Positions 1 to 64,000 of a stretch of DNA of 64,000 bases are shown in pieces. Source of the DNA: Bryum argenteum (Eukaryota > Streptophyta > Bryopsida > Bryales > Bryaceae); the NCBI GenBank assembly GCA_037043015.1, contig CM073327.1, forward strand, positions 9,840,727 to 9,904,726. Reading direction: 5' to 3'. A program made the translations under genes and the position numbers. Within the stretch, counting starts at the first letter, position 1; every line of letters begins with the position of its first letter. Below the pieces are notes generated by a model that was given only the letters and a program-made list of their open reading frames with translations, had not been told where the DNA came from and did no database searches.

Positions 1-371
1 TTTTGCATTATTATTTTGGCCTTGAATTCTTTTGCATATGTTCTTAACCTAAAGAGATTTTTGGTCCAAGAATTTCATGGTAATAAAAAATTTATTTAAT
101 CTTTGGGACGTTGTCAAAGTTGGCAGCAGTGAAAAAATTTCCGTAGCTACCAGTGTTGGTAGATTTTAAATAACTTTTTCTCAGTGAAACGTTTGGTCTT
201 GAAATTTGGCATACATGTAATTAACTTACAGATAAACCTTTGTTAACAATATCATGGTAAAATATCAATTTTTGAGCTCTCAGGAGGCTTTCAAAGCTGG
301 CAGTGCTGAAATTTTTCTCGCTGCAGAGTCAAAAACGACATTCTGATTGGTACCCCACTATACTGAACACT

Positions 372-600
372 CAAGTACTCAACCTCACTAGCGGTGCCTT
401 AACCGACTCCAGAGTTTTCATCCCTCTTAACCAATAACCGAGACTTCGTAATAAATTTCAAATCAAAAGAAAAAAAGACGCTGCCGTTTGAGATCCTCAG
501 GCTCAACGGATTCTTTCAAAAAAATTCCAGAGTTTGCTTCACAACAACCTCTTCATCTTCTAGCAGAACCTAACATGGATGCAGTTGATGATCCTCTGCC
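372..600 (-). pseudogene. Degenerate last exon of the left BMT5-like copy
   Basis: This stretch aligns by eye with the 3' end of the middle BMT5-like gene (about 4,680-4,880). Shared words include CTCCAGAGTTTTCATCCC, GCTGCCGTT and TCTTCTAGCAGAACCT followed by ATGGATGCAGTTGATGA. It differs by substitutions and small indels and carries no open frame of useful length. It is best read as the decayed tail of exon 4 of the gene at 1,465-2,920. The bases between it and 1,465 hold no recognisable coding sequence. Confidence rests on the similarity to the neighbouring paralogue, not on protein homology. Confidence 0.6.
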
Positions 601-1464
601 TTTTGACTGATCGATGCAATGGTAGCTGTCGGCACATCAATGACTCTACTCGAGCTTGTGATCGCCTTCCTGATTTCTTCTTCACAAACACTCCCTTGCT
701 CTCGCTATATCATGTTTCAATATCCAAAATTCTGACTTTAGATTCTCTACCGTCTACAAGTCTCTTCGGAGATAAAGAACTAACCTAATTCTACTACCAT
801 CACTTAACAATTCTCTAGTCATCCTTAGAGCTCAATGTGCACTGCACATTCTTTCTCCTACTCACAGATACTCTCTAAATGCAACAAACAAACTCACATA
901 AACAAAACAGGAATATCAGACTATATACTCGAAATCGAAGGTACCGATGATAGATGAAAACCCTACGTAGAATATGGATGATGTCGTCCACCAATAGGAG
1001 ACAAGCCTCAACTGAACTTTTCCAAACGGGCCACTTTATCCCGCGACTTGTTGGTAGCTGATCTTCTGAGATGCTCGACCTTTGCGAATAGCTTCTTTCT
1101 TGAGACTTAGAAGATGAGCCCAGAAAGTGTTATTCAATACAAGCATGGCTCACAAGATCGGTTGGAGTCGGAGCTGAACCTCCGGTGCTTAAAAGACTTG
1201 CTCTGTGTAAAGTAAAAGCAACAAAATACAGAATAAACATAATGTTATTTATATATCTATTATGTATCAGCAAAACATAGTAATAATCGGTATTGTCCTC
1301 TGTGGAGAAAAATTAGTGAAGGGAAACTAAGGACTACTCAATCTACGTGATTATAATCTCAATACTCTGAGCCGGGAAACTGTTCATCATACTCTCTGAA
1401 GAGTCTGTAATCTTTCTAACTTCGGTTGCGCTCTGTAAAGTCTAAGTGCCTTCTCCTTAAAAGC
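601..1464. other. Non-coding remnant between broken exon pieces
   Basis: I see no supported gene here. The position between the decayed exon-4 tail and the exon-4 start of the left BMT5-like copy suggests this is what remains of, or was inserted into, that exon. Bases 1-371 are likewise AT-rich and gene-free, with a locally duplicated phrase (CAAAGTTGGCAGCAGTGAAA and CAAAGCTGGCAGTGCTGAAA). Confidence 0.4.
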
Positions 1465-2920
1465 TCAAACTTGCGAAATCGTCTCACGTGGCTCCTCGTC
1501 CCTGCATTACGATGTTTATATCATGAGTGCAACTCCAGTGCAACCTTCGAAGGCCACAGATCATTCGTTGAGTGTTCGAAACAACTCACTGACAGATCTG
1601 TCGCATCAATGAGGTCGCATGAGAACGCCATCTAACACTCCATTAATGTACCACATTCTCTCGAAAGAATGTGGTGTGGATTTGATATTAATTTGGGCTC
1701 TAAAAAAGCTTGGTGGATGGAGATTACCAGGCTGCAAATATGAAGGTGTCAGCAGGGCCCAATCTGAAAGACTCGTCAGCTCGGAAGCCATCACCTCTGC
1801 AATTCTGATACCCTGGAAACTGATGAAGACGGAAGGGTATTTGCCCCAGGAGTTTGAGCCCAGTCGAGTGCGCTAGTTCTTCTAGCTTCCACTCATCATA
1901 AGGACGCCCCAGCTTATGCCTCACATGCACTTGGCCTTTAGGCAATAACATCTCCTTCGCATTTGCAAAGAAACTGCGCACAAGCTTCCGATGCTTCCTG
2001 AATATCAGAACGTGCACACGTATGAGTTCAGTAGATGAACAATTCTAGTTGAAAGGGTACTGTTTGATGTCTGAAGCTTGCACATGCACCTGAATTTCGT
2101 TAAATTGGCGGATTATGGAGTTAAATGACCGGTAACGCAAATAAGTTGGCTTGTGATCACTGTGGTCCCTAATTTGTTAGTTCACATGTGTTATTGAACG
2201 TTCACTGACCTTACTCGCTAGAGCTCTCTTTTATGTAGTACAGAACGTCAAAATTGAGCATCAAAGTTCAATAGTGGGACTGTGAAAAAAACTGAAAGTT
2301 TTTACTCTAAACTGGTACATGTCACATCTCAGAACGAGACATGTCATATTGCCAATCAATCGAAACCGTGCTGAATTATTACACTTTGAGACTGAAAGAC
2401 GGCAGGGGAGGGCGCACCTCAACATCTGGACATCGTTTTCTTTCCCCTGGAAGCCAGCGTGAGGGAAGTTGAAGATGATGCAATGGAAAAGCGACAACTG
2501 AAAGCCGCTTTGGAGGTTCCTCTGTTGAATAGTCATCTTGCAGGCATCGAAACCGTGGAAGATCGCTGCACCGCGATGCATCAAGTTGATCATGTTCCAC
2601 TCGGCCGTCCTCCCGTACTTCTTCAGCAACTCATCTGCTCCCATTCAGAAACTCGGTAATTATCACAGTCAAGCCTTTTGTACCATTTTCTAACAAGAAC
2701 TCGACAGTATGTGAGTCACAGTACCTTTTGTGTCAAGAGATGAGGCCACCATGTTGGTCGCCTCACCAAAGGCATTGCCCAGGGATGCAGCGAAGGAGAA
2801 ATTTCCCTCCCCAACTAACAATATCAGATGCTGGTTGGAGTAGCATGATATCCACCTCGGTTCTTGATACAGCAGCTCATTTCTCGACCGTCGGAAGTCC
2901 ATCTTCGTCGGTCCCAACAA
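1465..2920 (-). pseudogene. BMT5-like (DUF2431) methyltransferase, left tandem copy, truncated
   Basis: The family is the Rossmann-like DUF2431 group, which includes yeast Bmt5, the 25S rRNA uridine-N3 methyltransferase. Exons (complement) are 2725-2920, 2418-2634, 1728-1997 and 1465-1501, all with GT-AG borders. The N-terminal SAM-binding motif ILLVGEGNFSFAASLG is present, followed by FNFPHAGF and the family-typical GQIPFRLHQFPGYQNCRGDG. Exon 3 is 270 bp, exactly as in both paralogues. Exon 4 starts with the same bases as the middle copy but has an extra T after about ten codons, which brings a TGA into frame after the residues ETISQV. The rest of exon 4 survives only as a decayed tail near 372-600. 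A 239-residue product could still be made with a nearly complete catalytic domain but no basic C-terminus. I call it a pseudogene, though a shortened functional gene cannot be excluded. Confidence 0.72.
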
Positions 2921-3299
2921 TCTTACTCAGTCAAAGTCTGCATCACACAACTTGTGCATAATCAGCACTATTGTGACACCGATGATCGGTGGCTTTCGAT
3001 GGAGGAATTATGTCTTTAATTAAGTTGAATGTACCGGCATTACTGAAAGAGATCATGGGTCCGTCATTTTGGGTGGACAGTTTCTAACATAATTATATGG
3101 AAGTGCGAGCCTGCTGAATACATCATGTGTGAGGTCACTGTGATTTTGATATCGGCGTCTGTTCAATGTGCTGCGAGAACTGGCAGTTAGTGCATTGCCA
3201 GCAAGTGAAAATGGTTTATTCCTCAAATAATATTGGGAAATCATCCTGGTAGCATTTACGAGAAATTTTCTATCTGAAGTATAATTGGAGTATGAAAAC

Positions 3300-3363
3300 T
3301 GAACCATTATTGAGCACACTGCCTTATTACCTCCAATACGGAAATGTGCTCAATAATGGTTCA
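3300..3363. repeat. Perfect 19-bp inverted repeat (hairpin)
   Basis: TGAACCATTATTGAGCACA at 3300-3318 is matched by its exact reverse complement at 3345-3363, separated by 26 bp. Transcribed in either direction it would form a tight stem-loop. It may be a small foldback element or a young small-RNA hairpin. The flanking 2,921-3,299 region corresponds to the duplicated upstream region of the middle gene (shared phrase ATGGAAGTGCGAGCCTG at about 3,100 and 8,021). Confidence 0.7.
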
Positions 3364-3551
3364 ACTTTCATTTTCGGATTGACAAGCCCTTTGGGGGCAA
3401 GAACTGGCAACCAAGGGAATCAATTTTGGTACATGCGCATTATATGTAGAAATATAAATCAATTGGAATCATTTAATTTAAAGTTATCTTGAATTAATTA
3501 TGAGTATTGGAAGGGAAAGTCGTACATGTACTAAAAATCGTTCAATCCAAT

Positions 3552-3690
3552 ATGCACATGTTGAGTACATTGAAAATTGGATGTGGAAGTTAGAATGTAC
3601 ATCTTGCTTTTGAGAGGCTAGTGTACATGTTGAGTGCATTGAGAATTGGATGAAGAAGCTAGAATGTACATCTTGCTTTTGAGAGGCTAG
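3552..3690. repeat. Tandem duplication, about 70-bp unit, two copies
   Basis: Two adjacent copies (3552-3621 and 3622-3690) share the phrase GAATGTACATCTTGCTTTTG and a common GAGAGGCTAG end, with a handful of substitutions. It is non-coding. Confidence 0.8.
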
Positions 3691-3830
3691 TATGCGGTAA
3701 GAATTTCGAACAATCTACCTGCATGGACAAGGGGTATATAAAATTTATTGAAGATGGAATTCAACCTCTACAACTGAAAGTTCTGAAGGTTGCTAAGGAG
3801 CCTCAAGATTGCCCTCGTTCACTACAAGGA

Positions 3831-4083
3831 ACCTCAATTCCGTTAAAATGGCATTATTCCGGTAAAATGGCACACCTCAACTTTCTGAATTGTAGTTCAA
3901 AACCATGTGATATAACAAAATTTTAAGGTGATATTAGGGAAAATGAGTGACAATGTATATAAAGAAGTGATATTACAAAAACATTGTGATATTACAGAAT
4001 ATACCATTTTATATGAGCACAAATGTAAGATCTAGTGTGACAAAATGGCACATGGCATAGTGCCATTTTAACGGAATTGAGGT
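3831..4083. mobile_element. Short inverted-repeat element (MITE-like), family X copy 1
   Basis: The ends are inverted copies of ACCTCAATTCCGTTAAAATG and close variants (3831-3851 versus about 4063-4083). The body is about 250 bp, AT-rich and non-coding. A second, longer member with the same termini lies at 9145-9591. Both carry an internal, shifted copy of the terminal word (ATTCCGGTAAAATGG near 3856; CCATTTTACCGGAAT near 9553). No clear target-site duplication is visible, so the superfamily is not assigned. Confidence 0.7.
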
Positions 4084-4084
4084 T

Positions 4085-4256
4085 AAGGTGAAATATGTTA
4101 GTTATATTGCATTCTCAATCGTTCATTGCAAGGTGAAATATGTTAGTTATATTACATTCTCAATCGTTCATTGCAAGGTGTTCAAATATGTTAGTTATAT
4201 TGCATTCTCAATCGTCCATTGCAAGGTAAAATATGTTAGTTATATTGCATTCTCAA
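4085..4256. repeat. Minisatellite, about 45-bp unit, nearly four copies
   Basis: The unit contains AAATATGTTAGTTATATTGC and ATTCTCAATCG(T/TC)CATTGCAAGGT, repeated from 4085 to about 4256. It directly abuts the right end of the family-X element. It is non-coding. Confidence 0.85.
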
Positions 4257-4680
4257 ATATGTAACTTTAAGATCTAGTATCCAAAGTATACATGTGTACC
4301 ATATTATTCCGTTTGTGAGATTGCACTGTATAAAGTTAACATAGAATTTATTTTCTTTTACAAAAGAAGAAAATAGTGCTAAAATAGTGTTGTAAGGACC
4401 ACGAATCATATTTGAAAATAGACGTGACTTGAGTCTCTTAAAATTCTTGTTCTCAAAGATATGGAAGGTTTCTATTTACATAATTTTTAATACCCTAAAC
4501 ATTGGACCTATAAATGTATGAACTGTAAAGAAAAACTTGATTTATCACATGAGAGAATGCACTCAACATGTACATGTACACTAGCCTCATACACAAAGGC
4601 CCCTTTTTACAACGAGAAATTCTAACTAGAAACCAAATTGTCATGAAACTAAAATGGTATCCAAGGTTGCCAACTCGACC

Positions 4681-7538
4681 TCACTCAACGTTGCCTTCAT
4701 CGACTCCAGAGTTTTCATCCCACTTGACCAAGACCTTGTAATAAAGTTCAAGCCAGAAGAAAAGTCGCTGCCGTTCGAGATTCTCAGGCTCGAAAGACAC
4801 TTTCGTCTTTTCCCCAGACTTTTGCTTCACAGCCACCTCTACCTCTTCTAGCAGAACCTCAGATGGATGCAGTTGATGATTCCCTGTCGTTGTAACTTCA
4901 GTTGTTGCTGTATGAGGTATGATTTTCTTGTCTGTCCAGACTTGAACAATCTTTGCGTTTGAGACTTCACTTCGGGGATCGACCATTCCTGCACTCCCAG
5001 GACAGGTCTCATTCATGGGACCATTCCCAGTGAACAGTGACTCCAGCATCCGCAAGGTTCGCAGCTTCTTATCGCCCAGGTTCTTCTCTATTGCCTTCAG
5101 ATGCCGCATCCGATCAGCTGCAACTTGATGCAACGGCGCCGCCCGAGATAAACGCCCTTTTCTTACATCCGTCTCCTTCCAACTTTGGAGTCGGGCTCTT
5201 ACGGCATTATTCAGCCGAATGTCCTCTTCGAACTTGTGAGCTGCGTAAGTGGTCTTCTTCATCACTTGTGGCGATGTTGTCGTGGTAGTGTGGGTTTTCG
5301 TCGCCTTGACACTGCCGCCATTGGAAACGCTCGTATCATGTACAGTCGACGACGTCCGTGTGTCCATGGTCTTCATCTTCTCCATGTTGACCTTCTGCTT
5401 CTCCGCCTGCTTCTGCCCCTCTACCTGCTTCTGTTTCTCCACCTGCTTCTGCTTTTCCACCTGCTTCTGCTTTTCCACCTGCTTCTGTTTCTCCACCTGC
5501 TTCTCCTTTTCCACCTGCTTCTGCTTCTCTACTAGATTCTGCTTTTCAACCTGCTTCTGCTTTTCCACCTGCTTCTGCTTCTCTACCTGGTTCTGCTTTT
5601 CGACGTGCTTCTGCTTCTCCACCTGCTTCTGCTTCTCCACCTGCTTCTGCTTCTCCAATTGCCTCTGCTTCTCCACCTGCTTCTGCTTCTCCAATTGCCT
5701 CCGCTTCTCCACCTGCTTCTGCTTCTCCACCTGCTTCTGCATCTCCACCTGCTTCTGCATCTCCACCTGCTTCTGCATCTCCACCTGCTTCTGCTTCTCC
5801 ACCTGCTTCTGCTTATTCTTATCCACTTGCTTCTCATTCTCCAGATTCTTCTCCTTCTTCTGCTTTCCCAGACGAGCCTCATCATTTGTGATATCTTGTT
5901 GCCATGAGCTCACTTGCGATGATAAAGCTTTAAGTTCTGCCTCACGTACGAGAGGTTTGAGGGGCTCCGACGTCTTGCTGCTCAATACTCCCGCAGAGTT
6001 CTTCACAAGTGCCTTCCCCTGGAGATATTTGGAATTTGGGGCCAGAACTTTTAAGAGTTCAATTTGGGAATCCATCGCAGGTGGCTTCTCGTCCCTGCAT
6101 GAAAATGATCGTAGTCCGCAAAGCATATGAGTCAAATTCCAGTGCAACTTTCGAAGGCCTCACAACAACCAGCGATTGTTTGAAACAAATCACTGCCACA
6201 TCCGTCTAAAATATGAGGTCGCATGAGTACGCCATCCAACACTCCCATGAATGTATCATCTCTCAAAAGTAGTGGTAGTTTCAATAAAAAATATATGCTC
6301 TAGATAAGCCCTGTAGGTGGAGTTTACCTGACTGCGAATATATAGGTGTCAGCAGGGCCCAATCTAAAAGTCATGTCAGCTCTAAAGCCATCACCTCGGC
6401 AATTCTGGTAACCTGGAAAATGATCAAGACGGAAGGGAATTCGCCCCACGAGCTTGAGCCCAGTCGACAGCGCAAGTTCTTCTAGCTTCCACGCATCGTA
6501 GGCTGGCCCCAGCTTATGCCTCACATGCACTTGGCCTCCAGGTAACAACATCTTCTTCGCGTTTGCAAAGAAATCACGCAAAAGCTCCCGATGCGCCCTG
6601 GAAATCACAATATCCACATGTACTCAATCAATGTATTTTCACATCGGGACTGTATGACGTCGGAAGCCTAAATAATCAACCAATCAACCTCAATTGCATT
6701 GAAGCAACCATACAATCTGGCAATTTCTCAATAGAATTGGCCATTTGAAAGTCATCACACGAAAAAGCTGGTTTGTGATCACTTCAGTGCCGTCGTCCGT
6801 ACGGAAAGAATATTAGAGTACGCAAAGTGCTTAGTTGGATCAGGTGTGTCATTATGTGTAGATTACCACTCACATTTCAAAATGTCAAAAATGTACACAA
6901 TATACCATCAGCTTAGCGTAGTACCCAGCCAATGTCACAAAAAGGATCTTCGCTTTGTTTTAGAGGTACGGTCAATCTTCACAATTTGAGTTGAAAAAAT
7001 GCCAATAGGGGGCTTACTTCAACATATGTGCATCGTCTTCTTTCCCCAGGAAGCCAGCGTGAGGGAAGTTGAAGATGATGCAATGGAAAAGCGACAACTG
7101 ATAGCCGCTTTGGAGGTTCTTGTGTTGAATGACCATCTTGCAGGCATCGAAACCGTGCAAGATCGCGGCACCGCGGTGCAACAAGTTGATCGTGTTCCAC
7201 TCGGCCATCCTCCCGTACTTCGTCAGCAACTCATCTGCTCCCATTCAGAAACTCGATAATTATCACAGTCAAGCCTTTTGTACCATTTTCTAACAAGAAC
7301 TCAGTATGTGAGGCACAGTACCTTCTGTGTCAAGAGATGTGGCCACCATGTTGGTCGCCTGACCAAAGGCATTGCCCAAAGATGCAGCGAAGGAGAAATT
7401 CCCCTCCCCAACTAACAATATCAGGTGCTCGCTGGAGTAGCCTGATATCAACCTCGGTTGTTGAAACATCGGCCAATTCCATTGAAACTCCATACCAGCC
7501 TCACCACGGCGACTCTGCAGCAAAACCTGAATCGTCAA
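4681..7538 (-). CDS. BMT5-like (DUF2431) methyltransferase with KQKQVE repeat expansion
   Basis: This is the middle paralogue. Exons (complement) are 7322-7538, 7018-7234, 6328-6597 and 4681-6094. The splice phases close to a 705-residue frame. Exons 1-3 encode the DUF2431 Rossmann domain: ILLVGEGNFSFAASLG near residue 40, FNFPHAGF near 130, then GQVHVRHKLG and FPGYQNCRGDG. By family this is a SAM-dependent rRNA (25S uridine-N3-type) methyltransferase, expected in the nucleolus. Exon 4 is 1,414 bp, against 241 bp in the right-hand copy. After a short linker it encodes about 23 hexapeptides of KQKQVE type, a highly charged predicted coiled coil. It then rejoins paralogous sequence (basic AAPLHQVAADRMRHL and DKKLRTLRMLESLF) and ends with an acidic tail. 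The upstream ATG at 7538 gives the longest product; an in-frame ATG closer to the QPRLISGYSSEHL segment would match the right copy better. Confidence 0.82.
5389..5820 (-). repeat. 18-bp coding minisatellite (KQKQVE hexapeptides)
   Basis: On the plus strand the unit is approximately CTCCACCTGCTTCTGCTT, repeated about 23-24 times without loss of frame. Variants change K to M, E or G and Q to R, N or H. Because the unit is 18 bp and low in stop codons, several other frames are also open over this block; these are artefacts of the repeat. The tract is confined to the exon of the middle BMT5-like gene. Confidence 0.92.
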
Positions 7539-8318
7539 ACCACCTTCTGCATAATCAGCACCAATATGCCACCGTTACGAAGTTGAAAACCTTCTGACAA
7601 AAGAACTGAACCGTCTGTTCCTTGTAGATCTCTGGAGCTCAGACCTCGATCGATCAAATACTGCACAGAATCAAGCGTCTCTGGAGCTCACTCGGAAAAG
7701 AAAACTCTACGTCACTCTAAACCCTACACTTCATAGCTGGTGCAATTGAAAGCTTCCAGCAAACGTATGCTACGATCCAGGAAGACACACTTGTCGGTAG
7801 ATCGATCGATCGAAGCAGAGCTTGGAGACATTCAAGTGGGTGCCAGAAGAGGCCGTTTTCACAGCCATTTTCCTGGAGCTTACTCAAGCTACCCAATCGA
7901 CATATCGGTGGCTTGTGTTGAGTCACCGGCACGATGAGAACAGTGCTAACATTTGTTTCGAGAGTACTGTTACAGTGTACTTTTTGAGTGTTCTTTAATC
8001 AGTGGGGTGGACAAAGTCTATATGGAAGTGCGAGCCTGTTTGATAATATTGTCTGATATCACCGCGATAGCGGTAATTGGGGTCCCAGTGTCAGGATATT
8101 CTGCTGTGAGGCCTTTTTTCAATGTACTTTGTGTCTCGAAGAACTGCAAGTTTGTTTTGGTTCAGTTGGATTTTCACATCTTGCAACATAGAAGTATACT
8201 CTGCGTTTCATTATTATTGTGTGCATGTGAACGGTTGATATCTATTTTGTGAAAGATCGGTGTTTGCTCTTTAAAATCCTTGAGAAGAGCTATTACAATA
8301 AACACTAACATTCCTTAA
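7539..8318. other. Upstream region of the middle BMT5-like gene
   Basis: No separate gene is supported. The stretch 7,980-8,170 is related to 3,060-3,190 upstream of the left copy (shared ATGGAAGTGCGAGCCTG followed by similar sequence). So the segmental duplication that made these genes included at least several hundred bases of 5' flank. Confidence 0.5.
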
Positions 8319-8552
8319 CCCTTAAACGTCATATGCTTTCCTGATACCACACCCAAAATCTCTTTTAAAATCCATTTTTAGCATTATTCTATTTTTAATT
8401 TGCTTGAGCTCTATTCTAAGAAAGTATAGATCTCTTTAAGGTGCTCAGTTTGGAATTCTAAAAATTCCATTTGGTATAATGGATTGTAAGTTATGAGCAA
8501 GATTCTCTCAAAAAAAAACCCAACCCTTGGGGCTGGGTCTGACGTTTAAGGG
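8319..8552. mobile_element. piggyBac-like MITE with TTAA target duplication
   Basis: The 234-bp element begins CCCTTAAACGTCA and ends with the exact reverse complement TGACGTTTAAGGG. It is flanked on both sides by TTAA (8315-8318 and 8553-8556). TTAA duplication plus termini starting CCC is the hallmark of the piggyBac superfamily. There is no coding capacity. A short internal self-complementary GC-rich stretch (CCAACCCTTGGGGCTGGG) lies near the right end. Confidence 0.75.
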
Positions 8553-9144
8553 TTAAGTTTTCATTAAGAAAGTTTCTATGCATTAAATACTTAGGACACT
8601 AAGACACCTAGACACTAATTAACCCACCAGTGTGATTGTTACTCTATTTTCTATGGGTGAAATGGAGAGTAGGGTGTAGGTAAGGAAGCCTCCTTGAATG
8701 ATAGTAATGGCTCACTTGTTACCAAAATGGCCAACTAGCTTGAATTTTGCAAGAGGTACATAAGCTTCGAAGTGCAATTTTGAATGTACTTAATCTCAAC
8801 ATTTTCAATTGAGACATTTTTTGAACATCCTCAAGTTTGAGTTTAAGAATCCATAACTCATTTTAGAAGGGTCCAAAAATGATGATTCCATTTGGTTCAA
8901 TCCTATGCTTACTTTACTTAAAAATTTGCGCAGTTTGAGCAAGATAGCTCAATAGTCCTCTTTCTATAGCTACACTCTTGAGTTTGTACAATATTGTCCA
9001 CAACACTAATTGTGAATAGATAATGTTTATATCAATGAAGAGAGAATGATATTGAGGTAGGTATTTGGTTCTTCGTATACATCAACCCCTAAAGGACCAA
9101 AAAACCCAAATCGTTATGTACAATCTCCTATATATTGTGTATTA

Positions 9145-9591
9145 ACCTCAATTCCGTTAAAATGGCGGTATTCCATCTGTCATTTTGCCAAATTTTCTAT
9201 GGGCCATTTTGCACCCGTTATAAAACGTGCCATTTTCCAAGCATTTTTTTTTTTTTTTTGAACTGTATTTTAGAAGTATTTATACGTGAAAAATGGCATG
9301 TTCATTGATATCACAAATGTACTCCATAACATCAAGTGATTCCTCTAATATCACCAAATTTTCCATAATATCACACATTTTTTATGGTTTTTGACCTTTG
9401 AACATAGTTAAAGGGCAAAGGGCAATATATCTAAACGGCCGTTCAAAAACATTGTTGTTTTTTTAAGAGCCATTAAGAAATATTTACCCTATCATGTCAA
9501 AACTCGACAAAAACCAAAGTTATTTTTTTCATTGTAAGCACCCCAAAAAGTGCCATTTTACCGGAATAACGCCCGTTTAACGGAATTGAGG
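9145..9591. mobile_element. Short inverted-repeat element, family X copy 2
   Basis: The termini CCTCAATTCCGTTAAAATGG (from 9146) and their reverse complement ending at 9591 match copy 1 at 3831-4083. The body is longer (about 450 bp) and includes a run of 15 T around 9246. It is non-coding. Bases 8,557-9,144 to its left are AT-rich and show nothing recognisable. Confidence 0.7.
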
Positions 9592-10014
9592 ATGTATATA
9601 TAAAAAATCCCACGTGTATGTCCCACGTACATGGTTTCCTTGAAAATGTCATAGACTCCAATAGTGGTTTTGCATAGAAGTCTAGATACAACCTCAATTA
9701 CGTACTAGTCTTCAAAACAGTTGTAGTTGAGAATTTAAATTGGCGTAATAGAAAAGGAACAAAGTTGATTTTAAAGTAGAATTTGACTAAGAGAAGGGAA
9801 GCTACTCTAAATCATGAATTGTGCTGAGGAAAATAACCATAACCAATTCATTGGTTAGGGAAAGCACAAGCACTTTCATTTCAAATCACCAAATGCAAAA
9901 CACCCATGAATAAACGCCCACTTCACATGATGGAGGTTCATACAATAACTGCACGCACCAAGTCCAATGCTTACATTCATTTCTGTAGTTGCTTCTTCAA
10001 TGGTCCAAGCTTGT

Positions 10015-11498
10015 TCATAGTTGCAGTACCGATCTCAGAGTCTCCAAAGTCCTTAACTTCTTCGTGCTCAACTTGTGTGTCAGCTTCTCCAAACGAGCCA
10101 CTTCGTCCGCCACAACACGCCGCAATGGGGTCACCTCTGATGCACGAAGCTTACGAATCGCCCTCTTTTTGAGAGCCTTGATCTGGACTAGCACGGCACG
10201 ACTCAACATTTCAAGCGCTTCATCCTTGAACTTGCTTGCACGTTGCTTCGTGTCCCTGCATCACATGAAACTCTCAATGAAAAATCATTTCTTAAATCGA
10301 GGTTTTTGGGATTACTTTATGCACATGCATGATGTTTTGTTGTGCTGTACCTTCACTCTATAATTAGATTCACAAATGCCTTGGTTTAACAAATATGGTG
10401 TCACGGTTTGTAACTTATACAGAGGAAAGTGATCGAGGACCTGGGTTTGAATATGTAGGTGTCCGCTTCGCCTAATTTGAATGTGCGCCCAGCTTTGGGG
10501 CCTTGACCGCGGCGATTACGGTACCCTGGAAACTGTTCCTGATTGAACGGAACACGCTTCAGGAGTGTGAGTCCACCGCATTCGGCTTGCTCTTCTAGCA
10601 ACCAGCCATCGTAGGGGTGCCCCAGCTTGTGCGAAACGTGGACCTGGCCTTCAGGTAACAACATCTTCTTCGCATTCGCAAAGAACTGTCGCACTAGCTC
10701 CTTGTGAATCCTGTTTGTGACACAATATCAACATGAAGCATACTTCTGACAACCTCTATTTCATTTAGTTGGCGCAGAACTTGAAAACACAAAATGACTG
10801 AGGCAAAGTTGAGTTAATAAGCAGGAAAGATAGCGAATTCTAGAGTTGGGAGTGACTAAGGGAACGGTGACGTACTACTAATATCAAGGATATGACAAGA
10901 TACAGTAGTTCAATGATTAGAATCTGGCATATGAAAAGTGCAATCACTTGCAGATCTGTGCAAATTAAGTGGCACATGATGAAAAAACGCCAATTCAATG
11001 GAACAGAGATTCTGACCAACTGATCAGACAGCAATAGGACAGAAAATTACGCCATCATTGTTGGATGGTATTCTCGGCGGCCGCACAAATACCCGGCATG
11101 AGGGAAATTGAAAACGATGCGATGAAAGAGGCCGGTGAAAAGGACTTTGTGTCGGACAGCCTTGTCGCAGGCATCGAAACCATGCACCACGAGTGCATTG
11201 CGGCGAGTCAAGTTAGATGTGTGCAACTCCGCATCCGTTCCATACTTTCTCAGTAATTCACCTGCTCCAGTCAAATCGCAACTGGATTAAACTGCCAGCG
11301 GTATAACAGTCCTGGGCTATTCACGAGACTAAACAGAGACAGCATAGTACCTTCAGAGTCGAGAGATGTGGCCACTATGTTGGTGGCATCACCAAATGCA
11401 GTGGCCAGAGACGAAGCGAAGGAGAAATCTCCCTCTCCGACTAACAAAATCCGCTGCTGGTTGGAATAATGTGATATCCACTTCTCTGGATTATCCAT
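10015..11498 (-). CDS. BMT5-like (DUF2431) methyltransferase, right tandem copy
   Basis: Four exons (complement) at 11351-11498, 11051-11261, 10441-10710 and 10015-10255 close to a 289-residue frame. All borders are GT-AG. Residues 17-30 hold the SAM-binding motif ILLVGEGDFSFASSL. FNFPHAGY follows near residue 110, then EGQVHVSHKLG and FPGYRNRRGQG, all typical of DUF2431/Bmt5 proteins. The lysine/arginine-rich exon-4 tail (KALKKRAIRKLRA, DEVARLEKL, KKLRTLETLRSVL) is homologous to the part of the middle copy that flanks its hexapeptide expansion. This shows that the compact form can do without it. The likely role is methylation of 25S/28S rRNA in ribosome biogenesis; the exact target base is inference from yeast. 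It is the only copy of the three with normal architecture. Confidence 0.85.
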
Positions 11499-12149
11499 CT
11501 TTGCCTTCAGACCCTGAACGTTTACTGTTCTGCAGACAAAATTGGTCGTACTCAGTCACCAACGGTTAACTCAATATGGAAAATACGGTACCACGGAGAA
11601 TGTAGCTACTCAAACCTCGTAGTTGATGAAGTCCCCCTCGGTCACTTCAAGCTGGATATGCACATTCGTTACTCCATTGATCTTTCAGCTGCCATGAGTG
11701 CATGAATCGATACCGACATGTATCACTTGGAAAGTCTGCTCGGATTACATGACCCCGGAGCAAGCATGCATACTTGCTGAGAATTTGCGATGACTCAGGA
11801 AGACAGTGAAGTGAAACTTGATCGGATTCGTTTCGAAAACTAGAGTACAGTTCAGTTTATGTGCAATAGAAAACGTCTTCTGGAGTACAGTACTGGGTCA
11901 CTGAAATCATGGTTCATTAAGCTCACGTCTCAAAGTCGGCTTGCAGAGTAATGTGCTGTGGGCTACCAAGCGTCTCTGAGACCTACCTAAGGGAGTCTGG
12001 CTGCTCAGAATCCAAGAGAATTTCAGTGTGATCAATATGTGGTGAGTTTCGCAATGGAAGAAAATTGTCTCGTTTTGTGAAGTTACAATTGGAATTTGGA
12101 TCATTTTTTTGGTAAACAAGGAATATTTTGAAATAAAAGTCTTTAGACG
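11499..12149. other. Upstream region of the right BMT5-like gene
   Basis: No gene is supported. It presumably contains the promoter and 5' UTR of the 10,015-11,498 gene. I could not point to a convincing core promoter element. Confidence 0.3.
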
Positions 12150-12163
12150 TGTGCATAGGTGTA

Positions 12164-12605
12164 GATAGATAGAAACTCCGGGTAGGGAACAAGAGCATAA
12201 TTGATGTGTCCATTATTTTCTTTCTCCCATTTTAGATAGATAGATAGATAGAAACTCCGGTCCTTTCTAAGGGGCCGGCGTGAATGAAGTGTCCGTTCGT
12301 AATGCTAATATCCCGATGGCCACCGGACAAGGGGATATTGGAACAATTATACTACTTGAGTTCCCCCTCTCGAGGGTGAACACTATAACTACGCTAGTTT
12401 CTAGCCTAGTTACTAATGCCTTGAAAATACTTGACATAGTATCCCCCAAAGGGCTTTGAGGTACCCATACAACAAGGTCCAAAGACCCCCCACAATAGTT
12501 GGGTGGACTATAGTGGTGAGCACCACGCCGGCATGGGGAAAAGAACCCATGACCTCCTCATTGGGGGCCTAAGCCCTAACCACCAAGTCAAGGCTTGTGC
12601 TGCCT
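12164..12605 (-). mobile_element. tRNA-derived SINE-like retroposon
   Basis: A 14-bp direct repeat, TGTGCATAGGTGTA, flanks the insert (12150-12163 and 12606-12619), a typical retroposition duplication. Read on the minus strand, the head near 12,600 has a tRNA-like look: TTGGTGGTTAGGGC fits a polymerase III A box and ATGGGTTCTTTTCC a degenerate B box. The other end carries short TATC/GATA repeats rather than poly(A). A phrase containing GATAGATAGAAACTCCGG occurs twice at that end (from about 12,164 and 12,237), so the tail is partly duplicated. There is no coding capacity. Confidence 0.7.
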
Positions 12606-12619
12606 TGTGCATAGGTGTA

Positions 12620-13906
12620 CCATAAATTGAATGATCAAACTAGTGTACGTTTGAGGTTGAGTTTGGAGGCTAGAATCTTCCACTGTCATGAGAAGACTAG
12701 CTTGGAGGCTTGAAAATTGTGGTGTTAGCTTGGAATTTGAGTAGGTTACTCCCACTCTCTAGTAAAATCAACAAATTGGGATGATTGTCACCTAGTTTTT
12801 GACATATCCTAGCTTGAAGATGTCTTTGCTTTTGAGATGTGATGATTTGGAGAACCATGTCGTATTTAATTACTATGTACAATACAATTCAGTTCACTAA
12901 ATCTCAATTCCATGAATTTGTTGTTATTCCATAGGCCATGATGAAGTTTTTTTTGTGTTGTTGTACATGGAGTCAAGTATATTGCACAAGATTGTGCATT
13001 TTATCTTAAAGCTCAACAATTGAGCTACTCAATCATTCTTGCCTTAAGGTTTGCATAACCTTTCACTTTGTATTAATTAATATTTCCTCTCGAGCTGCAG
13101 TATTGTCCCTTTCACAAATTTGTATATTTTTGTTTCATAAAGTATACTAGTGCATTCATGCGGCGTTGCCACTCATACAAATAATTTTTAGTACTTTTGG
13201 GGCCAATAATACTTTGAAATTCAACAACTTAGGATTTAGAGGTCCAATTTTTTATTTGATTGTTATTCACAAGTGTGCAAAAAACCCGCATTCAACAACA
13301 CCTCATGCACCCTGGTTCAACCAGCGGTGCCCGAGATCATGATGTTACGTTCAAAACAAAACAAACTACCTACCTTTAATATAGGTTCTTGTACTACTCC
13401 TTTTGTTATGAGAAATTAGAAGTTAAAGAAAATTAAGGAAAGAACCAAAGTTCAGAATTTCTTCACAAATTTTTAAAGAATTATGCTAACAACCGTAGAT
13501 GTTTGGAAGAACCATATTGTGCTCAAGGTCTATAAACAAAACTTTAAATTTTGTTTGCATGTGTGTATATTTACATATTTATACCATTTTATATCATTCT
13601 TTAAGTTTCGACAAATATTTTATTGAGATAGTTATTGAGATTGAGTATTGGAATTTATACTTGTAGATAGACTTTTTCATTATTCAATGATTACAAAATT
13701 CAAATATAGCTAAATCTCAAAATACTTATCTTTACAACCATTAGTAGAATATTTTCTACAACTAACATATTGGTTCGCAATTTAATTATGAAATTCTAAC
13801 TATGTATACATGGAAACCTAACTATAAGTGAAGATTTTCTTCACCATTGACATACCATCTCATAACACCAAATTTACTAACACTTGTTTGAATCTCCTTG
13901 ATTACC
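12620..13906. other. AT-rich intergenic DNA
   Basis: No gene is supported. About 13,285-13,375 holds a phrase (CAACACCTCATGCA, then AAAACAAAACAAACTAC) that recurs in altered form near 62,605-62,690, marking a dispersed repeat. Confidence 0.4.
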
Positions 13907-15052
13907 CTAAAACGGGCGTCCCAAACCTCCTACTCTAGTTGCATATGTACCTGCAAATGCAGCTTGTCCAGCTGCTTCTCGAAGTGCAAGTCTCCATTGA
14001 CGTTGTTTTTCATCTCGAATCTTTTTCTTTTTTTCTTTTTTCTTCTTTTTCTCTTCTAAGCGTTTCTTTTCTTCTTCTTCCTTTTTCTTATTTTTAGCTT
14101 CATTAGTTGCACCTTCCTTATTACTTGAACTACTTGTACTACTACTTAAGCTTCCACTACTACTACTGCTACTACTTTCATCTTCTTTGGTTGCCTCGGT
14201 TTTTGTTTCCATTTCTTCCTTTGGCATTGTCCATTTTGGAGGTATCCAATTTGGGCTTGGGCTTGGGATTGACAAGTCACCCGAAAGTTTTCTAAACTTT
14301 TGGTTAAAAAGATCCTTTGAGAATTCGTTAAGAAGAGTGTGTGGGTGGTTGTCTTCTTTCTTTGTTGTTACAATTGTAGCTTGCAATAGAGTTTCTCGTA
14401 CGAGCTCGTATTTCTTGGACTTTTGCAAATGTTGATGTTTAGGACATTTGGGGCTTGGAGCTATTTCATGAAGTTTAAGTGTTTGGCGTATGGGCTTCCA
14501 CCCTTTTGGTTTCCATACTTCTTGTTTGGCTTCAGGACCAAGAATAGGAGGAATAAGTAGAGGCTTTCCTTCAACTTCTATAATCTCTCCTTCTTCATCA
14601 ATTGCAAAACATTTTAGAATAGGAGGTTTACCTTCACAGTTCGTTTGCACTTTGATAAGCCAAGGTCTACCAAGGAGTTTTGTAGATGATGGACATTTCC
14701 GGAGTGCAGATGGTGGCAATTTCGAAACGGCTAATGAATTTGGATTGCTAGTTTCTAATATTGATCCATTCACAATGTTTTCGTGATCAATGAGATTCTT
14801 TTCATCTTCCAATTGTTGTTTTATGAGTTCTTGTAAAACTTTGTCATTATTTGTCATAAATGCATTTGAAAATTGATAATTTACTTCGACCCGATATTGC
14901 CATAAAGGATCTTGTTGAAGTCTGGATACACAAAAGAATTGGAAGTCATAAAAAAATGCACAATTTTTGAAGTATTTCTCAAAACTAATAGAATTATAGG
15001 TATCTCTTTTCAACTTGCCCCTACCAAATATTTGTTGGGTGAATCCAGCCAT
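13907..15052 (-). CDS. Unrecognised protein with charged low-complexity C-terminus
   Basis: I do not recognise this family. The uninterrupted frame gives 381 residues. The segment around residues 45-190 has normal composition (LWQYRVEVNYQFSNAF, LLGRPWLIKVQTNCEGKPP, CFAIDEEGEIIEVEGKP) and looks like a folded domain. Residues about 285-310 are serine-rich. Residues 315-350 are almost pure K/E (predicted helix), followed by a conserved-looking end, REAAGQAAFAGTYATRVG. Just before residues RLQQDP the DNA reads TTCTTTTGTGTATCCAG, a good splice acceptor, so the first 40 or so residues may be intronic and the true start may lie upstream. There is no clear signal peptide or membrane segment. It lies convergently with nothing nearby and is AT-rich like its surroundings. 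Confidence 0.55.
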   Translation of the reverse strand: MAGFTQQIFGRGKLKRDTYNSISFEKYFKNCAFFYDFQFFCVSRLQQDPLWQYRVEVNYQFSNAFMTNNDKVLQELIKQQLEDEKNLIDHENIVNGSILETSNPNSLAVSKLPPSALRKCPSSTKLLGRPWLIKVQTNCEGKPPILKCFAIDEEGEIIEVEGKPLLIPPILGPEAKQEVWKPKGWKPIRQTLKLHEIAPSPKCPKHQHLQKSKKYELVRETLLQATIVTTKKEDNHPHTLLNEFSKDLFNQKFRKLSGDLSIPSPSPNWIPPKWTMPKEEMETKTEATKEDESSSSSSSGSLSSSTSSSSNKEGATNEAKNKKKEEEEKKRLEEKKKKKEKKKKIRDEKQRQWRLALREAAGQAAFAGTYATRVGGLGRPF

Positions 15053-16191
15053 ATTATTACATGGAGTAAAATACTACCACTATTTCAAAATTGCAACTTG
15101 TAGTAGCAATTTATGAAATTTGAATATAGCTGAGACTTACAAACATGTAAGGTCTACAAAATTTCTTCATGAGTTATGTTGTAAGGAAACTTTTGGTTAT
15201 TTAAAGCTAACTTCTGTCTTTCAATATTATTGCAAATTATAAACTTAACAAACAGTAATGATAATCTCTTATAGATTTATATTATACATGAATGTATCAT
15301 ACACCTATACATATAGTTCAAGACCATGTAATTTCAATTGATATTGAAAAAAAATACACATTTTTAACAACTTTCTCAACCAAGTTTATAGCATTACAAC
15401 AAGGTTCCATTTATTGTGATCTTAAAAAATTAGTACAACTTACAAAATTGATTGTCATTCTGTCTCGATTAGCAAAGTTGTAGTATGGAAATCCTACATT
15501 GTATTTCTAACATAGGGCTTCAACTCAATCCAAGTTTTTAGGTCATTGATATGGAAAAACCTATAAGTATCAAACATCGATCATGTCTCAACTTTGAGGT
15601 CTTAACTTGATGAAAGACATTAATTTCCGTCCCCAAACTTACTACAACCAATAATAAAGTAGTTATAATCTACATAGCAAAGTTTTGTGGCAACTTCAAC
15701 AATATCCGTTCACACATACATAGAGTTGTAATTTTACAAGATCACTTATAATTAATATAAGTTTGAGCAATCGTAACTACAGTCCAAGTAATATATAATT
15801 TGGAACAAAGACTTCATGATTTAAACCCTACAAGGATGTAAAACTAGATCATACTTTTTGATTGAAGAATAATGGTTATTTATAGTTCAAAAAGGAAGTT
15901 GTATACAATTATTCATACACATTTGATAAGGTGTATTCAAAAAATTGTACTTATTGGATTTTGAATTGGTTATATCTTCTATTGATGCAATTACAAAATT
16001 TGCAAGATTAAGGGAAATACGTAATTTTATATCACATTGACTTTGTTGTTTTTCATGAATCAATTACTGTTTTTCAATATAACATATAGAAAAGGTCTAC
16101 GTCAATCTTAATGGAGACAATTTGGAGAAGATATGGAAGAAACATGTAGTATTATAAAAACCCATAAATGGGTAGGTGGTGTTAGAGGAGC
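15053..16191. other. AT-rich spacer upstream of MKP1-like gene
   Basis: No gene is supported. A TATA-like sequence (ATTATAAAAACCC) lies at about 16,151-16,163, only some 30 bp before the MKP1-like ATG. Confidence 0.35.
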
Positions 16192-17610
16192 ATGGATGTG
16201 GAAGGAGAAAAAAACCATAGCAGAAAAGAACGATCGCGACAACATTGGAGGTCTATGTCATGGACAAGTGGGCGAATTGGTTGCTTTGACCCCTCCAACT
16301 TTGCTTTTGATCATGATGTAGATGGAGTAGAGAAATCTACACAAAAATCAACTTGCATAGGCAAAACAATTTCTGATGATCCTATCACTGAAGAAGTTGG
16401 AGGTGGATCCAATCACACTTTAGTGACTCCTCAAGTAGCACTATGTCCTCCTTTACAATCTCTATCAGTTTCGCCAAGACAAGTTGAAGTATCAAATGTT
16501 GAAGATTCAATAGGATCAAACAACAAAACGCCCAAATTAATGCGAAGTGGGACATTAAATATCAAATTGGATTTAAAATCAATGCCTGAGCAAACTTATG
16601 AAGGTGATGATAACGGCGACAATGAAATTATACAAAAGCGAGATAAATTGTTACAGTGTGATAAACAATGTTCTCGAGTTTCACCTCATGTTTATTTTGG
16701 AGGCCATACGGTGGCACAAAATTATGATATACTACATGAATGCAAAATTACCCACATTTTGAATTGTGTTGGTTTTGAATGCCTTGAATATTTCACTAAA
16801 GATTTTCACTACAAAACATTATGGCTACAAGATCATCCAAGTGAAGACATTACCTCCATTTTGTACAATGTTTTTGATTATTTTGAGGATGTACGTGAAA
16901 AAAGTGGACGGATATTTGTACACTGTATTCAAGGTGTATCAAGATCTGCATCATTAGTCATTGCTTATCTTATTTGGCGTGAACACCAATCCTATGAAGA
17001 AATTCTTGAGAAAGTTAAAGCAATACGTTGTGTGGTTAGCCCTAATATGGGTTTTGCTTTTCAACTTCTTCAATGGCAAACTCGAGTTTTACCAGATATA
17101 TCAAGTAATTCTCGAAATGCAAATTTCATTAATAGATTATATCGCATAGCACCTCATTCACCCTTTGATCCACTTCATTTGGTTCCCAAGTTAGTTCTAA
17201 ATCATGACATATCATCTCTTGATAGTCGTGGTGCTTTTGTTTTATTACTTCAACAAGGTATATTTGTTTGGCGTGGAAAATCATGTGTTAATATTCTAGT
17301 GACTGCGGCTAATAGAGCTGCATTTCAATTTATTCATTACGAACATGCATCAGGTCCTATAGTGTCAATATGTGAAGGAAATGAACCTCGTGAAGTTTGT
17401 AATGTATTGCACTTAAAGAATCCACGAGACCATACAAAACCCAACAATGATAACTACAATAGTGAATATTCAAGTGATTTTGACCTTATTCATTGTGTAC
17501 AAGCAGGAGTATGGGTAGCCCCTGTTCTAAAAAATGGCCAATTACCAAGTAGGGATGGAAATTGGCGCATTCAGAATAACCATAATAGCAAACACAAAAT
17601 AGAAAGTTAA
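16192..17610 (+). CDS. MKP1: MKP1-like dual-specificity MAP kinase phosphatase
   Basis: The uninterrupted 472-residue frame matches plant MAPK phosphatase 1. An N-terminal basic stretch has WRSMSWTSGR. The dual-specificity phosphatase domain spans about residues 160-310, with substrate-loop text LWLQDHPSEDITSILYNVFD and the active-site loop VHCIQGVSRSAS (HCxxGxxR; the Cys is the nucleophile). A gelsolin-like segment follows (HSPFDPLHLVPKLVLN, SLDSRGAFVLLL, IFVWRGKSC), a combination diagnostic of plant MKP1. The family dephosphorylates MAP kinases (MPK3/6-type) in stress and defence signalling, in the cytoplasm. The protein ends soon after the gelsolin-like part, lacking the long serine-rich and calmodulin-binding C-terminus of Arabidopsis MKP1. 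All catalytic residues are present, so activity is plausible. The lack of introns and the isolated AT-rich setting could reflect retroposition. Confidence 0.85.
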   Translation: MDVEGEKNHSRKERSRQHWRSMSWTSGRIGCFDPSNFAFDHDVDGVEKSTQKSTCIGKTISDDPITEEVGGGSNHTLVTPQVALCPPLQSLSVSPRQVEVSNVEDSIGSNNKTPKLMRSGTLNIKLDLKSMPEQTYEGDDNGDNEIIQKRDKLLQCDKQCSRVSPHVYFGGHTVAQNYDILHECKITHILNCVGFECLEYFTKDFHYKTLWLQDHPSEDITSILYNVFDYFEDVREKSGRIFVHCIQGVSRSASLVIAYLIWREHQSYEEILEKVKAIRCVVSPNMGFAFQLLQWQTRVLPDISSNSRNANFINRLYRIAPHSPFDPLHLVPKLVLNHDISSLDSRGAFVLLLQQGIFVWRGKSCVNILVTAANRAAFQFIHYEHASGPIVSICEGNEPREVCNVLHLKNPRDHTKPNNDNYNSEYSSDFDLIHCVQAGVWVAPVLKNGQLPSRDGNWRIQNNHNSKHKIES

Positions 17611-18722
17611 ATTGAAATTGTGATTGTATGGTTTGTACATATGAATAAATTATGAGATTGAAAAGTTTTGTGTAAAAGCATGTTGTCATAGATATTTTGA
17701 AAATGACAAAATTGTGGTACATTCTTTGGCGTGTTTAGTAGGAAGTTGATATTTATGTTTTGTGTACAACATTGTGCAAGGGATGATAATGAATCACAAT
17801 GTTTTCCAACAATATCAAAATGGTGTATTTATTCCATAACAATTATTATACTTACTTACATACAAATTTGACATCTTGTTTTAACTCTCTTAAATTGACA
17901 ATGTTATATTAGAGCTTCTCAACATAGAGTTTTTGATAATGCTATATACTAGATGACACTGTTCTTAAAAAATTCATCTTAAATGGTAAGATGAAAAATC
18001 ATATCTAATACACAAATTTTGATTTGGACTCAACTAATGAATTTGTATTTTTGATGTAGGCATTATAGATAAATGTCATTGTAGTTGGAATTCTAGAATC
18101 TAAGATAGTTATAAATTGTTCCTCTTTTCTTGCAATCTATAAATCTCTTCTAAAAATTATGTTACAATCGGAACCAAGGTTTTAGTGTTGTTCATATTTT
18201 CTCAATTTGATACTCATAAGTTGATTTCTTGTAAACCATAGCGATTATGTAAGCTGTATGGATTCACCTATATAATAAATGTAATCAGTATAGTGACAAC
18301 ACATCTCAATAAGAGAATTTAATGCATGATAAGGAAAAAATATCTCACTAAAACAAACTTCAAACTTCAAGTCAACGTTCTAAGCTTGTGAGTATGAGTA
18401 TCTTTGTTGTTTGATAGAGTAAACTAATAAAAACTATAGAATACTGACAAAAAAACATGTCTCTTTGATCCTCTTTGCCTTTATATTTCTATCTATCAAA
18501 TTGAGTTGACTTTGGAATACTTACCTATGTAGAAAATACATCCGGAATATATTATGTGAAATCATTCACTTACAAGACTATGTTAGTTCTTAGAAGTTGG
18601 TCATCTTACTTAAGAAGCAAGTTGAACTTTTGTTATTTTACTTTGCATGTTAATTTGACTAATCAAAATATAATGCATACTTTGCATATCTATTTAGTTA
18701 AATTACATTTTGAAATTAATAT

Positions 18723-18779
<57 letters not shown>

Positions 18780-21700
18780 CAAATATTTCAGATTGTATGC
18801 TTGATATCATTAACTTAAAAGACTTTTGTTAATATGGTTTTATCTATTGAAGAATATTCAGATAATCTATTTCTAAAAACTTTAGTATTTATGATAAAAA
18901 ATGAAAATTATGAAGAGCTAGTAAATTTTCTATATAATCTTAAAAAATAAAACAAAAGTCAATTTCAAGAATCTAAAGAGAGTAATCATTGTCTTTATCT
19001 ATGTACTCAAAGTAGATATTTGTTTACTTGATGCTTCACGGATGAGATCCGAAGACCAATAGGTTGATAGGGGCATAGTAGGTATTATTAGAGGTGTGTA
19101 TTTTTTTGAATGTCAAGGCACCAATTGAATCGATGTGCGGACTCCCACCTATTTATTCTTGCAACCATGGATTCAACAAGAACAACAATGGGGTTTGAGA
19201 CGCGGTTGAGACAATAACATCAACGATGTGATTCAGGACATGGTTTGGGATGGGAACATAAACAAGAACAAGGACAATCATGGATTAGAACAAGGAGGAT
19301 GATAAAGACAAGGTTCAAGACACGGTTTGGAAGAGGGACATGAACACTACCAGTGTTCTAGATTGGACTAAGGACTACCAATTTTTAAGTTTTTATTTGA
19401 GTATGGCAATGCTAAAGGAGCATGCTAGTAGATTGAAAGATTTTTTGTGAGATCCTTTTCATCAATCCATAGATCCTACTAGGTTTTTCTTTTTTAGCCC
19501 TGAACGTCCGCATTGTTGTTTTTATACATTTTAGATGAAGCGCATAAACTTTCAAGAGCCAAAATTTATTCATCCAACGTCCAGTCCGACGAAATCACTA
19601 GAGATGGGTCTCCAAATCAAGTCTTGTTTGTGTAGTAAAAATTGCACAAGCATAGAATGAAATATGAATCAATGGCATACATTTTAGTGACAATTGCTTT
19701 TGGTTTTGGGAATTCAAACATAAGGCATGTTTTACCATTGCATGCCAATTTTGTGGAAACAAAAATAGTTTTCATGAATATTTTTACATAAGTACGATCC
19801 TTAAGTGGATACCAACAACTTTGTAGTCAAAAGCTTTTTGATCCAAATAAGTTTAGTATTGGATTTGCAATCATGTTTCTATAATGAAAAAGTGAAGTAA
19901 TGGATGAAGTTTAAGGAGCTGTATCTCCTGCAACCACCGTTGGATTTCAACTTCATCTTTTTGGATGGATTCCAATTAGAGTCAAGGTTTAGTAGTAAAG
20001 ATCATGACTTGATTGAAGATGTTCTGAGGATGAGGCTTAGGTTTAAGTGCAAAGGATTTTTGGCTTTCTTTTGTAAGATTTTGGCACTTTTAAGTTCTTT
20101 CACCATTGCAAGGCTATTGTAGGAGCCAAGAAAACTTTATATGAGTACTTTGGTGCAAAGATGTTCTTGAGTTAAAGGTGAACAAATTTCTAGTTGGTGA
20201 TTTTTTTGATTGCTATATGTTTGTTGTTTTGAATTCCACTCTAAAGTGAAAATGACAAAAACTTTGGAGTTTGATTTAATACCAATACGTTATGGTCTCC
20301 CAATCTATGAGGCTTCATGACTCAAAAATTGGTCCACATGGCCTACAATTACTCTTACTACTATAAGCTTATACGATTGAAATCCGAATGAGATACCTTA
20401 AGTTTCATTTATGACATTTTTTGGGGAATATAATTATTAGCTAGAAATAGACTAGGACATTAAGGATTAATCATGTAGTCATACATTAATAATAATACCT
20501 TCAACCACTTTTAATACTTTTATAGAATTCCTTTTATCAATAAGTTTCTAGTTGCACATGCTTGGCCCTTGATATCACTCAATTTGGTGTGAATAAGTGT
20601 ACCTTATGAAATTCTTTCCCTTAAACCCCTAACCATTTGTGTGTATTTTTAGAAGCTTAAAACCTCAAAACAACAATTTTCTACCTTTATGCACTTCTAA
20701 TGGTGTGAACCAAAATAAAAACTTTTTTTTAACACAACCCTAAGATCTTGTACTTGAGACTATGTTTAGTTAATTTTCCAAACATTGACCATTAAATGTT
20801 AACCATTTGAGAGATCATGAAAATTTCTGACTAAGGGCCCTTAACTAGTGATTCGGTTATGAACATATATCCAGAAACGTAATTTTGAAGCTAATTTGTC
20901 TACCCCATCTTGGCTTTCATTCCAAGAATTGCCTTGAAAGATTCAAAAATTAAAATTTGACTTTACAAATTTTACAACACACACTTTGCAGTATACGGAG
21001 TGCACAATGAAAATATTAAACATAATTTTACTTTTAACACCTTCATCTAGGGTGCTCAAAATTGCAAAAACTCATGTCGGGCTTCAAGGACGGTTAGGGA
21101 CCAACCTCCTTACTTAAAATTTTGCACAAATTTTGACCCCAAGGATTGAAAGGCTTCTTGACTACAAAAACGCCTTTTTTTAAGACAAGGTGCAGACTTT
21201 TGATCTTCGACGAGTTTTAAGAGAAGCAACCGTGGGATCTATTACCTTTCTTGTACATAAAGATGTACCCTAGATCATACACCAATAAAATTTACAATTT
21301 TTGAAAGTGATTTTGACTTAAGTTTGTTCAGATTCTTGTTCCTAGGTAAGTTAATATGTCCCTATGCACTTTATACCTTCATAAGACCTATAAAAGCTTA
21401 TTAAATGCTTTATATTTTTCAAACTAACTAATAATTTGGCTGAATATAACCAAATATCCAATCAACCTTTGGTATACAATGTTACCCATAAGACTATACT
21501 CAATTTGGACTCCAACCCAATGAATCGTGTCAAAATGGATTTCCCATGAAAAATTTAGTCTCTTTTAGGTTTCAACCTATCATCCAAAATGTCAAATTTC
21601 ACCACAGGAAATCTTTAGGAACTATACAATGTGCCTTCACAAACATTTCACTTTGTATGTTGACACATGTGTGTTCAATATCCCCAACACGAATCCATAC

Positions 21701-22149
21701 ATCTCAATTGTAGATTAGAGGTCATACTAAATACTAGTTTAGTTGCAACCCAACTTTTCCACTCGAAATTATCCTAAATACCAAATTATCAATAAATTCC
21801 CATTCCATATGTTCCCTATCCTACAGAAGTGGAGAGTGTTAAAAAATGGAGCGCTAGGCTTCTTCAACCACGGGTACATATTAGCCTTGCATTCAACATG
21901 ACCATGTACTTATCCCAAACATAATAAAGTGTCAAATTAGGGCACCATTGTAAAAACACCTACAAGTCCATGTTCAAAATTTTACAGCAAATTGTAGAAG
22001 AGTCCAAAAATGATGAAATCACTTTGATCATCTCTCCACTTACTTTCTCCATACATGAAAATTGCAATCAGTATTATCTTCACTACAGATTGGAAAATCT
22101 GAAATTTAAGCCATTTTTAAGCACTCTTTATCAGAATAATTTTACTGCT
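17611..22149. other. AT-rich gene-poor DNA
   Basis: No gene is supported over 4.5 kb. The only clear feature is the TA microsatellite at 18,725-18,776. A few frames of 60-80 codons exist but have no recognisable domains or consistent codon usage. Confidence 0.45.
18725..18776. repeat. (TA)n microsatellite
   Basis: About 26 uninterrupted TA dinucleotides in AT-rich spacer. Confidence 0.95.
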
Positions 22150-22169
22150 AAAATTCTTAAATGATCGGC

Positions 22170-22520
22170 TATAGGTGCTTCTTCCCGACCCGCCGTGAAA
22201 TAATGTTGGCAGCAGTTGTTTTCCACAACTCCAGATGTCGGAATGCACATGCCAGCGAGCCGCGCGTGTCAGCCCGTTCTCTTCTTCCGTCCCGCCCCAG
22301 CCTCTCGGTAAAGGACCGATCACGGGCCGGGCCCGGGCGCCTCTCGACCCGCGCCCCCCCCTCCCCCCGCAAAACACTCCCTTCTCTTCCTCTTCCTGGC
22401 AGTCGCATTGATTTGCGGCTGTCGCTCCTCTCTGTCGTTGTTGTCCAAAAATCAGAATGCTCAATGCCACAATGCAGGAGCAATCAAACCCAAGCCTGGC
22501 CATAGATCGGACCTCTGCAC
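22170..22520. promoter_or_regulatory. GC-rich block upstream of the ADIP/Msd1-like gene
   Basis: After kilobases of AT-rich DNA, composition switches abruptly to GC- and CpG-rich sequence (for example GGGCCGGGCCCGGGCGCC near 22,324 and a C-run near 22,355). No coding frame here is convincing. Its position about 1.1-1.4 kb before the first coding exon at 23,604 suggests promoter and 5' UTR, with one or more non-coding exons between 22,500 and 23,600. This is inference from composition and position. Confidence 0.4.
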
Positions 22521-23603
22521 TCTCATAACATCCGCATTCTGTCATTTCTGAAGTAAGTTAAGTTGCTATGGCGCTATGGCAGCAACCGTCTCTCAGCGGC
22601 TCTTCGATCATGTTCGTTGACACATCGCATTGCTGGTTGAGAGTATGAGCGGATGATTTAGAACGAAGACGGGGAGCTAGTAATGGCGTGGCGAGCTCTG
22701 TACAACCGGAAAGAAATTTTATTGATCTCTTACTTCCTTGAAGGCTAAGGAGTTGGTGGAGGAGATTTCTGCATTGCGCGAGCTAGTGCGGGATCCGAAA
22801 ACGCATTGTTGGCGGTTTTTGAACAGGGGAGGTGCTGCTCCGGGTCTCTACAGGCATTGTGCGGTTGTTCGTTGTAATGTGGCGTTCGTTCTTGAGAATT
22901 TTTTAGAGAATATTAGACTGCACATTCCGTTTCCACTCGAAGGTTGACTAGTGTGATACTGGAAGCGTAGGAAGTATGAAGTGATTGCAGCGGTAGTGAC
23001 TAGCGATTGTCGCATGGGTAATGTCGTGTAGCAATTATTTGTGTTCGCTGGAGAATGGAATCTGCGCTGGAAAGGTTCACCAGCTGCGTGTTGGAGTGTA
23101 GACAGAGTGAGCCTACATCATTTGAAGGAGTGAGGAGTTAGGTCTTTTGGACGAGCATGGAATTATTTGCTGCTGGTTTACTAAGGCCCTTGCAAGGGCA
23201 CTCTTCATCTCATTTTAGAATCATTTTCTGTAGTGGTTGAGCGGTGGAAACTCTAGATCACTAGATCTCTTGCAGTGTCTTCGTTCTTTCCTTGTCTCCT
23301 AGTCTGCAACCAGTACCTCAAAACGAACACTTCGCGTTTGTAAACGTTCTTGAGCACAATGATCATCTGCGCATGAAAGCATCAAACCGAAGATAACATC
23401 AGTGTTACCTCCTCTAAGTCTGTCCTACCTTGATACTGGCTTCTGCCACTAAACACGTAGTACACAGTCATCGAAAACTCTGTTTTGAGAACGCTCTGCC
23501 CTTAAATCGAAATAGTTCGACTGCAATTGCTTCACTGGACCGAGTAATTCCAGGAGATCCTATTCAGTGACAAATAATAGTCCTGTTTCAGCAGAAAGGA
23601 ATA

Positions 23604-26600
23604 ATGAAGATAAGCGACATTGAAGGAAGTTACATGGTAAGCTACTGCCCCTCATTTGAGCCGAAAGTTAGTGCGCTTTCAGTATTGCCAGAAATTAGCA
23701 GGTTTCAGTGTTGCATGCCGAGGCTCCCATCGTACTCTTCAGTCGTAGTCGGAGTGACTTGTGAGCGTGTCCGTACCTGTGTCGGTTGGAAACTCTACTT
23801 TGTACTCCATGTTTACGACTATCTCGCTGATAATCTCATATACATGCTTGCTAGCCTGAGAGGTCCTAAGAGTCTGCACGTTCTGTGATTCTTTCAGGAT
23901 TCTTACGAGGCTGACTACACCAACGGGTAAGTTGGTGAACACGTGCGACAGCTTCGCTGTGTACACTTAAAAGTACTATATCAGCTAGTGTGAGGACTTT
24001 GGTTCCGGATAAAATCTTCTCATTTGACGCCAGGCTGCAATTAGAGCAAATGATCTCTTTAGTGTTATTTCCGTAGAACCTTTCTGTATCTTCTAAAGGT
24101 GGTCAGTTTAGCTGAAGTTCCCGTTAAATGTTGTGACGGAGAAGAAGTTCAGCGTTCTGGTATATATGAGAGGTTCTCTTCCTATGCTGAGCCTTATGAA
24201 ATTCCCGTACTTCGACCTCCTCTTTGCAGGGAAGATATCTTTGCAGATGTACACAACTTGGATCATTGCATCAAGTACTTGAACCAGTCGTTGGTAACCT
24301 TTGGATTTCCTTCCGGGCTCAATCTATGTTCAAGCGATCCTGTAAGAATCATAGAAACTCGATCGTCCTATTTGCAGAATTTTCTAAATGCTCGTCAGTG
24401 TGTTTGCTCTGGAATATAACAAGCTTCAAGACATTGTATGATAGATGAAATATGACGTTTCTCAGGGTGCTCATGTGTTCTAAATATTGACCTGGTTCTG
24501 ATTCAGGTGTCTATTGCGAAGACATGTAATTGCATATATGCAATGATTCAGCAACGGCAACGGGATATCAAGGATCGTGAAACCGCTAATGACACCAGAC
24601 AGAGGTATGCAAGCGGTCAACGTTATTTATTTCCTTAACAGACACTAGTACATGATGAAATGCTGCATACCGCCGCGTTTGAAAGGGCTAACGGCAGCGA
24701 CCTTAGACGACACTTGGGCATGAAATACGGTCACTCTGCCAGTGGTTGCGGTCCACCTTTTAGTTCCTTTCGTTAGGAAAGCTCGAATGGGGAAATCTTC
24801 ATGAGTATATTGTACGCATAGAATTTGGCCCAAGTTAGCCTGGCTAACTGAGTATTGTCTAAATGGAACTCACAAGAATCAATTTTCGTGCAGGCTGATG
24901 TCAGATATGTCCAGGCTAGAGACCAAGATGGAGAGACTGGCTGACCAGCTCAGTATCAAGGAACGTGAAATGCAAGCAATGACGAGCAAGGTAACCTATC
25001 GAAATGTATATGCTAGTAGTGGTCTCCTGTCATCCAAGTGGAACCGATTATCCGTTGCACCAGGGTATTTATGAGGGGCTTTACCCTAAAAGTTGGACAA
25101 GTACAGGCTCAGGCACGTACAAAGTTGACAGTGAGATTGGTGATGGTTATCAGGAGCAAAAGTTGACGGCAGGTTTTAAGACGCAGTTGGAAAAACTTCA
25201 ACTAGAGAGGGACGAGTTTCAGCGTATGCTGATTGCCACTCAGGTATGATTAGCATGTTCAGCTATTGCAAGTCAGGCGGAGTCCAAGTTTTAGTAATAT
25301 TACTCATCCAGCAGAAATAATTAGCTCAGTTATTCAGCAGAAAAAAATAGCTCTTTTCACTGAGCCATGTATGGAGGCCCATTGTAGGCATTCTTATTGC
25401 AATCATGACGGTTCGCTCTTCTATGTTCCATCGCTTATGGAATTTCGATTTTTTAAATAACTGGATCGTTTTTCTATTACTCAACGCGGTATACCGTAGT
25501 CAGTTGGTGACATCTGTACTGAGTTCATGAACAGCAAGTAAAATCACAGCAACACCATGAAATGAAGAAAAAGGAGAAGGAGTACGTGAAGTTACAGGTG
25601 CTCTTCCTCCATTCTTTCTGTATTTCAATTGTCCTCCCGATCTTAAGCTTGTAAAGTGTAGTTAGAAATCCTGCTGTTCAAATCATCATCTTAGGATGTA
25701 ATTTGGAAGTATTGATTAAGTAGGAAGTGTGACAGATAGCAATACTTTCTAGGGCTAATATTGAAGTCGTTGAATACAGGAGCGACTCAATCAGGTGGTA
25801 ATGGAGAAAAAGAAGGAATCGAAGAATGGCATAGAGGTCATGAACCTTCTTCAGGTATAGCGGTATACATTCTATAAAATTTAACAGGTCGTGTCTGCAG
25901 TTAAATGTCAGGATACTGTCCATTGTGCAGGTCGTCCTTTCTCTAGCTCTTAGATGTTCGTAATAGTACACTGAATTAAGCATTGAAGTTTCGAGATTTG
26001 CTGCAACGCGAAGTTTCAGCAGTTATCGCTTTAATGCATCTCTATCCACACAATGTGTTAGTTGCCCCCAACTACCTCTCCTGCAGCAGTTTTATCAGGG
26101 TTTCTGGTTACAATAGGTCTGAGGGAAAGATGACAGGATCTGAGTGTGTGCCATGTTGCTAATCAGAAAGAAGGGAGGCAACGGGGTACATGGAATGCTA
26201 AGAAAGCAGATGGTGACTTTTACAAAATGATTGTAAGTTCAACTTTGTCTTACTGTCGTGCAGTGATATCTCTTTTTCGACTTTGTGAAAAGCTTTTCCG
26301 CTCTGGTATCCTTGGTCTTCTGACTGCTTCTCAAAAAATCCAAATGTTGTGGTTGAAATTAAATACAACCTACTGTTTTATTGTTTGCATGATGACAGTT
26401 TAGCTTGTTGAACCTCTTCCTCACTTCAACTTCGATTTTATTTCTTTCAACATTGCAATAGACCTAAGTGTCTGGTATATGTCCTACTTGAAAGGATAGG
26501 CATCTTTATATGACAGCTGCAAATGGGGTACATTTGTGCAGGTCGATGCTTATGAGGCGAAGAAACAGGAGCTAGTTGCTGAGAATGCGGATTTGCGTGC

Positions 26601-29158
26601 ATTGTTACGGTCTATGCAGGTAGGATATCATCAGACGCGAACTCTCGCTTATCAAGACAAAGAGTGAATGCTGAAATTACATTCTTTGCCAAGAATGTCT
26701 CAACGACAGACATCATGATCCTTTTATTATATCTGCTTAACACTTCTCATGACAAATGAGGGTGAAGAGATTCTCATCTTTCTGAATGACAATAGTAGGT
26801 TGGCATTCATCTACTTGAAGCTCTAGCTTGTAGCTCTGCGTTTGTTCGTTGTCTAAATCTCTGAAAATTTATTCTGGTTATATTTTGCAGTCTGACATGC
26901 GAGATTTCTTGAATACATCAAATGGCACTAGTAGGCCGGGAAACATTGCGAACGGAAGTGTGGATCTGGAGCCACCTCCGACACCTTTAGGAGGCCGTAC
27001 TGTAAGTGCACTTGCTGTGATCCCCATTAGCTCTTAAGTGACTGAGGTGTGATTTTCCAGCAATTTCTTCTCTTTGTAACAAATAAGACGTTGCATTTGC
27101 AGGATGTCTTTGACTTACCATTTCATATGGCTAGAGATCAAATTGAGCAGAGCTTGCGAGCCAAGATGTCTTCTATAAAGGTTCACCATTCTTGAACATT
27201 CCTGCCTCAACCTGTGCTTTGGAAACTGAATTTCAAGAGTTCTTCTATCTCATTACCTCCTGGAAACTGAATTCCAAGAACTTCTGGCTGCATTATTTAT
27301 GTAATATGCAGGCTTAACTTGTTGTAATGATCTTATTGGACAGGAGCGTCTGATGCAACTTCAAGAAGGCCAGCATGGAGGACAAGCTGGTGAGTCTAGT
27401 GCACGTGAGTTGCAGCTAGAAGAACAGCTCGCTGAAGCCCGCAGCATAATAGATGAACAGGTGCAACAGAGGACTGTGTCGGAAATCAAGCTTCTGAATC
27501 CCTTGCTTTGGTTCCCTTCGTATTTATCGCCATTTACATTCTGTTCCATAGTTTCTGAAATATTTCTCCACCTGTGGTACCCCAGGCCACTCTCATGACC
27601 AAGCACATCCCTGAGTCAACAGAAAACAGGTAGTGAGAGCGTTTCTTTATCCCGACTCTTACGAGCTCATTAAATTGTACTCAAAATCTTCGATTATCAT
27701 TTATATATCTACACTGGCATTGGACAGTTGCACTCGCCAGAGAAGCATGTCTGACGTTCTTGCTATTAATATTATACTGATTGTGTGGGCAATATGATCA
27801 TGGTCACAACTGATATCTTTTCACCCTGGGACTGTCTCCAGTGATGATCCAACGGAGTCACAGCTGAGTGAAGAGACCAACGCCGTTACACGTGAAGAGG
27901 TACCTTCTTCTTCTACAGCCTTCTTGTCTTTCTAATTGGACATGCTCGAGGATTCAACCCTGTAACCAGTAACTCAAAATGACATACTCTATACTCTTTT
28001 AACTTTCTCTTAGTCACTCTTTTTCACTCTTCACAGACATCCTTATTTTTTGTCGACTGATTGTGGTTTGGGTATTGGTCTTATTTTGTGAGCCTGCAGA
28101 ATACTACTGGCCATGAGCAAAAAGCTAACAGAGATTTTAGTAGAGAGCGTCATGAGCTTGCCAAGGCCCAGCAACAATTTGCGGTTGGTTTCCGACCGGA
28201 TTCTACATTGTCTTTCATCCTTCAGCTAGTCAGCACAATAATCTCTACGTAGTGCAATATTAGACCTGCGGATTGTATATATAGATGTTTCTTCTGGAAC
28301 CATACTTTGCAGATAACTGTTTCATGTGTTTCGCAAGCTTAGAGATGATATAGAACAGTCCGTCAGCTGAATACTCGATACTGCTTCCAATTCTGTGACA
28401 TTGTAGAATGAGCAAGCTTCATGGACTTCTGCAATCGCGTCAATGGCTCCAGCATTACGAGGCCATTCGGGGCAGGTATCGTTCTCGAGACTTTTCAATC
28501 TTCTTCACATTGCGGGTCGACTATGAATCTTACAGGCCTCACACACTCCGTTAGTTCTCTTGCTTACATGAAAAAGCACGAGCGTGTAGGGTTGAAAGCT
28601 TGAAATCGTCTCAGCCTGCCACAATTTTTAAGCAGTCGTAATCCTAATGACCCTTCAGAGTATAAACATTTCATGGGTCGAGGGTGTTTGATACTTGAGC
28701 GGATGTCGCGTCTCAAACAAGTTATGACTTGAATCATGTGTCCAGTTTTGTCACCTGTGGTTTCTATATAACTTTCCCTTTTGCAGAAACAGGATGAACC
28801 TGAAGTTGCGATTGCGTGTCCTGAATCGCTTATTAATGATAAAGAACCTGCTGAAAGTAGAACTGCTATCATCACGCCAGAAATTTTCTGTCCTAGTATC
28901 CTGGACATCTCGCAGAAATCTGAAGTGGAATCTCCACTTAATACAAAGCTAGCTGATTTTGTTCCCCATGTCAAATACTACGAGAATCCGTGGCTTGATC
29001 CCCTGATATGGGAGAAAATTTGTGCTCCGATAGAGACTTCTAGCAGCCAAGATGACCATAAGAATCAGGAACTTAAACCTAAAGCTCTGGACGTGGAGTC
29101 ATCCTCTCTATGGCCCAAGTTTACTTTTGAGAATATGCCCCCTTCCATACCCATTTAA
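23604..29158 (+). CDS. SSX2IP/Msd1-like (ADIP-domain) coiled-coil protein
   Basis: I could join 18 coding exons with GT-AG borders: 23604-23636, 23898-23926, 24107-24341, 24507-24604, 24894-24990, 25154-25243, 25535-25597, 25780-25854, 26167-26232, 26542-26619, 26891-27001, 27103-27180, 27344-27460, 27586-27629, 27842-27899, 28100-28183, 28407-28475 and 28787-29158. They total 1,797 bp, a closed frame of 598 residues. Exons 3-5 encode the family signature: NLDHCIKYLNQSLVTFGFPS, then IAKTCNCIYAMIQQRQRDI and a coiled coil (RLETKMERLADQLSIKERE). This is the afadin/alpha-actinin-binding (ADIP) domain of animal SSX2IP and fission yeast Msd1, which anchor microtubule minus ends. The plant relatives are little studied. 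The middle is coiled coil; the C-terminus is acidic and unstructured-looking (WLDPLIWEKI near the end). Exon boundaries are predicted by eye, but their phases all agree. Confidence 0.82.
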
Positions 29159-29565
29159 CGAAGTCTAGAGTACCTCAATTTCTCGATACTCGGTTCGTAG
29201 TATAAGCATTACTGTTCTACATAATACTCTACAATGAGTACAAGAAGCTCATCATTCTGTTTTAGGGGCGTCCATGTACTGTAGATATAAATGTATCTCA
29301 TCTCCTTAACAGGTGAGTCCTTACATTTCTGTGAAACTAAGACTGCGAATAGCTTATCTTCACATCGAGTCAGCGCGGATTTGAAGACGAAACGTAAGCA
29401 ATGAGGTCTATTTTCTTGTTCTTCAGGAAGTCATGTGTCACATGGAAGTGTCCCTTCGTCTACCCTTACCCTGTCTGTAGACGAGTGCGCAAACTTCGTG
29501 ATTGCAAAGTATGAGTGAGAGGCTTCGTTTTCTGATTCTTTGAGACGTTCGTTTGTTTATCGTAG

Positions 29566-29703
29566 GGAGGGGTCAGTGATCCACCTCGGTTCGAGAATTA
29601 TGAAGAGTTTGAGCATTGGATTGCTCGCTCGGCGTTTGGTGGACGGCATGATGAGACGATGGTTATGCTTCAACGTACACAGACTGTTGCAATAGGGTCA
29701 ACG
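29566..29703 (+). CDS. Orphan exon-like segment, 46 codons
   Basis: A 138-bp block is bounded by a TTATCGTAG acceptor and an ACG/GTGAGTG donor. It is open in one frame and encodes a natural-looking peptide (DPPRFENYEEFEHWIARSAF, then GGRHDETMVMLQRTQTVAIG). It lies after the stop codon of the ADIP-like gene and 760 bp before the transposon. It could be an alternative 3' exon of that gene or a leftover exon of a gene broken by insertions. I do not recognise the protein. An upstream segment (29,428-29,510) may be a further exon but is weaker. Confidence 0.4.
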
Positions 29704-30457
29704 GTGAGTGCATGCTTACTTGAGTGATTTCGTGATTCTTTCTTCATTATTATGAGCATTTCGTTCTAAGATAGTGTCGAATTCGTGCTCATAAGTGATT
29801 CTCGGGGAATTTTGCATCAGGTCTCTAACAACGAGTCGAGATTTACCGAGATTTCGTGAATTGTTTATACACACCATCTGGGATGTATCACTTTCAAGCA
29901 GTCAGTCTGCTGCTTAACAGCAGTCAGTTTTTCACTTCTTTCGATTTCGAGTTAAAGTACCCTTAATCATGTAGGATCTTGTTACTGGTACAGGTTAGAA
30001 ATGGTGTCACCCCGCCCCTTCATATCAGGCAATTAGTGAAATCTTGTATAGCTTCTCATGAAACTTTCCAGTTTTCGTCCGACTGGCCAAAGTGGTTAAC
30101 ATTTTGGTAAAAGTGATTTGATCACCAATTTTGAGCTTCGGCGTTCGTCATTCATTCGTGGTTTCAAACACCTCAAAACGAGCTTCTTAGAATATATTAT
30201 GCCTGCATATTGCAACCGCGTTGTGAAGGAATATGATAGGACTAAGAGACACTTCGTAAATGACAAAAGCACAAACTAAAACACATTATGTGCATAAAAA
30301 CTGAAGTTTGTCACAGACAACTAGATTGTTCAGGACTACAAAGAAAGTCATATGAGGCTTATTTACTGTTAGTGATATACTCTTGTCCACTAATGTAAAA
30401 AATTTGAACAAATTATATGAGAAATACTTTGTGCCAATGCCTCAAACAAGTTCCTCA

Positions 30458-30466
30458 TTTGTTTTG
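30458..30466. repeat. 9-bp target-site duplication, left
   Basis: TTTGTTTTG lies directly before the left terminal inverted repeat and is repeated exactly at 49251-49259. Nine-base duplications are typical of Mutator-superfamily insertion. Confidence 0.88.
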
Positions 30467-30516
30467 GGGGAATGCTAGGACATGAGCGATGAGCCATGAG
30501 CCATGTGCCGTGAGCG
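30467..30516 (+). repeat. Left terminal inverted repeat of the MULE
   Basis: It starts GGGGAATGCTAG and contains GACATGAGCGATGAGCCATG. The repeat is built of heptads of the ATGAGCN type, which continue imperfectly to about 30,540. These iterated words are candidate transposase-binding sites. Confidence 0.88.
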
Positions 30517-30862
30517 CGATTCCATGAGCTGTGAGCGGATGACTTACTTTATTTAGTATATGCAATTCATCCATCAATGAGGATGAACTCATCCAGAATG
30601 AATGAATAATTTGCAAATGAACAAAGCATTCTTCAAATGAAATGATGATTTGTATTCCGACATGTCAAATTAAATCATTACGATTGGAAAGCTTAGGTTA
30701 AAAAAACGGCTAATAAAACCTCTAGAGCCACTTGCAAGCCATGGCCAGGGATATCTCAAACATGGATTTCTGAATGGCAGCCAGTTAGAGTTTACGAGAG
30801 TTTGTGGTCAGGTCCTAGACTAAAGGATACCAAATTTGAGGCAAGTGAATCTGTAGATTGCA

Positions 30863-31863
30863 GTGATGGAGAGGGGTGAAGTGGAGAGAGGGAAGGAGCC
30901 CTGGTTTGCATTGGAGGTTTCTTTGCCCAACTGGGGGCTGGATCCTTCAAGAGATTGCAACCATGTGCAAAATTATGAGGTGGTAAGAATGTTCGGTGAG
31001 AGACAAAAGAAGAAAGGATATAACTATCTAGTAGCGAAGTCTGATAGAGTTAAACAGCGTGTGGAGGAATTGTATCCTACCATTTACCAGTGTAGTAAGA
31101 TGCCCAAAATGAGTGTATCTCGGAGAGTTTAGCAAGAGCTATTGTGTTTGAGGTTTGCTACGGCCATCCAATGAACTGGGCACAGTATGCGTCCGAGAGA
31201 TGGAGAGTAAAAAGAAATGGGAAAAAGGAGGCGGTGATAAAGTATGGAGGAAAAGAGTCCAAAAATTCCTATTATCAATTGGTAAAGGCAAAAGTTGAGG
31301 GAGAGTTAGCAAAAACAGAACTGCAACACAGCGAGGTCGAGGCCGAATATAGCGATCGACATGTTTTCATTAGTAACCTGATGTCATCGCCGAAGATTCC
31401 AGCCAGTGGAGCCGAGGAAGAGAGAGTGAAGATACGGATATCTAGGCTCCGAGAACAGTTGCAGGTTTCAGAGGGTAATCTAAATACAATCGTGGAGAGT
31501 GGTCAACACGTGGATGAAGGATCAAGGAGGATCTAGCGACTTCAATCTATAATGCAGGACCTACAAGAGAAATCCGATCGATTGAGAGAGAAACTTTTGA
31601 AGATGGCCGAGAGACTCAAGATTCCCTTTACCATGCGCGCAAGTCAACATGCTGAAGATTATCAATCGGCTCGGAGCACATCCCAGGTGACAGTTAAAGC
31701 ATGTGCATTGTGTAATTCCAATTTCCGTCACATGGACATCATAGTTGCACCATGCAAATGCACATACCACCCTTGGTGCGTGGTCATGCAAAGCATGCAA
31801 AGCATGAGAAGACCACAGCAGTGCGACAAGGAATGTAAGGAGAAGTTCACGACAATTGGATGA
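30863..31863 (+). pseudogene. Transposon accessory ORF remnant with RING-like zinc motif
   Basis: Three consecutive open segments (30863-31132, 31144-31536, 31552-31863) appear to be one decayed gene. The first is in a different frame; the second and third share a frame but are split by a TAG at about 31,534. The parts encode a basic N-terminal region (NWAQYASERWRVKRNGKKEA), two leucine/charged coiled-coil stretches (RISRLREQLQVSEGNLN, QEKSDRLREKLLKMAERL) and a C-terminal cysteine/histidine cluster with spacing C-x2-C-x12-C-x-C-x4-H-x2-C, resembling a RING-type finger, followed by two more cysteines. Being just inside the left end, it may be a third gene of the intact element. Function unknown. 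Confidence 0.55.
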
Positions 31864-32392
31864 GGAGTCTCGGCCTCGACAAAACGCTAGGTATTTAGAG
31901 AAAACCATCTAAACTTCGAGCCAATGACATCATATACAAAATCATGCATTGGTATGTTTGCATTTTCTCTACTGCATTTGAATAAATAACAAAGCAGCTG
32001 AAATAATGTATGGACAGAATATTACTTTGAAACGCAACCATCTGAAGGTCAACTGCCCCAGAGGAAGCGCAAGCATCTCAGCTCAGACATTGGAGGTGTT
32101 AACTTTTCCAAAAGGAAAAATAAAAAATAGATGAGTCGGATCCAAACCGGTGAGTTTAAATTCCATCTGATTAAAATTATTCTGTTTAGTAGGATATAAA
32201 CAATCAAAGCTAACTCACGTATTAAAATGCGGCACGACATGGTAAAATATTTCTCAGATTCGCAAGATAAGTTGTTCCAAACTAGACATCATAGGCTGTC
32301 ACAAGGATCAGAATGGACAATGTACAATTTCACACAAACTAGTACATGTTAAAAGTTGTAAGTAACATTTTGTAGCAATATTATTCTATAAC

Positions 32393-32774
32393 AGAGAAAT
32401 CCGCTAAGTAGTCCCCAGTTTGGACCTTAGTTGATCCCCAGTTGGTCCCCAATCCGTCGTTTCGTGCCCAGTTTTCGGTTATCCGCTAAGTAGAGCAAAC
32501 TGGGGACCAAATGCACGAAATTGGGGACCAGATGTTCGGCGCTCGGCGCTGCCCCTCCGAAGTCTTCACTCTAGCTTCTCGGTGTGCTGCGGACTGGGCA
32601 TCAAGTCGAACTAGGGACCAAACTCGGAATACCATCACAATCGGTGCATTCTTGAGTTTAGCCCCCAGTTCGATCGTAGTGTAAAAAGTTGGTGCCCAGT
32701 TCGACGTTTCGTCCCCAGTCCGACCAAAACTGGGTGTTCTCGTCCCCAGTCCGTTGTACTTAGCGGATTTCTCT
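32393..32774. mobile_element. Inverted-repeat element A, copy 1 (nested in the MULE)
   Basis: The 382-bp element has perfect 17-bp termini AGAGAAATCCGCTAAGT / ACTTAGCGGATTTCTCT and is flanked by AAC on both sides (3-bp duplication). Its interior is packed with short CCCCAGT/ACTGGGG words in both orientations and an internal copy of TCCGCTAAGTAG near 32,470. It is non-coding. A second copy in opposite orientation lies at 35380-35749. The 3-bp duplication would fit a Harbinger- or CACTA-type mover, but the ends do not settle it. Confidence 0.78.
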
Positions 32775-33373
32775 AACATCTAAGCATTTCCAGTGTTGGA
32801 CTGTTTATATCTAAAATTTTGTTTTTGAATCAATTAGTGTATGAGGTCGGAATTGTAAATTACTAAAGTAGTTAATGATTTATGTGCAGATCATAGGATT
32901 TGAAGAGAAAACCTGAGAGTACATGGCTGCCTAGGAGGAACATAAATTTGAATCATTGAATAGTATGATGATGCCTTCAAGGAATCAATGCAGGATTTAG
33001 TTCTTAACTCTTGAGAGAAACAATTCTACATAACTGGATATATGTCACTCCTTCACACATCGCGGTGAACAAACTTTTTGGAGAGAAGTGTTGAAAAACT
33101 AAACATCTTCGATTTTATATTCGTAGGATATGGTACTAAATGCAAGAACCTGAAATGAAGGTTAAGTTGCTACCAGTGGCACTAGTGTAGAACACAATGA
33201 AATTGTATGAGTAAATATTGAATAGTAATATTGAACTCAAATAAGTTGCTTTGTATCCAAATCGGCACGAACGCCTCATACACAATGGATAGCCAATGTT
33301 AATTGAAACATCAAAGTCGCAAATATTCTAACAATGTGTTCTGTGGAGCTATCAAAATCAATATAGTCTACAT

Positions 33374-33600
33374 ACCCATTCGGCACCGAACGGGGTAGGC
33401 CAACCCAATTGTATGGGGTTGTTTGAATTGAGGGGAACGTGCTCTTTGCATGAAGACTATTGGATGAAATACACTGAGGACACCCATTCGGCACCGAACG
33501 GGGTAGGGCATCTCAATTGCATGGTGACGTCTCCTCTTTGCATGGAGACTTGTGGGCCAAGACATAAAATACATGTTAGTTCGGGAGAGTAAACAACCCC
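33374..33600. repeat. Tandem duplication, about 108-bp unit, carrying the palindrome
   Basis: Two adjacent units begin ACCCATTCGGCACCGAACGG (about 33374 and 33482) and share CTCTTTGCATG further on. Each unit starts with one copy of the transposon-wide palindrome; a third copy (TTCTGTACCGAA) ends the block at 33,602-33,613. Confidence 0.75.
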
Positions 33601-34189
33601 ATTCTGTACCGAACACTACACTCGGCCATAATTTGTTTGAGGTATTGAATCCATATTATCACGATGGAGCCTTCTCGAAATTGAGCCTCACTGTAGCTGT
33701 TCTTGCCGAACAGCTTGTACAATACTTAATTTATTCCTAAAACATATAAGTTAATTGACGTAGACAATAATTTTAACAAAATGAATAACACTATTTATTT
33801 TCATAGAAATATATAAATTTTTATTTACACTCTAGGAAAACACAATAAATTCCATGTAAGTATTCACTATATTGAAGATCTATATAAATTGTATAAAGTT
33901 TGAAAGTGTATGAAAAAATATTTGGGATGTATTTGAATAAAATGATCTTAATCAATCAAAATTATGTGTTTATTTAATTATACTATGAGCTAGTCAAAGC
34001 TATCTCTATATATAAAAGAACACGATTAGGGTTTTGTCTGTCTGTCCTTGGTGATCCTTCCGGGTGGTAGGGCGGTTGCCGGTGAGAGTCCGGTTTGCTT
34101 ATGTATACACGGTATGAAGAGTTTTAAAGATTTTGAAGGATTTCCGTAGGTGGTATTTGATTGTTATTAAGAATTTATTAAATCCCATT

Positions 34190-34560
34190 AATGTAACAAG
34201 GAGTCGAAGGGATATTGAATATAGAACATGAAAATGGGAGCAAAGTAAGGAGTGAATGGGAGATCAAGGAAAAATCGGAGGGGAACTATGAACCAGAAAC
34301 AAAAGATAGGAAATGGGATCGCAAGATGGGAACTATGAACAAATAATAATATCCAGGAACAAATGATGGAAACTAAGAATGAATGATAGAAACCAATAAG
34401 GGGAGGTGGAGGACGGAGAATGGCGAAAATAATGGGAACCGGGAATGGGAGTTTGGAAATAGGGAACCATTAACAAGGAAAAGGAGAACAGAGAACTAGC
34501 ACAAATGAGTGGGAACTAGGAATATAGGGACGAGGGAATAGAGGACATGCTATAAATCTT
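34190..34560. repeat. Purine-rich degenerate repeat tract
   Basis: About 370 bp with strong strand asymmetry (mostly A and G on the plus strand) and loosely iterated GGGAACTATGAAC/GGAAACTAAGAA words. It is non-coding. Confidence 0.6.
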
Positions 34561-34710
34561 AAAAAGCGGGGGGACCATCGACGAGGGAACCAAGGATGAT
34601 GGGTAGTATTTGAAGAGCACCAAATAAAGAGCTTACCCATGGGGACGAGGGGGACGTTACTCACAAATTAATTAAATACTATTTTTATTTTATTTTTGTC
34701 CAAGAGACAT

Positions 34711-35330
34711 CGGTATATAGAAGTCCTAACATGTATCCTTCGGACTCAGACATCAAAAAGGTCATATCAAAATTTAAAAAAAAACATGTTAAAAATCCAA
34801 ACGTAGGTATAAAAAAAATAAGTAGTTGGAGGATTCTCAATAGGGTATAATTATTTTTTATACCTAGGTTTGGAATTTTGCATGGTTTCATAAATTTCAA
34901 TCGAAGGTCAGGTTTAGACTGGGGCCAAGGCCAATTGAAAATGAAGGCCAATGCATCCTATGTGGCATGCACCAAAGCCCCCACTCCCTCATTAAAGCAT
35001 GAGCTTTAAATGGCCTGACATGGCCCCAAGGAAATGGAAAGAAATGCTCATTTTGGGAGCCCTCTTTTGAGAGGCTTGGGGCCATGTCAGTGGCTCTTAC
35101 ATGCTAATAAAAAAATAAAATAGTGTAAGAAGGATACCATAAAATACTATTGGCCTCCATTCATGTATAAACTCAATGGGGCTGGCCTTAACTTCTACAC
35201 CAATGGGGCAGCTCCATTTCAGTGGCCCCAACCTTAAAAATTGGCCTTCACCCCAGTGTAAACCCGCCCTAACGTTTTTGATGTCTGTGTCCAGAGGACA
35301 CGGGTTACGACTTGTATGTATATAAAGTCT
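34711..35330. mobile_element. Foldback element with a second inverted-repeat element nested inside
   Basis: The outer arms are about 34,711-34,757 and 35,274-35,330, sharing TTTTTGATGTCTG(A/T)GTCC and a following TTA(G/C)GACTT in inverted orientation. Inside it, a further inverted pair at about 34,911 (GGTTTAGACTGGGG) and 35,255-35,268 (CCCCAGTGTAAACC), each followed inward by AAGGCCAAT, defines a nested element. Both are non-coding. Confidence 0.6.
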
Positions 35331-35379
35331 TCATATGTAATTATTTATTTAATATGTATAAAACATTTGGAATACAATA

Positions 35380-35749
35380 GAGAAATCCGCTAAGTACGAC
35401 GGACTGGGGACGAGAACACCCAGTTTTGGTCGGACTGGGGACGAAACGTCGAACTGGGCACCAACTTTTTACACTACGATCGAACTGGGGGCTAAACTCA
35501 AGAATGCACCGATTGTGATGGTATTCCGAGTTTGGTCCCTAGTTCGACTTGGTGCCCAGTCCGTAGCACAGCGAGAAGCTAGAGTGAAGAGTTCGGAGGG
35601 GCAGCGCCGAGCGCCGAACATCTGGTCCCCAATTTCGTGCATTTGGTCCCCAGTTATCTCTACTTAGCGGATAACCGAAAACTGGGCACGAAACGACGGA
35701 CTGGGGATCAACTAAGGTCCAAACTGGGGACTACTTAGCGGATTTCTCT
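35380..35749. mobile_element. Inverted-repeat element A, copy 2 (nested in the MULE)
   Basis: The 370-bp relative of 32393-32774, in opposite orientation, has the same 17-bp termini and is flanked by AAT on both sides. The pair could fold into a very long hairpin if transcribed through. Confidence 0.78.
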
Positions 35750-36780
35750 AATGTATAAAACTACCTTTTAGATATCTATCAATGAATACATCTAGATATA
35801 TAATAATATATCAACATATATCTACATTTATACTAATGACGACAAAATTGGAAATAGAAATACATTTGTAACATATGTCGTTGAATATATAATTAGAGTA
35901 AAATGTGGAATCATAAATATATCCATGTATAAAACTAATCTAAAATTTATAAGGTTAAAAAATTTATATATACCATATTCAATATAAACATATCTGATGT
36001 TAGTATTGTGTAATTGATAAATACATGATATAAACTTGACACTCGGAACATTAATACACTCATACATTCGAATCCATTGTTTTTGAATTGTGCATGATGG
36101 TATAATATCTCAAAGATCAAATTACTCATTTTTGAAATGTGTTTACAGAATATTTAAAAACAAATATCACAAATAAATTATATATATATATATATAAATT
36201 ATAATTAGTATATTGTATATGCATATATTTAATATAATCTATACCATATAATAATTTTATGCATATATATACATATATAATTATAAATATATGTGTAAAA
36301 ACACATAATGATTATCTTGTCCATGGTTGAATGAGTAATTACCTAACATTATTAATGAATTTAAATTTACTTCTAATATTAGGAATAATAAGACTTGAGT
36401 TAAGTTTGGACATAATGAATTTGGCCAAAATTGATTAGAAAAGTGTGCACATTACGAAATTTGCACTGAATTCATTAGAAAATTTGGCACATTGTGAATT
36501 TGGAAATAATTCATAAGAAAAGTTTGGAGATAATGAATTTGGAAAAAAATTCATAAGAATAGTTGGTACATGTAGAATTTTGAATGAAGTGATAAAAACT
36601 TTTTGTACATTATAAGTTTTGCATCAATTGATAAACAAGTTTTGTACCACTTTGAAGAGAAGCATCAATTGATAAGCAAGCTTGTTAGAGAATATAGTTG
36701 AAATTATGTAAGGCATTATGAAGAGAATAATTGCATTAGGCATTATAAAGAGAAAATTTCGTACACACATGCCCAAGTAC

Positions 36781-36897
36781 CCCAAGTAAGTACTAGGGAT
36801 GCCCAAGTAAGTACTAGGGATGCCCAAGTAAGTACTTGGGATGCCCAAGTAAGTACTTGGGATGCCCAAGTAAGTACTTGGGATGCCCAAGTAAGTA
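36781..36897. repeat. 21-bp tandem array, 5-6 copies
   Basis: The unit is CCCAAGTAAGTAC(T/A) followed by GGGATG. Each unit is itself a near-palindrome around GTAC (CCCAAGTA..TACTTGGG). The array lies about 750 bp beyond the 3' end of the ParB-methyltransferase gene. The region 36,400-36,690 to its left holds a looser repeat based on AATTCATTAGAAAA and TTTGGCACAT. Confidence 0.85.
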
Positions 36898-37649
36898 GCA
36901 CCATACCTTCACTTTCATGCGTCTTGTAATGGAAAGTAGGGTACAATGACTTGAGTTAACACTTTGAATCATTGATCCTACATCATTAAAAATTAATGCC
37001 CTTACTACGCACGCGAGCCCACGTACGCTGATATTGGCAAATTAAGTCGGTGCTCAAATTCGACCGCGCTCAATGGATACAGCTATTGGAAACTGATAGT
37101 AGAATATTCGACACCATAGTTACTAACAAAATATTGTGCCTTCACCCGATGATTCAGGAGTTACCAAGTCTACCGTTCTACTTCCAGACTCGGATTCGGA
37201 AGCTTCGTTGTCCACGAAGATGTTTCCTCTGTTGAGCCTTCCTTCTCTGTGGAAATCATCTTTGGATGAATCTTGGTTCGCAAGTACATGTGCCATCGCC
37301 GCAGCCGGGGGGGGGGGAAGGGAGTAAGTTGGAGACGGACTTCTGAAGAAGTCTGGATCCGCATAAAATGGTCTGAGAAAGGTACAAAGACCTGCAGAGG
37401 ACCGAATATGGTTCGATCATGGACCATGTGACAACATACAACAACGACGACAAGATGGTTATCGAATGACTGCAATTGCAAGTGAATGGCAACAACGACT
37501 AAAATGGTTCCTTCATCTAAATCTACAATAGACGAGGTCAACTATGAACCAAAGTCAAAGGCGAATATCCAATGTTTACTTATAGGCTCAGGTGAACCGA
37601 ATTACAAAAAACGGCGACCTCGTAAATGTGCCATCAAAGGTAATAGAAT

Positions 37650-40600
37650 TCAGGGGCTCAAGAGCACAGCGTCCATACCCCTTCCGTTGCGTGGCTTTAG
37701 AGATTCAGGTGGTTTTGCCATTGGCATCAAGACTGTCTGGAACATATTGTAATCCTCCTCGATTCCGAAGAAGTGACGACCAGAGGCACGGCAGGCACGG
37801 AGCGAAGCACCTGTAGATGCGGTAAGATCAACCACAATGTCCCCTTCTTTGGAGCACATATCTATGAGTGTTTGAAAGAAGACGTCTGACTTCTCGTGTG
37901 GACCTCGCATTGGTTTTCGGTCAGCTCCGAGAGTGGGTGCTTGAACATCATTTCGGAGGCTCAAAAATCGCAACGGATCCTCTGGAGTGTTGGCTAACAA
38001 AGGGTCTGAATTGAATTTCAGAGGCTTCGGAATTCGGTCCCAATCTGGTTTTCCTTGTGCTCGGCCAGTCTTCAACAGCAAGAGCGCCGAGAACATGTAG
38101 GTCTACAAATACAAAACAAGTAAATGTTAGATTAACTTCTACAACCCCTCCTAGTTCAGTTTCCATTATACGATCACATGCTATATGGATTTAAAATTAT
38201 TGACACTAAAGAGAGTTAATAACCATACCATCATATCATCGTAAAGAGGATGTGTGAGGGGTTCTACTTGATGGCACGACCATTCGCATTTGGTCTTCAA
38301 TCTATGCTTCTCAATCCACCGCATAATCTCCCAGTTCATTCCCGAGGGCATGAAGATCAATATTCCTCCATCGTCATGGAGGAATCGAGATGCAAATTCG
38401 AAGCGGATGGTGTACCATTCTTTTGGTTTCCCACCCATAGAGTTCCACTGAGGGACTTGATTGCCAAATCCCGAGACAATGGAGTCAAACGGAGTATCAA
38501 TAATGATCAAGTCAACACATGGGAACATTCCCCTTTTGCCTCCAATGTAAGTCTCCTCATTACCGCGTGCCTACATTTTACATATAGAATATGTTATACA
38601 AGATTCATTCAAGTATCCAAATGAAATTTGCAAGAAATGACGGCATTGAGCAAGAAGTAGGTCGTGGCTCACACACCTTTTGTGGCAAATTCTTCGAAGA
38701 CCCCAGAATCAGACCCAAGGAAACTAGCCACTGCCTTGTTCTCAATCTGCTCATGGTAATCTGCTCCATGTGGAGCTCGACTAATCAGGCTGGTCCTTTG
38801 GACCGATGCCTGCGCTCTACCGAAACTACGGGCAGTGTAGGAGTGGGATCGAGAAGACCGAGCCTCTGATTGAGTCACCTCAACCAATTCGGTTTGGTCT
38901 TGGGCGTCCCCTTCAATGTGCTTACCTCTTTTTACGATCTCGTCTTCGAGTGGAGGCTGTTGTGCGCTGCGCTTGTTGCTCTTGGGAGCAACATCTCGAA
39001 GTGAATCCCGAAGTGCTGGTGCCGAACGTGGACCCTTGGCGACTGTCGACAGACCAGTCCTCCCCTTTGCTTTATGGACTCGACCAACCACCACATCATG
39101 GGCTTGAGACTTGCCAGCACCTGGAATTTGAACTGGCGCTTGTCGATGGAAGGTAGGTTCAACTTGCTTTCTTAATTCGACAAGATGAGGTGGAGTTTCA
39201 TTCGGGTCCATTTCAATGTACCAATGGCAGGCGAAGAGATGGTCTTCTGACCAGTCGCCTGCCTGGTCCGCCATAAACATGGTCTCAGCATTGTGGATGT
39301 CTAACCACGAGGCAAAGCATGGATGAGCGTCCTGCACAACTCCTTCCTTGAGCAGATTGTGCGTCCAATACCTGGACAAAAAACCACCACAAAATGAGCA
39401 CATTCTGAAAGAAATTTGCATGTAGTATGGACTAAACATGAGAATGGCTTTGAATTTTTATGATCCAATCACCTGTAGATGAGTCGGTTCATTGCTGGCT
39501 CCCCGTGCGGTTGTTTCGGTGAATCCCATTCGGCGGACTTGCTTATTTCCTTCCTCATAATTGGGAGATTAAATGCATAGTCCCATTGGTGAATCTTGTG
39601 GTAATCAATGTACTTCTCCAAGGACTGGGAGCATGGTTTTCCCGAAGTGGGGTAATCCATCATAATGGAATTGAACAACTGTAACGATGCTACCTTCAGC
39701 TGATACCAAAAGACATACTTGTGAAGGTAATTAGTGAATACGACGTCATTGATAGGGGATATAGGAAATTTTTTCATCTTACGATCCGATTTTGTTGAGT
39801 TCCAAAGCTTGAGTAAATACTCCTTCTCCGATGGTGGAAGGCACGCCGAAGCTAAGTTCTGGAGCTTCTCTGTAGTCATCTCCGCATTGATATTGGTTGA
39901 CCAGTGCTTTGCTATCTGCCGTGTTATCCAAATGTACATGTTAGCTAAACTTGAATAAATCAACATAGAAAATCAACTCGAATAATAACATAGGACAAGG
40001 AGACTCTGGGACGCCGTTCGGCAATGAACGAGGGGTTCAGGCCTAGCATCGGCCACATCAAAAATTGCTGGTCTTAGGGAACAATGTTAGCGGAGTGGCA
40101 GTCCAATGCTGACGGAGAATGGAATGAACATGCCGTACATCCAGATTTTTAACTTCTGAGTCATCGTTCGGTACGGAACAGTCACTTAAATTGTAGCCAC
40201 TGGGTTTGTACTTGGCTTGCGAAAATTGACCATACTGACCCTATTCGGCACAGAATGACTATTACAAGGACACCATATTCTAGATAATTTCCTAGTAAAC
40301 ATCTTGAAAAGACCTTACCTCAGCCAAGAAGTTCTTCCCATTTGCAGGATTAGCAATCGCCAAGTGCTTATTGAATGGAGTCGTAAGAGCCTTCCTCTTT
40401 GCCTCCATGGCCCCGTTAATGGCCGCATTGAGCCCTTGAGCTGTTCGACGTCTTCTTGGAGTATCTTCTTCATACTTTCATTGGCCCTCATCTCCAGCCT
40501 CCATGATGTCTTGCTGTCAATACGAACAAGGATGAATCAGCTTAGGCCGATCAATGATACCCTCAAACACTATAATGAAATTGGGAGATGGCTTACAGTG

Positions 40601-43536
40601 TGGATGAAGTCAAGAAACTTTGCCCTCGAAATAGGATACCATGGCCTCTTCTCAAGTGGGACATCTTGTTGTTTTCTTGCAACTACCATCTCGTCGTAGC
40701 TGAGAATGTCTTTAAACTTATCGAGCGATAGAGATCCAATCTTTTGAATGCGTTGCAGCGTATGCACAAGATTCTGCTTGACATGGCTGTTTTCGTTCGA
40801 CTTGTTTATATCATGCATGGCTGTTAAAACGTCTGTTACGTCATCAGCAGTCCGGAGGACGATTGACCGAACCCGATAATGCCAGTCCAAGTCGTGCTTA
40901 TGAGATCTCCGAATGAAATCATACCATGCCACAAGTCGATGGTTACCGTCCCACACATAGAAGAATTTGTTGGAAAGCGCGGACAATTCTGGGTCTGCCT
41001 TCAGGAAAGCTTCAAACTCCCTGTCCTTTGTGCGCCAGTGTGTACTCCACTTTGCTCGATCCGCTTCAGATACCGTTTTCTCCTGGCCCTCGAAGTTAGT
41101 GATTGATACATAGAAGACCGACGCTCCATCCCGGTACCCATGCGAGAACTCAGCCTGCATCTTGGCGACATCATGCTCTAAGGCAGGTCTCACAACTTGA
41201 AGCTTGCGCATTCGACAGAGCGGAATATGCATCTGTGACTTCCCGGGACCAAACATCTCAAGCCTTTTGAGTATCTGGATCGAATTGACACGTGTCTTCT
41301 GATGGGCCACGATCATTCCATATTCCTCCTTCGGGTCTAACGGCATTGGTCTCGGGCCACCATCTCCATTTGATACGACATCGTCTTCATCGTCATCATG
41401 TTCTTGATTGATGTCATCAAATCCACGACCTTCCGGATCACTTAGTCCTTCCTCATCATGGTCATGGTCAGAATCTTGCTCGTGTCCCTCGTCCATTCCA
41501 GAGCTCTCACCTGACTCATCATGCGTACTGGGGACTGCACAACGCCGGTGAACACATGAGATTTTTAACATAGAAATTAATCAGTCAGAAGGCACAGATC
41601 AAATCAACATACATCCAACGTTCGGTGCCGAACTCGTCATTCACCATGATACGAATGTAGATGCTTAGTACCTTGGATAGCATTGGGTGCAACTTGCAAA
41701 TCTTGATCTTCGATATTGTTGCCATAGTTGGAGTGCTCATCATCAGCTTGCGACCCTAGAATAATCGACCACTTAGTTAGGTTTCTTTGAAATGAATCCA
41801 TAACTCAACGAAAATTTAGATAGCTTCAATGAATAATCGAACCTGCCGCATGAGTTGCATTGGGGTCGTTGTCGTAGTCAAAATCTTCAATACGCAGCTC
41901 TGGTCGGTCATTCCCTGAAAAGGATATGCAGACAATGATTTAGAAAATGGAGTTCGTCACAGAACTTCATTCAAGACTCCAATATGAAGCTGGATATCTT
42001 TACGGATCTTACCGTAATTGTTACCAAAGTTCAAGTTTGACTGTCCAGGCGATGCAGAGACACCCCTCATATCACCTGTCGGATTATGCCGCGCCATTGG
42101 ATATGCTCTCTACAAAACCAATAATACATCGTTGTCAGGCACTCTTAATTACACAAGAAGCACCTATTCGGCGACGAATTCATATTGGACGAATACTTTT
42201 GCGTGATTACAATGTTAGCATGATCACCTGTTCCGTACATAACATGACCCTATTCGGTACAGAACATGACCCTATTCGGTACAGAACACCGTTTTATTTA
42301 AGCGCATCGAACCCAATAGGGTCACACCACTCACACTGCTATACATAAATATACTTATTATAGCAATCGTATTGAGTAATCGAGCAATTCACATGGATAT
42401 AGTCCAATAAATCAATCAACTCAACTAATTATTTCACAAGTACTTGTCATTCGGTACAGAACTCCATAATTCACCCATAAATATAGAGGAACTAAGTAGA
42501 TCAGCTGTTGGTGTTCGTCACATAATGGGTGATGTAGTCTACTAGCATGCAATATGAAAGAATAAGGGAATGAAAACTCATTAGACACAGTGAAGGTGTT
42601 CATCACAAAATCAGGGCCGAATAGAGAATTTGATCATATATCAAAGCCATGGAAAGATGGTCGTAGAAAGTTAATCGATCCTACAACTGATACGATATCT
42701 TGAGTTCGGTGCAGAACGTGTCACTTCTCTCTAATCTACCAGCCCACACAAACAAGTGACTGCACAAACGGCATAAATTTCGCATCAAGATTAATATCAA
42801 TCCAATTAGACGTTCGGCACAGAACTAGATCTGAACATTGAGATCGACCTTCATATTGAGATCGACCATCATACATTGAGATCGACCATCATACATCAGA
42901 AACTCACCAGAATGCAAACTCGGTTACAGCTACTTCACAAACATGTAATACTTTGGCCTTCTAGAACTGATATATACACAGAGGCCACTCATTGTGGTTG
43001 CCGTTCAGAATTGGAACCCTAGCACTAGTAGCCGCCAAATGTATTTTTCGGCAACCTAGCCAATGATTACCATTCATCCAAGCATCCAATTGCCGACGAA
43101 TGATGTGATAACTTCCTATCATTCCTAGTGAGCTACATTCCTTGTCGAGCCTATTCAGTTACTCATCAGTGTAATCACTATCATTGGATGAGTCACCTCT
43201 CCATGCATGTCCGGATGCAGCAGGATTAAACCGGATCTAGAATCTGTAAGATCGTGGATTTTGTTTATGAGACATAAGAAACGAAAATCACATTCAGGAC
43301 GATTACTGTAGGAAATAATAGTTTCATACAGAATAATACATTAAAGTTCGAACATGAAACAAACTTACCACTTCGTTTATGGTAGAGAATGGTTGAATCT
43401 CCCTCCGTTTGTAGGTATTCGTGAAGAACTCCAAATCGCCTCCTCTTGATGAGAGTGGGTCGCTTTCTCTATTCAAACTCTCAGCTAAACCATCTAACAA
43501 CGCCTTTGCTCTCCTAACTGCTCTTGTCTCGACCAT
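37650..43536 (-). CDS. ParB/sulfiredoxin-like plus DNA N4/N6-methyltransferase-like fusion protein
   Basis: Ten exons (complement) are 43369-43536, 42013-42109, 41843-41914, 41672-41755, 40597-41534, 40319-40509, 39473-39915, 38675-39371, 38229-38570 and 37650-38102. All have GT-AG borders and matching phases, for about 1,161 residues. Residues 1-200 are polar and acidic. Residues 205-440 contain VWDGNHRLVAWYDF (DGNHR about 336-340), the GxxR-type signature of ParB/sulfiredoxin folds. Near 922-925 the sequence LIIIDTPF matches methyltransferase motif IV (DPPY). Residues 1080-1125 (HEKSDVFFQTLIDMC, VVDLTASTGASL, GRHFFGIEED) match motifs X and I. This order is the beta class of bacterial N4-cytosine/N6-adenine DNA methyltransferases. 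Motif IV has Thr for the first Pro and motif I is diverged, so catalysis is uncertain. Exon 6 is 191 bp, one base short of keeping frame: two good reading frames meet near 40,431-40,440. I infer a role in marking or protecting the element's DNA. Confidence 0.75.
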
Positions 43537-46500
43537 ATCTTAGAAGACAATGAAACTATCATCTTGATTTGAAGAGAGGTGTGGTTTGGTGCCCTTCTTA
43601 TAGGGTCGGGGTTGTTGTACACATGTCCGAGTTGGCACAAAGGTTTAGCTAAAATGAAAGTTTTCGGCGCCTTCAATCATTAATACTATAATGTTTTGAA
43701 TTAAAGTGAAAATGATAAACGCGGCCGATTAATAATGGACAGTTACGCATAAAGTTAGAGCATTTTGTAAGCACAACTTTGGTGGCATAGCACACTGTTG
43801 TGCTCTAGGACGGCGATACCCCAAAATATTTGATGCCATTTGTCACTATTTAATTCAATAGATGCCCATATTTGTTTTATTCGCTTATCACACCTATTAG
43901 TAGTACTAAATATCACCAGGCTATAGCAACCTCTAACAATCCTATCTAATATTGACTTCTAATATATTCCACGTCGCATTCTCAATTATTAAATTACACG
44001 TCACTATTTTTAACTATGCCTTCTTATAGTCCTGACTCCGTGAAAGGCCATTCTGTACAGAATGCCAAATTGGTTCATAATTTTTACAGACGTCCTAAAT
44101 GTAGACTTCCAGCCGCCATCTACCAGCCCACACAAATTTGGGGTTCTGACGTATCTATCTACCTAGCATCACAAAATAAGCTCTATTATCTGGCCATTGT
44201 TTTGTAAGTTCCAAGTACTATTAAATGGCCTCGTCCTACTCCATACTCACTCATTGTAACTTCCACAATGGCATCCAATGTTGTTTCCTTCCGTCTCATG
44301 TCTTCGTCTCTTCCCTTTGTACTCCATGTGGACGATGATGGATTCATAGTTGTCGATGAGAGAATTCTTTGTCTTAGATTTCAACTGCAAGAGTCATCTT
44401 TGATTGTTGAGAAAGAGGAGTTTGATAGGGATGGAGCTGTTGTACGAACTATATATCAGAAGCCTCATGTCGTGGATGGCAAGACCACCTATAGACTTAC
44501 TGCAGGAAACTATACAATCATTGGTGGCCTACAGTCACTACATTTGTCACAGTCGTCTACTGCGACTCCCCGAAGAATGTCATGTCCAGTGCGTCATCTA
44601 AAGAGTAGATTACCCACGGTCAGTGAAACTCCTGAGAATGCAATTCATATTGTAAGTTCTGACGATGAAGACAGCGAATCTGATGGATATCTTCAGGGTC
44701 CATCCCGGTCTAAGGCTGATGGAGTTAAGAAGGAGATCGACAACGCATTAAAGGTGATCAACACTCCATCCTCGGACAGCTTCAGTGAAGATTCGTTTTT
44801 GAGAGCAGATACGTTGTCCAGAACAATTGATTCTGAGACTCCATCACGTGACACCCCTCGATCTACTTCCTCAAATTGCAGTTTCTCAAAGGCACCATCG
44901 ACTAAGAGCCCGCTTTCCATTTCCACAGATTGTGTTGTTCCCAATACTCAATCTCAGGATCCCCATCCGTCTGTCTCATCAGAAGGCATTGTTTCAGGGA
45001 CTCCATCGCCTGCCATTGTGAACAACGATTTGAGAGACTATACGACCAGACTCTCTCCTGACTCTCAGAGATCCATACCAGATGCAGTGACACCTATATT
45101 AGATTCTTCTGAAAGGAGGTCTAAGAGTCTGAGCTTGGCGGACACCTCACTATCATCATTCGTGAGCATTTACGATTCGATTGTGGCATTGGGGAATCAG
45201 CGGATGTCCAAGAGTGACTTGAAGTCTGCCGATCTTGCTTCATTCTCACACCACAAGGTGAAGTATCTCCCTGTCAAGTTCAATGGAAATGTTATCTTCG
45301 AGTTGCCAAATTTACCTGCTGTGAAGGAGGGAGGAGCTGGATTGTTGGACGGAATGGATCGTAGAAGTGATGGGCATGCGTGGACTGAGACAGCTACTAC
45401 AAATATTTCAGATCCTAAATCCCAGCTGTCATTTAAATATGTGAAGTGTCTTGGGCACTTACGGTGTTTGAATAGCACTTGCCCTCAGATTGAACGGACT
45501 GGAGATTATAACGACCTGTATTGGGAAGGATCTACTCCTGAGGTTCTTACCCCAGGCCCTAACCCTCAAATTCCAAAGAAGTGGTCACTTGTTTGTCGTT
45601 TCTGCAAGTCTCCACCATCATGTCTGAAGTTGTGCTTTTGCAAAATGTACTACATAGTGTCCAAAAATCCTGCAATGTCAAGAGCGGCTGTTCATTTTGG
45701 CTTCCATGATCATCCCGTTGCTACAGGAGATTGTAGGGAAGCTCTAGATCTAATTCGTGAAGAGATTCTAACTCAAGTGTCCCGGACACCAAGTGCAAAG
45801 GTTAGTGCCATTGGCTTGGCAGTTGGTCAACAGTTGCTTTTGAAGGGCCTTGTGGATGAGAGTTGTGAAGGAAAGAAGTTATCAGAGGATGAACTGAAAC
45901 AAATATTTGATAAGTGGGCAAAGCTGAGCACTCCTAGTATTCGGAATATGATAGCTGAGGCTAGGAGTTTTTGTGGTCAAGGTGGATATATTGACAACAT
46001 CTTGAAGTTGAAGAAGTCGTCGACTTATGACTATATTCACGACAGCGTTTTCCCTGGGCAAGGCAAAGACTTGGTCTACCTCTTCAAGATGTCAACGTGT
46101 GGTGTTGGAAGTGGAGTTGACCTTGTTAAGAGGATGCAAGCAGGTGGGGACTTGGAGAACGAATGGGTAATGTTCGACCACGTGAAAAGAGTGAAGGAGT
46201 GGACCACTCTTGGCATCCACGTTTACGATCCGGACTATCGAAAAGTCATGACCATTGCTGTTTGTGATGGTCCAAGAAAGGATGTGGATGTCCATGTTGA
46301 ATATTCTAGACAAGCATGGTGTCACCAACGTTAATTTCAAAGGGTTTATGGCGGACTCTGCGCAAGCAAACTTTAACGCTGTTCGTACGATATTCGGATC
46401 GAGAAATCCAAAGGAGAAAATGGAGGGGAAGGAGCGCACTTGTCAATTCCATTGGTCAATGGCTCTTGACAGGCACACAAAGCAGCTTATCAAACCAGAA

Positions 46501-47117
46501 CTCCAACAAATCCATGTGAAGCTTTGTCAAGATTACCGGAAGTCCCGATCAAAATCGGACGCTGATGCTGCTTTGGCCTCTATTAAAGCTTGGTGGTTTT
46601 CTTCCGGTGCTGTTGCGGAAGGGTCCTTGAAAGGGCTCAATGACTGGATAACTTTCTGGCATTTTAGATTTCACCAGTGGGGCTCCCATGTTTCAGAGGT
46701 AAATCACCGAAACCCTTGAAATTCTTTTTTGTCTTCCAAATTTCCCCGTTCCACAAGTTTGCCCTAAATTTAGGCATTCGTTACAGAACTACTACAATGC
46801 AAACCCTAAATTGTGTCGTTCGTTACCGAACTGCTAGACTTGGAACCCTAAAAAGTGTAGTTCGTTACAGAACTACTATATTACAACCCCTATTATTCGT
46901 AGTTCGTTACCTATCAGCTGTATTCCATGCCCTACTTTTGTAAGTTTGATACCGTACGGCTACAATCAACCAATACCTTATAAGGTATTGGTTGATTTAT
47001 CATGGTTAGAATTGGACCTTGCTCGGCGATTTCTGTACAGAACAGTGTTCCATTGCATAATTTGCCCTGCTAGTTCCATAGCATAATTTGCCCTTGTAAA
47101 TGCTGTTCTTTACAGAA
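40017..47117. promoter_or_regulatory. Cluster of TTCGGTRCMGAA palindromes in transposon non-coding DNA
   Basis: The 12-mers start at 40017, 40167, 40244, 41621, 42167, 42231, 42253, 42275, 42450, 42705, 42813, 44051, 46777, 46819, 46861, 47031 and 47106. Earlier members lie outside this span at 33379, 33487 and 33602. Typical forms are TTCGGTACAGAA, TTCGGCACCGAA, TTCTGTACAGAA (a perfect palindrome) and TTCGTTACAGAA. All of those listed fall in introns or intergenic spacers of the element; I saw none in its exons. Spacing is irregular and the surrounding sequence differs, so apart from the local pair at 33.4-33.5 kb this is not a simple tandem repeat. A sequence-specific binding or modification site is the natural explanation. 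Confidence 0.7.
43537..44267. promoter_or_regulatory. Divergent promoter region of the MULE gene pair
   Basis: This 731-bp spacer lies between the two start codons of the ParB-methyltransferase gene (leftward) and the transposase (rightward). It contains the perfect palindrome TTCTGTACAGAA at 44051-44062, about 210 bp before the transposase ATG. Shared or coordinated control of both genes is inferred from the arrangement. Confidence 0.55.
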
Positions 47118-48803
47118 TGACATATGATTGCTAATTTGAATATTGCAATGCATTTGTTTGCCTCTCTTTTAATGACATGTTTTTTATTTTTTTGATTACT
47201 CATGTATTCGACATGTACTCTGATCGATTCATTATTCTGAACTTAGTTGAATATTCTCATACTATTGTAGATTTTACTTCTCGTACTTAAATTTGTCGTT
47301 TGCCCCCTCTTGCAGTTCCTCTCTCTTGAAGAAGAAGCATCTATGCCCACATGTAATTTGTCTGAGACTGTGCATAACAAGTGGCTGCAAGCTTCAGGCA
47401 ACAATATGGTTGACCTCTACGACGCTACGCTGGACGATTACTGTAGAGCGGCTTTACAGTCGACTCAATTCCACAACTTTTTGAAGGGACACCTTGGAGG
47501 ATCTGGGCCTTGTAGGAATGTCCTGAAGTTGCGCGCAGCGACTCGAAATGGTAATCCAGTGAAAGTAGCTCAAATTGTTGGTCAGATCTCAGTTGATGCT
47601 GGTTTAAACTCACGGGTTCCTCATCTGGAAGGTGAGAGTATTTTTGGGTCAGCAAAACGTAAGTTGGACCTTCCTCCTGGCGATGACGATGATTCGCATC
47701 GGCATGATCGAATCAACTTCTCCATTCCAAAATTGGGAAAACATTCGACACTAGGGGCAACGCGTTGCTTGAAGCGATCTCCAAAGACAACCGACGTTGT
47801 TTCAGATACTATGCCACCTGTTGTAGCAGTGGTAACTCGCAACAACTTGCCTATCCGAGAGTCACCATGTACTAATCTTTTAGAATGGCGCATTGAGCGT
47901 ATTTCGCCACAATGCAAGGACCAGTGTAGGGGATACAATGGTGATGGCAAGAGGTGCAACGCTCGCATTGCCAAGTACAGGCGACCTACTGCTGCTCCTA
48001 CATTTACTGGAATTCAAAGGAAGTTCAAATCGAATGACACTGAGCAGAAGCAATTCTGGTTTTGTCCCACTAACCTTGAGGCTTGTGTGATGGGTGGACG
48101 TTCGAAATACATCATGCATTATGCTGATGTGCCAGAAGTTTGGCCAGTCATGATGGGTACTAATTTGTCCCGGATTGAAATTCAAGGTCTAGAGTCCGCT
48201 GGTTTTAAGCTTGATGAAGGATTTGTGAGCCACGTCAAGGAAAAAACTGGTTTTAAACTTGAAGGTCATGCACCGGCAAACCGTGGAGGAACACCAGTGG
48301 ACCGCTTTCAGTGGAGTGATCCAATATACTCTGAGAGCGATGTCAACAATGTTCCCAGGCCCCCCAAGTCATCTAGGGATTATAGGCCCACAATGCGAGA
48401 AGGTAAGAAATTCAAGAATGTTGCAGAGCCATCATCTGAGCATATTGCAAAATTTAACAGATCCAAGACAATCGAGTGTTCTCTCCTGAAGGCGAGAAAG
48501 GTCCCTCATCCTGGTTATGGATATGTTTTTACTATCCACACTCCGGGATCTATTGCTAAGAATCAGCTATACGAAGTGACCATTGGTGATTTTCCAGCAT
48601 GCACGTGTCTCGACTTTGTCACAATGAAGACCAGTGTCCTAGGCCGTGGCCAGAAGAAATGGATCCTCTGCAAGCATCTTTACTTCTGCCTGCAGAAGTT
48701 CATGGATTGTACGGTGGAGGATAAGTTCATCCATCGCCCTGCTTGGACGTTCAATGAAGTCAGTATGTTGACAGATAAAGCTGATTGGTCTGGTTACACA
48801 TAG
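44268..48803 (+). CDS. MULE transposase with N-terminal zinc finger and C-terminal SWIM finger (frameshifted)
   Basis: Two exons, 44268-46698 and 47316-48803, are joined by a GT-AG intron, about 1,306 residues if the frame were continuous. The N-terminal 400 residues are serine/proline-rich. A WRKY-GCM1/FLYWCH-like zinc finger follows (GHLRCLNSTCP, VCRFCKSPPSC, then FHDHP). Next is the DDE region: HVYDPDYRKVMTIAVCD, then FKGFMADSAQANFNAVRTIF and CQFHWSMALDRH, with the late acidic residue in NLSETVHNKW at the start of exon 2. Near the C-terminus ACTCLDF and WILCKHLYFC form a SWIM finger (CxC...CxH). This layout is that of Mutator-like transposases. Between KVMTIAVCD (about 46,264) and KHGVTNVNFKG (about 46,310) the frame shifts by one net base with no room for an intron, so this copy probably does not make full-length enzyme. 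The intron carries at least five of the palindromic 12-mers. Confidence 0.8.
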
Positions 48804-49200
48804 GATTTTCAGCTATGATGGTCTTCATTAGATATTTCAGCAAGGGTGCACTACTATGCTATAGAATTCTATACTTCGGGATGTTCAAATAGAGTAGTTT
48901 GATTTGTTACTTTTAGCATTCCTATTTATATTGGCAATTTGCATTGCTTGGTTTTGATTGGATTTATGCCAATTAAATAAGCATCCTCTATTTGTTTGTT
49001 AATTTAATATTAATATATATTTTTACTTTATATCACTTATTCATATTTACTTAGTGGCACCTTCTGTATTGTACATTTCTCCTTCCAATATGAGATGAAT
49101 GTCATCTATGACAAATATTCTGTTCCATTTCATCCACAGTCTACATCCGGGAAAAAAACGTGAAATTTACTAAAATTAGAAAAATTACATGAGCCATGAG

Positions 49201-49250
49201 CGCCCATGGCTCATGGCTCATGGCTCATCGCTCATGTCGTAGCCTCCCTC
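49201..49250 (-). repeat. Right terminal inverted repeat of the MULE
   Basis: The reverse complement of the last 50 bp begins GAGGGAGGCTAC and then matches the left end through GACATGAGCGATGAGCCATG and beyond (43 of 50). Just inside, a further ATGAGCCATGAGC copy sits in the opposite orientation, so the end itself can fold. The target duplication TTTGTTTTG follows at 49251-49259. Confidence 0.88.
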
Positions 49251-49262
49251 TTTGTTTTGGGC

Positions 49263-50896
49263 CTAGAGTCTAAAATGATCTACGGCACGAGATTCACTTC
49301 GGCCATATCCTTCAGCAATCACAAACTTGAGAAAATCACTTAATGTGACACCTTTGTACATGGGTGGATTTGTGACAGGATCACACATCTCCGTAGCGGG
49401 TTGCATGAGAACATCAACACCCGGAGCCAAGAAATTAGGAATGCTAATACGGCTTGTATTGTGCACCACGGCTCTATGGAGCACACTCTTGAACCTCCCA
49501 TTGCTTATTATCTGCCACCAAGCCAAATAATATCAAGAAGAAATTAGGTCATTGTTAAAAAGTAAGGTACAATCTTGCTAACATGTTCATGTACTTTGTT
49601 GTAATTCTTATACAACTTCAATCTCGTTAAATTGGCGGTTTATACAGAAATAGAAGGAATATGGTGATTATATACCTGAAGTGAATCTCCAATGTTGACA
49701 ACAAACGCATGGTCAAAAGACGTAGGCACAGGAACCCATACGCCATCATGCAATAGTTGCAATCCCGGCACTTCTTGTTGCAAAATAGTGAGAGCGCAAG
49801 CATCAGCATGAGGAGCAGATCCCATCACTAGCTCTGGTTGTGGACACGGCGGGTAATAGTTGAACATGGTGCGCATGAATGCCTTGTCATCACCCAGTTT
49901 CGAGTACAAGAACCCTGATGGAAATCCCAACTCCTCGGAGATGATGCCCAACAACTTCTTGTGAAGCTCATACACCGCTTTCCCATACTCATCATACATT
50001 TCCCTGCAACAATTAAACATAAACTCAATGATTAAATCCATGTTCCATCCTCAATGTTTCATGCACCCTTAAGCTGCTCTATCATGACTGTCATTCGTCA
50101 TATAATCTAGAATAATCTCCCTTTACTCGGTCACTTTCTACTCTTGAATCCACCATCTTTCCTTCTTTCAGCTGTTAGCAATTTGGCATATGTGATTACA
50201 CCATTTTGCCATGCAGAGTGTTGGATTGTGCGTGTTGTGGGGATGATGGATGGACTTACTGGAAGCCCGGGGGGTTGTTGACGACAAGCCAGGACTGGGA
50301 CGGATCTCTGGCGGACGATAGATCGAGAGTCAATCGATCAAGCCACTCCTTCACTTCGTCAGGCTTTCTGTACTCCTCGAAGATCCGGCCATAGCCCACC
50401 GCGCCACTGGCCGCTTGATGCTTGTACACTTCCTTCTCCTCCGCCGACAACGCGAAGAACTTCTTCGCCATCGCCATCGCTGCGTCCATCAGAGTCTCCG
50501 GTACCCCGTGATTTATCACCTACATGCCCATTCACATATTCCATCTTCCAGTCCGGTCGATTCTAAACAGATGAAATGGAGGAGGAAACCTTGGCAGCAT
50601 GTGTATATGGAACCTGTAGTTGGGAAATGGGACAAGCGTACCTGGAAGAATCCGTATTGCTCGCAAGCGCGTGTGATATCGGCATGCACTTGCTTCTTTC
50701 CTTGGGGACCTGTGTTCAGCAAGGCCATGTCGATAACGGGGATTTGCAGGTCGAGATCGAGGCTCCTGGCAGCGGACCGCATGTGGGGCGGTTGGATGAA
50801 CGCTTCCGGCACCTGGTCCATCACGCCCTTCTCCACCATGTGTTGCACCCGCGTCAGCCCCTCGAACAACTCGGGGTGCTCATCTGGAACCCCCAT
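49263..50896 (-). CDS. 2-oxoglutarate/Fe(II)-dependent dioxygenase
   Basis: Four exons (complement) at 50642-50896, 50260-50519, 49676-50003 and 49263-49511 close to 363 residues, the usual length of plant 2-ODDs. The N-terminal DIOX_N domain has LQIPVIDMALL (residues 50-60) and CEQYGFFQVINHGVP. The C-terminal jelly-roll has the iron ligands His237 and Asp239 (SAPHADACALTIL) and His293 (KSVLHRAVVHN). The 2-oxoglutarate clamp is Arg302-x-Ser304 (SRISIPNF). NYYPPCPQPELVMG is the typical pre-catalytic motif. The family oxidises small molecules in hormone, flavonoid or defence metabolism; the substrate cannot be told from sequence. The MULE sits 12 bp beyond the stop codon, so the native 3' UTR and polyadenylation signals have been displaced by transposon sequence. 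Confidence 0.87.
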
Positions 50897-52010
50897 GATT
50901 GCTTGCTTCCTCGATCGGTACCAGCTTGACTGCAGGCTAGAGATGCGATCACGAACCGAGCTCTCTCACCTAGGGAACCTGAAACAACTCAACAAACGGA
51001 GGATGAAACTCAGCACGTAATCCGAACCAAATGACCAGCACCTCGATATCTATTACGTGCGATCGAAGAATTGGCTGAGGTGGGTGACCGATTAGCAGAT
51101 ATCTGAGTCTTGATGACGAATATTTAGTAGCAGGATTCGGTGCTTGAGTTATGGTTGCTTTCGACTGATCCGGTCCGAGGTATCATCTCCGAAGACTGTA
51201 GTCGGTAAAAGAGGACAAGGACCCGGGAGTCACGGACGGTAGGGCCTCCCCGGAGCCTGTGTGGTGAAAATATCTGATTGGGTATCTGAATAACAACTTA
51301 TTGAGATGATTCCAGAAATTTGTTCACCAGATTTTCAACCATCAACTAAATTATAGTTTACGCACCACATGTTGAATTTGATCATTTTAGATAACAACCC
51401 AAGACTTTGAAGAATCATATCTTCTTCATTCAAAGGTCACAATCGACAAAAATTTGTTGCCTGGGTTGGATTTCAAGGAAGTGTACTATCTTGTGGTATG
51501 GCCTTATCCCATCTTAAGATTTTATAAATTTATGGCATGAACTTTTGTGGCAGTTTCTTTATTTTGTAAATGTACGGTTTCAAAGAAAAAGGGTCAAAAT
51601 AATATTTCATTTGAGTTAATCCTCAATACATAGATTGAATCCTCAGAAACGAAATCAAACCTTGGACACAATTTTAAAGTCCGGTTCAATTGAGGGCTCA
51701 ATTTGAAGTAGAATTTATGATTTATACATTACAATAAAATGGGAGTTCTTTAAATTCCGAGTCCTAATCCATAACCCAATGCCCAAGTCAAGACCTAATG
51801 CTAATCCAATTGGGCCCTGACCCCAATATAAAGTACACTCACTGTCAAAATTGATCAAACATCTTCAATCACTTCATTCAGTTCTTTGTAGACAAAAAAT
51901 GTACATATGAAAATGGAGCACGTAATTTTACTAACATTATAAAACGCCTCCAATTTTAAAGCTTGAAAAAAACCGAGAAAAATCCAAAGTCCACCTAGGC
52001 ATTTGATTAG
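50897..52010. other. Upstream spacer of the dioxygenase gene
   Basis: No gene is supported. The first few hundred bases should hold the dioxygenase promoter; the rest is AT-rich. Confidence 0.35.
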
Positions 52011-52019
52011 TTTAGCCAA

Positions 52020-52715
52020 CCTATGATAGATGATCTCTCAAAACTTTGTTCACCTCCCTTTTACTTCTTCTGTGACAATTCTATGTGACATACTTTCTAC
52101 AAGCCTCCTACAATCATTTGGTGTAATTAAACAGAAAACCTCTACCACATGATCCCATAATTTTAACAATCCACTTGGAGGTCTCTCATACTCTCTCATA
52201 TTGATTGAGTTTCTCTTTGAGAATTGACTGAAGGTGTTCAATGGGATTGAGTTTCTGAAGGTGTTCAATGGGATTGAGTTTCTCTTTTAGAATTGACTAA
52301 TGGGTGTTCAATGGGATTCAGATCAGGCGATTGAGCAGGTCAAGGTAGGAGAGCAAAAGATTGACGTGAGAACAACTTTTGAAGCATCTTTGTTGTGTGA
52401 ATGGGAGCATTGTCTTGTTGAAAGAAAATACAAGAAAGGTCTAAGTTGAACTTGGAAATTACCATGTGGACATTTTCTTCTGTCACGATAACAAATAGGA
52501 TTGATACGCCCCTCTATTTTGCATACTAGTCCAGCTCCATGCATGTACATACTCCCCCAAACCATGATTCCCCCACCTCCATGTTTCATTGTTTGACTGA
52601 TAGTTCAGAAGCGGCAGCGCCTCTTCTGTACAATACAACACCAAAACGTTTCCATCTGAGCTGAAGCAGCAATTTTACTGAGAAGATTACTTGACTCCAA
52701 TCGGCCTTGATCGAC
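52020..52715 (-). pseudogene. Tc1-type (DD34E) transposase relic
   Basis: Read on the minus strand in several frames, the hallmarks of Tc1 transposase appear in order. They are DWSQVIFS (about 52,705), KHGGGGIMVWGSM (about 52,585), FQQDNAPIHTTKML (about 52,420), PAQSPDLNPIEH (about 52,335) and a C-terminal LLKLWDHVVEVFCLITPNDC, followed by RRLVESM (about 52,090). The distance from the second Asp to the Glu is 34 residues, the Tc1 spacing rather than the DD39D of ordinary plant mariners. The gene is dead: frameshifts, a TGA in place of the usual Trp before PAQSPDLNP, and a small tandem duplication around 52,215-52,320 that repeats the LNPIEH coding segment. Confidence 0.8.
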
Positions 52716-53041
52716 ACGAATCATTAGTACTCATCACTTACCATAAAGAGTATGGTGAGATATGGAAAGGTGTGGTTACAATCGGTGAGTCCTGTAAGAA
52801 TTGAGAAACTGAAGTATAGATCTGTTACATGGAAAGCAACAGCAGATGTGATTATTCCTGTAAGTAAATGGTTGACTGTACAGAGGCTGCATTCATACAT
52901 TCTCTCGACAAACGAGTTCCTATTCTACAGTGTGCACTACCAATTGAATGCTGTGGGAAGCCCTGGCTTGTTGGAACCATAAATGGAGAGTGGAGGACGT
53001 GATCCCGTCGAGAATGTGGTGCCCTTCACAATATACACTTA

Positions 53042-56000
53042 TCAACCTAGAGTGAGTTCTGCGGCGGCGCCCATGGCGGAAGGCCCTCCGCGTTCCAGCA
53101 GCGCCACCGCCAAGTCGTGCTCATGCCAGAACCTCAAACCCGTTGCTAGCTTCCGCAGTATCTCGATCTTCAGCTCCAGAATCCAGGTCGGCGTGCAAGT
53201 CACCATGAGTGCCAGAAACCCCACCACGTACGACCTCCATAGACCATGGTCGCAACTCAATGGCAAATCGCCACCCAAGCCCGACGCCAGAAACTCCATG
53301 TGCAACCCCAACACGTACTGCCTCCGCATCGTCAATGGCACCCCGGAATTTTCTCCCGTCGAGCTCGACACACCCCACGCCAGTGCCCCGGACAAGAGCG
53401 CCAAGTGAGCGATCGCGTATCCCTGCAGCACCTGCCCCCCTGACGCTTGGCTCCCCTTCGACAAGAACCACGTCGGGATGCTCTCCGTGAACAGCTTGGC
53501 CACCAGTGTCGTCCCTCCAGACACGTACAGCAGCGATGCTCCCAGCGACGAGGCTTGCACTGCTCGAGACATCGAACTGGACAGAGTCGCCTGCACGCTC
53601 CGTAATCTGGACGGATTCTCCCCGTTGCTGCCCTGTGACCCCAACTCTCGCACTGCGTCCGCCACCAACACCAGCGTCTCGTCGCTCAGAAACATGATGT
53701 CGTGCTGCATGCAGTAGGACCGCAGGTACACCACTCCTGGAGAGTACGTTGACCACGGTCCGTGACCCAGAAGCGCGCCCACCCCGCCGTTCACTTGCAA
53801 CTTTGACCCCGGCGCTGACGACGTCGACAGCGTCACCGCGAAGCAGTTCCGTAGCAGCTGTAGTAACGCAGACTTATTCTGCTTAAAAACGTGAATCAAC
53901 CCCATGAACACGATGTACTCGTGCCACCGTTTCACTTTCTGTGACCACAACGCGGCCACTACGTGCATGCTGAACCACGGGCCTGCGCTGGCGCATGTCT
54001 CTAGTCCTGGTCCTGCAACGCTCAGCACAGTGTCGCCGTTCTTGTCCAACTTGAACGTGATGGTTAAGCCTATGAGAGCCGCCAGTGGTAGCGGCAGTGA
54101 CAACGGCGCGTTTCCTCCCCCTAAACCTGTTCATGTTCATGTCAACTGGTGAGATTTGAAACTGACTGAATGAAAGCGATGCCAGATTCGGAAAGCGGCA
54201 TTACCAGTGGGATTCGTCGTGTGAACACCAGCGGCTGCTAGAATATCCTTCACCTCGCCTTGTATGGCGAGAAGGTTACCAGCTGGGCTGGGCCAGTCCT
54301 GGCCGTTCATTGAAGCATACTTCCATAGCCCCCGAGTGACCTCCGCAAAGCAGTAGCTCACAATGGTTGCGATCGTTGCTGGAAGGTAATCCACTAATTC
54401 TCGAAGCCCTGACAGAGCACAAGCAACCACATGAATCACTACCAACCTCAAATTGACTATATATTAGTGAAAGAGATTGACTCAGGAGCTTTTAGACAAC
54501 ATCATCGAAAGATTCTTCTCAATTCTTCTCAATATATTAGTGGCGAGCTATTCGCAGTCACTGTGATCATACAAAGGCCACCCTCTGTACAGTAAGGACG
54601 CTTCCATATGAAACATGTAGAGGCCTTCACAGTGACCATGAGAAAACCTCGCCACGACATATGGAGAAGAGTCTCTCGATGATGTTGATTAAAATCTTCT
54701 GAGACAACCTCAATTTGCATCATATAATGCACGATCTAAACATTTTCTGTGCACAAAGCTTGTTACGATCATACCTGTGGTTAGATCATGAGGAGCGAGA
54801 GTACTGTGAGAGCAAGCGGTCAGCGCATACTCCAGCACAATAGGAACGGCAGCAATGATGTCCCACGCACACAAGATCGGTCTTCCAGCAGCGTCCTCGC
54901 TCGGGCTTCCAGAGCCAGCTGTAACGGCAGCGCTACTTTTACCCACTTTCTTGAACATCATGGAGAGCAAGCGGTCACCCACTTGATGCATGGGGTTACT
55001 ACGAACTAGCCCTGAAACAGTCGAAGATATGCACGCTTGATGCTGCATGTACCACACTCGGAGTCGGGGGAACGCATCCAGCGTGATCACACCGCCTGGT
55101 GGAGAGTACGTTAGCCCCGGCAATGACATTCGTTGCTTGAGGCTGGAGGTTGGCGAGGCCAACTGAATGGTCCGCAGCTGTAGCAAATACTCTAGGCTCA
55201 AGTCCGCACCCAAACCGGCGCCGCTCCCCAGCAGGCAATGCTCCAACGGAGGTCGATGAAACTTCCACAGCTTCACGAGCTGCAGGAACGCCACCGTGAA
55301 GACCATGTGCGCTGTCAGCTCCTCTCCCATACTCGTTGCCACGGGCTTAGCATTTGTGATGGACCCGAACACCTCGCAGATGGGCAACAGAGACGCAGCC
55401 ATCTCTGGAAACTGCACCCACCACACTCAGTACATTGCTATAGAAATCAATAAAGCACACGAGAAATGTATGGCTGTCAGTAGTACCATGCCGAATAGTG
55501 AGAGGATGTTGATCGCATCTGCATTTGTCATGCCTTGAAGTGCAGCATACAGCATTGCTGCATGCCCGAGCAGCCCGTTCATATTGCTCACTGGCGGAGA
55601 CAACAATTGCACCGCGAAGTGCACTGCATATTCCTGTCACATCTACAGCTGCTTTACAAAAGTTGCACGAAAAGATCCACAGAATCTTTCACAACATCAT
55701 GCAGACGAACCAACAAGTACATATGAAATATAAGAACTCACCCCTAATCTAATCTAGAGAAATGAAAACCTCCACTGGTTCAGATCATTCATAATTCAGG
55801 CCCCGATTAAATACTAACACCAAAAAAGAGAAGGTGAAGTTTCGGACCTGCACCGTCCAGCTGCGAATGAGCGAGGCCCCACACAGGATGCTGGCGGCTG
55901 CTGCTCTTTCCTCTTCAGGTCCAATAATCGCCGTCTTGTAGATCTTCTCCAACTCTGCAACACTTTCATACATAACACACCATCTTGAGACCAGCAACAT

Positions 56001-59000
56001 ACATAACTCATGTTCACTCAGTTTCTTACTAGTTTCCACTCCGAAGCAAGGTGGATTTCAAAAGGTATGTAAGTTCTGGGTTACTCTTCTGTGCATGTAC
56101 ATGAGTAACAATTTGATCTGTCATGGTAGAAACGAGAATATGAGTAGAATACCTTCCAGCAGGATGTAACATCATAGCGGACCGCAAGGGACCAGAAAGG
56201 GGAGCGCCGTCCATGAACGCTGACCACGGCGAGGGTTGAGAGGGCGCCGCGGGGATGCTAGTCTCCACACTCCGTCCGGGTCCAAGCCAGAAGTAGGCGG
56301 ATGTGGAGAGCAGCTTTCTAGCAACACATGCTTCCACGATCAAGTGCCGCATCGTTCCAACTGATACATGCACACACTGTCAATATTAACTGCACGTTAA
56401 CTACACGACGTTGTCTCACATCAACCAAGGCTTCCACAACAGCACTAGGCTGACTTTCAAATGAGAATGAGCAATATGATCAACAAGCACGAAGTATCAT
56501 TGAGATTTAATAACAAACTACCCCCGACGGTGCTATAAACAATGGAGCCACAATGAGCCGTAAAGGACGAGACTTGTCTTGTGATTCCCACAAGCAATAA
56601 AAATGAGCAGTCAAAAAAAGATTGATGTGTCCATGAGACGACCACAGGTACTTACAAACCTGAAGATTTGCCGGAAGATTTTAGATCCGCGCTCATGGTT
56701 TGTCCGCCACTACTTAGGAAAGCAGCCACCTTCGTTGCGACCTGATTTGCGGCAGTGACTGCCACGGCGGGAGGAACCAAGAGAGATTCGAATTGCCCAA
56801 GAACCTGCATACAAGTTTCCAGCGCCGCGCGCCGACCACCTGCAACTTTTCGTTGCTCTTTGTCGTCGCCCTCGTGGTGGAGCTGCCCTTTCTCTTCTTC
56901 CTCAATTACAATGCCTGACGCTATTGGCAGTATGGACAGCAGCATACACAAGCGAGACTCCACGTGTGGGTTCGGCCCTTCAAATGACTCACGATCCTGC
57001 ATCAACATTGTCAGCATTATGAGCATTAGAACCTGGAAATGTAACACTAAAATTGCCATGGAAATGAGGTTGTTTCGTCTAACTTCAGTACTGAGAAAAA
57101 CATGTTCAGTGGGAGTAGCATTACCCTCCTCACTAATCGCAAAGCCGCTGTCCACGCACCCAGAAATAAATCTACCCAGTTCGCGTTATGTACAGATTGC
57201 ATGGATTTCATCACATCTGCAACCAACCCAGACCCCCGCTTTTAGTGAAGCTCACAACATGCACTTTCTCTGAAGAAGCAAGGTTACAAATAGAAAAACA
57301 GGCCCGTTTCAACAAGAACAATATATACTACAGGATTTGCTTCTTTACTCTTCAAGGTAAGAGAAGGTCGAACCTGCCAAAATCTCTGCATTGGAAACTG
57401 AAGTAAGACGACGTCCTTCCATTGCAGCTTCCATGTAGATGTCGAAGGGAAGCCATGGTGAACTGCAGCCCAGCCCACCTGCCACATAGGTTAAATGCAT
57501 GAGACAGGGAACAGCCCCAACAACATAACACAATGTATACACTTTTACTATCGTCTCTGCTGAACCCGTAAACCAGCAACTAATTAGTACTGTGGAAATG
57601 GCCACATGTCTACATCCGTTTAAAAAGAGCCTCCTCAGTAGTCTTCCAGAACTTCTCACGTTGGTTTTAACACCTCGTCGGGCAGGTATGAAAATTTATG
57701 AGAGCAAAGAGGCGCTGTACCTGCATTGCCGAAGGACCAGGAGCTAGAGGAGGTGGGGAGCAGGGAGCGAATGACGGGCATCTGCGTGGGGCGCCACTCT
57801 TGACGCAAGCCCTGTTGGATGGCCGTCGCCAAGTGTCCCAGTGCCTCCATTGCCTCGTTGGGCGCCATTGACGACGGGTCGTTCGTCAGCGATTCCAGCA
57901 GTTGCAGCCTTTGCACAAACGCCGTCCACTGCTCCTGCCTGCTCACCACTCACAGGTTATCAGCATTCTTCGCTACACGTAAGAGCATGCCTGCCAGACC
58001 CTTCTAATGTCGAAACCGTATGCATGAAATCTAGCGTACAAATACCATAAACCCCTCTCACCAACATCTAGGTCTAAGATTCAAGAGAATGTGGAATTTC
58101 CAGAGCTTATGTCAATGTGTCACGGTGACCAGATCTTAGACCGAAAACTCTCCAAAAATCTCAAAGAATCGTCGTTATGCCCTTACCTCTCTCCTCTCTT
58201 CTACGGAAGATGCATCCACACAAATGCTGGAGACTCTACACTTCAAGTGATCGGATTATGGTGTTTCAAGTTTGAGATGTTCGAACTTTGATGGCTGAGA
58301 CCCAAAACGTGTGGGAGGTGAACAGAGAGACGTCAGTTGCTGAGAGGAAGGGATGGGAGCGTTACGCACGAGTTGCGGCGGGCGATGCGAAGAAGGCCGG
58401 CGGTGCGCTTATTCTCCATCAGTTTGGCCATGAGGTGCACGGCAGTCAAGCTATTCTGCTTCCGCACCTGCTCCATCGCCACCTCCAGCTTCTCGTCGTG
58501 GCCAGCTACAGCCACGCCTAACCCCCCGACCATCTGGCTATGCATGGCGCCTCTGTTGGAGACCCAGTCCTCGTACACCGCCTCCGCCAGGCGCGCCACC
58601 AGCGTGAACAAGAACTGCACTATCACCACCCCTACCTCCGTGATGGGCGCCTCCGCAGACTTGGAGAGTTGCAGAGCCTCGTCCACTGCCTTCACCACCC
58701 TGCACCATCCCACACACCCGTGCTATCAGCCAAGTGCCTTCATTGCTGATATTGTAGCTTGCACACTCTAGTTTCTACTTGCTCCGAAGTCGAACTATCT
58801 TGCTGCCTGTCAAATAAATTTCTCTTCCAAGCTTTGTGTGACCTTGGTACAATAAAACGGAGTACTCACCTGTCTCGACATGGCATGATCTTGGTGGATG
58901 AGAGCGAGAATACGTAGGAGCTCGTCAGTTCCAGGTACGTTTTGTACATTTCAGGTTGCTGTTGCCGATTTGGTAAGATCCTACACACCGGCACAGGCTC

Positions 59001-59905
59001 TTCGTGATCAGTTTATGAACATTTAGAGCCACACCTTCGATTGAGATCAGTATGTTGATTCATTTCTACGCTTTGTATCATCACTACATTGAAGATCGAA
59101 GGGATCGATTTTGGCTAGAACCCTAATGAACACAGACAATCGAGCATTTGAAACAATTGTGCTGCGACTGAATAATGATCACTCAATCTTGTGATCACTG
59201 CACTTTCTGATAACTGCAATCAACGAGTGAACCTTTCTGAAAAATCACACAAGATTGATTGCTCTCTAATTCCAGTAACAATGCATTCTATTTGATGAAA
59301 ATGGACGTCTTGAGTCTTTTGAAGAGGAAAGAATGTGACCAACGGAATTTTACTGGAAATAACACGATTATTCGTTCTCTACGATGCTTCACAGATCCGG
59401 ATGCAATGCAAATTCTTCTACTCTAAAATGATTCCTAGAGTCTCTTTAAGAGGAAAGAAAAAAACATATGATCAGAGTGGATTGCCTGAAAACAACACAC
59501 GATGAATTGCATTCCATGATGCTCAACAGTTCCAGAACAGTGCATTCAAGAGTGGAGTATTTGAATGTTCAAAAATTTCAACCTGGCGGTGAGGAGGGCG
59601 AGCATGTGGAGAGCAGAGACCATATGGACGGACATGGCGTGCTGAATGTAGCTCCACAGAGAGGCCATGGCGCCGGGGCTGGTGGAAGAGCCATTGGTGG
59701 TGGTGGTGAGGAGGCAGTGGCACAACACCTGCGCAAGCTCGACGCTGGGCAATCCCAGACTCTCCTCGTGGATGCACACTGCCACCTCCGTGCCCCACGC
59801 CAGCGGGTACTCATTCTGCGCCCACGCCGTCTTCGTCACCTCCACCAGCGCCTTCCATGACGCCGCAGCCGGCGCCGAAGCAGCAACAGCCCCAGTGGAT
59901 TGCAT
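53042..59905 (-). CDS. MED33: Mediator complex subunit 33 (REF4/RFR1-type)
   Basis: Thirteen coding exons (complement) are 59583-59905, 58870-58980, 58370-58699, 57721-57938, 57373-57478, 57125-57216, 56660-56996, 56153-56360, 55848-55962, 55487-55635, 54775-55411, 54205-54408 and 53042-54120. They sum to a closed 1,302-residue frame, close to Arabidopsis MED33A/B. Diagnostic stretches are PWLPFDIYMEAAMEGRRL, FLGAWTAALRLVRR, MRHLIVEACVARKLL, SVAELEKIYKTAI with ASILCGASLIRSW, and in the last exon AGPWFSMHVVAALWSQKVKR followed by WHEYIVF. It is a large tail-module Mediator subunit made of helical repeats. In Arabidopsis it represses phenylpropanoid genes and relays signals to RNA polymerase II in the nucleus. 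The start ATG (MQSTGAVAAS) is the first in frame; its coordinate may be off by one base. Exons are markedly GC-richer than the flanking spacers. Confidence 0.88.
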
Positions 59906-60261
59906 CGCTCCCACTCCCACTCCCACCTTTCCTATCGATCAACCCCTCAAAAACTCCACCTTGAAGCAACCCATCGATCCAGAATCCAATAACGAGATTG
60001 ATCAATGCTGCATTGCAGGGGGAATCGATGGGTTCATGGGGGGATTACAGAAGTCGGCATTGCTAGAGGAGTGAAAGTTAGCATGTGTTAGATTGATCGA
60101 TCATGCGGGTGCTGGTTCCGAGGAGGTGTGGAGTGCGCAAATCTATGTCTGGGCTAAAATTGGAAACCTAATACACTTTATTAATGCGGGTACGCAACTT
60201 GAGGATTTGACCTGCCGCTTGACCTGATGCGGAGTGCAGAGGGGTCTCTTTATTTCTCCCC
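59906..60261. other. 5' flank of MED33
   Basis: It probably contains the 5' UTR and promoter of MED33. No other gene is supported and no clear core promoter element is seen. Confidence 0.35.
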
Positions 60262-60263
60262 TA

Positions 60264-60496
60264 CGAGCGTGGCTCGGATGCCAGGCTCGGTGGGGATCAA
60301 TTTTCTGGCCCTTCCCGTTTCCCCCATTTGGGGCCATTTTTTGAATTTTTTTTGCAAAATTTGGGGCCTGAGGCCCCACATTACCCTTGGAAGCCCCCTT
60401 TGTGTTCAAATGGGGCCTAAACAAATTAAAAAATAGGGGCAGATTTTACCCCACCCTCCCCACCCCCACCCGAGCCTGGCATCCAAGCCACGCTCG
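60264..60496. mobile_element. Inverted-repeat element with TA flanks
   Basis: The left end CGAGCGTGGCTCGGATGCC and its near-exact inverse at the right (GGCATCCAAGCCACGCTCG, one mismatch) extend to about 30 bp through GAGCCTGGC/GCCAGGCTC. Both sides are flanked by TA. The interior is a run of GGCCCC/GGGGCC-rich words, non-coding. TA flanks fit a Tc1/mariner-type MITE but two bases are weak evidence. Confidence 0.6.
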
Positions 60497-60499
60497 TAG

Positions 60500-61768
60500 A
60501 GGATATTTAGACACTCCCAGTGCAGAGTTGTCTTTTGTCTAGCACCTTCTAGAAGCCGAATCATTTCGGTTGATGTGCCAAAGTGAGGTCATCCGCTATC
60601 AGCTCACCTACCATAATGGACACTTTGCATGGGGAGTCAAGGTCAAGCTAATTCACTCACATTTTTAGCTCAATTGGTTTCATGGGCGACTTGAAGAACA
60701 CATTAAACAACTAATTAAGCCTGGGCATTTCCCCCATGTGTAAAGTCCCTCAAGTCTATTTGTAAAAGGGAAAACAAGGCCAATTCGTATTGTTGATTAC
60801 ATTCCATGCTTTTGATTTGTTTACATTGAAATGATGACTTTCAAGCAACGGCCTCTAGGTCATGGATTGGCCTTCCATTCTTGTATCTTACAACTTTTAG
60901 AGTGCAGGCCATGTCATAAGTTGTCCCCCATCCATTATAATATGATTTTAAAAAATTGACCTTGACTCCCTCATATAAAGTCCTTTGCGCCAAGTTCAAA
61001 AATTGAACTAATTACAAGAGAGGTTTTGGCTAGAATGGCACGAATTTCAATTTAGGAAATCAATGATGGAATTAAAAATGTGAGTATTTTTTGTGCAATT
61101 GGAAAATAAGTGTAAGTCCAATGCAAGTGAAATCATCAATTTTAGGCTCTCTTATAATTTGTTATTAGTTTTTGAAGTTGGATTTATAGAGTTTCTAAAA
61201 TAATACTCTTAAATGACGCCCTAAAATCCTCATTGCCGGTACATGTCCAATCTGGCTTCAAAGCTATAATGTACTTGTGGGTTGTGTACCGAATTGGTGT
61301 CTGAAAAACCGTAGAATCAATGTATACCATATCAAGAAAGTGTACCAAAAAGTTGAGTGTAAAGTCATTACATGAAATTGCCAACAAGTATATGTTGAGG
61401 ATAAGAGGTACATGCATAAGAAGCAGAAAAATCACAAAAACAAATAAGCAATTGTATCTTGACGAGGAATTAAAAATTGGGCAACTTCAATAAAATTGTA
61501 AGTAACACTATTTTGTAACTACATTAGAAACATATCAACAAGCTTGAGAAACAAGAACATCTTGTGACAAGAGAAAAGATTTCAACCGATTATTCCATGG
61601 CTCACCAAAGAGTATTTCTCGGCCTCAACATGTATATAGTAATCATACCAAAGAATATAAAAAGGGAATATTACGAAATTGGCTCTCAAAGATTGCATAT
61701 TTACTAAAATGGCCCTTTTTATGAAGAAATTACCAGAATGGTTCTCATTCTGCATGAAGCTCATTCAA
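60500..61768. other. Intergenic spacer
   Basis: I see no supported gene, RNA or repeat family in this stretch. Confidence 0.35.
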
Positions 61769-62215
61769 TATTGTCTCTTCACACTACAACTTCAAAATTT
61801 ACAGTCGCATTTGCAAACACAACATTAGATTCACATTTGCATTCGCAAGTACGACATCAAGATGACACATTCAAGGATTAGAGTCCTTGGAAGAAATGAC
61901 AGCTGCTTGTTTGAGCGTTGAAGAGTTGGGGAAAAAACACCTACAACACATGTGTTTAGTCACTCTAGTGTGTGTAGAATACATTTTGAAGGATATATTG
62001 CGAAGTGACAATATTGAATCAGAAGATGCTTATCTTGTTGTAGTGCTTGCAGATGCGAATGTGAATTTAATGTCGTGTTTGCAAATGCAAATGTCAGTTC
62101 TGAAGATGTAGTGTGAGAAAGCAATATCGCAAGACCTAGTTCTGAAGATGTAGTGTGAAAAAGCAATATTGCAAGACCTAGTTCTGAAGATGTAGTGTGA
62201 AAAAGCAATATTGCA
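61769..62215. mobile_element. Long inverted-repeat element with triplicated right end
   Basis: Arms of about 90 bp (61,769-61,865 and about 62,030-62,130) are inverted copies sharing TTTGCAAACAC(A/G)ACATTA and TCTCACACTACA-type ends. At the right end a 42-bp unit (TTCTGAAGATGTAGTGTGAA and following, through GCAAGACCTAG) is repeated in tandem about three times to 62,215, as if the terminus had been amplified. It is non-coding. Confidence 0.68.
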
Positions 62216-63037
62216 AGACCTCAGGAGGTTGTGAATGTCATGATACTATACATAGTGTAACATTTGGTTTTTGTAACTTCTTGACAAGATAAGAAATGAT
62301 TCTCTAAATAAATATATAGATCTTATCAGGTTGAATTCGATACAAGTGATAAAAACAAGCTGGTGTGGATGATCACTACTATGAATCTACTTCAAAATAC
62401 ATTGATTCAGATATATTGTCAAATTTTGTATACTTAAGTAAGTTACAATAAAAATAATAAGTACAATAAAAAAGATTATAATTAGGTCATTTTTGTAATT
62501 TCTAGCGATTCGGGGTTATTAATACTTCCAAATTCAATATCATCAGCCACAACGACCCATTTTGAATTCCAATTATTCTCTACAACTCTCCAAAACATCG
62601 AGCTTCCGACAACACCTCATGCAGCTCCAACCAACCGGTTGTTCCCAAGGTCATAATGTCACTCGCAAAACAAAACAAACTACATGCCTTGTCAGAAATA
62701 GATATTATATATACTTTTAAGTCCATGAGAAGGAGACAACGAAGACAACGAAGCACTAAGTTCTTTGTTGGACGAACGTCACTTCATTACTTCAATATTC
62801 TCGGGACTTGAAAGATACAAATTCTGAAACGCAGTCTCTGCAATATTTAAGTTGATCGGAGACGAAATTCTACTCTCATCGGGGCATAACATGAAAAAAC
62901 AGCCCCAAAACTACATCCACACGATGCTACGATGCACAAACTCCTGAGCTCTTAACGCCCAAATTGTATATGCAAATTCCGCTATAGATTCAGTGGAAAA
63001 GGTGGGCTGGCTACTACAAAAATAAAAACGAGAATAA
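62216..63037. other. Spacer and 3' flank of BRX1
   Basis: No gene is supported. About 62,600-62,690 carries the dispersed repeat related to 13,285-13,375. The last part should be BRX1 3' UTR. Confidence 0.4.
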
Positions 63038-64000
63038 TTACTCGTCCCAGACATCAGCAAGTTCACTAGGCTCAAGCTGATTGTCTGCTTCATAAGTCTT
63101 GCGCCTCTGTTTAGCTTTGACCTTTTTCTGATACTTTCCTGCTTTCTTTCTCTTTGCTTGCGAACGCTCCTGTACAAACACTAAGTTTTAGAACAATGGA
63201 CACTTTAACCATTAAGTGAGAAGAAATCAAAGGTAGGTCAGTCATACCGCATTGGGCGATACGTAGAATGGATTCTCAAATAGGGTCTGTCCACCGAAAC
63301 TACCGCTGAAGATCTTGATCGGGTTCATGGCAAACCTCGGACCAGCCTATGATAAAACAAATGGCAGGAATCAGTACGTTATTGGTTGATGTTATATGTC
63401 AACTTTATATAGAAGGAACTAATGATCAGAATTGAAAAGTATTGTACCTCAACAAGCGTCATCTTCTCTAAGGCAGAGCGGTCAATCTTGGTAGTGGCAC
63501 TCTGAGTAGGCACTGATATCTGTGTCCACAAGAATCACGACGTATTCATAAGAAGCTGAAAGTGAATAATAAACTAAGCAACGACGAGAAGGCAAGTACT
63601 GCAACTCTTAAGTCCTAAAATTGATGTACAAACCTGATAATTGCGAAACCAAATGTGATTATCAAGGAAGGAGAATGTGAAGACATGATCGAAGAATGGT
63701 TTTGACTTCCGGTGGTCCTTCGGAGTGCAGAAAACCTACATGGCAGAGGCACAATATGAGTTTCATCACGACCACATTGAGCTGAATGTAAGGCAAAAAT
63801 GGCAACCGCATTAAGCTGAATTCAAGACATACAGACAGAAGACTTTCTTGAGAGGAGCTTACCTGCAAAAGAAGCTCTTTGAGGAGCTGTAGATGTGGAT
63901 GCATCTCAAATTCGGCAGAAAAAGAAAGAAGAGGTCTAGATCCTTTCAAATGATTTCCTGTGAGCTTCAGCTCTTCAGTTGTGTGAACTGCAATTCAACA
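63038..64000 (-). CDS. BRX1: Ribosome biogenesis protein BRX1 (Brix domain), C-terminal part
   Basis: The gene runs off the right edge. Visible exons (complement) are 63863-63987, 63634-63735, 63448-63519, 63248-63346 and 63038-63169, in agreeing phases. The encoded sequence is typical of eukaryotic Brx1: ELKLTGNHLKGSRPLLSFSA, VFCTPKDHRKSKPFFDHVFT, IWFRNYQISVPTQ, ALEKMTLVEAGPRFAMNPIK, GGQTLFENPFYVSPN, then a basic tail (KRKKAGKYQKKVKAKQRRK) and the acidic end SELADVWDE. Brx1 acts in the nucleolus in early assembly of the 60S ribosomal subunit, binding pre-rRNA through its Brix fold. About the C-terminal half of the protein is present; the 5' exons are outside the window. Confidence 0.93.

Follow-up and report, generated by a model that had tools for sequence, protein, structure and literature searches.

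A MULE-like transposon lineage in Bryum argenteum with a divergent ParB-like/methyltransferase-like partner gene and family-specific palindromes

The 64,000-nucleotide stretch of Bryum argenteum DNA analysed here (the window) holds an element in which a transposase gene lies beside a gene joining ParB-like and methyltransferase-like (MTase-like) parts, and the locus raises the question of whether this second gene is a stray capture by one copy or a standing partner of the transposase, and of what such a partner might do. An element with inverted ends and a 9-bp target site duplication (TSD) had been placed here by the earlier note, and both the reading of the TSD and the score of the terminal inverted repeat (TIR) core bear this out.

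30467..49250, whole element, ends read directly
30458..30466, no strand, left copy of the TSD TTTGTTTTG, read from the sequence
49251..49259, no strand, right copy of the TSD TTTGTTTTG, read from the sequence
30467..30517, + strand, left TIR (core 30474-30517; TGAGC units extend to about 30537)
49200..49250, - strand, right TIR (core 49200-49243, with TGAGC units)

Over its 44 bp, the TIR core shows 4 mismatches and 91% identity (local score of 68; best of 200 shuffles, 29), and TGAGC units number six in the first 100 bp of the element (shuffle mean 0.11, maximum 2, n = 2000) and four in the last 100 bp. The TGAGC repeat is present in the TIRs of 3 of 3 families, the left end of the C1:35402000 family having only two units, equal to the shuffle maximum. 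A copy of the window element on C4 is approximately 98% identical and has both genes, and a deletion derivative on C10 has its own TSD, both TIRs and three palindromes (described below), and neither gene; a host gene trapped between chance TIRs is ruled out by these two copies. Moreover, TIRs and a TSD enclose both genes in an element of the C8 family. In the c4a and C1:35402000 copies, a TSD was looked for and none was found. The TSD next to TIRs measures 9 bp for the window element, 9-10 bp for the C10 copy and 10 bp for the C8 family, all within the MULE range of 8-11 bp. A further set of open reading frames, to which nothing in the other families examined matches, occupies the left end of the element (30857-31863).

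The transposase gene lies on the + strand.

44268..46698, + strand, transposase exon 1, with zinc cysteines, the first Asp region, then GFMADSAQAN and CxFH; frame change at about 46252 to 46331
47316..48803, + strand, transposase exon 2, with the SWIM zinc finger CxC...CxH

The DDE/SWIM transposase claimed previously was recovered, with one correction: the window copy is frameshifted between approximately 46252 and 46331, and its relatives have a single continuous frame. All 5 of the aligned sequences, which come from four families, retain the SWIM pattern, as judged by eye in the alignment and not by profile, and CxFH or CxYH is visible after the second Asp in the alignment of transposases. 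The assignment to MULEs fared less evenly: TSD, TIRs, SWIM and CxxH speak for it, but the Pfam MULE model (PF10551) matched none of six transposase relatives at E < 1, and the closest of its 72 matches in the genome is 56 kb away from any of the 65 listed transposase matches. The MULE label is thus carried by TSD, TIRs, SWIM and CxxH only. Pfam also includes a KDZ transposase profile, to which the same six relatives had no match in Pfam-A at E up to 1. A PDB search with the transposase gave a single match, at an E value of 0.73, taken as chance.

The accessory gene runs divergently, on the - strand.

37650..43536, - strand, ParB-like/MTase-like accessory gene; splice model with ten predicted exons, 1147 codons and one in-frame TGA
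40597..41534, - strand, predicted exon 5, acidic stretch and ParB-like domain with DGNHR
38229..38570, - strand, predicted exon 9, MTase motif IV region, DTPF
37650..38102, - strand, predicted exon 10, MTase motifs X and I (EK...D..A.TG); PF01555

A divergent ten-exon gene had been proposed, and the splice model does close on this strand, the in-frame TGA being located in predicted exon 6; the same splice marks gave no clean fit on the two C4 copies. The beta-class N4/N6-MTase motifs reported with it were confirmed by profile. PF01555 (N6_N4_Mtase) matches the MTase half of the window protein at 1.5e-7, above the gathering score and with motif order IV-X-I, and matches 4 of 4 accessory sequences at E up to 1; a four-sequence MTase profile matched the solved structures of DpnA (1.8e-8) and CcrM (3.7e-5). 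These matches support the prediction of a bacterial-type N4/N6-MTase-like protein, encoded divergently from the transposase. Canonical beta-class enzymes have a catalytic motif IV of the form [DNS]PP[YFW] (DPPY) and a motif I of the form DPF.GSG. In the aligned MTase halves, motifs X and I are recognisable, motif I reading D..A.TG or similar, whereas motif IV departs from the canonical form, being DTPF in the window and D[LVI]PE in three relatives, and its aromatic residue is gone in 3 of 4 aligned sequences. Since DTPF or D[LVI]PE replaces the catalytic DPPY, methylation may have been lost, and DNA marking is unproven. No Pfam match to DUF1985, the VANC domain, was obtained with accessory exons 5 and 7-10, those scanned. 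Viral relatives of the MTase half were weak only (approximately 22-35% identity); one viral contig that it matched has a 247-aa MTase ORF and no ParB-like ORF seen by eye, and the phage neighbourhoods of four MTase matches had no ParB-annotated gene within the stretches shown.

As to the other half, we infer the ParB label at the level of a motif. The DGNHR noted earlier is present in the window protein, and [DE]GNHR in 5 of 5 aligned sequences from four families; the profile evidence did not follow. A Pfam search with the ParB-like half of five members gave no ParB match (DUF1015 at 0.1 in one of the five), and a PHROG search gave the ParB-like phrog_1033 at an E value of 0.34 in one of five, ranked behind two non-ParB families. 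A PDB profile search returned no result, the genome-wide matches to PF02195 included no transposon copy and one weak match elsewhere, and an hhalign comparison with three solved ParBs yielded no signal, the profiles being too shallow for a verdict (Neff of approximately 1.6) and unrelated pairs giving similar output. Viral relatives of the ParB-like half were sought, and none was confirmed.

We then asked how often the two genes occur together. In the 259-Mb genome, at least 25 of the 65 listed transposase matches have the accessory gene divergent and upstream, two of these belonging to the window family and the rest being 41-48% identical to it. By count (125 listed ParB-like matches, second pieces of the same locus omitted, 109 MTase-exon matches and 65 transposase matches), a listed ParB-like exon lies divergently within 15 kb of 19 of the 65, where a chance model in which several contig sizes were rounded or guessed gave a mean of 0.23 and a maximum of 3 (n = 500). 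The list of PF01555 and MTase-exon matches added three more paired loci, and direct reading of three further transposase loci, all of one family, found the accessory gene in 3 of 3. A transposase lacking the gene, or the gene at a host locus, would have made the association accidental in the view of the earlier note; among the matches listed, the loci examined did not refute the pairing in this way. In L014 and L016, transposase pieces are present and no ParB-like exon was found, in a stretch that excluded the DNA upstream of those pieces. Other arrangements were also found, namely two convergent pairs with ParB-like exons, two convergent pairs with MTase exons and one same-strand pair of each kind, as well as one ParB-MTase pair in yet another arrangement.

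In both genes, MTase exons included, identity at codon position 3 is 0.26-0.42, against 0.56-0.74 at position 2, and because position 3 has diverged more, both genes are under purifying selection. The pairing is common to families approximately 45% identical in protein, so a recent event, as implied by the previous wording that the transposon "has acquired" the gene, is unsupported. Overall, recurrence of the pairing across families together with purifying selection supports the element being a member of an old, multi-family MULE-like lineage, in which two divergent core genes move and evolve together; a lone gene capture was rejected on the same recurrence.

In four families, the non-coding DNA holds repeats of a palindrome particular to the family: RTTCKGTACMGAAY in the window, and TCTCGGTACCGAGA, TTTCGTYRACGAAA and ATCGGGTACCCGAT in the others. 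The window element, from which the RTTCKGTACMGAAY motif was itself defined, holds 17 sites, as compared to a single site over 45 kb of flanking DNA (under a Markov model, mean of 0.03 and maximum of 1, n = 100), and none of the 17 is in a predicted exon, although 39% of the element is coding.

33378..33614, no strand, 3 palindromic sites with at most one mismatch to RTTCKGTACMGAAY, left non-coding region
40166..40256, no strand, 2 palindromic sites, predicted intron 6 of the accessory gene
41620..41633, no strand, 1 palindromic site, predicted intron 4 of the accessory gene
42252..42825, no strand, 5 palindromic sites, predicted intron 1 of the accessory gene
44050..44063, no strand, 1 palindromic site, divergent intergenic region
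46776..47118, no strand, 5 palindromic sites, transposase intron, the first three spaced 42 bp

Window sites are thus placed in the introns of both genes and in the intergenic region, only 7 of 17 lying between the ParB-like exon and the transposase, and those of the other families lie 5' of the ParB-like exon, on the transposase side. Some sites sit in tandem arrays, so not all are independent. An unsupervised search for clusters of like palindromes, which left out sites with fewer than 4 G+C, gave 4 in the window (one above the Markov maximum of 3), 5 in c4a, 5 in C1:35402000, 6 in C8, 4 in L052, 4 in L053, 5 in L015 and 3 in L051, with 1-2 in four flank controls and clusters of 2 only in L014 and L016. 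In the C1:35402000 family, the core of the palindrome is constant and its flanks vary. For TCTCGGTACCGAGA, 48 of the 50 listed genome sites have a listed gene match no more than 8 kb away, and all 48 are on the 5' side of the gene; the proportions near a listed gene match were 23 of 45 for CTTTCGTYRACGAAAG, where three directly read ParB loci were added and supplied 9 of the 23, and 16 of 50 for ATCGGGTACCCGAT. The two patterns other than CTTTCGTYRACGAAAG are represented by the 50 sites listed first, out of 69 and 68, and the C5 contig size was rounded or guessed. A caveat is that any word is shared among copies of one transposon family. The palindromes look like candidate self-recognition sites of the parS or VANC type.

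We consider it somewhat probable that, in this MULE-like lineage, the ParB-like/MTase-like protein binds the palindromes of its own family and supports that family against silencing. The protein would bind these sites as ParB binds parS, thereby recognising its own family and, with less confidence, the bound protein would hold off host silencing by keeping the divergent promoters open or marked, through base methylation in some families and through mere DNA occupancy in others. Transcription and transposition of its own family would be supported in this way, also for non-autonomous derivatives in which TIRs and sites are retained; the VANC system of Arabidopsis VANDALs would be a working parallel, built on another type of protein. 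A partition-like form of self-recognition is offered tentatively and is itself doubtful: a ParB-type clamp would load at private palindromes and spread, the fused MTase fold would write bases or, where catalysis is lost, read or occupy them, shielding the family, and protein and palindrome would co-diversify until families are mutually blind.

It is rather unlikely that the transposase or a host factor uses the palindromes as operators, with the accessory protein acting as a transposition helper whose MTase fold is dead and has no epigenetic role. Subterminal repeats are often bound by DNA transposases, the transposase intron holds 5 of the 17 window sites, two other families have listed sites 3.6-5.5 kb 5' of transposase matches, and the loss of the motif IV aromatic residue would also fit; however, a separate repeat suited to the transposase, TGAGC, is found in the TIRs of all three families (weakly at the C1:35402000 left end), and in every family with clusters (4 of 4) the ParB-like exon has sites on its 5' side, the window family having them elsewhere too. 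An active DNA methyltransferase writing 4mC or 6mA over family copies, and so protecting or labelling them, is unlikely: the PF01555, DpnA and CcrM matches, the recognisable motifs X and I and the purifying selection on MTase exons argue for it, and the altered motifs IV and I and the in-frame stop of the window copy argue against it. DNA transposons do capture genes and the left-end reading frames are unmatched in the other families examined, but a host or bacterial gene captured once by the window copy and carried as a passenger is highly improbable in view of the same divergent layout at those 25 or more listed loci, most of them 41-48% identical, and of purifying selection.

To our knowledge, family-by-family self-recognition and silencing evasion by transposons are known in detail mainly for VANC. 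Binding of own-family palindromes by the accessory protein would extend this to a different protein type with prokaryotic-looking parts, for which four families of a single genome provide candidate binding sites, and the four family/palindrome pairs make specificity directly testable by swap. If true, a ParB/parS-like principle operates in eukaryotic nuclei, and the ParB-MTase genes of algal transposons gain a testable mechanism. The earlier note knew of no described family with this combination, which is not supported: according to excerpts of PMC12477816, ParB-MTase accessory genes have been published for brown, red and green algal transposons, the similar proteins of red and green algae (Petroll 2025 and Iyer 2011, as cited there) being known to us second-hand. 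In Sola1-1_Ec32 of Ectocarpus, a 21.5-kb element, a 1104-aa ParB-like and N4/N6 MTase gene lies on the strand opposite the transposase, and its authors suggested that proteins of this kind may bind the transposon encoding them and modify it (PMC12477816, excerpts). The window element, with its gene of 1147 codons opposite the transposase, is like it by description, as far as "ParB-like" holds; Sola1-1_Ec32 differs in belonging to the Sola1 superfamily and to a brown alga, and the excerpts name neither palindromic sites nor a large multi-family set. The new part is therefore the family-specific palindromes in four families, the kind of accessory gene being already in print.

VANDAL21 of Arabidopsis likewise combines a transposase, VANA, with accessory genes, among them the anti-silencing VANC, shown with DUF1985 and DUF287, and the VANC motif YAGTATTAY is dense in non-coding DNA and introns, is spread by tandem repeats and varies between families (PMC5735166, in part). 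The window element likewise has an accessory gene and a short family-specific motif in non-coding DNA and introns, but YAGTATTAY is not palindromic, and an MTase is unmentioned for VANC in those parts of the paper. Phage fusions of ParB-CTPase and N6_N4_Mtase unite the same two domain types in one protein of mobile DNA, but are prokaryotic and, as excerpted, come with no transposase (PMC12704722). Moreover, bdelloid N4CMT and the Marchantia 4mC methyltransferase are, like the MTase half of the window protein, bacterial-type amino-methyltransferases taken up by eukaryotes; both are described as host genes, and N4CMT is fused to a chromodomain rather than to a ParB-like domain (PMC8885841, excerpts).

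Two smaller word counts were also made. GTTCGGTACMGAAC has just 2 occurrences in the genome, and its reversed control 10 and 11 matches on the two strands. In a de novo count of 8-mers, two nested inserts dominated the window, and the count is not specific, because one window flank was as enriched in unpalindromic 8-mers as the elements were; GCCGGCAC was the top 8-mer of the C11 stretch, yet no palindrome cluster above 2 was seen there. Palindrome pieces ranked first in this count for three elements (c4a, C1:35402000 and C8) and were also present in C1:11530000.

The pairing of the transposase with the accessory gene, in which a ParB-like N-terminal half is joined to an N4/N6 methyltransferase (MTase)-like C-terminal half, was investigated across the genome of Bryum argenteum (258.8 Mb, 25 contigs; the window is C7:9840727-9904726). 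The searches returned 65 scored transposase matches out of 1526 candidates, 126 scored ParB-like exons out of 1584 candidates, and 109 MTase exon matches, with 150 scored out of 387. A listed ParB-like exon lies divergent within 15 kb at 19 of the 65 listed transposase matches (chance mean 0.23, maximum 3 in 500 runs), the other arrangements being two convergent pairs and one same-strand pair; 47 of 125 ParB-like rows are followed by a same-strand MTase exon no more than 6 kb downstream. Moreover, direct reading of the sequence at the three top-ranking transposases that lacked a listed partner revealed ParB-like and MTase exons divergent upstream in every case; these three loci are not independent, as all belong to the C8 family, a relative in the same genome. 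Three more paired loci (C2:15735279, C6:17226142 and C2:33608328) came from the MTase exon list and the PF01555 matches. Overall, the two genes are paired at at least 25 of the 65 listed transposase matches, two of which are of the window family, so that the association proposed in the earlier note was borne out at other loci. In a C8-family element both genes are enclosed by terminal inverted repeats (TIRs) and a 10-bp target-site duplication (TSD); the family at C1:35402000 has TIRs, and a TSD was looked for there and none found. Between families, identity is 0.56-0.74 at codon position 2 and 0.26-0.42 at position 3, and the far better keeping of position 2 shows that the ParB-like, MTase and transposase parts are under purifying selection. 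On these sequences, the gene pairing is ancestral.

We then considered the two proteins. The accessory gene is on the minus strand (43536-37650), and its splice model has ten predicted exons, whose 1147 codons include one in-frame TGA, in predicted exon 6. These splice marks fit c4a and c4b, two copies of the window family on contig C4, imperfectly, with one acceptor and some donors differing. For the MTase half, PF01555 matched four of four sequences at E up to 1 (1.5e-7 for the window), and the solved structures nearest to a four-sequence profile are DpnA (1.8e-8) and CcrM (3.7e-5). Phage matches to this half are 22-35% identical (20 listed of 250). A genome search with PF01555, which covered genes exon by exon, listed 15 matches at E up to 1, and only two were above the cut-off, both in window-family copies. 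Methylation by the accessory protein is doubtful, since motif IV of the window family reads DTPF and that of three relatives D[LVI]PE, although motifs X and I can be recognised. In the ParB-like half, [DE]GNHR is present in five of five sequences from four families, but no ParB profile recognised it. A PHROG search gave one weak ParB-like match (E 0.34, one of five sequences), ranked below two non-ParB families, which is the sole support from a profile library. The assignment of the transposase to MULEs had a mixed outcome: the SWIM-type pattern occurs in five of five sequences from four families, and Asp and CxFH motifs are present, but the Pfam MULE profile matched none of six transposase relatives, and the closest of its 72 genome matches is 56 kb from any listed transposase match. 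The lesions of two transposase copies differ, since the window copy shifts frame and c4a, open through that site, has one TGA elsewhere.

On reading the introns of the element, a recurring dyad was noticed. With at most one mismatch allowed, the element has 17 RTTCKGTACMGAAY sites, c4a has 15, c4b has 9 and a deletion derivative on C10 has 3; the flanks hold none in C4 (9.4 kb), none in C10 (5.4 kb) and one in 45 kb around the window copy, and in 100 Markov sequences modelled on the element the count averages 0.03 and never exceeds 1. Taken alone this count is weak, as the motif was defined on the same element. None of the 17 sites overlaps a predicted exon, the coding share of the element being 39%; the stretch from the ParB-like exon to the transposase start holds seven, a later intron two, the transposase intron five and the left non-coding region three. 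The exact dyad GTTCGGTACMGAAC was found in the genome only in the two C4 copies, its reversed control 10 times on one strand and 11 on the other, and it is possible that the exact dyad is avoided outside the element.

Similar 14-bp palindromes were grouped in an unsupervised search, which gave clusters of 4 in the window (Markov maximum 3 in 20 runs) and 5 in c4a (maximum 3). Other families of the lineage carry words of their own: TCTCGGTACCGAGA in C1:35402000 (5 including one variant; maximum 2), TTTCGTYRACGAAA in C8, L052, L053 and L051 (6, 4, 4 and 3; maxima 1-2), and ATCGGGTACCCGAT in L015 (5 including variants; maximum 2). Four flank stretches, used as controls, gave 1-2, and the loci L014 and L016 gave 2 each. 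The sites of the C1:35402000 family have an invariant core and variable flanking bases, and several C8 sites have common flanks, in a tandem array of ~106 bp. The TCTCGGTACCGAGA, TTTCGTYRACGAAA and ATCGGGTACCCGAT families have their sites on the transposase side of the ParB-like exon, 5' to it. Across the genome there are 69 TCTCGGTACCGAGA sites and none of the reversed control; of the 50 listed, 48 are within 8 kb of a listed ParB/MTase match, all 48 on the gene's 5' side (chance mean 0.65). For CTTTCGTYRACGAAAG, 23 of 45 sites (control 1) are near a listed match, all of them 5'; for ATCGGGTACCCGAT, with 68 sites (control 0), 16 of the 50 listed are near a listed match, 14 on the 5' side, and most listed sites are without a partner among the gene matches listed. 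As copies of a family share any word, the palindrome evidence does not rest on this co-location; its weight lies in repetition within one copy, dyad symmetry and a family-specific word.

We propose that these palindromes allow the accessory protein to recognise the family it belongs to, as YAGTATTAY, a motif reported to be dense in non-coding DNA, does for VANC21 (PMC5735166). The protein would bind the palindromes and act on the divergent promoters, to the benefit of the element, and such binding may counter silencing. The earlier note knew of no described family with this combination, which is not supported: a 21.5-kb Sola1 element of Ectocarpus is described with a 1104-aa ParB-like and MTase gene opposite its transposase (PMC12477816). 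Cases from green and from red algae are cited in the same work, whose authors suggest binding and epigenetic modification of the element's own sequence. Phage fusions of these domain types are listed in PMC12704722. Transposons that carry a ParB-like and MTase accessory gene next to the transposase are therefore a kind already known. Titles and abstract openings in the open-access literature yielded neither such a gene in a MULE-like element nor palindromic sites for such genes; as far as this coverage extends, what is new is the MULE-like carrier, the extent of the kind in a single genome and the palindromes specific to each family.

The coordinates first assigned to the element proved exact, with the left end at 30467 and the right end at 49250. 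The TIR core is 44 bp with 4 mismatches, scoring 68, and none of 200 shuffles scored above 29.

Features of the element (window positions)
30458-30466 and 49251-49259: TSD, TTTGTTTTG, flanking both ends
30467-30537 and 49190-49250: TGAGC-bearing TIRs
32394-32768 and 35379-35749: nested inserts, ~375 bp each

TGAGC units inside the TIRs of three families are a signal distinct from the palindromes; they start ~15-18 bp from the left end, and their spacing is mostly 7 or 14 bp. The left 100 bp hold 6, 2 and 3 units and the right 4, 4 and 3, with shuffle means of 0.10-0.12 and shuffle maxima of 2 for left ends. These units may be a natural site for the transposase.

The copy c4a (C4:20491836-20510107) is ~98% identical to the window copy, has both genes, lacks the two inserts, and no TSD was found around it. 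Adjoining it, c4b is a partial inverted copy with the accessory-gene half and without the transposase half; facing each other, the two (C4:20491836-20524635) form an inverted repeat of 12.4 kb whose arms are 8.1 kb apart. Retrotransposon-like sequence, judged by eye, lies past the right end of c4a. The 4.6-kb C10 derivative (C10:8427075-8431673) has both TIRs, neither gene, and its own TSD of 9-10 bp (CGTTTTCAC or CGTTTTCACA). The nested inserts, 95% identical to each other and in opposite orientation, are absent from the C4 copies, and represent a young non-autonomous element inside the window copy. At the element's left end (30857-31863) there is a broken third ORF set with a cysteine/histidine-rich stretch (CALCNSNF...CKCTYHPWC), which had no match among the other families examined and is retained in the C4 and C10 copies. 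Finally, a tandem repeat at 36778-36900, whose 21-bp unit is GATGCCCAAGTAAGTACTTGG, lies beside the accessory gene at its 3' end.
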